Shown one piece after another: positions 1 through 41,113 of a stretch of 41,113 nt of DNA. This DNA comes from Deltaproteobacteria bacterium (GTDB lineage: Bacteria; Myxococcota_A; UBA9042; DTJE01). The notes below the pieces were generated by a model that ran no database searches, was not told the DNA's origin, and saw only the letters and a list, made by a program, of their open reading frames with translations. Within the stretch, counting starts at the first letter, position 1; every line of letters starts with the position of its first letter. The stretch is from the NCBI GenBank assembly GCA_029555025.1, contig JAKPTZ010000013.1:1-41113 (forward strand). The letters run 5' to 3'. Made by a program: the position numbers and the translations under genes.

Positions 1-1856
1 GCCTCGACACCGACAAGCATGGCGGACCGCCCCAGAATCGACTCCCTGTACTCGGCAGGCTGCTGCATGAACAAGGTTACCGACGGCACGCTGACAAGCC
101 TGACCTTCAACCCGGCTGCCTCGATTGATGGAATCGCCGCGAAGCAGATCTGAACCTCGGAACCGCTGGCCAGCATGACCACGTCCGGGGTGCCGTCGCA
201 ATCCCGAAGCACATACCCGCCCAGGCGGACGCATTCCGGCCCGACCGCTTCGGGCCGCGGGAACGCCGGCACGTTCTGTCTTGTGGTCGCAACGGCTATC
301 GGCCCACGATCCCGTTCCAGGATCATCGACCAGCACCCGGCCATTTCAACCGGATCCGCCGGACGCAGAACCGTGAATCCCGGAATCGCCCGCAGCATTG
401 CAAGTTGCTCGACCGGCTGGTGGGTCGGACCGTCCTCGCCGACCCGGAAGCTGTCGTGCGAAAATACGAAGGTCGATGGCACGCGCATCAACGCTGCAAG
501 CCTGGCGGCAGGCTTCAGATAGTCCGAGAAGATAAGGAACGTGGCGCAGAACGGACGGAAGGCGCCGTGCAGCGCGATTCCATTGGTGATCGCGCCCATT
601 GCGTGTTCGCGAATGCCGAAATGCAGGTTGGCACCGGAATAATCGCCTCGTCGAACATCACCACCGCCCTTGATCACGGTATTGTTGGACGGCCCAAGGT
701 CGGCAGATCCACCGACAAGGTTTGGAACGGATTTGAAGGCCTCCTGCAGGGAAGCCCCGAATACCACGCGTGTCGCCTTGCCGGCGGCGGACATGGCGGA
801 ATCCAGGATGCGATCGATGACCGACGCGTCCGGACTGGCCGGATCGAAACATCCGTTCCACGCGGCCTGCCTGTCCGGGTTGGAATCCACGAAACGCGCG
901 AAGTCCCGATCCCACTGGCGGTGAAGCTCGGTGCCGGCACGACCGACCCCGGAAAAGAACTCCGCCACGTCCGCCGGAACATGGAATGTCGGTTCAAGCG
1001 GCCAGCCCAGGGCCAGCTTCGTCGCCTTGACTTCAGCGGCGCCAAGCGGCGCGCCGTGGGTTTCATGCGAACCCTCCATCGTTGCCGCGCCGCGTCCGAT
1101 GAAGGTGTTGCAGATGATAAGGCTGGGCTTGTCGGCAACGCCGACGGCAGCGTCGATCGCATCGTGTATCTGCTGGTGATCATGGCCGTCAACCGTACGG
1201 ACGTCCCAGCCCTGGGCAACGAAGCGTCCAGCCACGTCCTCGCCAAAGGCGAGATCGGTCGAACCCTCGATCGTGATGCGGTTCGAGTCGTATAGGCAGA
1301 CCAGGTTGCCAAGCCCCAGATGTCCGGCCAGCGACGCGGCCTCGTACGTGACACCTTCCATCATGTCCCCGTCGCCGCACAGCACGAAAACCCTGGATCC
1401 GACCGGACCGCCGTCGGCCGTATTGACGCGCGCGGCCAGCATCCTTGAAGCCAGCGCCATGCCGACACCGTGCGCGAACCCCTGCCCAAGCGGCCCTGTC
1501 GTGACCTCGACACCGTCCAGGAAGCCGTATTCCGGATGACCGGCAGCGCGGCTGCCCCATTGCCTGAACTGACGGATTTCATCCAGCTTCAGGTCGTAAC
1601 CGGTCAGGTGCATCAGGGAGTACTGAAGCATCGAGGCATGCCCGATGGACAGGATGAAGCGGTCACGATCCTTCCAGGCGGGATCCTTCGGGTCAAAGCG
1701 AAGGAAACCGGTCCAAAGTACAAAGGCGATGTCGGCCGCGCCCATCGGCGCGCCGGGATGACCCGACTTCGCCGCCTCGATCGCATCGACCGAAAGCATC
1801 TTGATGGTGTTGATGCACCTGGAACGCAATTCCGGGGAAATGTCCGATGGTTTCAT
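1..1856 (-). CDS. tkt: Transketolase, 3' end cut by window edge
   Basis: Thiamine-diphosphate enzyme of the cytoplasmic non-oxidative pentose phosphate pathway that transfers two-carbon ketol units between sugar phosphates. About 618 codons are visible in one unbroken frame, against about 660 for the family, so only the last 45 or so residues are missing beyond base 1. The ATG at 1856 has GAGAGG seven bases upstream. Diagnostic motifs are SGHPGAPMG (residues 31-39), TTGPLGQG (119-126) and the thiamine-diphosphate/metal motif GDGDMMEG (161-168). The pyrimidine-binding and C-terminal domains follow, ending at the window edge in a segment that aligns with the start of the last domain. It lies 67 bp downstream of panC on the same strand, separated by a palindrome and a short direct repeat, so co-transcription is possible. 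No odd residues were seen. Confidence 0.95.
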
Positions 1857-1869
1857 TTGTTGACCTCTC

Positions 1870-1933
1870 ATGCCTCGTTCACATGGGCGGGCGAATTTTC
1901 ATTCGCCCCTGCGGATGCCTCGTTCACATGGGC
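1870..1933. repeat. 19-bp direct repeat flanking a REP-like palindrome
   Basis: The 19-mer ATGCCTCGTTCACATGGGC occurs at 1870-1888 and again, identically, at 1915-1933. Between them lies the palindrome GGGCGAATTTTCATTCGCCC (1889-1908; 8-bp arms, 4-base loop). The right copy contains the last codons and the stop of panC, so the left copy is a duplicate of the panC 3' end. The arrangement looks like a target duplication or slippage product left when the palindromic element arrived. The same palindrome recurs in opposite orientation at 40774-40793. Confidence 0.8.
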
Positions 1934-2811
1934 TGGGGCGCCCAGACGCAATCCACCAGCCTGTTGTCAATCAACCGCGTCGCTCCGAACCTGACGGCGG
2001 TCACCAGCAGCACCTGCGTGGACTCCGCCCCGATTCGATTCAGATCGTCAAGCGTGACGGGATCACAGACATTAAAATACTCGACTTCGCCGCCGGCTTC
2101 CCGAATCTGCTGCCCCGCCCTCTTCACAATCGCCGCCGGCTGATGCTCCCCCTCACGAATCCATGCCTCGGAATCGACCAGGGTTCGGTTGATGACGGTG
2201 GCAGCCTCCCTCTGTTCCCGCGTCAGATAGACGTTCCTCGAAGACATGGCCAGACCGTCCGGCTCACGGACGATGGGATGCCGCACGATCCGGATATCCA
2301 GGTTCAAATCGGCGACCATCTGCTCGATCACCCTGACCTGCTGGAAGTCCTTCTGGCCGAAGACCGCGACATCAGGCTTGCAGATATTAAAAAGCTTCAG
2401 GACAACCTGGGCGACCCCGGCGAAGTGGTTCAACCTTGTAAGCCCGCACAGGTGCGCGGGAAGCCGGGTCAATTCCACCCTCGTCTGAAATCCGGAAGGA
2501 TACATTTCGCCTGGGTTCGGAAAGAAGACGGCATCCACGCCGATATCGGCAAGCTTTGCCAGATCTCCTTCCAGGTCGCGCGGATATCTTGAAAAGTCCT
2601 CTGACGGACCAAACTGAGTCGGATTGACGAAAATGCTGACAACGACCCTGTCGCATTGCCTTCGGGCTTCAACAACAAGATCAAGATGCCCTTTATGCAG
2701 GGCCCCCATCGTCGGAACAAGCCCGACGGCAAGCCCTTCGGAATGCCAGCCGCGGGACAAGGCCTGCATGCCCGCGGCCTGCCTGATTACCGTGATATCA
2801 CCCGCGTCCAT
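1924..2811 (-). CDS. panC: Pantothenate synthetase
   Basis: Condenses D-pantoate with beta-alanine using ATP, through a pantoyl-adenylate intermediate, in the last step of pantothenate (vitamin B5, CoA precursor) synthesis in the cytoplasm. The 295 residues match the usual family length. Visible motifs are the nucleotidyl-transferase HIGH-like segment PTMGALHKGHL near residues 33-43, FVNPTQFGP near 61-69, the pantoate-binding stretch LCGLTRLNHFAGV (the commoner form is RPGHF, so this is a mild variant), FGQKDFQQ and the KMSKS-like MSSRN. The ATG overlaps the panB stop by one base (TGATG), which implies translational coupling in a panBC operon. No aspartate decarboxylase gene (panD) is seen here. 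Confidence 0.96.
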   Translation of the reverse strand: MDAGDITVIRQAAGMQALSRGWHSEGLAVGLVPTMGALHKGHLDLVVEARRQCDRVVVSIFVNPTQFGPSEDFSRYPRDLEGDLAKLADIGVDAVFFPNPGEMYPSGFQTRVELTRLPAHLCGLTRLNHFAGVAQVVLKLFNICKPDVAVFGQKDFQQVRVIEQMVADLNLDIRIVRHPIVREPDGLAMSSRNVYLTREQREAATVINRTLVDSEAWIREGEHQPAAIVKRAGQQIREAGGEVEYFNVCDPVTLDDLNRIGAESTQVLLVTAVRFGATRLIDNRLVDCVWAPQPM

Positions 2812-3686
2812 CAGGATTCACCGCCACCCTTCCGGGCATCCACCGCGCCGGACGAACCGGCGGTGGCAGACGAGTAAAGGCCTTCGCCCGAAAAGGAATG
2901 CTGCGGCCCGGGAAATGCCCCGCCACGCACTTCATCGCCGAAGGTATCGACCGCGCCACGGATTACCGACGCCAAATCAGCGTATTTCTTCAGGAACCTC
3001 GGATTGAAATCCGGATTCATCCCAAGCATGTCATAAAGAACCAGAACCTGACCGTCGCAATTCGCCGACGCGCCGATCCCGATTGTCGGAATGCCAACCG
3101 TTTCGGTAATCCTTGCGGCCAGCGACGCGGGAATGCCCTCCAGCACAATCGAATATGCCCCGGCCTCGGCGACAGCGACCGCGTCTTCCAGGATCGCCGC
3201 GGCGGCCCCGGCATCACGCCCCTGGATCTTGAAGCCGCCCATCTCATTGAACGACTGGGGCGTTAACCCGACATGCCCCATCACCGGGATTCCGGCCTGA
3301 ACCAGCCTTGAAATCGTCTCGGCGACGCGCACGCCGCCTTCCAGCTTCACGGCGTTCGCCCTTCCGACCGAAAGCAGCATCCCGGCGTTGCGCATCGCCT
3401 CCTGGGTACTGACCTGGAACGTCATGAAAGGCATGTCGGCAATGATGTGGGCGTCCTGGCCGGCGCCACGCCGCACGCACCTTGTATGATAAATGACGTC
3501 GTCCAGCGTAACTTCCAGCGTGTCCGAACGTCCCTGAATTACGTTTCCAAGCGAATCGCCGACCAGTATCGCATCGATGGACGTCTTGGAAATCAGACTG
3601 GCAAATGTCGCGTCATAGCAAGTCAGGACGACCAGTTTTCCCTGGCCCTTCTTGGACTTGAAAGATTGAGCTGTCAAATTTCGCAT
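2811..3686 (-). CDS. panB: 3-methyl-2-oxobutanoate hydroxymethyltransferase (ketopantoate hydroxymethyltransferase)
   Basis: Adds a hydroxymethyl group from 5,10-methylenetetrahydrofolate to alpha-ketoisovalerate to give ketopantoate, the first committed step to pantothenate. The 291-residue protein begins at the ATG at 3686, with GGGG seven bases upstream. The frame stays open much further upstream, but the family begins at MRNLTAQSF. Family features are the early LTCYDATFA, LVGDSLGNV (metal-binding Asp), DMPFMTFQ, VKLEGG and GHVGLTPQ segments of the TIM barrel, followed by IGIGAS and the DMLGM tail. The C-terminal 25 residues are a low-complexity Gly/Ser/Ala extension. It is the first gene of the coupled panBC pair. 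Confidence 0.95.
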   Translation of the reverse strand: MRNLTAQSFKSKKGQGKLVVLTCYDATFASLISKTSIDAILVGDSLGNVIQGRSDTLEVTLDDVIYHTRCVRRGAGQDAHIIADMPFMTFQVSTQEAMRNAGMLLSVGRANAVKLEGGVRVAETISRLVQAGIPVMGHVGLTPQSFNEMGGFKIQGRDAGAAAAILEDAVAVAEAGAYSIVLEGIPASLAARITETVGIPTIGIGASANCDGQVLVLYDMLGMNPDFNPRFLKKYADLASVIRGAVDTFGDEVRGGAFPGPQHSFSGEGLYSSATAGSSGAVDARKGGGES

Positions 3687-3822
3687 CGGTTGCCCCAGTG
3701 TTTCTCGACCCCGCGGATTGAACCGTGACGGTGGCCGGAATGTGGGCCAAGGGTATCGCACCATTCCCCCGGGGGCAATAGCCCGGAATAAATCACCGGC
3801 GCCGCCGTTAGGTTCATCAAGG

Positions 3823-3852
3823 TTGACTTGAACGACCGATTGTCCGAATATT
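3823..3852 (+). promoter_or_regulatory. Putative sigma-70 promoter for the skp-like gene
   Basis: TTGACT at 3823-3828 (5 of 6 to the -35 consensus) is followed after 18 bp by AATATT at 3847-3852 (4 of 6 to the -10 consensus). It lies about 90 bp upstream of the Skp/OmpH start and in the gap between this gene and the divergent panB. The assignment rests only on the match to consensus. Confidence 0.4.
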
Positions 3853-3938
3853 GCGCGGACGTTTTTTTCCCGTCCCGGCCGGATGACCTGTCGCGACGGT
3901 CGGTTCTCGGAATCGTTTCCAAACTGGAGGAATCCCGG

Positions 3939-4460
3939 ATGAATTTCCGTAATGCCTGTGCTCTTGTCGCTGTTGCCGTTGTGATGGCTTTTTCGGTGCC
4001 CGTTATGGCCCAGACCGTCAAGATTGGCGTGATCAACATGCAGAAGGCCCTGTCCCAGACGATTGAAGGCAAGGCCGCGCTGAAGAAGCTTGAAGACATG
4101 CAGAAGCGCATGGAAAAGGAACTGAAGGCGAAGCAGGACGAAATCGTCAGGCTGGAAGAAGACCTGAAGAGCCAGGTTCCCCTGATGAACGACGACATGA
4201 AGCGCCAGAAGCTGGGTGAATTCCAGAAGAAGGCCGCCGACTTCCAGGAAGCCTACCAGAACAGTGCCAAAAAGATCGGCGAGGAACAGCAGAAGCTGAT
4301 GGCCCCGATCCTGGCCCGTTTTGAAAAGATCGTCACGAAGCTTGGCAAGGACGAAAACTTCACCGCGATTCTTCACGGCGAAGTCGTCCTTTATTCATCG
4401 GCGTCGATCGACCTGACTGACCGCATTTCCAAGATGTACGATTCGGGCGCCGGCAAGTAA
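3939..4460 (+). CDS. skp: Skp/OmpH-family periplasmic chaperone
   Basis: Periplasmic holdase that keeps outer-membrane proteins soluble on their way to the BAM complex. The 173-residue product has a signal peptide (hydrophobic core VAVAVVMAFSVPV, probable cleavage after VMA before QT), then the short beta motif KIGVINMQKAL, then a long Lys/Glu-rich coiled coil (about residues 48-125) and a C-terminal YSS.SIDLTDRI strand, which is the Skp/OmpH order. The start chosen is the ATG at 3939, with CTGGAGG at 3924-3930; an upstream in-frame codon has no ribosome site and would bury the signal peptide. Skp genes usually sit beside bamA/lpxD, but here the neighbour is a rhomboid protease. It diverges from panB. 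Confidence 0.88.
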   Translation: MNFRNACALVAVAVVMAFSVPVMAQTVKIGVINMQKALSQTIEGKAALKKLEDMQKRMEKELKAKQDEIVRLEEDLKSQVPLMNDDMKRQKLGEFQKKAADFQEAYQNSAKKIGEEQQKLMAPILARFEKIVTKLGKDENFTAILHGEVVLYSSASIDLTDRISKMYDSGAGK

Positions 4461-4487
4461 GCGCCCCACCTGTCCAGGAGCATTAAC

Positions 4488-5201
4488 GTGCGCCGCGGAT
4501 TTCCAGGATTGCGGCGATTCTTTCCCAAGCCCACGCGGGCCGTCGGGATCATCCTTTTCGCCTGCATCGCCATTCACGTCGTATTCCTTCTGTCGATCAA
4601 GCACGCGCCCATCTGGGCAATGAGAATGCTCGAGTACGGCGCGCTGACGCCGGCGACCGTCCTTCATCGTCCGTGGACCATCATCACGATGGCCTTCCTG
4701 CACGATCCCCACAGCCTGATGCACATCATCTTCAACATGATGGCCCTGTGGAGCATCGGTCCGTGGCTCGAGCGCGCGCTGGGCACCCGCCGCTTTTCCA
4801 TTTTGTACGCCATCTCGCTGCTGGCCGGATCGCTTGTCTTCGTTCTGAAGGGCTTTGTTTCCGGGGGAGTGTCAGGCCCGGCAATCGGGGCTTCCGGGGC
4901 CATCATGGGTGTGGTGGTCGGCTTCGGGTTCGTTTTCCCGGAAGTCGAGTTGCGTCTTTTCGGCGTGGCGCCGCTGAAGGCGAAGAACATCTTCTGGGCG
5001 GCCATCCTTGTTGACACAATCATGGTCATCATGAATGTGCCAATCGCGGTGTCCGTGCATATCGGTGGCATGCTCGGGTCATGGCTTTACCTGAGGCGAC
5101 CCTGGAATCCGCGCTACCGGATGTGGCTGTCGAATCGTATCCGCAATAAAATCAACTGGCTTCGAATCAAATACCGCCTGTGGAAAGCGAGCAGACCGTG
5201 A
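4488..5201 (+). CDS. Rhomboid-family intramembrane serine protease
   Basis: Predicted inner-membrane protease that cuts transmembrane segments of client proteins. The 237-residue protein begins with GTG at 4488, preceded by AGGAG at 4476-4480. Six or so hydrophobic segments are visible. The rhomboid signatures are present: H79-x3-N83 in the second segment (LMHIIFNM), the nucleophile S136 in GASGAIMG, and the partner H191 in VSVHIGGMLG, equivalent to the Ser-His dyad of GlpG. The C-terminus is a basic, Arg/Lys/Trp-rich cytoplasmic tail of about 35 residues. It follows skp by 27 bp and overlaps the next gene by four bases (GTGA), so it is probably in an operon with it. The substrate cannot be told from the sequence. 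Confidence 0.9.
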   Translation: MRRGFPGLRRFFPKPTRAVGIILFACIAIHVVFLLSIKHAPIWAMRMLEYGALTPATVLHRPWTIITMAFLHDPHSLMHIIFNMMALWSIGPWLERALGTRRFSILYAISLLAGSLVFVLKGFVSGGVSGPAIGASGAIMGVVVGFGFVFPEVELRLFGVAPLKAKNIFWAAILVDTIMVIMNVPIAVSVHIGGMLGSWLYLRRPWNPRYRMWLSNRIRNKINWLRIKYRLWKASRP

Positions 5202-6841
5202 ATGAAACCAGACTGAAGTTCGCCGGATGCCTGATCATCGCGGCCGCCGCCGTGGCCGCATATTTTCCGGTCTTTTCGAACTCGTTCGCCTGGGATGACG
5301 AATACCTGGTTCTGAAAAACCCGGCCATCCATGACCTTTCCAGCATCCCGGGCTTCTTCACGGATTCCTGGGCCGGCGGCGTCGATTACGAACTCGGCCA
5401 GGCCCAGAACAAGCCGTATTTCAGACCGATGGCGCTGACTTCGATGACCCTGGACTGGGCCGTTGCCGGACCGGATCCGGTCGTCTTTCATGCGACGAAC
5501 CTGATGATCCACATTGTGGCGGCCTGGTGCCTGTTCCTGTGGCTGCTGAAGGTATTTTCGGATACGCCACGTAACGCCAGCGGGACGTTCCGCCGCATTC
5601 CGACGCCCGTGCTGGCTGCCTTCGTCGGCGCCATCGGCTGGGCGGTTCATCCTGTTTCGACCGAGGCCGTCAACCTGGTTTCGTATCGCACCAGCCTGAT
5701 TTCAGGCCTGACCATCTTCGCGGGGCTGATGCTTCTTACGCCAAGATCCCGGGCCGACGAACCGGGGCGAAGCGGCATTGCGGCCGTCATTGGCGCAACG
5801 CTCCTGTACGCCGTCGGACTGCTGTCAAAAGAAACCACGCTTGTGATGCCGGGACTTCTTTTCGTCATGGATATCGCGGCCGGACGTCTGCGCTTCCGTC
5901 AAAAGGGGGAAAAGGGTCGCCGCCTTTTGTCGGGCCCGACCGCGATGCGCATCGCCAGGGTCTATGTACCGCTTGCGATTGTGGCGATTGTCTGGCTTGG
6001 TCTTCGATCCCGGTTCACGGGCGAAGGCGTTTACACGTACTTCGACGGCCTGACGTTCGGCCAGTCGATCCTGATGTTCGGCCGCATCTTTTACCTTTAC
6101 GTCAGGCTGGCCGTGGCGCCCTGGCCGCTTTGCCCCTTCTATGACTGGGGCATCCTCGGCGTCCCGAAGTCGATTCTGGAACCCGACATCGCCGCAGGCT
6201 TCATACTGTTCGCGCTGATCTTCGGCGGGGCGGTCAGGTTCGTCCGACGAAACGTGCTCGCTTCGGCCGGATTGTTCTTCTTCCTGGTCGCGCTGCTTCC
6301 CGTGTCCCACATCATCCCGTTCTTTGACGCCGCGGGCGACCGATTCATGTACGTTCCCCTGGCCGGTCTGGCCCTGGCAGCAGGTGGGGCCGCGATAAGT
6401 TCGAATTCCGCCCGCAGGTTCCAGGTTCCGTTGAAGATCGTGTCTTTTCTGGTTATTGCCGTCTTCATGCTGCTTTCAGCCGCCCGTTCCGCCCAGTGGA
6501 AGGACAGCGAAACAATGCTGCGCGTAACCACGCGGGACTTCCCGACATCGATTTCAGCACACCTCGGACTTGGGCGCCTGCTGCTGGAAAAGAGCCGTCC
6601 AACCGAAGCCGTGGTTCCGTTGAAGCACGTCACCGACATCGCGCCGAACCTGGCGATCGGTCACGCACTTCTGGCCGTGGCGCATGCCCGCAACGGCGAC
6701 ATCGCCGCCGCCCGACTGACCCTGCGAAACTCGCCGATGCCTCCTTCCGGAGAAGTCTCGGCCATCCAACTTGCCCGCAGTGAACTGATCAAATCAGGCA
6801 ATGAAAGGCTGGCCATGCGCCTTGGCCTGATGAGTCCTTGA
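5198..6841 (+). CDS. TMTC-like multi-pass membrane protein with C-terminal TPRs (putative GT-C glycosyltransferase)
   Basis: About 547 residues. The N-terminal two thirds is a chain of roughly ten membrane segments. The first extracytoplasmic loop carries the acidic pair WDDEYL and the NPAIHDLS segment, followed by KPYFRP..LT; later come HPVSTEAVNLVSYR and LSKETTLVMP. This pattern is that of TMTC/GT-C proteins, which use lipid-linked sugars to glycosylate secreted proteins. The last 110 residues form tetratricopeptide-like helices (ISAHLGLGRLLLEKS..., LAIGHALLAVAHARNGD). The GTG at 5198 overlaps the rhomboid stop as GTGA and has a GGAAAGCGAG stretch in front; another in-frame GTG at 5180 has no ribosome site. 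Sugar donor and acceptor are unknown, and the enzymatic role is an inference from the family pattern. Confidence 0.75.
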   Translation: MNETRLKFAGCLIIAAAAVAAYFPVFSNSFAWDDEYLVLKNPAIHDLSSIPGFFTDSWAGGVDYELGQAQNKPYFRPMALTSMTLDWAVAGPDPVVFHATNLMIHIVAAWCLFLWLLKVFSDTPRNASGTFRRIPTPVLAAFVGAIGWAVHPVSTEAVNLVSYRTSLISGLTIFAGLMLLTPRSRADEPGRSGIAAVIGATLLYAVGLLSKETTLVMPGLLFVMDIAAGRLRFRQKGEKGRRLLSGPTAMRIARVYVPLAIVAIVWLGLRSRFTGEGVYTYFDGLTFGQSILMFGRIFYLYVRLAVAPWPLCPFYDWGILGVPKSILEPDIAAGFILFALIFGGAVRFVRRNVLASAGLFFFLVALLPVSHIIPFFDAAGDRFMYVPLAGLALAAGGAAISSNSARRFQVPLKIVSFLVIAVFMLLSAARSAQWKDSETMLRVTTRDFPTSISAHLGLGRLLLEKSRPTEAVVPLKHVTDIAPNLAIGHALLAVAHARNGDIAAARLTLRNSPMPPSGEVSAIQLARSELIKSGNERLAMRLGLMSP

Positions 6842-7031
6842 CAGACCGGAAGAAGAGTCTTTCCAATTACACTTCGATCTCCGCACGCTTCCGACCTTTC
6901 TCCATTGCACCGGATGCATCCTGCCAACGAGTCCTGCCCGCATATAAGCAATTTGCGACACAGGCGCCGGTTGTTTGACACCAGGTTCAATCGCGTGGCA
7001 GACTTCCTCCGATTGCAACCGAGGATTTTCG

Positions 7032-8174
7032 ATGAAACGTGCGAATCGCCTGCGCATCCTGACGACGCCCCTTGCCGTGATTCTTCCGCTGCTGGTGCTT
7101 TCCGCATGCGGTCAAGACCACGCTGACGTCAACGTCCCATGGGAATCATTCACACCTACGACCGTTGCCACGATGGTCGCGCGCCTGCCCGGCGCCGACA
7201 GCCCATCCGGCACCATCAGAATCGTCGGGGAAGCCACAATCAACGGGCGCACATTCCAATCCTACAAAGTCGCCCTGGATCCCGAACATCCCCAGAACGG
7301 CATCGAACTGTGGATCGAGAAGGAAGACGAAAATACTTTCACCTTCCAGGGTTACGAAGAACCGGGAGTGATGTCGGTCGTGGCGAATCAGCCCCACACG
7401 ATTCACACGGACGGCCCCGAAGGCGTCCCGGAGATTGTAACCTTCAACGCGACATCCACCACTTTCGAGTCGGGCGAATCACTTCCTGGAACCGCGGTCA
7501 TCGAGTACGTGAAAGTGTCTGACGACGAGACGATCGATACCGCCTTCGGCACTCTGTCCGGGGTCAAGCACTTCTCGGGAACGGTCACGCTGCAGGGAGA
7601 AGCCGCCCCGGCCCTGGTCGCAGGAACGCCCCTGGACGTCGAAATCTGGTACCACCCATCGTTCGGCCTGGTCAAGGGGGACATGCCGCTTCTGGGCGTG
7701 GGTCTTGACATGGCGGGCGAGGATGATTGCGGCGACCCGTTGACGCCAGGTTTCAACACCATCCGCAAGGTTGGCGTGGTTCAGCCCGGTGGCGAGCCAT
7801 TCCGGCTTTCGACGTACGACTGCTCCGGCAAATTCAACGCCGACAAGAACACACACGCCAAGATGCTGCTGGAACTGCGATTCGCCGACGATGAGATGGC
7901 CCGGACAACCACACCACCGCCCGTTTTCGAAACTTTCGGGACGATCCTGGGCTATTTCCCGGAGTATCTGACGCCTTCCTCGCTCAGCATCTTCCACCCC
8001 GAAGAAAACGGCCAGGGTTACACATTCTGGTATGCACTGGTTGACCAGGCCGCGAAAAACATCGATGGGGACGACGGCATCTCTTACCGAATCGAAGTCG
8101 AACCGGCCGATTACATGACGAATGCCGTGCGCGCGACCGCCCGCATCTTCTACAAGGTGATTCCCGTGCCGTGA
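7032..8174 (+). CDS. Lipoprotein of unknown function
   Basis: The 380-residue product starts at an ATG with GAGG eight bases upstream. A basic N-terminus, a hydrophobic stretch and the lipobox LSAC (Cys26) mark it as a lipoprotein exported by Sec and lipidated. The mature part is rich in beta-prone segments and resembles no family I recognise; a region such as VEIWYHPSFGLVKGDMPLLG suggests a beta-sandwich or barrel-like fold. There are three Cys residues after the lipid-anchored one (DDCGD and YDCSG region). The 190-bp leader holds a perfect TTGACA (6975-6980) but no good -10 at the right distance. A small hairpin follows the stop, and the next gene converges. Confidence 0.75.
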   Translation: MKRANRLRILTTPLAVILPLLVLSACGQDHADVNVPWESFTPTTVATMVARLPGADSPSGTIRIVGEATINGRTFQSYKVALDPEHPQNGIELWIEKEDENTFTFQGYEEPGVMSVVANQPHTIHTDGPEGVPEIVTFNATSTTFESGESLPGTAVIEYVKVSDDETIDTAFGTLSGVKHFSGTVTLQGEAAPALVAGTPLDVEIWYHPSFGLVKGDMPLLGVGLDMAGEDDCGDPLTPGFNTIRKVGVVQPGGEPFRLSTYDCSGKFNADKNTHAKMLLELRFADDEMARTTTPPPVFETFGTILGYFPEYLTPSSLSIFHPEENGQGYTFWYALVDQAAKNIDGDDGISYRIEVEPADYMTNAVRATARIFYKVIPVP

Positions 8175-8189
8175 CGGCCGATCGGGCCG
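8175..8189 (+). terminator. Short GC hairpin directly after the lipoprotein stop
   Basis: CGGCC-GATCG-GGCCG begins one base after the TGA at 8172-8174, between convergent genes. There is no T-run behind it, so it would be a weak or Rho-assisted terminator at best. Confidence 0.25.
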
Positions 8190-8258
8190 ATCCACTGAAG
8201 AATTGACAACAGAACGAAGCCACGGGAACGCCTGTGTGCGCCAGGCTCGGGAATCCGG

Positions 8259-10127
8259 TCAGGAACATACATGGTCAGCACATACGCCGCTTACGCAGTC
8301 ATTCGAATCGAAGCACTTGCGGCCTGAACCGCATGGCGGACACGACCCGCCGCAATCCAGGTCGCGTTCATCAGCGTTCTCCATTTCGTCCACGCAGTGA
8401 GCCGGGAAACACAGGCTGTTTATGCAGGTCAACTGAGCGTCATCGCAGTCGGCCGCCTTCAGGCACTCGACGCATACGCCCTTCCCGTCACACACGTTGC
8501 CGCCGCTCTGCGTACACGGCGTACCCGGCGGTACCGGCGGGTTGCTCAACTGGCCTTCCAGGCAGACGTCCTGAGTGCATTCCTTCCCGTCCACCGGCAG
8601 GTCGGTGTCGTAAACCGCGTCCGGCACTATGTTTCCCATTCCGTCACACTGGGCCGACCTGCAATCCCCGACCTGGGGATTGGCAACCGTGATTCCAGCC
8701 TGCACGAAGTTCGCACCGCATATGCCGGCAAGGCACAGGAATTCAAGGCAAGGTGTACTGACTCCGCAGTCCGATCCGACCATGCACTGAACACAATTGC
8801 CATCGCCGTCGCATTGCATGCCGCCGTTCTGAGCGCAAGGCGTTCCCGGCGGTAACGGCGGATTGCTCAACTGGCCGTCCAGGCAGACATCCTGGGTGCA
8901 TACCTTGCCGTCCACAGGCAAGTCCTGGTCGTCCGGGGCGTCAGACACGATGTTCCCATTTCCGTCACACTGGGCCGACCTGCAATCCCCGACCACCGGG
9001 TTGACCACGACTTCGCCCTCGGGCGTAAGGATCTCGCCACAGAAGCCCGCGTTGCACACGACCTGCCGGCAGGCGTTGTCCACCCCGCATTCGGATGCCA
9101 CCTGACACTGGATGCACGCTCCACTGCCGTCACATTTCGTGCCGCCACCCTGCGTACACGGAGTACCCGGATCCAACGGATGGTTTGATGCAACGCCGGC
9201 CATGCAGGAGTCCACAGTACACTCCTTCCCGTCCACTGGAAGGTCGGTATCGTCAGGAACGAGCCCAATCCCGCCGGAGCCGTCGCACACGGCCCGACTG
9301 CAATCGCCGGCGTCCTGATCCTGTATCTGCGTTCCGGCCGGCTCGGCCACAAAACCGCATACCAGACCATCACAGGTTCGATGACCACATTCCGTGTCCT
9401 TGCCAGGGCAGTCGTCCGCGGTAGCGCATCCGGTGCACGCCCCGTTGTCGTCGCAGGTCAAACCGTCACCGCAGCCTGTCCCGACTTCCACCGACTCATG
9501 ATTGGGCTGCCCGTCAAGGCACAGGTCAACCGTACAGGGATTTTCGTCATCCGGCACGTCTTCGTCGTAACTGACATTGGTCACGCCGCCATTGCCGTCG
9601 CAAATCAGCACCTGACAGTCACCGGGAACCTGTTCAAGGGGCTGGAAATCGACTGGCAACGGTACGGCCACACACTCGCCGTCATCACACGACGGCATGG
9701 TGCATGGATTTCCCGTCGCGGGGCACTGCGAGCTGTCGGTGCAAGGGCCCGCGTCCGCATCCTCGGCGACTTCATCGACATCATCAAGGACATCCTCGAC
9801 GTCTTCGCCGACTTCCGCTGCATCTTCGATGATATCCGCTGCATCCTCGCCGACTTCCGCTGCATCCTCGACGGTGTCCGCAGCGTCCTCGCCGACATCC
9901 GGGATGACATCGTTCAACACAGCCTGATCGGGCCCGATATCCGCTCCCTCTCCCGCATCCGCACCTGCATCGGCCGCGTCATGATCCTGGCCATCCGGGA
10001 CTTCCACCTGGTCCGATACCAGGTCTTCATTCTCAACATCGGCAACCGTGTCACCGGTCCCGCACCCCATGGTCGCCGCGATCAGGCCGATAAAGATAAG
10101 CGCCACAAAATTCCTTAAAAAGGTCAT
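8259..10127 (-). CDS. Large Cys-rich repeat lipoprotein with acidic stalk
   Basis: A 622-residue surface or periplasmic lipoprotein. The signal peptide ends in the lipobox ATMGC (Cys22). Residues from about 25 to 130 are a low-complexity Asp/Glu/Ala/Val stalk with repeats of the AAEVGEDAAD type. Then come four copies of a Cys-rich module of about 105-107 residues, each with the pattern C..C...C....C, GDC..A.CDG.G, DLPVDGKECT.D.C and GTPC...GG..CDG.G.C..C, plus a shorter fifth unit with CGGSCPPC and ending CVSGVCADHVCS. The last two full modules are nearly identical in DNA at a 321-bp offset, showing recent duplication. Such proteins are common in Myxococcota and relatives; function (adhesion, surface matrix) is unproven. 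Start chosen: ATG at 10127 with GGGAAGA upstream. Confidence 0.85.
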   Translation of the reverse strand: MTFLRNFVALIFIGLIAATMGCGTGDTVADVENEDLVSDQVEVPDGQDHDAADAGADAGEGADIGPDQAVLNDVIPDVGEDAADTVEDAAEVGEDAADIIEDAAEVGEDVEDVLDDVDEVAEDADAGPCTDSSQCPATGNPCTMPSCDDGECVAVPLPVDFQPLEQVPGDCQVLICDGNGGVTNVSYDEDVPDDENPCTVDLCLDGQPNHESVEVGTGCGDGLTCDDNGACTGCATADDCPGKDTECGHRTCDGLVCGFVAEPAGTQIQDQDAGDCSRAVCDGSGGIGLVPDDTDLPVDGKECTVDSCMAGVASNHPLDPGTPCTQGGGTKCDGSGACIQCQVASECGVDNACRQVVCNAGFCGEILTPEGEVVVNPVVGDCRSAQCDGNGNIVSDAPDDQDLPVDGKVCTQDVCLDGQLSNPPLPPGTPCAQNGGMQCDGDGNCVQCMVGSDCGVSTPCLEFLCLAGICGANFVQAGITVANPQVGDCRSAQCDGMGNIVPDAVYDTDLPVDGKECTQDVCLEGQLSNPPVPPGTPCTQSGGNVCDGKGVCVECLKAADCDDAQLTCINSLCFPAHCVDEMENADERDLDCGGSCPPCGSGRKCFDSNDCVSGVCADHVCS

Positions 10128-10154
10128 GGTATCTTCCCGAATCGTGAATTGGGG

Positions 10155-10194
10155 ATAGTCTCTGTCGAATCTCGCCATCAGTCAATCTCGACAG
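10155..10194 (-). promoter_or_regulatory. Putative promoter inside an inverted repeat, upstream of the Cys-rich lipoprotein
   Basis: Read on the minus strand, TTGACT (10185-10180) and GACTAT (10160-10155), 19 bp apart, form a moderate sigma-70-like promoter. The -35 box lies between the arms of a perfect 7-bp inverted repeat, CTGTCGA (10162-10168) and TCGACAG (10188-10194). A regulator binding this repeat would block the -35. The promoter match alone is weak; the overlap with the repeat is what makes it notable. Confidence 0.3.
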
Positions 10195-10257
10195 GTTTTG
10201 TCTTGTCCCCCGAAGGTGGTTGACATTTTTGCGGCGGGTTAATGGCCCGTATCCCCC

Positions 10258-10632
10258 TCACTCCACCCTGTCGGGGGTGACGGCGCGGGTGGCTTCCATG
10301 ATGGGGATGTTGGCTTCGGTGGGGATATATACGATTGTCTTGTTGTCTTCGGACAGCGTCTGAATCCACAGGTAATGCAGGTAATCCTGGTTGCCTTTCA
10401 GGCTGTCGGCGATGATGCGGTTGGCCTGGGCGACGCCCTTGGCCCGGGTGACTTCGGCTTCGGCCCGCGCGGCAGCCTCGATCTTGATCGTGTCACGGCT
10501 GTATTCGGCCTCAGCTTTCTGTGCCCGGCCGTGCATTTCGGCCGACCACACCCGATATGTCGGGACGCCCCACATGAATATGCCGAAAAGCCCGGCCAGA
10601 AACAAAGCCCAGACAAACAATTTTCCTTTCAT
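10258..10632 (-). CDS. Short single-pass membrane protein resembling the C-terminal part of SPFH/band-7 proteins
   Basis: The 124-residue product begins MKGKLFVWALFLAGLFG, with a membrane segment at about residues 4-22, then an Ala/Glu/Lys/Arg-rich helix (AEAEYSRDTIKIEAAARAEA), then KGVAQANRIIADSLKGN..YLHYLWIQTL and VYIPTEANIPIMEA. The helix followed by ANRIIADSL and a YIPTEAN-like strand is what is seen at the C-terminal end of stomatin/prohibitin-type SPFH proteins, but the SPFH domain itself is missing. It may be a genuine short form or a truncated gene. The ATG at 10632 has AAGGA eight bases upstream; another ATG 12 codons earlier (10668) lacks a good site. It is on the same strand as the Cys-rich lipoprotein, 130 bp ahead of it. 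Confidence 0.65.
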   Translation of the reverse strand: MKGKLFVWALFLAGLFGIFMWGVPTYRVWSAEMHGRAQKAEAEYSRDTIKIEAAARAEAEVTRAKGVAQANRIIADSLKGNQDYLHYLWIQTLSEDNKTIVYIPTEANIPIMEATRAVTPDRVE

Positions 10633-10860
10633 CACAGGTTCCTTTGTTGGTTTCTGTTTTGTTGCCATATCTTTCGCACCCGGGATGACCGGCATACCGC
10701 GCCCCGGGCCGTTTCCATACACTTCGCGCGATGTTAATCCTAACTTTACAAACTTGAAAGCGGCAGACAGGCAGGTAAGATGCGGAATAATGACCTGCCC
10801 CCCAAAAACGTGACGGTTCAAACCTGGGACAGTATGGAAACCCGACCTCACGCCAGGTTA
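10633..10860. other. Intergenic stretch without recognised features
   Basis: This 228-bp stretch separates the SPFH-tail protein from the first long repeat of the accessory island. No convincing gene, RNA or operator was found. It must hold the promoter of the minus-strand gene, but no clear -35/-10 pair stands out. Confidence 0.5.
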
Positions 10861-11068
10861 CAACGGCGCTTGCGCCGGTAAGCTCTTGGCGCACGGGCGC
10901 GCGTATTTACGCGCTTCATGCTGACGCACGGGCACGCGTGTTTGCGCGCTTCATGGACCTCTTGAATGCCATCGAGAGATCAACGGCATGATTTCGGGGA
11001 GTTGCGGGACATTTCGCAGCCCGCCACGGGAATTGTTACGAAATTTCGCGAAGTTGCGACGGCTTACC
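10861..11068 (+). repeat. Long structured intergenic repeat, copy 1 (upstream of abiE)
   Basis: Direct repeat of the element at 14320-14492. It opens with 23 bases identical to the other copy (10861-10883), including the hairpin CGGCGCTTGCGCCG. Next come two tandem units of 37 and 35 bp (10884-10920, 10921-10955), each with a GCGCG..CGCGC hairpin and ending GCGCTTCATG; copy 2 has only one unit. A 42-base identical block follows (10945-10986). The rest, to 11068, aligns with copy 2 without gaps at lower identity and contains an internal repeat of ATTTCGnGnAGTTGCG (10991 and 11043). No convincing coding frame. It ends about 100 bp before abiEi. Confidence 0.85.
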
Positions 11069-11166
11069 ATCCCCGCACATTCTCTGGCACTTCAGCTTAT
11101 CTTGCCTTGACCGGAATTCTGGATAATAATACCTATTGGCAGACGCAGCGATTGGTAATATTTGCC

Positions 11167-11787
11167 ATGAGCCCCACACAAAAACAGACTCGAGCCGAGG
11201 AAAACGCGGTACAGATCATTCGGGATCGAGGCGGTGTGGTTCGTACGTCTGAAGCTGTCCGCGCCGGAATCCACCCGCGCACAATCTACTCGCTTCGGGA
11301 TTCGGGGGAACTGGAGCAACTTTCAAGAGGTGTCTTCAGACTTTCTGATAAGGGCTCGATATCCCAACCGGACCTTGTCATTGTGGCCACCAGGATTCCC
11401 CAGGCCGTCGTGTGCCTTACCTCCGCCCTGGTATTTCATGAGATCACCACCCAGATACCTGACAAGATTTTCATCGCACTTCCGAAAGGCGCCGAGCAGC
11501 CACGGCTTGATTTTCCGCCACTGTCCATTCACCGCTTTTCCGGTCCAGCCCTTGTGGAAGGTATCGAGATCCACGATATCGATGGTGTCAAAGTCAGGGT
11601 TTATTGTCCGGAAAAGACCCTGGCCGACTGTTTTAGATTCAGAAACAGAATTGGCATGGATATCGTACTTGAGGCGCTGAAGCTGTACCGGGCACGTCGT
11701 CGCTTCAATCTGTCAGAGCTTGTTCGATACGCCCGACTCTGCCGGGTTGAAACAGTCATGCGCCCGTACCTGGAGGCTCTCTTGTGA
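11167..11787 (+). CDS. abiEi: AbiEi-family antitoxin/transcriptional regulator
   Basis: The 206-residue protein is the antitoxin-like partner of the AbiE type IV toxin-antitoxin and phage-exclusion system. Residues 10-60 form a winged helix (ENAVQIIRDRGG, SEAVRAGIHPRTIYSLRDSG, LSRGVFRLSD) typical of AbiEi, which binds its own promoter. The C-terminal part (PDLVIVATRIP..VVCLTSAL, YCPEKTLADCFRFRNRIG, ALKLY) is the conserved AbiEi C-terminal domain that counters the toxin. The ATG at 11167 is the first start that fits the family; a much longer in-frame extension runs through the repeat and is not used. No strong ribosome site is visible; an AT-rich segment (11121-11161) probably contains the promoter. 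Its stop overlaps the abiEii start (GTGA), the usual arrangement. Confidence 0.88.
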   Translation: MSPTQKQTRAEENAVQIIRDRGGVVRTSEAVRAGIHPRTIYSLRDSGELEQLSRGVFRLSDKGSISQPDLVIVATRIPQAVVCLTSALVFHEITTQIPDKIFIALPKGAEQPRLDFPPLSIHRFSGPALVEGIEIHDIDGVKVRVYCPEKTLADCFRFRNRIGMDIVLEALKLYRARRRFNLSELVRYARLCRVETVMRPYLEALL

Positions 11788-12686
11788 AACAGCTTAAAAA
11801 TGTTTCAGCTTCGGTGCGGCAACGCCTGCTGAACCATTCCCGCGAAAGACATCAGCCCTTCGGTCAGGTGGTTCAGTACTACGCAATGGAGCGCTTTCTG
11901 TACAGGCTTGGCAGATCCGCGCTGGTGGACCGCTTCATTCTCAAAGGCGCCCTGATGCTCCAGGTGTGGCACTCGCCGCAATCCCGCCCGACCATGGACA
12001 TCGACATGCTCGGCAGAACCAGCAACGACGAAGCCGCCGTTGTGGCCCAGATTCGGGAAATCATCTCCACCGACGTGGAGCCGGACGGAATTCAGTTCGA
12101 CCCGGATTCGATCCGCACGGAAGACATAACCAGGGAAGCCGATTACGACGGGATCAGGATACGTTTTCAAGGCAAACTGGATTCAGTCAGAATCAACATG
12201 CAAATCGATATCGGATTTGGCGATCCGGTATTCCCCGGCCCCGAGATGGCAGAACTCCCGACGCTGCTGGACTCGCCGACGCCGAGGCTTTTTTGCTACA
12301 GCCGGGAAAGCGCCATAGCCGAAAAATTTCATGCAATGGTGATTCGTGGCCACCTCAACAGTCGCATGAAAGACTTTTTTGACATCTGGCTGTTATCCAG
12401 GTCCTTCGCCTTTGACAGTGAAAAACTGGCCAAGGCCGTGCGGCTGACATTTGACTATCGTCACACAGCGGTGCCGGAAAATCTCGAAGTGTTTGACCCA
12501 GCTTTTGTCGCGTCAAAAACAGGGCAATGGACAGCGTTCAGAAAGAAATTCAGTCATCTGCACATACCCGAATCGTTCGACGTCATCGTGCTGGATATCA
12601 GCGATTTTCTACGTCCGGTAATAGCGGGCGGCGATGCGTCATCATCGCCAAAACACTGGGAACCACAAGGTCCCTGGCGCGATTGA
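11784..12686 (+). CDS. abiEii: AbiEii-family nucleotidyltransferase toxin
   Basis: Predicted nucleotidyltransferase toxin of the AbiE system, which halts growth on phage infection; some members modify tRNA. The 300-residue product keeps the family motifs: KGA at 54-56, R68-x-T70-x-D72-x-D74 (RPTMDIDM) as the metal-binding Asp pair, the third Asp D142 in MQIDIGFGD, AEKFHAM at 179-185 and MKDFFDIWLL at 195-204 with K196, D197 and D200. GTG at 11784 overlaps the antitoxin stop by four bases, which couples translation. All catalytic positions look intact, so the system could be active. The last 20 residues are variable and may be longer than usual. Confidence 0.9.
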   Translation: MKQLKNVSASVRQRLLNHSRERHQPFGQVVQYYAMERFLYRLGRSALVDRFILKGALMLQVWHSPQSRPTMDIDMLGRTSNDEAAVVAQIREIISTDVEPDGIQFDPDSIRTEDITREADYDGIRIRFQGKLDSVRINMQIDIGFGDPVFPGPEMAELPTLLDSPTPRLFCYSRESAIAEKFHAMVIRGHLNSRMKDFFDIWLLSRSFAFDSEKLAKAVRLTFDYRHTAVPENLEVFDPAFVASKTGQWTAFRKKFSHLHIPESFDVIVLDISDFLRPVIAGGDASSSPKHWEPQGPWRD

Positions 12687-12801
12687 ACCTCTGCTTCCAA
12701 ACGACGTTACTTCAACGAATACCACACCTGCGCGTCACCCGGCCGTCCAGACTTGTACACACGAAGTGGCGAGGCGTTCGACAGCCCCATACCCTGCCGC
12801 C

Positions 12802-13090
12802 ATGAAAATCAGAACCATTTCAAAATTTGCCGTCTTATCAATCAGTTACCTTCGTTCCTGGTTCCGTTTCAGAAACGACTGGCCATGGAAAACCTGGCGC
12901 AGAGGCAACAGTTGGCGATGTTCAAGCAGGCTCGGCCCCGGCCGATGCCGACGGATGCCGACCGTGTCTTCTGGGTTCTGCTGCGGGAAATGTGGGCGAA
13001 GTGGAGCGACACGCTGATCGTGGTGACACCGGACACGATTGTACGGTGGCACCGGGAAGGGTTCCGGCGGTACTGGAATGCCTTTCCGAA
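12802..13090 (+). pseudogene. Fragment of a DDE transposase/integrase N-terminus, frameshifted and truncated
   Basis: From 12802 one frame reads MKIRTISKFAVL..YLRSWFRFRND, which resembles the start of an integrase-core transposase; the match then continues in another frame as RLAMENLAQRQQLAMFKQ..RPRPMPTDADRVFWVLLREMW..WSDTLIVVTPDTIVRWHREGFRRYW. The family usually runs SRNALALENLALRQQLAVL and so on, so a one-base shift sits near 12880. Homology stops near 13090, before the catalytic DDE core. No intact insertion-sequence ends were recognised. It is a relic that marks this stretch as a landing site for mobile DNA. Confidence 0.72.
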
Positions 13091-13144
13091 ACCCAGGAAG
13101 TCAAATTTTTCGTCGACAACCTGATCAAAAATGATATCGCATTT

Positions 13145-13153
13145 TGGTAAAAT
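13145..13153 (+). promoter_or_regulatory. Extended -10 element upstream of the SUMF1 lipoprotein
   Basis: TGGTAAAAT fits an extended -10 (TGn followed by TAAAAT, 5 of 6), 40 bp before the ATG at 13193. It is followed by GGCC, much like the TGATAAAATCGCC element at 15774. No clear -35 is seen, which is allowed for extended -10 promoters. Confidence 0.35.
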
Positions 13154-13192
13154 GGCCTCCGATCCAATTTTGGCGAGGGACTGGACAGTACG

Positions 13193-14104
13193 ATGGTGAA
13201 GATCAAATGGACAATGATGATTGCAACAGCCTTGACGTCGGCACTGATATTAACGATGGGGTGTGGCGATGACACGCATGGAGTCAACGATACGGACGAC
13301 GTAGTTGATGCGGCGGATGCCGAAGATGCGACAGGGCTCGACGGGATGATGTTCGTCCCTTCCGGTTCATTCTGGATGGGTTGTAACGACGCAGCAGCCA
13401 ACAATTGTAATCCTCAGGAAAGGCCTTATCACCTGGTCACCTTAGACAGCTTCTATGTGGACAGGACTGAAGTGACGATCAAGGATTTCCAGGTTTGCGT
13501 GGACGCCGGCGTGTGCAGCCATCACCTGGACGACCAGACATGTTTTTACATAATTCTCGAAAACGGCGATCTGGCACAAAGCGGAATATGGCCAGCATTT
13601 CGCGGCACCAACCAACCGATGGTCTGCGTCGACTGGGAACAAGCGAAACAGTATTGCGAATGGGCTGGCAAGCGTCTGCCGACAGAGGCCCAGTGGGAAA
13701 AGGCCGCCCGAGGAACTGATGGACGCGTGTATCCGTGGGGAAACGACAATCCAGACTGCAATAACGCGGTCACGTATGTTGACGATGGCTCCGAATGCGC
13801 TCCAGAAGTTACCGCCGATGTCTGCAACAAGTCACCGGCTGGTGACAGTCCTTACGGTCTGTGTGACATGGCCGGAAACGTCAGGGAGTGGGTCGCAGAC
13901 TGGTACGACTCCAACTACTATGACACAAGCCCGACCACTAATCCCAAAGGCCCAGACACCGGATTGTATAGAACCATTCGTGGCAGTAGTTTCTATCCGG
14001 GAAATGATCTCACCAACTCTGGCCGGCTTGGTGCAGAGGCATCCAAGGCATTCGTCGATCGCGGGTTTCGCTGTGTTTGGTCAGCAGAGAGTTCAAATCA
14101 ATGA
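13193..14104 (+). CDS. SUMF1/FGE-like domain lipoprotein (non-catalytic form)
   Basis: The 303-residue lipoprotein has lipobox LTMGC (Cys24), a short Asp/Ala-rich linker and a formylglycine-generating-enzyme-like domain from about residue 52 to the end: FVPSGSFWMGC, YVDRTEVTI.DF, PMVCVDWEQAKQYCEWAGKRLPTEAQWEKAARG, YPWGND, YGLCDMAGNVREWVADWY, IRGSSF and RGFRCVW. In true FGE two active-site cysteines follow the RGGSF segment; here that stretch (YPGNDLTNSGRLGAEAS) has none, so it should not make formylglycine. It closely resembles the C-terminal domain of the kinase fusion at 17620. GAGGGA lies about 12 bases upstream. It sits between the two long repeats and may be cargo of the accessory region. 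Confidence 0.85.
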   Translation: MVKIKWTMMIATALTSALILTMGCGDDTHGVNDTDDVVDAADAEDATGLDGMMFVPSGSFWMGCNDAAANNCNPQERPYHLVTLDSFYVDRTEVTIKDFQVCVDAGVCSHHLDDQTCFYIILENGDLAQSGIWPAFRGTNQPMVCVDWEQAKQYCEWAGKRLPTEAQWEKAARGTDGRVYPWGNDNPDCNNAVTYVDDGSECAPEVTADVCNKSPAGDSPYGLCDMAGNVREWVADWYDSNYYDTSPTTNPKGPDTGLYRTIRGSSFYPGNDLTNSGRLGAEASKAFVDRGFRCVWSAESSNQ

Positions 14105-14149
14105 AGACGCCGCCCTGGTCAGAACATGCTCGCTATCTTGTGGCTGAAT

Positions 14150-14311
14150 CGGACACCTCCCCAAACCCGCCCATGGAAGACGGAATTCTGTCTCCATTTT
14201 CGTCTGCCAGTGGCCGAATTTTGGTGATTTTCCATTGAACGAAGGGCAAAAAACGTAAAGAAATCAAAGGGTCTCTGGTGGAGGTAGACGGAATCGAAAC
14301 ACGACTGTCCG
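14150..14311. repeat. Possible insertion-sequence relic bounded by CGGACA/TGTCCG
   Basis: The gap after the SUMF1 lipoprotein holds CGGACA at 14150-14155 and its inverse TGTCCG at 14306-14311, enclosing about 150 bp with no plausible gene. GTGTCCG-type ends are known from IS21-like elements, so this may be a remnant or a small non-autonomous element. Six-base ends can arise by chance, so confidence is low. Confidence 0.25.
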
Positions 14312-14319
14312 CCAAATGA

Positions 14320-14492
14320 CAACGGCGCTTGCGCCGGTAAGCGCCTGACGCACGGGCGCGCGCGTTTACGCGCTTCATGGACCTCTTGAATGCCATCGAG
14401 AGATCAACGGTATCATTTCGGGACGTTACAAAACAAAGCGCAGCACACAGCGAAGATTATCACGAAATTTCAGGGAGTTATGGCGGATTACC
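14320..14492 (+). repeat. Long structured intergenic repeat, copy 2 (3' side of the Abi_2 gene)
   Basis: Same orientation as the copy at 10861-11068. Bases 14320-14342 and 14369-14410 are identical to copy 1. It has one GCGCG..CGCGC hairpin unit (14343-14379) where copy 1 has two. From 14390 to 14492 the copies align gap-free with scattered substitutions. It stops 10 bp short of the stop codon of the minus-strand Abi_2 gene. Conserved length and hairpins with drifting sequence argue for a structured non-coding or recombinational element rather than a gene. Confidence 0.85.
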
Positions 14493-14502
14493 GTTTTCCG
14501 CC

Positions 14503-15435
14503 CTATTTCGTCGCCCAGAACACGCTGTTTTTCCAGTCAACTGGAATTCCCATGGCTTTGCGCCACCTGGGCTCGGCATCCCAACGCCCCAGAAGGCCAA
14601 CTATCTGCCGTCTCCATTTATCTCCGCAGGGCTCATCAATCGACAGATGTCTTAAGATGCACAACACCCCGTATACCTTTTTGGGATCAGGTATCGCAGG
14701 CGGTTTCCACGCTGCCTCATAGGGAAATTTCGGCGCAACCGACAATTCCCGGTTCCAGAGGCGGGAGTGGTGGGCGCAAATGTTTCTGACAAACGCCAGT
14801 GTGTGTAGCCACGACTGAACGACAACCTTGTTGACGCCAAAGGGTCTGGCAAGTACAGCCTGATCGGAACCGTTCAGACCCTTGTACATGAATGAAAGTG
14901 TTCCAAACGACATCACTTCCGCAGCCACCCAGACCGGCAGCTTCGGATACTCGATGTAATCGTTCCTGAAATGCTCTACGAACTTTTCCTTGCTGCGTTC
15001 GGTTTCGGCGTGAAGACCTTGCAGCCATTCCGAATGGCCAAAGGCCTGGTAGAAATTCCGTGCGTCCTCATGGCAATAGGTCCCATACGTCAACGCCAGG
15101 TAATTCGAGATGCTGCAGCGAATCCCCACCTCAACATGCTCAAGCATGTCCATGATAGCAAGGCGCAATTCACGGTCAAACTGGTAAAACTCGATGGCCT
15201 TTTCAAACGACGCATCGGACTTGAACGTATCGTCGGGATTCTTGAATGGATGCCAGTAGCCGGAGAGTCGGTAGTACTTGATCCTTCTGAGAAGTTGCAG
15301 AGCACTGGCCCGGTCGTCAACCTTCAATCCACGGGCCATCAAAAGATCGATCTGTTCTTCATAGGTCTTTGGCGGTTTGCTGAAGTGTTGCTTCAAAACG
15401 CTGCCCGGAAAAAAAGAAACCCGCCGGTTACGCAT
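14503..15435 (-). CDS. Abi_2 (AbiD/AbiF)-family HEPN protein, putative abortive-infection RNase
   Basis: The 310-residue protein matches the Abi_2 family: SKPPKTYEEQIDLLMARGL (19-37), YYRLSGYWHPF (54-64), FYQFDRELRLAIMDMLEHVEVGIR (83-106), LPVWVAAEVMSFGTLSFMYKGL (166-187) and VRNICAHHSRLWNR (216-229). The last holds the HEPN RNase motif R217-N-x3-H222. Such proteins abort phage infection, probably by cutting RNA, and recent work connects AbiF-type proteins with RNA antitoxins and the origin of Cas13. The ATG at 15435 fits the family start; a TTG 24 codons upstream (15507) is possible. No Shine-Dalgarno is visible at either. A UUCG hairpin precedes the ATG, a 12-bp array lies upstream and a long repeat downstream. 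Motifs look intact. Confidence 0.88.
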   Translation of the reverse strand: MRNRRVSFFPGSVLKQHFSKPPKTYEEQIDLLMARGLKVDDRASALQLLRRIKYYRLSGYWHPFKNPDDTFKSDASFEKAIEFYQFDRELRLAIMDMLEHVEVGIRCSISNYLALTYGTYCHEDARNFYQAFGHSEWLQGLHAETERSKEKFVEHFRNDYIEYPKLPVWVAAEVMSFGTLSFMYKGLNGSDQAVLARPFGVNKVVVQSWLHTLAFVRNICAHHSRLWNRELSVAPKFPYEAAWKPPAIPDPKKVYGVLCILRHLSIDEPCGDKWRRQIVGLLGRWDAEPRWRKAMGIPVDWKNSVFWATK

Positions 15436-15437
15436 CA

Positions 15438-15451
15438 GTTGCCGAAGCAAC
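15438..15451 (-). promoter_or_regulatory. UUCG-capped hairpin directly before the Abi_2 start codon
   Basis: On the minus strand GTTGC-TTCG-GCAAC (15451 to 15438) folds into a 5-bp stem with a UUCG tetraloop, ending two bases before the ATG at 15435. It occupies the place of a Shine-Dalgarno site. If the TTG at 15507 were the true start, this would lie inside the coding region. Confidence 0.45.
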
Positions 15452-15553
15452 GCTAGGCGCGGCGGGTCTGTTGCTAACAATACTAAGGCCTCTACCGCCG
15501 AAGTCAAGGAAATTATTGGCCGCCAGCGGCTCTCTTTCCTTGGCTGAAGTGAT

Positions 15554-15661
15554 TTGACCTGCGTCAGAGCTTACACCAGAACTTACATCACAGCTTGCAT
15601 CAGAGGTTGCAGGCGAACTTGTAGCCGGGGTTCTAGCCAAGGTTGTCGCCTGAGTTGCCAC
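15554..15661 (-). repeat. Degenerate 12-bp tandem array upstream of the Abi_2 gene
   Basis: Nine consecutive 12-bp units in exact phase. On the minus strand they include GATGCAAGCTGT, GATGTAAGTTCT, GGTGTAAGCTCT, CCTGCAACCTCT, GCTACAAGTTCG and GCGACAACCTTG, giving a consensus near GnTGCAAgCTCT. A further degenerate unit lies at 15666-15677. The array is about 120-230 bp upstream of the Abi_2 ATG. It could be part of a non-coding RNA. Alternatively it is coding: a small minus-strand frame from 15769 to 15428 reads through it as a Ser/Ala/Asp tetrapeptide repeat, but that frame overlaps the Abi_2 gene and has only a poor ribosome site. The rest of the 387-bp gap (15436-15822) holds nothing else recognised. 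Confidence 0.75.
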
Positions 15662-15773
15662 AACCGAGGCTCGCACCAAACTACGCCAAGGAGCACGTCC
15701 ATCACCGGCAGGCGTCACCACACTGCCCGCCCTTTTCCCGGTGTACGGGATTTGCGCTTTTGGGGGCATTACC

Positions 15774-15782
15774 TGATAAAAT
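15774..15782 (+). promoter_or_regulatory. Extended -10 promoter element for the carbamoyltransferase gene
   Basis: TGATAAAAT (TGn plus TAAAAT) lies 40 bp before the ATG at 15823, with a weak TTGCGC 19 bp upstream (15752-15757). It resembles the element at 13145 both in sequence and in distance to the gene. Confidence 0.4.
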
Positions 15783-15822
15783 CGCCCGTCTGGGGGGGCT
15801 TTGAACCTGCGGGGTATGCACG

Positions 15823-17532
15823 ATGAAGATTCTGGGCATCAACTTCAGTAACGACGCGGCGGCCAGCATGGTCGTCGATGACCGGGTGACGATGGCAGTG
15901 CAGGAAGAACGCTTCCGGCGCGAAAAGCACTTCTCGGGCTTCCCGGACCAGGCCATCTCGGCGTGCCTGAAATCGGGCGGCGCGCCGAAACTGACCGACA
16001 TCGACTCGGTCGCCTTCTTCTGGAACCCCGCCATCCACGCGACCACGCCCAACTGGCGCATGTCCACGATGCCGCGCCACCACCTGGAATTCCTGTACGA
16101 CGTCCCGAACAACCTGCTGCCAAAGGTCGGCCCGGTCCCGGAAGTCATGGAACAGGTCTTCCACCTGGAAGGCGGCAAAAAGTTCCGGGTAAACTACGTC
16201 ACCCACCACCTGGCCCACGCGGCCGGCGCCCTGTTCACGTCGCCCCACACCGAGGCCGCCATCCTTACGGTGGACGGCTATGGCGAACGCGACTCGACGG
16301 TCATCTGGTCGGGCCGGGGAACCGAACTCAAGCGCCTGTGGACCCGCGAGTTCCCACACTCGCTGGGCGCCATGTATGCCGCCGTCACCCAGTTCCTGGG
16401 CTTCAAGGCGAATTCCGGCGAAGGCAAGGTCATGGGCCTGGCATCGTACGGAAAGCCGGTCTATATGGACGAGTTCCACAAGATGTGCCGCCTGACCGAC
16501 GACGGATACGAGCTGGACCTGACGTGGTTCCAATTCTTCGCCGAGCGCCCGACCCGTTACAGCGACAAGTTCATCACTGCATTCGGCGCGCCCCGCAAGG
16601 CCGAATCCGAAATCACGAAGCGCGACGAAGACATCGCGGCCAGCCTGCAGGAAATGCTTGAACTGGCCATCCTGCACCTGGCCCGCCTGGCCCACAAAAA
16701 GACCGGCATGAAGACCCTGTGCATGGCGGGCGGCGTCACGCTGAACTGCTCGGCCAACGGACGCCTTCTGCGCGAAGGCCCGTTCGAAAATTACTTCTTC
16801 CAGCCCGCTTCCGGGGATGCCGGCACCAGCCTTGGCGCCGCCCTTTACGTCAACCATGTCATGGAAGGCCGCCCGCGCGACAGCGCCAGGATGTTGCTGG
16901 AATACCTGGGACCGCGCCACACGATGGACGAAGTCCTGGACACGCTTGAAAAAGGCGGCATCCCTTACCTGAAGCCGGCCGACCCGTGGGAAACAGCTGG
17001 CCAGCTTCTGGCCAGGGGCTGCATCGGCAGTGTCTTCCAGGGAGCCGCCGAATTCGGGCCGCGCGCGCTTGGCAACCGCAGTACCCTGTCCGACCCGCGC
17101 CCCGCCGAAATGAAGGACCGCCTGAACGCCAGCGTGAAGTTCCGCGAGGCTTTCCGCCCGTTCGCGCCTTCCATTCACGCACACCGCGCCAACGAGTACT
17201 TCGAGGGATGCGACTTCTCGCCGTTCATGCTGCGGGTCTTCCCGACGCGACCAGAAAAGCTGGACGAAGCCCGCGCGGTCACACACGTCGATGGCGGCGC
17301 GCGCGTCCAGACCGTCACGCGCGAACAGAACCCCAATTATTTCCGGCTGATCGAGTCGTTCGAAAAGCAGACCGGCACGCCGATGGTCTTGAACACCAGC
17401 TTCAACATCCGCGGCGAACCGATCGTCAACAGCCCGTCCGACGCGGTCAAGTGCTACCTGACCACGGGGATGGATTTCCTGGTGCTTGAAGACGTGCTTC
17501 TGGTCAAGAATCCTTCCATTATCCAGTCCTGA
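15823..17532 (+). CDS. Carbamoyltransferase of the NodU/CmcH/TobZ family
   Basis: The 569-residue enzyme belongs to the two-domain family that transfers a carbamoyl group from carbamoyl phosphate, via carbamoyl-adenylate, to a hydroxyl of a sugar, antibiotic or Nod factor. The N-terminal Kae1-like domain shows GINFSNDAAAS, VQEERFRREKH, THHLAHAAGALF (about 126-137), LTVDGYGE, FLGFKANSGEGKVMGLASYG and AGGVTLNCSANG; the C-terminal carbamoyltransferase domain shows EFGPRALGNRSTLSDPR (about 409-425), VKFREAFRPFAPS and NTSFNIRGEPIV. Key His, Asp and Arg positions look intact. Length is normal. No glycosyltransferase or antibiotic-synthesis gene adjoins it, so the substrate is unknown; a cell-surface sugar is a reasonable guess. 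The ribosome site is weak. A long antisense frame here is an artefact. Confidence 0.92.
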   Translation: MKILGINFSNDAAASMVVDDRVTMAVQEERFRREKHFSGFPDQAISACLKSGGAPKLTDIDSVAFFWNPAIHATTPNWRMSTMPRHHLEFLYDVPNNLLPKVGPVPEVMEQVFHLEGGKKFRVNYVTHHLAHAAGALFTSPHTEAAILTVDGYGERDSTVIWSGRGTELKRLWTREFPHSLGAMYAAVTQFLGFKANSGEGKVMGLASYGKPVYMDEFHKMCRLTDDGYELDLTWFQFFAERPTRYSDKFITAFGAPRKAESEITKRDEDIAASLQEMLELAILHLARLAHKKTGMKTLCMAGGVTLNCSANGRLLREGPFENYFFQPASGDAGTSLGAALYVNHVMEGRPRDSARMLLEYLGPRHTMDEVLDTLEKGGIPYLKPADPWETAGQLLARGCIGSVFQGAAEFGPRALGNRSTLSDPRPAEMKDRLNASVKFREAFRPFAPSIHAHRANEYFEGCDFSPFMLRVFPTRPEKLDEARAVTHVDGGARVQTVTREQNPNYFRLIESFEKQTGTPMVLNTSFNIRGEPIVNSPSDAVKCYLTTGMDFLVLEDVLLVKNPSIIQS

Positions 17533-17619
17533 AGCGCCATTCCGTGCTGGAAAACCGACGTTCGACGTTGTATATGAATAATTCTGTCAAATCAGGTCGC
17601 ATAGTCCTGGAGGCCTTGC

Positions 17620-19725
17620 ATGGGAAGTTCGGTTCGGGAATGGGAATTGCTGGACGAAATCGGTCGCGGCGGCATGGGCATCGTCTATCGCGCCCGCCAC
17701 CAGATACTGCCGGGTGAATGGGCCATCAAGGTCATCCGGCCGGAACTGAGCCAGGATCGTGAGCTGCGTCAGCGCTTCCTGTCGGAAATCATGGTCCTGA
17801 AGGCGCTTCGCCACCCGAACATCATCGAAATCGAGACCCCGTTCGAAGAGTCGGGGCAGCTTTTCATGCCGATGGAATTTCTTTCCGGCGAATCGCTTGA
17901 GGTTCTGTGCCAGCAGCATCAGGGCCCATGGGAACCCGCGACGGCAATCAACATCATCGGCCAGGCGGCGGCCGGCCTTGGATATGCACACCAGCGCACG
18001 CCACAGGTTCTTCACCGGGATGTCAAGCCTGCGAACATCCAGGTTCTGTCCGATGGCAGGATCAAGGTCCTGGACTTCGGCCTGGCAAGAACAATCGGGG
18101 ATCGCTCGCTGACCGGAACCGGGATGGGGGTTGGGACCCCGGCGTACATGTCGCCGGAAGTCCTGGAAGGCCGCAGGGCCACGCCGCAGTCCGACGTCTT
18201 CTCGCTTGGCGTCGTCCTTTTCCGCCTTCTGGCGGGACGGCTTCCACATGACATGCCGCCCGAGGACGCCACGCTGCATGCGGTCCTTCTGGCGGTGGCC
18301 AGGTCGATTGAACGTGGAATCCGCGATGTGCGCACGTTCGTGCCAGGCATTCCGGATCAACTGGCCGACATCACGATGAATACCCTGGCGGTCGATCCTG
18401 CCACGCGACCGGCCGACTGCGCCGAACTTTCGCGGATGCTTCAGTCCCTTACAAGCGCCCCCGACCCATCTTCGTTCACGGGGCGGGAATTTTCCGCGGA
18501 CAGCACGCACATCGGAATCGACCTCGGGTCGATCCGGGGAAAGGCATCAACCGGCTCAATCGCGCCGGGACAAGCGACATCGGCCCCGGCGGTCCGGCCG
18601 TTGAACCCGCCGGTGCGAACCGACCGCCAGCCACGCCCCTCGCCCAGCCCTTTGCCACGCCCTTCGCCCAGCCCCGGCCCCGAAGTGCGGGATGCGATGA
18701 TTAATACCCCCCGCCCTGCCGGCACTTCAAGGACGCCCCTGTTTGTCGCAATCGGAATGGCGGTGGCGGTTCTTATTGGAATACTCGCCTTCCTTGCCAT
18801 CGATCGTTCGACGGGATCTGGAAATGACTCGACCACAGGCCGGCATGAAACAGGCAAGACATCGGTCACAGCATCTTCCGGACAGAGATCTTCCGAACCG
18901 GAGTCGCCATCGTCCGGGGCCGCGCCTTCCGAAGGCTCTGGCAGCACCGGTTCCACCTCACGAGCCGGCGGTGCTTCGGATTCCGCGCGCCCCATGATCG
19001 ACTGGGTTCCCATCGAGGGCGGCTCGTTCATGATGGGAAACGACTCCGGCCAGGCGGACGAACGTCCCGTGCATCATGTGACGGTACCTTCATTCCAGAT
19101 TGCCCGGACTGAAGTGACGGTCAGGCAATACATGAAGTGCGTCAGCGGCGGTGTCTGCACGATGCCACACTGGGACGACGGGTCCTGTCGCGTCTTCAAC
19201 GGGGCTGACTGGCCGGCCGCTGTCCTTCCCGAATACATGCGCGGCCTGGACCAGCCGGTTCTGTGCGTCGATTATTCCCAGGCAGCCACATTCTCGGCCT
19301 GGGTCGGCGGGCGCCTTCCGTCCGAAGCGGAATGGGAATTCGCCGCCAGAAGCCGCGGTGCCAACACGACCTGGCCGTGGGGAACAACCCATCCGAACTG
19401 CAACCTCGCGGTGATGGATTACGGCGCCCGCGGTTGCGGAACATCCAGGACGCTTGACGTATGCTCAAGAACGGCCGGGAACTCGGCCCAGGGAGTCTGC
19501 GACCTGATTGGAAACGCATGGGAAATCGTCGCCGACAACTACAACGCCACCTACAACGGGGTGCCTTCGGACGGAAGCGCCTATCAGAACAGCGCGCGCA
19601 GATTCCGCGTCGTTCGCGGCGGCTCGTGGTTCGATCCGGCGGGGATCACGCTGCGTTCGACGGATCGTTTCAGCGTGTCCGGAACCTACAAGAGCTCGGC
19701 GATGGGCTTCCGGCCGGTCAGGTAG
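17620..19725 (+). CDS. Ser/Thr protein kinase - transmembrane - SUMF1-like domain fusion
   Basis: A 701-residue receptor-like kinase. Residues 8-270 form a Hanks-type kinase: GRGGMG glycine loop (15-20), K37, E56, HRDVKPAN with D134, DFG at 152-154 and YMSPE. A Pro/Ser-rich linker (about 290-365, with PRPSPSPLPRPSPSPGP) leads to one membrane segment (about 371-393), a Ser/Thr/Gly linker and an extracytoplasmic SUMF1/FGE-like domain (about 460-700: VPIEGGSFMMGND, ARTEVTVRQYMKC, GGRLPSEAEWEFAAR, WPWG, VCDLIGNAWEIVADN, VVRGGSWFD, GFRPVR). The FGE catalytic cysteines are absent, so the domain is probably a sensor or binding module. CTGGAGG lies six bases before the ATG. TGGAAA/TATATG (17548/17571) may be its promoter. 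Confidence 0.93.
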   Translation: MGSSVREWELLDEIGRGGMGIVYRARHQILPGEWAIKVIRPELSQDRELRQRFLSEIMVLKALRHPNIIEIETPFEESGQLFMPMEFLSGESLEVLCQQHQGPWEPATAINIIGQAAAGLGYAHQRTPQVLHRDVKPANIQVLSDGRIKVLDFGLARTIGDRSLTGTGMGVGTPAYMSPEVLEGRRATPQSDVFSLGVVLFRLLAGRLPHDMPPEDATLHAVLLAVARSIERGIRDVRTFVPGIPDQLADITMNTLAVDPATRPADCAELSRMLQSLTSAPDPSSFTGREFSADSTHIGIDLGSIRGKASTGSIAPGQATSAPAVRPLNPPVRTDRQPRPSPSPLPRPSPSPGPEVRDAMINTPRPAGTSRTPLFVAIGMAVAVLIGILAFLAIDRSTGSGNDSTTGRHETGKTSVTASSGQRSSEPESPSSGAAPSEGSGSTGSTSRAGGASDSARPMIDWVPIEGGSFMMGNDSGQADERPVHHVTVPSFQIARTEVTVRQYMKCVSGGVCTMPHWDDGSCRVFNGADWPAAVLPEYMRGLDQPVLCVDYSQAATFSAWVGGRLPSEAEWEFAARSRGANTTWPWGTTHPNCNLAVMDYGARGCGTSRTLDVCSRTAGNSAQGVCDLIGNAWEIVADNYNATYNGVPSDGSAYQNSARRFRVVRGGSWFDPAGITLRSTDRFSVSGTYKSSAMGFRPVR

Positions 19726-19787
19726 GATGCCCTTGTTTTACAGGCCGGCCAGACCGCCGGTCGGGGGGCCTGGAAGTAAGGTTTGCA

Positions 19788-21014
19788 ATGAAAAAATCAA
19801 TTTTCACGGTTCTTGCTTTTGTCGCCGTGACAGTCCTTTATGCAGCCGGCAGTGAATGCATTCCCAGGACGCAGGTCGTGACCACCGAGGAAGCAAAGAC
19901 CGGATCCGCGAAGACAGAAGCGATAAAGACAAAAGCGACAAAGACAGAGGACGCAAAAACCGAAGCCGCGAAGATCGTTGGCGCCGGCGAAGTCGATAAA
20001 CCGACCTCGACCGATGTCACGCCCACACACCTGAAGGACGGCATCGACACGCTGGCGGCACGCCACAAATTCAAGCGGGTCAAGGCTGCCATGTACGGCG
20101 TCGGCGCCGATCGATACTTCATATTCGAACCCGAATCGGCGGGCAACGCGCCGCTTCCACTTGTACTTTTCGTACACGGCTGGGGTGGAATGAATCCGGT
20201 AAACTACGGCCCCTGGATTGAACACCTGGTGCTGCAGGGCTTCATCGTCGTGTTCCCGATTTATCAGGTCGAACTGTCGGATCCGCCAAAAGGGGTCACT
20301 AAGCACGCCACGTCCGCGTTCAAGGACGCGCTGAACCGCCTTGGAAAGGACGGCCACGCGACCGCCGACCTGGATCGTGTCGTCGCGATTGGGTACTCGA
20401 TGGGCGCCACGATTTCGGCCAACATGGCCGCTGCGGCCCGAAAGCTGGGTCTGCCACGGATTCGCGGCCTGCTTCTTGCGAACCCGGGCGATGCGCGTCA
20501 CGTGGCGAAGGGCGACCTGGCAAAGTCCATAATCGGCAAGCTTTCGACACTTCCGGCCGACACCCTGGTCGTCACAATCGTGGGCGATTCGGACAAGCTG
20601 GTCAAAGACAGGACCGCAATCGATATCGGCAAGGCCATCTGCGGCATTTCACCGGCGAACCGGCGGATGTACGTCCTGCATTCCGCAAGCCACGGGGCCT
20701 GGGCGGCGACCGCGGGACACGGGGCACCCGGGGCGCCGGATCCACGCTACGACTTCGGGGATGACGGCAGCGGCTTCAAGCCGTCCATTCCGCCGGCGCC
20801 GTGGCCGACAATATCAAAATCAGTCAACAACTTCGACGTGTTCGCATACTGGCCGCTGGCTGACGACCTTATTGACCGGGTCGTTCGAAACAGAAAGGTG
20901 TCACGCAAGGATTCGGGGAAAAAGCTGTTCATGGGAAAATGGCCTGACGGCAAGCCGTTCCCGCGGGCCTCGATCGCGCCCGATCCGTGCCTTCCTGAAA
21001 TCGAATCGAACTAG
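19788..21014 (+). CDS. Secreted alpha/beta-hydrolase with Lys/Thr-rich repeat linker
   Basis: The 408-residue protein has a signal peptide (KKSIFTVLAFVAVTVLYAAG), then about 30 residues of five-residue repeats (EAKTG, AKTEA, IKTKA, TKTED, AKTEA) and a hydrolase domain from about residue 85. Features are LPLVLFVHGWGG (oxyanion region), the nucleophile elbow GYSMGA, a candidate acid in VGDSDKL and the His in SASHGAW, in the right order for a Ser-Asp-His triad. It resembles dienelactone hydrolase/lipase-type enzymes; the substrate is unknown. The ATG at 19788 is chosen because the signal peptide starts there and TAAGG lies seven bases upstream; the frame is open for another 100 codons inside the kinase gene. 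Its last bases overlap the 3' end of the convergent SGNH gene. Confidence 0.85.
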   Translation: MKKSIFTVLAFVAVTVLYAAGSECIPRTQVVTTEEAKTGSAKTEAIKTKATKTEDAKTEAAKIVGAGEVDKPTSTDVTPTHLKDGIDTLAARHKFKRVKAAMYGVGADRYFIFEPESAGNAPLPLVLFVHGWGGMNPVNYGPWIEHLVLQGFIVVFPIYQVELSDPPKGVTKHATSAFKDALNRLGKDGHATADLDRVVAIGYSMGATISANMAAAARKLGLPRIRGLLLANPGDARHVAKGDLAKSIIGKLSTLPADTLVVTIVGDSDKLVKDRTAIDIGKAICGISPANRRMYVLHSASHGAWAATAGHGAPGAPDPRYDFGDDGSGFKPSIPPAPWPTISKSVNNFDVFAYWPLADDLIDRVVRNRKVSRKDSGKKLFMGKWPDGKPFPRASIAPDPCLPEIESN

Positions 21015-22168
21015 GGCATCCTTCCCGTCAGCCACTTGATGACAATCTTTGCAATCGCCTTTCCACCCTCATCCGAAAGGTGTATTCCGTCGGCTGCCCT
21101 CATCTTGACCATGCGGCCCTTTGCGTCCTGCAACTGGCTTGCATAGCTGCCGTCCGGCATGCTGACGGCGGGGCTGGACTCCACGTAGTCAATGGTTGGA
21201 AATTCTTCCAGCACTTTTTTAACCAGTGAATTGACGTGCTGAATCTTCTTCCTGAAGGATTCGGCCCTCATTACCGGCAATCCGACCCACAAGGTGCGTG
21301 TCTGCCCCTTCGAGAACAACTTGGCCATTTCACGGACCCTGGCGCGGTACAGGTCGTCCCATTCCGGCGTTCCGAACTTAAGGACTTTTCCGTTGTAACG
21401 CACGTTCTGCGCGTCGTTTCCGCCCATGGCGCATACGACGAAATCGGGACGGTATTCCGCAAGAATCGCGCTGTAGGCTTCGGGCCAACTGTAGATTTCG
21501 GGACGGGACAGGCCGGTTGCGGATTTGTGTCCGCGAACGACATTGAACCGACCGTCCTTTTCAAGCGACCTTACCAGCGATGGTGCAAGACCGACAGCCA
21601 TCATGGAATCCCCGACCAGGATGACTGTCCGCTTGTCGGATGCGGGGGCCTTTGAAGCGGCTTCAGGGGCCGCGATGGCAACGGCAACAGGTTCCGGGGC
21701 GGCCGGGTCGGCCTGGACGGGACTGGATTCGACCGTCCCGGCGGCACCGCACGTCCGCGATACACCGCCGCCACCTGCCCCGGCCATTGCTGCCCCGCCC
21801 CCGTCGCCGACGGGCGCCTGGTCGTGATGACGCTTTACGATCCGGTCCATGTCAACCATGTCACCGGAAGCGGCGGAATCCGCGGCGACGAAATGCATCG
21901 ATGAACCCACCGTGTCGGCCAGCGAGATCAACGCCTTTCTTGGCCACGTCAGTCCGACCGCATCAAGCCCGCTTTCCAGCGGCTCCAGAACCGCCAGCCA
22001 GCGATCCTGGGCCGGGCCGGCCTCCAGACGCGAGGCCCATGTCACCAGGCCACCCCCTTCAAGCAGCAGCAGACAAAGAGCGAAGCTTGAAGTAACTATC
22101 GCCAGATCCCGGGTCCCGTAAAACCTGCGTTCCGTCGCGATTCCGCCATCAATCGAAGTCCGGACCAT
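21011..22168 (-). CDS. Membrane-anchored SGNH hydrolase (DUF459-like), partner of the MBOAT
   Basis: About 385 residues: cytoplasmic N-terminus, one membrane segment (DLAIVTSSFALCLLLLEGG), an Ala/Pro-rich linker and a periplasmic SGNH/GDSL domain with block I VILVGDSMMAVG (nucleophile Ser), block III AMGGNDAQ and block V DGIHLSDEGG (Asp-x-x-His). This matches the DUF459 type of O-acetyl handling enzyme. Next to an MBOAT protein it probably completes acetyl transfer to a polysaccharide, as AlgJ/AlgX does with AlgI. Three start codons stand in a row (GTG 22174, ATG 22171, ATG 22168); the last is best spaced from the GAGG that overlaps the MBOAT stop. The two genes are therefore closely coupled. 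Confidence 0.87.
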   Translation of the reverse strand: MVRTSIDGGIATERRFYGTRDLAIVTSSFALCLLLLEGGGLVTWASRLEAGPAQDRWLAVLEPLESGLDAVGLTWPRKALISLADTVGSSMHFVAADSAASGDMVDMDRIVKRHHDQAPVGDGGGAAMAGAGGGGVSRTCGAAGTVESSPVQADPAAPEPVAVAIAAPEAASKAPASDKRTVILVGDSMMAVGLAPSLVRSLEKDGRFNVVRGHKSATGLSRPEIYSWPEAYSAILAEYRPDFVVCAMGGNDAQNVRYNGKVLKFGTPEWDDLYRARVREMAKLFSKGQTRTLWVGLPVMRAESFRKKIQHVNSLVKKVLEEFPTIDYVESSPAVSMPDGSYASQLQDAKGRMVKMRAADGIHLSDEGGKAIAKIVIKWLTGRMP

Positions 22169-22177
22169 CATCACACC

Positions 22178-23602
22178 TCAGAACTGGAAGTAAATGAACG
22201 GGGCAATCCCCGACGGACCAAGGGCATCAATCAGCAGGACGGCAAGCGCCAGCAGGAAGCCCTGCATGACAAGCGGGCGCCTGGAAAATCCTGCCTCGAC
22301 ATATTCACGCACCCGGACCGGCAGGCCCTGGGCCAGCACGCCGGCGACAATCGCGATAAGAATGCCGCCGGTGAACCACGGACCGACCGTCCACGCGTTT
22401 GAAAGGGATTTAAGTATCTGCCACGAATGCTGCCAGGTCGGGGCCCTGAAGAACACCCAGCCAAAGCAGACGAAGTGGAAGCAGATGACGCGGGCCAGGA
22501 AGGGCCACGCCCTGCCCGCCCTGATCTTGCGGATGAACGGCAAGCTGGAATCGGACCACAGGCGGTGAACAACCAGCGCCCCGCCATGAAGGGCGCCCCA
22601 GAACACGAAATTCCAGGCGGCTCCGTGCCACAGGCCGCCAAGCAGCATCGTGATCATAAGGTTTACATGGATGCGCACCGGGCCCTTGCGACTCCCGCCA
22701 AGCGGAATGTACAGGTAATCGCGCAACCACGATGAAAGCGAGATATGCCAGCGATGCCAGAATTCCTGGGGACTTGCGGCAATGTAGGGTGAATCGAAGT
22801 TCTTCGGGAACTGGTACCCAAGAAGAAGCGCGCATCCGATGGCGATGTCGGTGTATCCCGAAAAGTCGCAGTAAATCTGGGCCGCGTATCCGTAGATTCC
22901 AAGCAGCACCTCGAGCCCGGATCTCGCGACCGGCGTCTCGAAAACGTGATCGACGATTGCGGTTGCAAGGTGGTTGGCAATCAGCACCTTTTTGACCAGT
23001 CCGATGACGATCAGGATCATCCCGCGGGAAACGTCGATCGAGCCGGGATCGCGTTGAACACGAAGTTGCGGCAGGAAGCTGGCTGCCCGCAGGATCGGGC
23101 CGGCCACAAGCTGCGGGAAGAAGGCGATGTAAAGCAGGGAATCAAGGAATGGCGCCTTCCTGTCCAGTTTCGCGCGATACCCGTCCATCATCAGGGAAAT
23201 CCCATGAAAGACGAAGAAGGAGACGCCGACCGGCAGGGCGATTTCGGGAAGAATCGGGCTCCAGTGGATACCGATGGCCGCCAGGGCGTTGACGACGATC
23301 CCGGTCGCGAACCCGAGGTACTTGAAAAACGCCAGGATAAGCAGCGACACAGTCACGCCGATTCCAAGCCTGACCTTCCTGCTTCGAACGTCGTCGGTGG
23401 CCTGCAGCGCCCTGGTCGATACCCAGGCGATTACGGAAATGACAATCAGAAGCGGAAGGAATCGCCAGTCCCAGAATCCGTAGAAGAAGTAACTGGCAAG
23501 AAGCAGAAATACCTTGTGGGTTGCCAGCCACCGCCTGGAGAGCCAGGCAACCAGCAGGACCGGAAGAAAGAAAAGCACGTACTCGGCGGTTGGGAAAAGC
23601 AT
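22178..23602 (-). CDS. MBOAT-family membrane O-acyltransferase (AlgI-like)
   Basis: The 474-residue protein spans the inner membrane about ten times and probably moves acetyl groups from the cytoplasm to a periplasmic or exported polysaccharide. Diagnostic segments are YFFYGFWDWRFLPLL, the cytoplasmic re-entrant region QIYCDFSGYTDIAIG, FWHRWHISLSSWLRDYLYIPLGGSR and GLWHGAAWNFVFWGALHG, whose His is the conserved catalytic residue. Length is typical of AlgI/DltB relatives. GGGAGA lies eight bases before the ATG at 23602. It is the first gene of a two-gene unit with the SGNH hydrolase. No alginate or cellulose synthase genes are seen nearby, so the polymer is not known. Confidence 0.94.
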   Translation of the reverse strand: MLFPTAEYVLFFLPVLLVAWLSRRWLATHKVFLLLASYFFYGFWDWRFLPLLIVISVIAWVSTRALQATDDVRSRKVRLGIGVTVSLLILAFFKYLGFATGIVVNALAAIGIHWSPILPEIALPVGVSFFVFHGISLMMDGYRAKLDRKAPFLDSLLYIAFFPQLVAGPILRAASFLPQLRVQRDPGSIDVSRGMILIVIGLVKKVLIANHLATAIVDHVFETPVARSGLEVLLGIYGYAAQIYCDFSGYTDIAIGCALLLGYQFPKNFDSPYIAASPQEFWHRWHISLSSWLRDYLYIPLGGSRKGPVRIHVNLMITMLLGGLWHGAAWNFVFWGALHGGALVVHRLWSDSSLPFIRKIRAGRAWPFLARVICFHFVCFGWVFFRAPTWQHSWQILKSLSNAWTVGPWFTGGILIAIVAGVLAQGLPVRVREYVEAGFSRRPLVMQGFLLALAVLLIDALGPSGIAPFIYFQF

Positions 23603-23754
23603 GTCCCGAATCTCCCTGGAAGGGAGATCTCTATCACGGGTTCAGGACGGCTGCCAAAACCACGGCGCAATTAACCAGCAGACCATTTCCAGCGGTTAAA
23701 CCCATACAGGCATCACCAGCATGTTCGACGGCGACGGAAGCGGATTGCGGCGTA

Positions 23755-25308
23755 TCAGATGAACCGGCCCTCGGTGAAGCTGTACTCCCAGAAGGCACCA
23801 CGGGCCGAAGGCGGCTGGATCGTGGGGGGGTCGATTCCCAGCACCTTTGTAAGGAACTTCACGACTGGCTCGATTTCCCCGGGCGCCCTCAAGCGTAGCC
23901 ACCTCACCCCGAAGCCCCGGATCGGATCCTGCGCGCCCTCCCCAGTGGCGATACGGGTGACCTCGGCCGCAATCTGGATATCGAAGGCCGTCGAATCCGG
24001 CCTCTTGAAGGCAACCACGATTCGATGACCGACAACGGGTATCTCGCGGGCGTTGATGAAACCCCCGCCGGGGCTGACATCGGACGCGGTCGCCGAAACC
24101 GACTGTCCGGCGGACATCAGCCTTACCCCGAGTAACTTGGGCATGCGCCTGGTCTTGCGCCGATCCCTGGAGGACATCGCGACCGTCATCGGCCTGACCG
24201 TCGCCCCGGACGAGGCCGGCCTGGGGGTCGGACGATTCGGTCTGTCCTGGGCCGCAACATCTTCAAACGGATTTGTCATTGCCCTTGTGGGCACCGTATC
24301 GCGGCGGGACGGGTCTGCCGGGCCTGGTTCCGGCGACGGCGCGGAGTGGATTCCCGACACTTGCGAGGTCGCCCGACGATCGAACGCCGCATGCATAAGA
24401 TCACGAAATTCCACGTCATCGGTCGGTCTGGCCTCGATCCGCGGATCGACTGTCCGCGCGATGAAATCGACCATTCCCGGCGGAAATCCGGCTTCCGGCA
24501 GAACCTGGTCGATGCGCGGCGGAACATCCTTGACCTTCCTGACGCCGATCTCGATCGGGGTTCTTCCGTTTATGGGCAACTTGCCGGTAAGCAGTTCGTA
24601 CATCACGACCCCAAGCGAATACAGGTCGGTCCTTGCATCAAGCGACTTTCCCATCAACTGCTCGGGACTCATGTATGAAGGCGTCCCGAAGACCTTGCCG
24701 GCCATCGTTCCGGCGTGCGTGGGCCCGCCGATAATCTTGGCCACGCCGAAATCCAGCACCTTCACGAAGACTTCGCGAATCGAACGATCCATTACGAAGA
24801 TATTTTCCGGCTTCAGATCCCGGTGCAGGATTCCAGCCGAATGGGCTTCGGAAAGCGAATCAAGCACCTGATCGGCGATTTCGACAACCAGACGGGGTTC
24901 GATCGGGCCCCTTTCCTTCAGGTAGGTCGAAAGTGGCCGGCCCTCCAGGAATTCCATGGCCAGGAACATGTTTCCCTGTTCGTCTTCGCCGAAATCAAAG
25001 ACGGTCACGGTGTGCGGACTTTTCAGCCTGCTGACGGCGGCCGCCTCGACCCGGAAACGATCCCGCGCTTCCTTGTCGCCGGCCTTGTCCGGATTCAGAA
25101 TCTTTATGGCCACGTCACGATCGATTGACGTCTGCCTGGCCAGGAACACCATTCCCATTCCACCGCTCGCGATCATGCGCGTCAGCCTGAACCGCCCCGC
25201 AAGCAGCTTGGCCTCGGACGCCGAGGGCTTCGAGCCGGCCTTCTTTCCCGCATCCCCTTCGGCGGCCGCGCCAAATCCGGCAACCGCCGTCTGTCCCTTG
25301 AATCCCAT
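23755..25308 (-). CDS. Cytoplasmic Ser/Thr kinase fused to a C-terminal PilZ domain
   Basis: The 517-residue protein has a Hanks-type kinase at about 38-300: ASGGMG loop (47-52), K69, HRDLKPEN with D164, DFG in VLDFGVAK and GTPSYMSPEQL. A Pro/Ser/Arg linker (about 315-390) leads to a PilZ domain at about 395-500 with RRKTRR (an RxxxR motif) and DVSPGGGFI (a [D/N]xSxxG motif), so it keeps the residues that usually bind cyclic di-GMP. No membrane segment is visible. The fusion suggests that c-di-GMP tunes phosphorylation of unknown targets. The ATG at 25308 is used; a TTG five codons earlier is less likely. It diverges from mutS across a 202-bp gap. Confidence 0.92.
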   Translation of the reverse strand: MGFKGQTAVAGFGAAAEGDAGKKAGSKPSASEAKLLAGRFRLTRMIASGGMGMVFLARQTSIDRDVAIKILNPDKAGDKEARDRFRVEAAAVSRLKSPHTVTVFDFGEDEQGNMFLAMEFLEGRPLSTYLKERGPIEPRLVVEIADQVLDSLSEAHSAGILHRDLKPENIFVMDRSIREVFVKVLDFGVAKIIGGPTHAGTMAGKVFGTPSYMSPEQLMGKSLDARTDLYSLGVVMYELLTGKLPINGRTPIEIGVRKVKDVPPRIDQVLPEAGFPPGMVDFIARTVDPRIEARPTDDVEFRDLMHAAFDRRATSQVSGIHSAPSPEPGPADPSRRDTVPTRAMTNPFEDVAAQDRPNRPTPRPASSGATVRPMTVAMSSRDRRKTRRMPKLLGVRLMSAGQSVSATASDVSPGGGFINAREIPVVGHRIVVAFKRPDSTAFDIQIAAEVTRIATGEGAQDPIRGFGVRWLRLRAPGEIEPVVKFLTKVLGIDPPTIQPPSARGAFWEYSFTEGRFI

Positions 25309-25510
25309 TGTTAACCACCACAATTGAACCGAGTCGCCATCAGTCGATTCGCCTTCATGCGATTATTCGCATTGTCGAAACCATGAACTGATGTTTGCGC
25401 AAATATGGTGATTTAACGAACCGACGTCAATATCGTCAGCCAGAAAACCTGTCTAATAAGCGGCGAACCGAGCGTTATCAAATGATGACTTTTGCGATAT
25501 CCTTCGCGCC
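25309..25510. promoter_or_regulatory. Divergent control region between the kinase-PilZ gene and mutS
   Basis: This AT-richer gap must hold both promoters. It contains the palindrome TTTGCGCAAA (25394-25403), extendable to ATGTTTGCGCAAATAT (25391-25406) with one mismatched pair, a good size for an operator. CTAATAAG near 25454 could be a -10 facing mutS, but no clear -35 accompanies it. mutS has no visible Shine-Dalgarno site. Confidence 0.35.
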
Positions 25511-28117
25511 ATGGCTGGCGCCCCCACACCATCGATGCAGCAGTACCTGAAGGCCAAGGCGGAACACCCCGACTGCATGGTGCTTTTCAGGATGGGCGAC
25601 TTCTATGAAACCTTTTACGAGGACGCCCGCGATGCCGCCAGGATCCTGGACATCGCGCTGACTTCACGGAACAGGGACGCCGAGGATCCGGTTCCGATGG
25701 CCGGGGTGCCATGGCACTCGGTTTCCGGTTACATCCAGAAGCTGATCGATGCCGGCAAAAAGATTGCCATCTGCGAGCAGATGGAAGATCCAAAGCTGGC
25801 AAAAGGAATAGTGCGGCGCGACGTTGTCCGGGTGATAACCCCGGGCGTCCTTCTGGACACCGAACTCACGGATCCGTCGGAATCAAACCATCTTCTGTGC
25901 CTCTTAAGGGACGACCGTGGCTGGGCCGCGGCGGCCCTGGACGCGTCAACCGGGGATTTCTTCGGAACTTTCACTACGTCCGACAACGATCTCCGGCTGT
26001 TCCTGGACCGCCTGATTCCGCGGGAAGCCCTGGTCTATCTTCCGGACGACGCACTGCTTGCGATGCTTCCGCAATCCATCAGACTGACGACATCGCTGAC
26101 GCCGGCCGACACCGATTTGGGCCGGCTGGACGCCGACCGGATGGCGCTGTTCGCCAACTTCGATCCGTCCGGGCTGCTTGGATCGGCCGCCGCCTCGATT
26201 CTTTCGTACGTCAACCGGACGCACCCGGCCCTTTTGCCGACTATCCGGCCATTCAGGGACACCGTCGCATCGGAAACGATGTCCCTTCCCAACACGACGG
26301 TTCGCAACCTTGAACTGCTTTCCACCACTTCGGGTGATCGATCGCGCGGTTGCCTGTTCGCCTTTCTGAACCGAACCAGAACGGGAATGGGGGCCCGGCT
26401 TCTGCGCCAGTGGATGCTTGCCCCGCTTTCCGACGCCGACGGGATACGTGCCCGCCAGGACCGGATCAGGACGCTGTTTGACGCCCCGACCGAACGACAG
26501 CGCATAAGGGATGCGCTTACGGGCATCCCGGACATCGAACGCCTGCTGACAAGGCTTGCCGGCGGAAGCTGCTCGGCCCGCGACCTGAAGTCGCTGGCGG
26601 CCGGAATCGAAGGCATGCGCAAGGCGGCCTGGGTAATACGGGAAACCCCGCTTGACGCGCTTGTGGATCTTGCCGATGTTCCGCCTGCCCTGCTGGATCT
26701 GGCGACGACCATTGACAGGATTTTCGTCCAGGACGCGCCATCGACCGTCAAGGATGGCCAGATGATCGCCCGCGGGGTTTCGGACGAGTTGGATCGCGCC
26801 ATGGACATGGCGGAAAACGGGCGCCGTTACATCGCGATGTACGAAGCGGAAGAAAGGACGCGCTCGGGCATCCCCAAACTGCGCGTGAAATACAACCGGG
26901 TTTTCGGTTACACGATTGAAATCCCGACCTCCAGCGCGTCACGGGTTCCAGCCGACTTCGTGAGGCGCCAGACCCTGGCGAACGCGGAACGGTTCACCAC
27001 GGCCAGACTTTCCGAGCTTGAGCACCAGGTGATGACCGCCGAGGAAACTTCAAAGGAGTTGCAGTTCCAGATGTTCGAGCAGTGGCGCCTGGCCACGCTT
27101 GGACTGCGTACCGGACTCCAGCAGCTTGCGGACGGCATCGCGACGCTTGACGTGATTTCGACGCTTGCCGAAGTGGCCCATTCCAACGGCTGGACCAGGC
27201 CATCGATCGCCGAATCCAGGGTCATCTCAATCATCGACGGACGTCACCCGATCGTCGAGGCATCCATCCCCGACGGAACGTTCGTTCCGAACGACTTCGT
27301 TCTCGACGGCACCACGACCAGCATGGTGATCATCACCGGGCCCAACATGTCCGGAAAGTCGACCATCATGCGGCAGGTGGCGATCATCGTCCTGCTGGCC
27401 CACATGGGCAGCTTCGTGCCCGCAAGGCAGGCCGACATCGGCATCACCGACGCCATTTATACCCGGGTCGGCGCCATGGACGACATTGCGGCCGGACGCA
27501 GCACGTTCATGGTTGAAATGTCCGAGGCGGCCGAGATGCTGTCGCGTGCCACGGAACGCAGCCTTCTGATTCTGGACGAGATCGGGCGCGGCACATCGAC
27601 CTTCGACGGTGTCGCCATCGCATGGGCCATCGCGGAGTACATCCAGGACAGGATTCGTTGTCGAACCATGTTCGCGACCCATTACCACGAGCTTACCGAC
27701 CTGGTGCGAAGCATTCCGGCGGCCAGGAACCAGAGCGTGGCCGTCAAGGAGTGGGGAAATGAAGTGCTGTTCCTTCGCAAGCTGATCGACGGCCCGGCCA
27801 GCCGTTCCTATGGAATTCAGGTTGCAAGGCTGGCTGGACTTCCGGACGATATTATCATCAGATCCAGGGAAGTCCTTGCAAACCTTGAAAATTCGGAACT
27901 CGACGCGGTCGGGCGCCCTATGCTGGCCAGATCAAGAAGGCGCGCGGGCCCGACGGAAAGCACTTCACAGCTCGACCTTTTCGGGGCAAGCTGTGCATCC
28001 CAGCCAGACCCGCTGGTGCTGGAACTGGCCGATATCGACACCGACAGGTTGACTCCGATCGACGCGCTGGCCAGGCTGGCCACGCTGGCCCAGGCCGCAA
28101 GGGAACGAAAACGCTGA
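25511..28117 (+). CDS. mutS: DNA mismatch repair protein MutS
   Basis: Recognises mispaired bases and starts mismatch repair with MutL. The 868-residue length is typical of MutS1. The N-terminal mismatch-binding motif is MGDFYETFYEDA (Phe-x-Glu near residues 35-37); SGYIQKLIDAGKKIAICEQMEDP and RDVVRVITPGVL follow. The lever/clamp region runs through the middle, and the ATPase domain has GPNMSGKSTIMRQ (Walker A), STFMVEMSE, LLILDEIGRGTSTFDG (Walker B and ABC signature) and FATHYHEL. All motifs are intact. There is no Shine-Dalgarno before the ATG, so translation may be leaderless or weak. mutL is not in the window. The RibBA-like gene follows after 31 bp. Confidence 0.97.
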   Translation: MAGAPTPSMQQYLKAKAEHPDCMVLFRMGDFYETFYEDARDAARILDIALTSRNRDAEDPVPMAGVPWHSVSGYIQKLIDAGKKIAICEQMEDPKLAKGIVRRDVVRVITPGVLLDTELTDPSESNHLLCLLRDDRGWAAAALDASTGDFFGTFTTSDNDLRLFLDRLIPREALVYLPDDALLAMLPQSIRLTTSLTPADTDLGRLDADRMALFANFDPSGLLGSAAASILSYVNRTHPALLPTIRPFRDTVASETMSLPNTTVRNLELLSTTSGDRSRGCLFAFLNRTRTGMGARLLRQWMLAPLSDADGIRARQDRIRTLFDAPTERQRIRDALTGIPDIERLLTRLAGGSCSARDLKSLAAGIEGMRKAAWVIRETPLDALVDLADVPPALLDLATTIDRIFVQDAPSTVKDGQMIARGVSDELDRAMDMAENGRRYIAMYEAEERTRSGIPKLRVKYNRVFGYTIEIPTSSASRVPADFVRRQTLANAERFTTARLSELEHQVMTAEETSKELQFQMFEQWRLATLGLRTGLQQLADGIATLDVISTLAEVAHSNGWTRPSIAESRVISIIDGRHPIVEASIPDGTFVPNDFVLDGTTTSMVIITGPNMSGKSTIMRQVAIIVLLAHMGSFVPARQADIGITDAIYTRVGAMDDIAAGRSTFMVEMSEAAEMLSRATERSLLILDEIGRGTSTFDGVAIAWAIAEYIQDRIRCRTMFATHYHELTDLVRSIPAARNQSVAVKEWGNEVLFLRKLIDGPASRSYGIQVARLAGLPDDIIIRSREVLANLENSELDAVGRPMLARSRRRAGPTESTSQLDLFGASCASQPDPLVLELADIDTDRLTPIDALARLATLAQAARERKR

Positions 28118-28148
28118 CCGGAAGCTTTGAATATTGCAGGAAACCGAC

Positions 28149-29282
28149 ATGCTCTCAACGATTGAAAACGCCATCAGTTATCTGAAGGCCGGCCGGATGA
28201 TAATTCTGGTCGATGACGAGGATCGCGAAAACGAGGGCGACCTTGTCGTCGCCGCTGAACTGACCACGCCGGAGCACATCGCCTTCATGGCTAAAAAGGC
28301 CCGGGGCCTGATCTGTCTCGCGATGGACGGTCCGCTTTGCGACAGGCTTGGCCTGGAAATGATGGTGCGCCACAACACCGCGCCGCTCGGAACCGCTTTT
28401 ACGGTTTCGCTTGACGCCCGTGACGGCGTTAGAACCGGAATAACCGCGGCCGACCGGGCCGCGACAATCCTGAAGGCGGTTCAGGACGATTCGACCAGGG
28501 CCGACTTTGTTTTTCCAGGTTCCGTCTTCCCGCTGCGCGCCGTGCCCGGCGGGGTTCTGTCAAGAACGGGCCAGACGGAAGGCTCGGTTGATCTTGCAAG
28601 GCTTGCCGGGCTGAAGCCGGCGGGGGTAATCTGCGAAATCCTTGACGAAGACGGCACCATGATGCGTCTTCCGTCGCTCATGAAGTTCGGCGCGAAGTAC
28701 GACATTCCGGTGGTATCGGTGGCCGACATCATCGCGTTCCGACTGCGCCACGAGCAGCAGGTCCGCGAAGATGCACGGGCGGAACTGCCGACCGAATTCG
28801 GCACATTCACGGTCATTTCATTTTCAACCACGCTTGACAGCCGAACGCACCTGGCGCTTGTGATGGGCGACGTGACAACCCCGGAACCTGTCCTTACGCG
28901 TGTCCACCGGGCAAACTTTCCCGGCGACGTCTTTCCGTTCATTGACGGGCAGGGTCGCGAGGAAGTGGCCGCGGCACTGCGGATTATTGCCGCCGAAGGC
29001 AGGGGCATCCTGCTTTACCTGAACCGCGAGGAGACGGGCGAGGATCTTCTTGGCACCTTGCAGCGGCTTGACGCTGAAAAGGACGGGGAACACGTTCTTC
29101 GCAAGGCGGTCGGCCTGGAATCCGAGATGACCTTCCGTGACTTCGGCATCGGGGCGCAGATTCTGCGTACCCTTTCAGTCCGCAACCTGTGCGTCATTAC
29201 ACGAAATCCACGGCGCTATTCGGGACTTGCGGGATTCGGCCTGAATGTTGACGCGTTCCGGGAGCTGGTTGAAAATCCATGA
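28149..29282 (+). CDS. RibBA-like protein with degenerate active sites in both domains
   Basis: The 377-residue protein has the layout of RibBA, joining 3,4-dihydroxy-2-butanone-4-phosphate synthase to GTP cyclohydrolase II. In the first half [10 protein letters not shown] (E27), GITAADR and [12 protein letters not shown] are kept, but PGHVFPLR is PGSVFPLR (S125) and the metal-binding His of GHTEA is Gln (TGQTEG, Q142; E. coli RibB His153). In the second half the three zinc cysteines are replaced ([18 protein letters not shown], residues 252-269) and RQEGR is NREET. The fold seems whole ([16 protein letters not shown]). Inactive second domains are known in RibBX proteins; loss of the synthase His is further. 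It may be regulatory or have a new role. ATG at 28149 has CAGGA eight bases upstream. Confidence 0.88.
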
Positions 29283-29313
29283 CGTAAGTTCCCTGAACTA
29301 TGAGGTGGTGAGC

Positions 29314-29523
29314 ATGTCCGACTGTCAGCGAAAGGAACAGAATGCCGCCAGGTGCACATGTTCATACCCCGGCTGCCCGCGCCACGCGGTCTGCTGCGAG
29401 TGCCTGCAATACCACTGGTCGAAAAAACAGGTGCCCGGCTGCATGTTTCCGCCCGATGCCGAGGCCACCTGGGATCGCAGCCTTTCCCATTTCATAAGGG
29501 TCTGGCAGGAAAAGGGTTTCTGA
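29314..29523 (+). CDS. Small Cys-rich protein, DUF6485-like
   Basis: A 69-residue protein with the spacing C-x10-C-x-C-x4-C-x4-CCECLQYH, followed by GCMFPPDAEATWDRSLSHFI. This looks like the DUF6485 family of short proteins of unknown function, which may bind a metal through the clustered Cys and His residues. GAGGTGG lies five bases before the ATG at 29314. It sits in a tight plus-strand run, 31 bp after the RibBA-like gene and 17 bp before the transporter, so it is probably co-transcribed with them. Confidence 0.75.
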   Translation: MSDCQRKEQNAARCTCSYPGCPRHAVCCECLQYHWSKKQVPGCMFPPDAEATWDRSLSHFIRVWQEKGF

Positions 29524-29540
29524 CCCGCGAAGGATGAACG

Positions 29541-32027
29541 ATGGACAGTGAATCGAACCGGGCCTCAAGGGATTTGCCCTGCCCGAACTGGCTTGCCAGG
29601 TGGATCGCATTTTCCGTTTCCCGGCCAAGACTTGTGCTCGCCTCTGCCGCGCTTGTTTTCGCGCTGTCGGTGTTTTTCGCGTCGAAGCTGGAACTGAAGA
29701 CGGATCTGGTCGAGCTTCTTCCAACCGATGCCCCTTCGGTCGTGAACCTGGAAACGATGCGCACTCGAGTTGCGGTTCACCAGAACCTTGCGGTGGCCAT
29801 CGAATGCCCCGACCTGAAGGCGGCCCAGAAATTTTCCGACGATATCACTACATTGATCCGGGCACTTCCGCCCGAGGAAGTCCTTGCGGTTGATAACAAC
29901 ATCAAGGAAATCAAGGACTACTACACCCGGAACAAGTACCTGTTCGCGGATCTGGAAGACCTTGTCGAGGTCCGCGACAAGATCGCCCAGCGCATCCAGG
30001 AGGAGACTGAAGGCGCCCTGGTCGAATCGCTGGACGACGAACCGGCGCCCAGAACAGATCTGAAATTCGACAGGCTTCGCGAGAAATACGAATCCAAGGT
30101 AAAGATTCAGGAAAGGTACGTTGACGGATACTACACGAACCCGGATCGCAACCTGGTCGCGGTCTTCATTTACCCTCCGTCAAGTTCGCTGGACACGGCC
30201 AGCAACCAGAAGCTTGTCGATAAGGTTCAAGGCTTCATCAGAAGCCTGAATCCCGCCGCTTATCATCCGGAAATGAAGGTTGGCCTGACCGGTGAAATCA
30301 AGACCGGTCTTGAGGAACGCGAGGCTCTGAAGTCCGACATGACGTTCGTGTCGCTTCTGTGTCTGGGACTGATAGCCCTGCTGATCGTCGTTTATTACCG
30401 CAGCATACGAATCACGGCGGTCATCGGGGTGCCGATGCTGCTTGGCCTGGCTGCGGCTCTTGCGGTCACGACCTTCGCCATCGGGTACCTGAATACTGCC
30501 ACCGCCTTCCTGGCCGCGATCATCGCCGGCAACGGCATCAATTTCATGTTGATGTTCACGGCCAGGTTCTTCGAGGAAGCCCGATCCAACCCGGATTCGA
30601 CGGTATCCCAGGATCTTACGACGTCGGCGTGGAGCACTCTTCGCGGAACCCTGATTGCGGGTCTGGGAGCATCCATCGCATACGGTTCGCTGGTATTTGC
30701 CGGCTTCCGGGGCTTCCGGCAGTTCGGCATCATCGGGGGCATCGGCATGATCCTGTGCTGGCTGGCCACCTTCCTGGTCGGACCGGCCCTGATCGCCATC
30801 ATGCATCGGCGCAAACCGATGCGGGATCGCCAGGGCAGCCCATCCCGGTTCGCCCCGGGACGCTTCTTCGCGATGCTGGTCGAAAGATGGCCAAGATTCA
30901 TCCTGGCTTTTGCCCTGATTTCCACGGCGGCATCAATCCTGGTGATTCTTCCGTGGTCTTTCGACCCGTTTGAATACGACTTCAGGAAGCTTCGAAACGT
31001 CGCCGGTTACGCAGGTGGCTCCGCCGCGCTTTCGAAGAAGGTTGACAAGATTTTCGACCTGCCGCAGAGCCCCACCCCGGTCGTGACGGATCGCGCCTCG
31101 GACGTTCCGGGAATGAAGGCGGCGATTCTTGCCAGCCCGTCTTCGCGCGCAATCATCGGCGGGGTCAAGACACTGCAGGATTCGGTGCCGGATCGGCAGG
31201 CCGAAAAGCTGGAAGTGCTGGCCGAAATCAGGCGGATGATCGATTCGAAGATGGACTTCCTGTCCCCGGCGGATCGTGAAAAGGTCATGGAGTACAGACC
31301 GACCGACGACCTGGGGATCATTGGCCTGGACGATGTCCCGGCGTCCCTTGCCCGGCCGTTCCAGGAATCCGACGGAAGCCGAGGCCGCATCCTTTACGTC
31401 TATGGACGCAAAGGTGACAGCCTGCTTGACGGAAAGTATCTTCTGAAGTTTGCCCGCTTCATACGCGGGGTGAAATATGAAGATGGAGTCAAGGCCATTC
31501 CGGTCGGCCAGCCGATGGTCTTCGCCGACATGATTGATTCGATCCTGTCGGATGGGCTGAAGGTCACTGCCGCATCCTTTATCGGCGTGCTGCTGCTGCT
31601 GGTGGTCGCTTTCAGGAAAAGGCTGCCGGTATTCGCGGTCATGCTTCCGGTCGTAATCGGAACAATCTGGATGCTTGGCGTCGCGGCGCTGATGGGGGCA
31701 AAGCTGAACTTCCTGAACTTCGTCGTGATACCGATCACTCTTGGAATAAGCGTTGATTACGGTTCGAACATCATCAGCCGCTATCTTCAGGAGGGGCGCG
31801 GGAGCATGGGGCGAGTCGTTTCTTCGGCCGGCGGGGCCGTGATGCTTTGTGCGTTGACCACGATCATCGGGTACGCGACCCTTCTGACTTCGACCAACCT
31901 TGCACTGCGCAGCTTCGGCCTGCTTGCCGACGTCGGTGAAGTGGCCTGCATCCTTGCCGCCGAAGTCGTCATGACGGCATTCATCGTCTGGCATGAACGT
32001 TCGACAACAAAAATCCGGCAGCGCTGA
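29541..32027 (+). CDS. MMPL/RND-family transporter
   Basis: The 828-residue inner-membrane protein has the duplicated RND layout: a first membrane segment (about 31-50), a periplasmic domain (about 51-270) with a charged coiled stretch, a block of membrane segments (277-425), a second single segment (about 455), a second periplasmic domain and a final block (665-815). Family patterns include GLTGEIKTGLEEREALKSDM, GNGINFMLMF.ARFFEE, and in the second half ITLGISVDYGSNIISRY. These proton-driven proteins move lipids or hydrophobic compounds outward. The size resembles hopanoid transporter HpnN but no hopanoid genes are adjacent, so the cargo is open. GAAGGA precedes the ATG. Confidence 0.9.
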   Translation: MDSESNRASRDLPCPNWLARWIAFSVSRPRLVLASAALVFALSVFFASKLELKTDLVELLPTDAPSVVNLETMRTRVAVHQNLAVAIECPDLKAAQKFSDDITTLIRALPPEEVLAVDNNIKEIKDYYTRNKYLFADLEDLVEVRDKIAQRIQEETEGALVESLDDEPAPRTDLKFDRLREKYESKVKIQERYVDGYYTNPDRNLVAVFIYPPSSSLDTASNQKLVDKVQGFIRSLNPAAYHPEMKVGLTGEIKTGLEEREALKSDMTFVSLLCLGLIALLIVVYYRSIRITAVIGVPMLLGLAAALAVTTFAIGYLNTATAFLAAIIAGNGINFMLMFTARFFEEARSNPDSTVSQDLTTSAWSTLRGTLIAGLGASIAYGSLVFAGFRGFRQFGIIGGIGMILCWLATFLVGPALIAIMHRRKPMRDRQGSPSRFAPGRFFAMLVERWPRFILAFALISTAASILVILPWSFDPFEYDFRKLRNVAGYAGGSAALSKKVDKIFDLPQSPTPVVTDRASDVPGMKAAILASPSSRAIIGGVKTLQDSVPDRQAEKLEVLAEIRRMIDSKMDFLSPADREKVMEYRPTDDLGIIGLDDVPASLARPFQESDGSRGRILYVYGRKGDSLLDGKYLLKFARFIRGVKYEDGVKAIPVGQPMVFADMIDSILSDGLKVTAASFIGVLLLLVVAFRKRLPVFAVMLPVVIGTIWMLGVAALMGAKLNFLNFVVIPITLGISVDYGSNIISRYLQEGRGSMGRVVSSAGGAVMLCALTTIIGYATLLTSTNLALRSFGLLADVGEVACILAAEVVMTAFIVWHERSTTKIRQR

Positions 32028-32091
32028 TATCCGCTTTTCAAATCGACTGTTTGGGGTATATTCGTTGCAAACGGATTTCGCGGGGGGGACC

Positions 32092-32976
32092 GTGAAGGAA
32101 GAACGACAGACCAGGGTAACCCGGGTCAACAGGCTGTTTACCGGCAATCTTGTCAGTTCGGTCTGTCTTGTCGAGATTTACGGGGCGAATCTGGGTCGCA
32201 AGTACGACTTCATGACGGAAGTGGTGACAATCGGTCGGGATCCCGACAACATAATCGTGCTTGAATCCGATTCGGTAAGCCGGAAGCATGCCAGGATTGA
32301 GAAGGCAAACCAGGACTGGTACATCGTTGACCTTGGAAGCACGAACGGCACGTACGTCAACGACATCCTGATTATGCCAAGGGCGCGACTGACGTCCGGG
32401 CAGTTCATCAAGATTGGCGACAGCATCTTCAAGTACCTTAACGGCGACAACCTTGAGTCGGCCTATCACGAGGAAATTTACCGTACCGTCGTCACGGACG
32501 GCCTTACACAGGTTGCGAACAAGCGCGCCCTTGGCGACTTCCTGGAACGCGAGCTGGCCCGTGCAAGGCGGCACAGGCGAACCCTGACGGTGCTGATGAT
32601 GGATCTTGACCACTTCAAGCTGATCAACGACACGCACGGCCACCTGACCGGCGATGTGGTCCTGAAGGAAGTGGCGGGGATCGTCCGGACCCGCATCCGC
32701 AAGGACGAGCTTTTTGCCAGGTACGGCGGCGAGGAATTCGTTTGTGTTCTTCCCGAAACCAACCTTGAAGCGGCAAAGACCCTGGCCGAGGACATCCGTG
32801 CCGCGGTCGAGGGGCACGGCGTCAACTTCGAGGGCCAGGAAATATCGGTCACGGTAAGTATCGGCGCGGCCGAATTCGACGCGGAAAAACACCAGTCCAC
32901 GACCGACCTCCTGATGGAGGCGGACAAGAACCTGTATATCGCAAAGAACAACGGCAGGAACTGCATACATGGCTGA
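32092..32976 (+). CDS. FHA-domain diguanylate cyclase (FHA-GGDEF)
   Basis: The 294-residue cytoplasmic protein makes cyclic di-GMP from GTP. The FHA domain (about residues 25-115) shows VTIGRDPDN, SVSRKHARI and LGSTNGTYVN, the phosphothreonine-binding residues. The GGDEF domain (about 125-290) shows DGLTQVANKRAL, DLDHFKLINDTHGH and the active motif ARYGGEEF. At the place of the inhibitory RxxD site there is RKDE, so product inhibition may be altered. A Ser/Thr kinase such as those in this window could supply the phosphorylated partner. GTG at 32092 follows a run of seven G; the frame extends further up without a better site. TATATT at 32057 may be a -10. It overlaps the next gene by eight bases. 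Confidence 0.92.
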   Translation: MKEERQTRVTRVNRLFTGNLVSSVCLVEIYGANLGRKYDFMTEVVTIGRDPDNIIVLESDSVSRKHARIEKANQDWYIVDLGSTNGTYVNDILIMPRARLTSGQFIKIGDSIFKYLNGDNLESAYHEEIYRTVVTDGLTQVANKRALGDFLERELARARRHRRTLTVLMMDLDHFKLINDTHGHLTGDVVLKEVAGIVRTRIRKDELFARYGGEEFVCVLPETNLEAAKTLAEDIRAAVEGHGVNFEGQEISVTVSIGAAEFDAEKHQSTTDLLMEADKNLYIAKNNGRNCIHG

Positions 32977-33544
32977 TCAGACAGACTTCGAAATCGGGCT
33001 GCACAAGGAAATCCAGGTATCGAATTTCTTCGAGGCAATCGACAGGCTTGCCGGCTTCAAGGCCGAGGCGATGCTGCCTTCGGGGCGCTCGGATCCGGTG
33101 CTGGCCCAGCGCATCAAGGAACTGGAACTGTACCGCGACGCCTTCCTGAAACAGGTTGCGCTGCGGCGGCCGGACTTCCGGGTGGTCGAGCAGAGCAAGG
33201 ACGGCAGCCATCCGACCGTGGTCGAGATCGGATACAGTTCGGGCCTGGAATTTTATGAAGGGCTGTCTTTAAGCCTTAACCGGGGCGGGCTTTTCGTGAA
33301 GACCGAAGCGCTGCTGCCGATCGACAGCGTGCTTCGCCTGACGGTAAGGATCGAAAACCTGCACATCGAATTCAAGCTGACCGCCAAGGTCATCTGGATC
33401 AATCCACGGGAAACTTCGGCAAGGCCTGTCGGAATGGGACTGAAATTCCCGAAGCTTACGAACGAGCAGCGAGCCCTTCTTGAAGAATTCATGCAGGGTT
33501 CGGCACCCGCCGCGACCCTGGTTGAACTGAACGAATCCCCGTAA
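32969..33544 (+). CDS. PilZ-domain protein of the myxobacterial (TIGR02266-like) type
   Basis: The 191-residue protein overlaps the diguanylate cyclase gene by eight bases, so the two are translationally linked. The first 75 residues are helical; a PilZ-like beta barrel follows (about 82-185: YSSGLEFYEG.SLSLNRGGLFV, DSVLRLTVRIENLHIEFKLTAKVIWINP, GMGLKFPKL). The usual c-di-GMP motifs are altered: no RxxxR is seen and [D/N]xSxxG reads SLNRGG. It may be an adapter that does not bind the nucleotide, or may bind differently. The context suggests it acts in the signalling circuit of the cyclase. Confidence 0.82.
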   Translation: MADQTDFEIGLHKEIQVSNFFEAIDRLAGFKAEAMLPSGRSDPVLAQRIKELELYRDAFLKQVALRRPDFRVVEQSKDGSHPTVVEIGYSSGLEFYEGLSLSLNRGGLFVKTEALLPIDSVLRLTVRIENLHIEFKLTAKVIWINPRETSARPVGMGLKFPKLTNEQRALLEEFMQGSAPAATLVELNESP

Positions 33545-33560
33545 AAGGCTTGACGAGCCA

Positions 33561-33630
33561 CTGCGAATTTTCACGCAGGCGGGCGAATTTTCATTCGTTT
33601 TTTCATGTACGGGCGGATTACATCCGCCCG
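33561..33630. repeat. Cluster of three REP-like palindromes between convergent genes
   Basis: Three hairpins in 70 bp: CTGCG...CGCAG at 33561-33578; a copy of the GGGCGAATTTTCATTCG element lacking its last bases at 33581-33597, followed by a T-run; and the variant GGGCGGAT-TAC-ATCCGCCC, a 9-bp stem including the outer C/G pair, at 33610-33630. The place between two gene ends means they could act as a two-way terminator. Confidence 0.75.
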
Positions 33631-33648
33631 CTGCGGATCGTGGGGGTG

Positions 33649-35226
33649 CTAGAACCTGGCCATGACCATGACGTTGAAACCGAACTTGTCGGGATTCTGG
33701 AACTGCCTTCCGACAACCCTCTGACCGCTTGAATCGTACTCGAGCCTGGTCTGGTTTTCATCCCTGGCGTACTGGAACGTTCCGACAACACTGAATATCT
33801 TTGACAGTTCCCACTCGGCGCCCACACGAAGCTGCCCAATCGGCTTTGCCCCGTATCCTTCCGGCAGCCGGTCACGCCTTGTCTGGTCGCGAATGACCTG
33901 AACCGTCCTGGGATTATCGGTGATGAACGTGGCCGGGACCTGAACGCCGCCGGTGATGAACGGCGTCACATGCGCGGAATCAAAGCGGTAGTCGATGGTC
34001 GCGGCGGCGAAGTATTCCGGCGTCGTCGATGTTCCTGCCTCGGGAATCGCCACAAACGGCGTAAGGCTTGGAACGTTCATCAGGATGTACTCAAGGTTGC
34101 GGATCAGCCCGACAAGCTGGATTCGCATGTAGTCGTACTTGAACTGGACCTGGACCGCCCCGGCCCACGCCGGCTGCAGCTTCGTCTTCGCGTACTGCTC
34201 GATGCTTTCAAGCTGCTGCCAGACATGGTTGTACTCTGCCGACACGCTCCAGGAAAACTTGTCCTTCTTGTAGGTTTCGCGGCTGGAACTGGCGTCCAGG
34301 GCATCGGGATGGTTCCTGTAGAGCTTGTAGTCGATCGATGTCTGGATCGGCAGGCCCTGACGAACGGTCAGGCGGGACGACAGGCCGAACGAAAAGACGG
34401 GCTGGCCAATCATCAAGGCGGTTCTTTCGAACTTGCCCTGCTGGAAATACCCGAAACCGGCATCCAGCCTGACCCAGTCGAACAGATCAACCCCGACGCC
34501 GCCAAGCACGCCGTAATTGGTTTCCTTGACGGAAATCTGCTCGACTTCCTGGCTTCCTTCCTGGACAACCTGCTTGATTCGGGCGGTCTTGAAGCCGACA
34601 AACGCGTCGGCAACGACATGCTTCATCTTTGCGTGCACGTCGAACTTCAACCCCGGGGCCAGGCCCGACCTGTTGTTGGTGAAGATGTTTCCACCGCCCC
34701 ACGATATGTCGTACAGGTATCCCAGCCTGAAACGCTCGGTGCTGAACGGGAACAACGTCAACGCAAAGTACTTGTCATCCGGATTGTCGCGATCCCATGT
34801 ATATGCGGCCCGCAGGTACGAACCGTCATCCTGCAGGACATCGGTCACGCCGGGATTATTGCCCTCGGTCAACGCGCCCATGTCCATCCGAAGAACCAGG
34901 GCCGCCTCGGTCGTCAGCCCCTTCAGGAAACCGGGCATCTTCTTGTAAAGAACCAGGTGCGTCAGGTTTTCACGACCGGACGTGCGGCTGTTCAGGTTAT
35001 CCATGAACATCTCGTAACCCGGCCTGTCGCCGATGCCGACGATAGGACTGTCGGGGATGACCTCGCCCGCATTGGCCATCAGATCGTCATCACCGAACGT
35101 CCACGTCAGCCTTGTATCCATGAAGTCGCCGGCATATGCCGCGCGGCCGCCCGCCACAAGAGCCAGGGCAAGAACCGCGCCCGCCGCAAGTCGATTCCAT
35201 CCACGCCCGATCGAAAGATTTCGCAT
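33649..35226 (-). CDS. Outer-membrane beta-barrel protein of unknown function
   Basis: The 525-residue protein has a signal peptide (hydrophobic core LAAGAVLALALVAGG, probable cleavage at AYA before GDF) and alternating-residue beta strands throughout, ending FGFNVMVMARF; a terminal Phe is the usual BAM recognition signal. Loops are rich in Asp, Asn and Gly. No named porin family was recognised. The ATG at 35226 has GGAG seven bases upstream (GGAGAATAGG) and starts right at the end of the upstream lipoprotein gene, whose stop is at 35230-35228. It is the last gene of a three-gene operon with two lipoproteins. Confidence 0.82.
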   Translation of the reverse strand: MRNLSIGRGWNRLAAGAVLALALVAGGRAAYAGDFMDTRLTWTFGDDDLMANAGEVIPDSPIVGIGDRPGYEMFMDNLNSRTSGRENLTHLVLYKKMPGFLKGLTTEAALVLRMDMGALTEGNNPGVTDVLQDDGSYLRAAYTWDRDNPDDKYFALTLFPFSTERFRLGYLYDISWGGGNIFTNNRSGLAPGLKFDVHAKMKHVVADAFVGFKTARIKQVVQEGSQEVEQISVKETNYGVLGGVGVDLFDWVRLDAGFGYFQQGKFERTALMIGQPVFSFGLSSRLTVRQGLPIQTSIDYKLYRNHPDALDASSSRETYKKDKFSWSVSAEYNHVWQQLESIEQYAKTKLQPAWAGAVQVQFKYDYMRIQLVGLIRNLEYILMNVPSLTPFVAIPEAGTSTTPEYFAAATIDYRFDSAHVTPFITGGVQVPATFITDNPRTVQVIRDQTRRDRLPEGYGAKPIGQLRVGAEWELSKIFSVVGTFQYARDENQTRLEYDSSGQRVVGRQFQNPDKFGFNVMVMARF

Positions 35227-35227
35227 C

Positions 35228-36727
35228 CTATTCTCCATCCTGGCTGCCAACACACGCCTGGGTTATGGGCTTCGGTTCCCCGGTCAGCACGATGTCGTCC
35301 TGGCACCGGGGTTCAATGATCCACGGATAAGGGTCAAGAAAGCTCAGATTGCGAAGGGTTCCCGTGATCGCGACAAGCTGTCTGGGAACATCCTCCGCCC
35401 ATGGATCGAATTCAGGCACCGATTCACGGCTGTTGATCCACACCTTGACGCCCGACTCGCCGCCAAGCCTTGCCGGCCACTGCCCGAATTCGACGTACTG
35501 GTTGAACTCGACGCACAGAAGATCCTTGTCGCACTGTTCCCTGCAACTGCATTCATCGCTGCATTCGTTCGTGTCGTAATCACGGAAATCAACGGTGCCG
35601 TCCTTGTTGAAATCGCAATCCACGATGTCGTCCGCGGACCCCAGAACGATGTCGCTGACAGTGACAAGCCCGGCCTCGCTTCCTTCAAGCGCCTTCCCGC
35701 GGAAATCGGCGGCCATCAGGGCCCTGGGCGCCGGCATCGGACAAGGTCCGTCCGATTCCTTCCAGACCTGCGTGTCCCAGACCGGGAATGACATTTCGGT
35801 GAAGCCGTAGAACTCGGAAACACTGCCACCCACGAAGGTCAGTCTGTCGCATATCCGCACCGGAACCGGCCGGCCGTCATTGACACAGCCCAGATTGTCC
35901 TGCTCGTCGGCCTCGCAGACTGGAACCGTTGTTGGAGAGTTGTACGTAAACACGAAAAGGTGGTTGTACCCGCCCTGGTCCGATGCGTCCGTCACATACA
36001 TGCCGTCCGTCGTGACCCTGGTCACCACCAGGTCACCCTTATCAACCGTTACTTCCTCGCCCGCGTAAGGGGACGCCCCGTTGAAGTCGGTCGTGACCCC
36101 GGCATAGAAGCCCTGAAGCTGGGCAATCGTCGGCGTGTCGAACATCACGGTCCTGCTGACGCCGGCCGCGCCTGAACCGGACTCCTCGCTGTCATCGGAT
36201 GCTTCAAGGCACCCCGGATCAAGCGGCCAGTCCGTAAACCCGTCGCCATCATTATCCTTGCCGTCACCGCACGATGGGGTCACGCCAATCCTGGTTCTTG
36301 GCAGGTACCCGACATCCTCGGCCCACACCCTGGTCGGCCCGAAGACGTCCCACACGCGAACCTTGACGTTCGACGCGTGGCCCTTTTCCAGAAACACGTC
36401 ATTGCCGACGTAACGATCCGCCGAAACCACCAGCAGCTTGCCAGGCCGAACGGACATGCGCACCCAGATGTCCTGCTGAAGGACCTGGCTGCCCTCGGCC
36501 GCCGCCAGCACATCGATGTCAACCTCGATGTCGATGCCGTTGGCCGAACCGGACGCGGGAAGCGGCAGGATCTGCTGTTCGCCTTCGTACGGATTGCCGC
36601 CGGCGGACGTCAGGCTGACCACCATGCCGGTCGTGCGGCCGCTCCAATCCACCTCGTTATCGAGGCCGCACCCGACCCCAAGAAGCGTCACGACGCAGGG
36701 GATAAATGCCCAATGGCAAAAACGCAT
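35228..36727 (-). CDS. Surface lipoprotein with Ca-binding-type repeat and OB-fold-like region
   Basis: The 499-residue product has lipobox LGVGC (Cys20). Near residue 155 it carries CGDGKDNDGDGFTDWPLDPG, a thrombospondin-type-3-like Asp-rich motif that probably binds calcium. From about residue 195, AQLQGFYAGVTTDFNG..., MYVTDASDQGGYNHLFVFTYN and DRLTFVGGSVSEFYGFTEM resemble the OB-fold module of secreted nucleases and phosphoesterases. A second Asp-rich motif (DCDFNKDGTVDFRDYDTNE) follows, and a further OB-like strand set ends the protein. No catalytic domain is evident. GGAG lies six bases before the ATG at 36727; the phosphoesterase gene ends 19 bp upstream. It is probably a binding partner of that enzyme, which is an inference from context. 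Confidence 0.75.
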   Translation of the reverse strand: MRFCHWAFIPCVVTLLGVGCGLDNEVDWSGRTTGMVVSLTSAGGNPYEGEQQILPLPASGSANGIDIEVDIDVLAAAEGSQVLQQDIWVRMSVRPGKLLVVSADRYVGNDVFLEKGHASNVKVRVWDVFGPTRVWAEDVGYLPRTRIGVTPSCGDGKDNDGDGFTDWPLDPGCLEASDDSEESGSGAAGVSRTVMFDTPTIAQLQGFYAGVTTDFNGASPYAGEEVTVDKGDLVVTRVTTDGMYVTDASDQGGYNHLFVFTYNSPTTVPVCEADEQDNLGCVNDGRPVPVRICDRLTFVGGSVSEFYGFTEMSFPVWDTQVWKESDGPCPMPAPRALMAADFRGKALEGSEAGLVTVSDIVLGSADDIVDCDFNKDGTVDFRDYDTNECSDECSCREQCDKDLLCVEFNQYVEFGQWPARLGGESGVKVWINSRESVPEFDPWAEDVPRQLVAITGTLRNLSFLDPYPWIIEPRCQDDIVLTGEPKPITQACVGSQDGE

Positions 36728-36746
36728 CACTCACTCCATCAACGCG

Positions 36747-39248
36747 TCACGGCGCAAGCAACAGCAGACGCCCGTCTTCGGCGAATCCATTATTCCTGTC
36801 AACACAAGGGGTTGACTGACACTGAGCGTATGCCCTGGCCTTCTGAAGGCACATGCACTCCTCAAGTTCGGGACCACCGCCAAAGGCCACGCAATTGTCG
36901 CGGACAAAAAGATCCATCACGTCGTTGACGCAATTGGCCGGCACGCAGAACCCGGAATCCCCGGCGCACTCCCCGGCCTGGACGCAGGCGGCATCGACCT
37001 TGTTCCAGACGCTTCGTTCCTGGCATGAGCACATGTAACCCTTGTCGCAGCCACCCTCGCCTTCACCGTCACGGGTGCACGGCTGCAACCCCTTCAGGTC
37101 GGGACGCCACCCGCACGGGCGCCCCTGCCTGATCTGGTCGGTCAGCGCCTCGCGCAACGAAATTTCCGTATTCACCTTGGTCGTGTTGCGCTTGAGCATG
37201 GTGAAACCGGAACCGCCCGCCGCGATATAGTCGTTGGCGGCAAGCTGGTACTGGGCATCAAGTTTGACGCCCTGGCCGCCGATGACGATCTCGACCGCAC
37301 ACGCCCTGTCGGGGTCGGCATCCGGGAAGCCCGAGGCCGCCCGCCTGGCAACATCGCACCGCCCGCACTGAAGAACCGCGTTGACGCCGGCGACCTGGGC
37401 CTGGCTGCTGCATCCGCGGTCGGACGAACGACGCGCGATAAAATCAAACATTTCAACGACTTCACGCCCGGACAAATACATCGTGGTAATCGAGTTTTCA
37501 AACGGGAACACGTTGAACAGCCATTCAATCGTGATCGGCCCGGGATAGAAATCCGACCTGATTCCAAGCGAATTGGTGACCGCGAAATCGGTTTCGACAC
37601 CACGCCGTCCCATCATTGCCTGGGCAACGACATTACCGATCGCCGAATCGCCGCCGGTCGCCCCGAACCTGCTGACGGTCGCGGGCGCGTACCCCAGGAT
37701 CTGGTTCAACGGCACCGCCTGGTTCAACGCATCGACATAAGGTTCAAGCAGGCGCTCGATCAGCGGATCGGTGGGCACGGTCGAATCGACCGGAATGACG
37801 CGATACTTGAAGGATTCCAGATCCCAGTCGGACGAACGCTGGAATCCGTCGGTTGACTCGCTGTTGTCGAGCCTTGAATCCACGCATCCCGGATCCGCCA
37901 TGTCCGTCTTGCCGTCGCCATCGTTGTCGATTCCGTCGGAACATGCCGAAACCTGCGCAAACACGACGTCCATCAGACCGACGTATTTCGCGAAAGCGCC
38001 GGAATGAGCAAGCGGAACCTTGCGGCGGGCCGGCTGGGTCCAGCCGAGCTGCCTGGGGACTTCGTAACACTTGAACGAAACCCATGCGTCCAGGTAATCG
38101 CTGACGGCGGCGGGATCGGCGGCCAGCGCCGGGGGAATCACGGCCGACTGATCAAGCGCGCCAACGCATGCATCCAGCAAGGCGCCGGGCTCGACCGGGG
38201 GCATAACGCGACCGGGTTCCTCCCGCAGGTTGGAAAACAGCTTTCGCGCGACTTCGGAAATGGTGTCGCAGGCATCAACCAGCCTCGACTCCACGACGGT
38301 TCCATCGTCATCGACCGCCTTGCGGAACGCCTTTTCGCACTGGTTCCTTAAGTGGTCGGTATTCCAGGAATAGAAACATTCACCGGCGTCCAGGATCTCC
38401 TTGGGTGGATTCAGCACGACATGATGATGCCCGCCCAGGACGATATCCGCCCCGGATATGCACGGGATGAGTTCTTCGTCCGATGTCAGCCCCAGATGCG
38501 ATGCCACCACGATGACATCGACCTGGGGACGCAGCACGTCGATGTAAAACTGGGCCGTTTCGGCCGCCTCGAGCGGATTGATGCCCATCGAGTTGCCGGC
38601 TTCGTACAGCGAATTCATCGTCGACGTGTTGGCAAGCCCGATGACGCCGACGCGCAGCCCCTGCAGGTTGAATATCTGGTACGGATACACCAGGTCACGC
38701 AACGGCGGGACGGTCGATCCGCCAACCGGCTCGATAAGATAGTTCGCGCCCAGCATCGGATAAACCGCGAACCGCGATACCTTGTCCGCAAGATTCGGTT
38801 CACCGGAATCGAATTCATGGTTTCCAAGGACGCTGACATCCACGCCCATCGTCGAAAGCGACTTCAGTTCGACCTCGCCCTGGAACAGGTTGAAGATGGG
38901 AGCGCCCTGAAAGCTGTCGCCGGTATCGATGAAAAGCGACCGCTCGACCTTTGCCCTTTCGGTCTTGGCGATCCAGGCGATGCGGGAAATGCCTCCGAAA
39001 GGTCCCTTTTCCGGATCAAGGCCAAGCGTTTCATCGGTCCTGGTCACTTCCATCCGATACGGAATCAGGCGGGAATGGATGTCGGTCGTATGAAGAAACC
39101 TGACCGCGACCTCCTTGCCTTCAAGATCCGGCTGGTTGGTCGTCACCCCGCAACCGGCCAGTCCGGCGGCCAGGGCCGCGCAGATGAACAGAAACGGAAT
39201 GAGTTGGGCGTTGTTTCGGGTTCCCGGTCTGGATTGGAAAGGCGTCAT
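36747..39248 (-). CDS. 5'-nucleotidase/UshA-family metallophosphoesterase lipoprotein
   Basis: The 833-residue lipoprotein (lipobox LAGC, Cys33) has the two UshA domains. The metallophosphoesterase domain shows LHTTDIHSR, DTGDSFQG, LGNHEFDSG, ASHLG and GGHHHVV, the full set of two-metal ligands. An insert of about 130 residues carries a second Asp-rich repeat (CSDGIDNDGDGKTDMADPGC). The C-terminal substrate domain shows IGNVVAQAM, VTNSLGIRSDFYPGPIT, FPFENSITTMYLSG and YIAAGGSGF. About 100 Cys-rich residues end the protein (CMCSCQERS...). It probably hydrolyses extracellular nucleotides or phosphate esters at the cell surface. GGGGAC precedes the ATG at 39248. It is the first gene of the three-gene operon; a TGGCCC/GGGCCA hairpin lies in the leader (39309-39323). 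Confidence 0.92.
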   Translation of the reverse strand: MTPFQSRPGTRNNAQLIPFLFICAALAAGLAGCGVTTNQPDLEGKEVAVRFLHTTDIHSRLIPYRMEVTRTDETLGLDPEKGPFGGISRIAWIAKTERAKVERSLFIDTGDSFQGAPIFNLFQGEVELKSLSTMGVDVSVLGNHEFDSGEPNLADKVSRFAVYPMLGANYLIEPVGGSTVPPLRDLVYPYQIFNLQGLRVGVIGLANTSTMNSLYEAGNSMGINPLEAAETAQFYIDVLRPQVDVIVVASHLGLTSDEELIPCISGADIVLGGHHHVVLNPPKEILDAGECFYSWNTDHLRNQCEKAFRKAVDDDGTVVESRLVDACDTISEVARKLFSNLREEPGRVMPPVEPGALLDACVGALDQSAVIPPALAADPAAVSDYLDAWVSFKCYEVPRQLGWTQPARRKVPLAHSGAFAKYVGLMDVVFAQVSACSDGIDNDGDGKTDMADPGCVDSRLDNSESTDGFQRSSDWDLESFKYRVIPVDSTVPTDPLIERLLEPYVDALNQAVPLNQILGYAPATVSRFGATGGDSAIGNVVAQAMMGRRGVETDFAVTNSLGIRSDFYPGPITIEWLFNVFPFENSITTMYLSGREVVEMFDFIARRSSDRGCSSQAQVAGVNAVLQCGRCDVARRAASGFPDADPDRACAVEIVIGGQGVKLDAQYQLAANDYIAAGGSGFTMLKRNTTKVNTEISLREALTDQIRQGRPCGWRPDLKGLQPCTRDGEGEGGCDKGYMCSCQERSVWNKVDAACVQAGECAGDSGFCVPANCVNDVMDLFVRDNCVAFGGGPELEECMCLQKARAYAQCQSTPCVDRNNGFAEDGRLLLLAP

Positions 39249-39389
39249 AAGGTCCCCGGTTCGAACCATCAAGAGTGCAGGCGATGACCGGCAGCCATCC
39301 TTCCTGGATGGCCCGAAGGGCCACACATGGCGACATTAGATTTCAGGTCAAACCTTGTCAACGATTATCAGGTCGCTGGTCAACAATAC

Positions 39390-39418
39390 TGGCGACATAC
39401 GGATGATGCATCTATAAT
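39390..39418 (+). promoter_or_regulatory. Putative promoter with perfect -10 before the 39508 gene
   Basis: TATAAT at 39413-39418 is a perfect -10, followed by GGCC as in the elements at 13145. The -35 is poor: TGGCGA at 17 bp or GCGACA at 15 bp. The leader to the ATG at 39508 would be about 80 bases. Confidence 0.45.
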
Positions 39419-39507
39419 GGCCACGTTCCCGGATGCGGCGGATTTCCGACATCCCGGATCATTCCAGGCTTCCCGGTGATTTCCGCCGGCATTATCAAGG
39501 TTCCTGC

Positions 39508-39828
39508 ATGAAGACATTTGAATTCGCCAATGCTCACGGTCGCCTGGGGATGCTCATTGCCGGCCCCGAAAAGCCCCCGGTCTGGTACTGGAGCGGACGC
39601 GGGGATGTTCCGGAACAGATTCGCAAGGCGCTGACCGAAGGAATCCGGGACCCGGAAACGGGCAGCCGGGTTGCGGGCGACAAGCCCCAGGACTTCATTG
39701 AATGCCTTGAGTACGAGTTTGCAAAGGGTCAGCACCTGGTTGGTCGCAGGGGACGAAATATCGACGTGCTGCCACCGGGTGCCCGCCCGGTGCGATATAC
39801 GCCCGGTGTCAGCGGACTTTTTGATTGA
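39508..39828 (+). CDS. Small protein of unknown function
   Basis: A 106-residue soluble protein beginning MKTFEFANAHGRLG, with no signal peptide, membrane segment or family motif that I recognise. It is fairly basic and rich in Gly, Pro and Arg (VGRRGRNIDVLPPGARPVRYTPG near the end). The ATG is preceded by CAAGG about eight bases upstream and, further up, by a good -10 box. It ends 15 bp before the TPR protein gene and is probably co-transcribed with it. Confidence 0.65.
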   Translation: MKTFEFANAHGRLGMLIAGPEKPPVWYWSGRGDVPEQIRKALTEGIRDPETGSRVAGDKPQDFIECLEYEFAKGQHLVGRRGRNIDVLPPGARPVRYTPGVSGLFD

Positions 39829-39843
39829 AAAGGGGGAACCCCG

Positions 39844-40740
39844 ATGAAAAGGTTTTTCCTGGCGTGCATGACCATGGCCGTCGCCGTCGCCCTGACGGTT
39901 GCATCGGTTCAGGCTTCGGCACAGTCCGAGGCCGCGGATTACTTCCGCATCGGTGCACAGGAAATGGCCAGCGGTTATCCCGACCGCGCCATCGTTTCGC
40001 TTGAAAAGGGCGTCCAGCTTAAGCCCGAAAGCAAGGAAGGCTGGTACAACCTTGGTGTCGCGTACGGGGCAATCCGCCAGCACCAGAAGGAAGTCAACGC
40101 ATACCTGAAGGCGCTTGAACTGGATCCGAACTACGCGAATGCGCTTCATAACCTTGGCCTTGCGTACCTTGACCTGGGAAAGAAGGACGAGGCCATCGAT
40201 TCGTTGCAGAAGGTTCTGAAGATCGATCCGGCAGCCACTGACGCGTGGAACAACCTGTCGATCGCATTGATGGCGGCCGCAAGGTTCGACGAGGCGCTGG
40301 AGACTGCCGCAAAGGCCGTTGAAACCGCCCCGAAGGCCGCCGAGATCAAGTTCAACCACGCACTGGCCTTTTTCAAGAAGGCCGAATCGCTGGCATCGAC
40401 CGCGGAACGCGAGCCTTTCCTGAAGCAGGCGCTTGCCGCATACGATCAGGTGCTTGAACTTGATCCGATGTTCTTCCTGGCACATTACAACAAGGCGGTC
40501 ATTCACCACATGATGGGCCAGTCCGCCAGCGAAATCGCCGAATACAGGCTGGCACTGCATGCAAAGCCGGATTACACCCCGGCCCTTTACAACCTGGCCG
40601 CCGCGCTTTCCGCAACCGAGGAGTTCGACGCCGCCATCGAGGCCTGGGAAAAGTACGTCGCATCATCCCGGAACAAATCCGACGAAAAGCCCTTCGTCGA
40701 AAATGCCCGCAAGGAAATCGCCCGCCTCCGCGGCCTTTGA
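39844..40740 (+). CDS. Periplasmic TPR protein
   Basis: The 298-residue protein has a clear signal peptide (CMTMAVAVALTVASVQASA, cleavage before QSEA) and then about seven tetratricopeptide repeats: EMASGYPDRAIVSLEKGVQLKPES, KEGWYNLGVAYGAIRQHQKEVNAYLKALELDPN, YANALHNLGLAYLDLGKKDEAIDSLQKVLKIDP and so on to the end. Each shows the W/Y-LG-Y-A-P positions. TPRs bind partner proteins, often in envelope assembly; the partner here is unknown. AAAGGGG lies seven or so bases before the ATG. Confidence 0.9.
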   Translation: MKRFFLACMTMAVAVALTVASVQASAQSEAADYFRIGAQEMASGYPDRAIVSLEKGVQLKPESKEGWYNLGVAYGAIRQHQKEVNAYLKALELDPNYANALHNLGLAYLDLGKKDEAIDSLQKVLKIDPAATDAWNNLSIALMAAARFDEALETAAKAVETAPKAAEIKFNHALAFFKKAESLASTAEREPFLKQALAAYDQVLELDPMFFLAHYNKAVIHHMMGQSASEIAEYRLALHAKPDYTPALYNLAAALSATEEFDAAIEAWEKYVASSRNKSDEKPFVENARKEIARLRGL

Positions 40741-40773
40741 CCACCACCATCCGCAGTCTGCCCCGAATCGTAG

Positions 40774-40873
40774 GGGCGAATGAAAATTCGCCCGTCGCGG
40801 CCCGGCAATTTTTTTCCATCGCGCCCGTCGGTTCCCTGCTACCCGATCCGTAGGGGCGAATGTAAATTCGCCC
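40774..40873. repeat. Two direct copies of the GGGCGAAT REP-like palindrome
   Basis: GGGCGAATGAAAATTCGCCC at 40774-40793 and GGGCGAATGTAAATTCGCCC at 40854-40873, each preceded by GTAG and 80 bp apart. The first is the exact reverse complement of the element at 1889-1908. Stems are 8 bp with four-base loops. The pair lies after the TPR gene and may end its transcript. Confidence 0.85.
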
Positions 40874-41113
40874 GTCCGAATCAGGATTCCCCCTGGGGCC
40901 CTTCGCTTCGCTCAGGGGTCGAGGAGCTGCCGTACGCCCCACGATATGTGCCGATGGGGGTCCTTCGGGGTTACCCGTCCCGGGAATCGCGGTCGCGCAC
41001 GGGGCCAGCCCCGTGTCGCGCCGCTGCCTCTCGGCGCGCGACGGTCATTACGCCCCGCATGGTGTCGCGCGCCTGCGAGAGCTTCCCGGCTACGGGTACC
41101 CGCTCGGCCCCCA
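40874..41113. other. Hairpin-rich non-coding end of the window
   Basis: No convincing gene is seen. Several inverted repeats follow closely: CCCCTG (40890-40895) with CAGGGG (40913-40918) around a CTTCGCTTCGCT loop; CACGGGGC/GCCCCGTG (40998-41015); and CGCGCCG/CGGCGCG (41017-41038). TCGCGCG-type words recur to the end. It may be part of a larger repeat or the leader of a gene beyond the edge. Confidence 0.5.

Follow-up and report, generated by a model that had tools for sequence, protein, structure and literature searches.

The abiF RNA motif was reportedly defined by Weinberg et al. in 2017, and AbiF together with its RNA is considered to stand near the ancestor of Cas13. The Abi2/AbiF/AbiD proteins belong to the HEPN superfamily (PMC3710099). 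In Clostridioides difficile, the RNA RCd22 consists of two abiF motifs and a terminator. It has its promoter upstream of abiF, and most transcription ends at the terminator; the RNA neutralises AbiF in cis as well as in trans and co-purifies with AbiF, and the toxicity of AbiFCd needs R202/H207 (PMC12373285). Lactococcal abiD1 is reported to have a structured 5'UTR and to give a short transcript that ends prematurely, and an attenuator has been suggested for this leader (PMC12373285). Moreover, the structure 8VZ6 represents the complex of PbAbiF with its ncRNA (Zilberzwige-Tal et al. 2025, via PMC12737573), in which one RNA is bound per monomer and bulge nucleotides inhibit the RNase activity.

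The Abi_2 Gene and Its Product

The window, that is, the whole 41,113-nt stretch of DNA analysed here, carries an abi_2 gene for an AbiF/AbiD-type HEPN RNase toxin of 297 aa (14503–15396, minus strand, so that "upstream" means higher coordinates). It is the sole Abi_2 gene of the 3.49-Mb genome (Pfam PF07751, 189 bits) and, as the sequence-only reading had stated, its R-x4-H motif is intact; within RNICAHH, the R, N, H and H are invariant in all 15 aligned homologues, including the R-x4-H pair. The protein is also matched as AbiD by PADLOC, while a search of NCBIfam returned no name for it. The only solved structure matched is PDB 8VZ6 (PbAbiF, E 7e-43), with homology across nearly the whole length and the catalytic R and H aligned, and identity to AbiFCd of phage phiC2 is 30%.

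The reading frame is open up to 15507. Translation probably starts at TTG 15396, since ATG 15435 falls within the conserved RNA hairpin described below and the homologues start some 13 residues further on, their N-termini lying near "KP-x-L/K-(S/T)-x4-Q" in the alignment of 15. TTG 15396 is without a clear ribosome-binding site. The numbering R217-x4-H222 proposed earlier is correct when counted from ATG 15435, and would become R204/H209 from the more probable TTG start.

A Putative abiF RNA between Promoter and Gene

The gene-strand sequence between an upstream 12-bp array and the gene reads ACCCGCCGCGCCTAGCGTTGCTTCGGCAACTGATGCGTAACCGGCGGGT, then TTCTTTTTTT. Within it, the Rfam model of the abiF RNA, RF03085, matched over its full length at 15467–15419 (minus strand) with 21.7 bits, on the strand of abi_2 and immediately 5' of it, and this was the top RF03085 match in the whole 3.5-Mb genome. 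The score lies below the RF03085 gathering score of 37 bits, and an Rfam search of the whole window at the gathering cut-off gave no match; many other homologous elements adjoining abi_2 likewise score below this cut-off. Other weak Rfam matches in the window (BaMV_CRE, HCV_SLVII and sR14) were rejected as chance, as they belong to the wrong clades and lie far below the cut-off.

The hairpin has a 7-bp outer stem, a 3-bp inner stem, an apical GUUGC-UUCG-GCAAC helix and the 3' bulge UAACC, and the consensus structure of outer stem, inner stem and 3' bulge is accompanied by covariation. When folded, a longer piece of 86 nt gave no stability signal (z -0.24) and the predicted transcript of 67 nt gave z -2.6; folding energy alone is therefore weak evidence, and the case rests on covariation and position. 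Upstream of the hairpin, a sigma-70-like promoter, TTGACT-16-TAGTAT (15507–15480, minus strand), is predicted from its consensus match, with a similar position in most homologous loci; 12 nt separate it from the hairpin, and transcription would be expected to start near 15473. Directly after the hairpin lies a U-rich tract (15418–15410, minus strand), a probable intrinsic terminator or attenuator, and the hairpin and U-tract together (15467–15410, minus strand) can probably also terminate transcription. Taken from sequence, the element at 15467–15419 is probably a divergent, sub-threshold abiF RNA and the RNA partner of abi_2. The sequence-only reading had supposed an undescribed partner; the element found between promoter and gene belongs instead to a known family, as a member scoring below its threshold.

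Conservation of the Element at Other abi_2 Loci

In whole-genome scans with RF03085, the top match was the one immediately 5' of abi_2 in this genome, and the same held for seven other genomes of the phylum, namely G182 (51.9 bits, above the cut-off), G107, G194, G054, G105, G120 and G009; in the remaining genomes of the scan, the top match lay elsewhere or there was none. By our own estimate of 100 / (2 x genome length), the chance that the best match falls in the correct orientation within the 100 bases 5' of a genome's only abi_2 gene is about 1e-5 per genome. RF03085 also matched 5' of abi_2 in six of eight plasmid loci from cyanobacteria, alphaproteobacteria and Exiguobacterium, one of them above the cut-off, and at a Legionella plasmid locus (L079) an abiF hairpin was recognised by eye.

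A covariance model, R1, was built on 15 hairpins of other abi_2 loci with the window left out; these hairpins were picked from Rfam matches and by eye at the same position, so that their mutual agreement is partly selection. In their alignment, 96% of cells are paired and five of the ten pairs are changed on both sides. None of 500 shuffles paired equally well, and shifting the partners by 1–3 columns lowered the pairing to 35–46%. Run on the whole genome, R1 gave the element of the window 39 bits (E 4.1e-7), the next match reaching 20.3 bits. It also recovers the elements of L047/L053 (one gene), of L052 and of L045, the last being closely related to a training sequence. In RF03085 and R1 searches of the homologue loci, no convincing motif match was obtained for L040, L041, L042, L044, L050, L051, L084 and L035; thus, the association of abiF RNA with abi_2 is common, not universal, and abi_2 genes can exist without an abiF RNA.

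A comparison of the flanks of Abi_2 homologues had been proposed with the sequence-only reading. Across 25 homologue loci, the hairpin–promoter segment at 15397–15510 was the only part of the flanks to match. Most homologues have a conserved RNA element on the 5' side; a conserved 3' flank or array was seen in none. In 18 loci, the best promoter-like match scored a mean of 8.9 out of 12, against 6.8 in shuffled sequence, and lay 11–15 nt before the hairpin. A T-rich tail (at least five T in eight) follows straight after the motif in 16 of 18 homologous loci, and in G107 and G194 a separate terminator follows the motif. The order of promoter, hairpin, usually a U-tract, and abi_2 is found again in several phyla.

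Some further observations were made at these loci. The abi_2 homologues of L034, L078, L083 and L084 adjoin type I restriction genes: on three plasmids the neighbours of abi_2 are hsdS and/or hsdR, in L034 an hsdS-like frame precedes it, and in L084, where there is no recognisable RNA motif, it starts one base past the annotated hsdS gene. In L044, abi_2 is interrupted by a stop, and on its 3' side, at about 1240–1500 (plus strand), a promoter-like TTGACT-TATAGT precedes an abiF-like hairpin (ACCGACGCCTCTGCAC...GTCGGT); this hairpin points at the 3' end of the gene and was reported by neither RF03085 nor R1.

Genomic Context

The gene lies in a region of about 9 kb (6842–15822) which, in the window, separates a TPR-type membrane protein gene from a carbamoyltransferase gene. 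Besides abi_2, this region contains an AbiE type IV toxin–antitoxin pair, a lipoprotein gene and a formylglycine-enzyme-like gene. The same flanking genes are close neighbours in four relatives (G013, G005, G006 and G007), where the region is absent; in G013, a genome of the same genus, only 84 bp lie between them. Given this absence and a tRNA-Ala 3'-end copy within the region, it has the look of a defence island that was acquired and has partly decayed.

The AbiEi/AbiEii operon (11167–12686, plus strand) looks complete and is about 2 kb from abi_2. The copy of the tRNA-Ala(GGC) 3' end (14156–14305, minus strand) includes the CCA end together with about 120 bp from downstream of the tRNA, and is 85% identical to an intact locus (L003) on contig C134; it may be the scar of an attachment site or of a rearrangement. 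In addition, a fragment of a transposase/integrase-like frame was seen by eye at 12753–13124 (plus strand), for which a family search gave no match.

Alternative Explanations

The RNA-antitoxin architecture which the sequence-only reading had proposed around this AbiF-type HEPN gene appears right in kind. It had, however, looked for the partner in two repeats flanking the gene, both of which are real, and the RNA element is neither of them, being the hairpin with its U-tract at 15467–15410. The upstream repeat is a degenerate array of about ten 12-bp units (TRF, 15560–15611; by eye, about 15552–15690), and between 15541 and 15700 a period of 12 fits best: 61 of 96 positions match, whereas 500 shuffles, scored over periods 6–39, reach 44 at most. 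Its place 5' of a toxin gene gives the order known from type III systems, and it could be thought to act as an antitoxin like the tandem-repeat ToxI RNAs of ToxIN; yet the predicted promoter begins over 40 bp downstream of it, which probably places the array outside the RNA, the 12-nt units have no terminator of their own, the protein is an Abi_2 and not a ToxN-type toxin, and the array, found once in the genome, has no match in any of the 25 homologue loci. A ToxI-like role is therefore highly improbable, and the array was rejected as a candidate. The repeat at 14287–14492, which adjoins the 3' end of abi_2 and forms strong local hairpins, has even less to recommend it, its chance of being the partner being close to negligible: it is about 80% identical to 10828–11068, just 5' of the abiE operon, and is a local duplication of that sequence; it joins the tRNA-Ala 3'-end copy and looks like a trace of rearrangement; and it has no match in any of the 25 homologue loci. 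It was likewise rejected, and is not considered part of the module. A 33-bp core of this repeat occurs in three copies in the genome, all within the window. As a separate observation, the 12-bp units of the array read on the plus strand in one frame as ASELTPELTSQLASEVAGELVAGVLAKVVA-stop, and possibly are the remnant of a coding sequence.

The hairpin itself might serve solely as a cis-acting attenuator, that is, a terminator in the 5' leader of abi_2, with no antitoxin role in trans. It is indeed followed by a U-tract right ahead of the start codon, and abiD1, with its structured 5'UTR and short, prematurely terminated transcript, offers a precedent (PMC12373285). However, the inner stem and GCCU...GC(U/G) show more conservation and covariation than a terminator would require, and those RF03085 RNAs that have been tested elsewhere bind AbiF and work in trans (PMC12373285, PMC12737573), so that a purely attenuating function is considered unlikely.

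Proposed Mechanism and Implications

The locus is very likely an AbiF-kind module for type III-like toxin–antitoxin action and abortive infection. The sequence shows the gene with its catalytic motif, the RNA motif with its structure, conservation and position, and a promoter-like site; from the characterised homologues we infer its expression, termination and binding, the toxicity and its neutralisation, and the phage trigger. A single promoter (15507–15480, minus strand) would give an RNA of about 65 nt ending at the abiF hairpin and U-tract (15467–15410), which would bind the AbiF HEPN RNase dimer and keep it inactive, and occasional read-through of this hairpin-terminator would yield the toxin mRNA (14503–15396). 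Phage infection or another stress might then lower or displace the RNA, and the freed RNase would cut RNA and cause growth arrest. Counting against the module are the RF03085 score below the curated cut-off and the nature of the promoter and terminator, which are consensus matches; so do the single abiF motif, where RCd22 has two, and the abi_2 homologues that lack a recognisable motif. In addition, the locus could be silent, considering the TTG start without a clear ribosome-binding site and the traces of decayed mobile elements in the island.

A more tentative proposal, nearly balanced and tipping slightly towards the negative, is that the element represents a distinct abiF RNA branch, spread over several phyla and mostly below the Rfam cut-off, in which an apically extended hairpin would be antitoxin and terminator at once. 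If this is true, the same structure would set both the inhibition and the dosage of the toxin. Divergent abi_2 genes keep an RNA missed by curated cut-offs, which points to a wider occurrence of the RNA-antitoxin arrangement in the family than annotation shows. The module reading also corrects which sequence at this locus is to be examined for the RNA partner, and the locus offers a very compact experimental case, with a single hairpin that also resembles a terminator.

Comparison with Known Systems

The locus shares with ToxIN the arrangement of an RNA antitoxin gene, a terminator and a toxin gene in one transcription unit. It differs in its toxin family, HEPN Abi_2, and in an RNA that is a single hairpin rather than a repeat array; the ToxN-type toxin and tandem-repeat RNA that define ToxIN are lacking, Pfam giving Abi_2 only. 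Likewise, Cas13 is characterised by two HEPN domains in one protein and a CRISPR array, whereas the protein here has one Abi_2 domain in about 300 aa, and no CRISPR-like repeat family was found around abi_2.

The likeness to the PbAbiF-AbiFr complex (8VZ6), which comes from a different bacterial clade, lies in the protein and takes in nearly its full length and both catalytic residues. With the RF03085 family, the element has in common a full-length match, the outer stem, the inner 3-bp stem, GCCU in the loop, a 3' bulge of 5–7 nt and a position adjoining the 5' side of abi_2 in the same orientation. It departs from the family in its low score, in an extra apical helix, also carried by several other elements, where the Rfam consensus has a loop of 9 nt, and in a stem that runs straight into the U-tract.

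RCd22/AbiFCd of the C. difficile phages phi027 and phiC2 has a homologous protein (about 30% identity) with the R-N-x3-H motif. RCd22 contains two abiF motifs and a separate terminator in about 132 nt, whereas the window has one motif, whose own hairpin passes directly into the U-tract, in about 65 nt; in both, promoter, abiF RNA, terminator and gene stand in the same order (PMC12373285).
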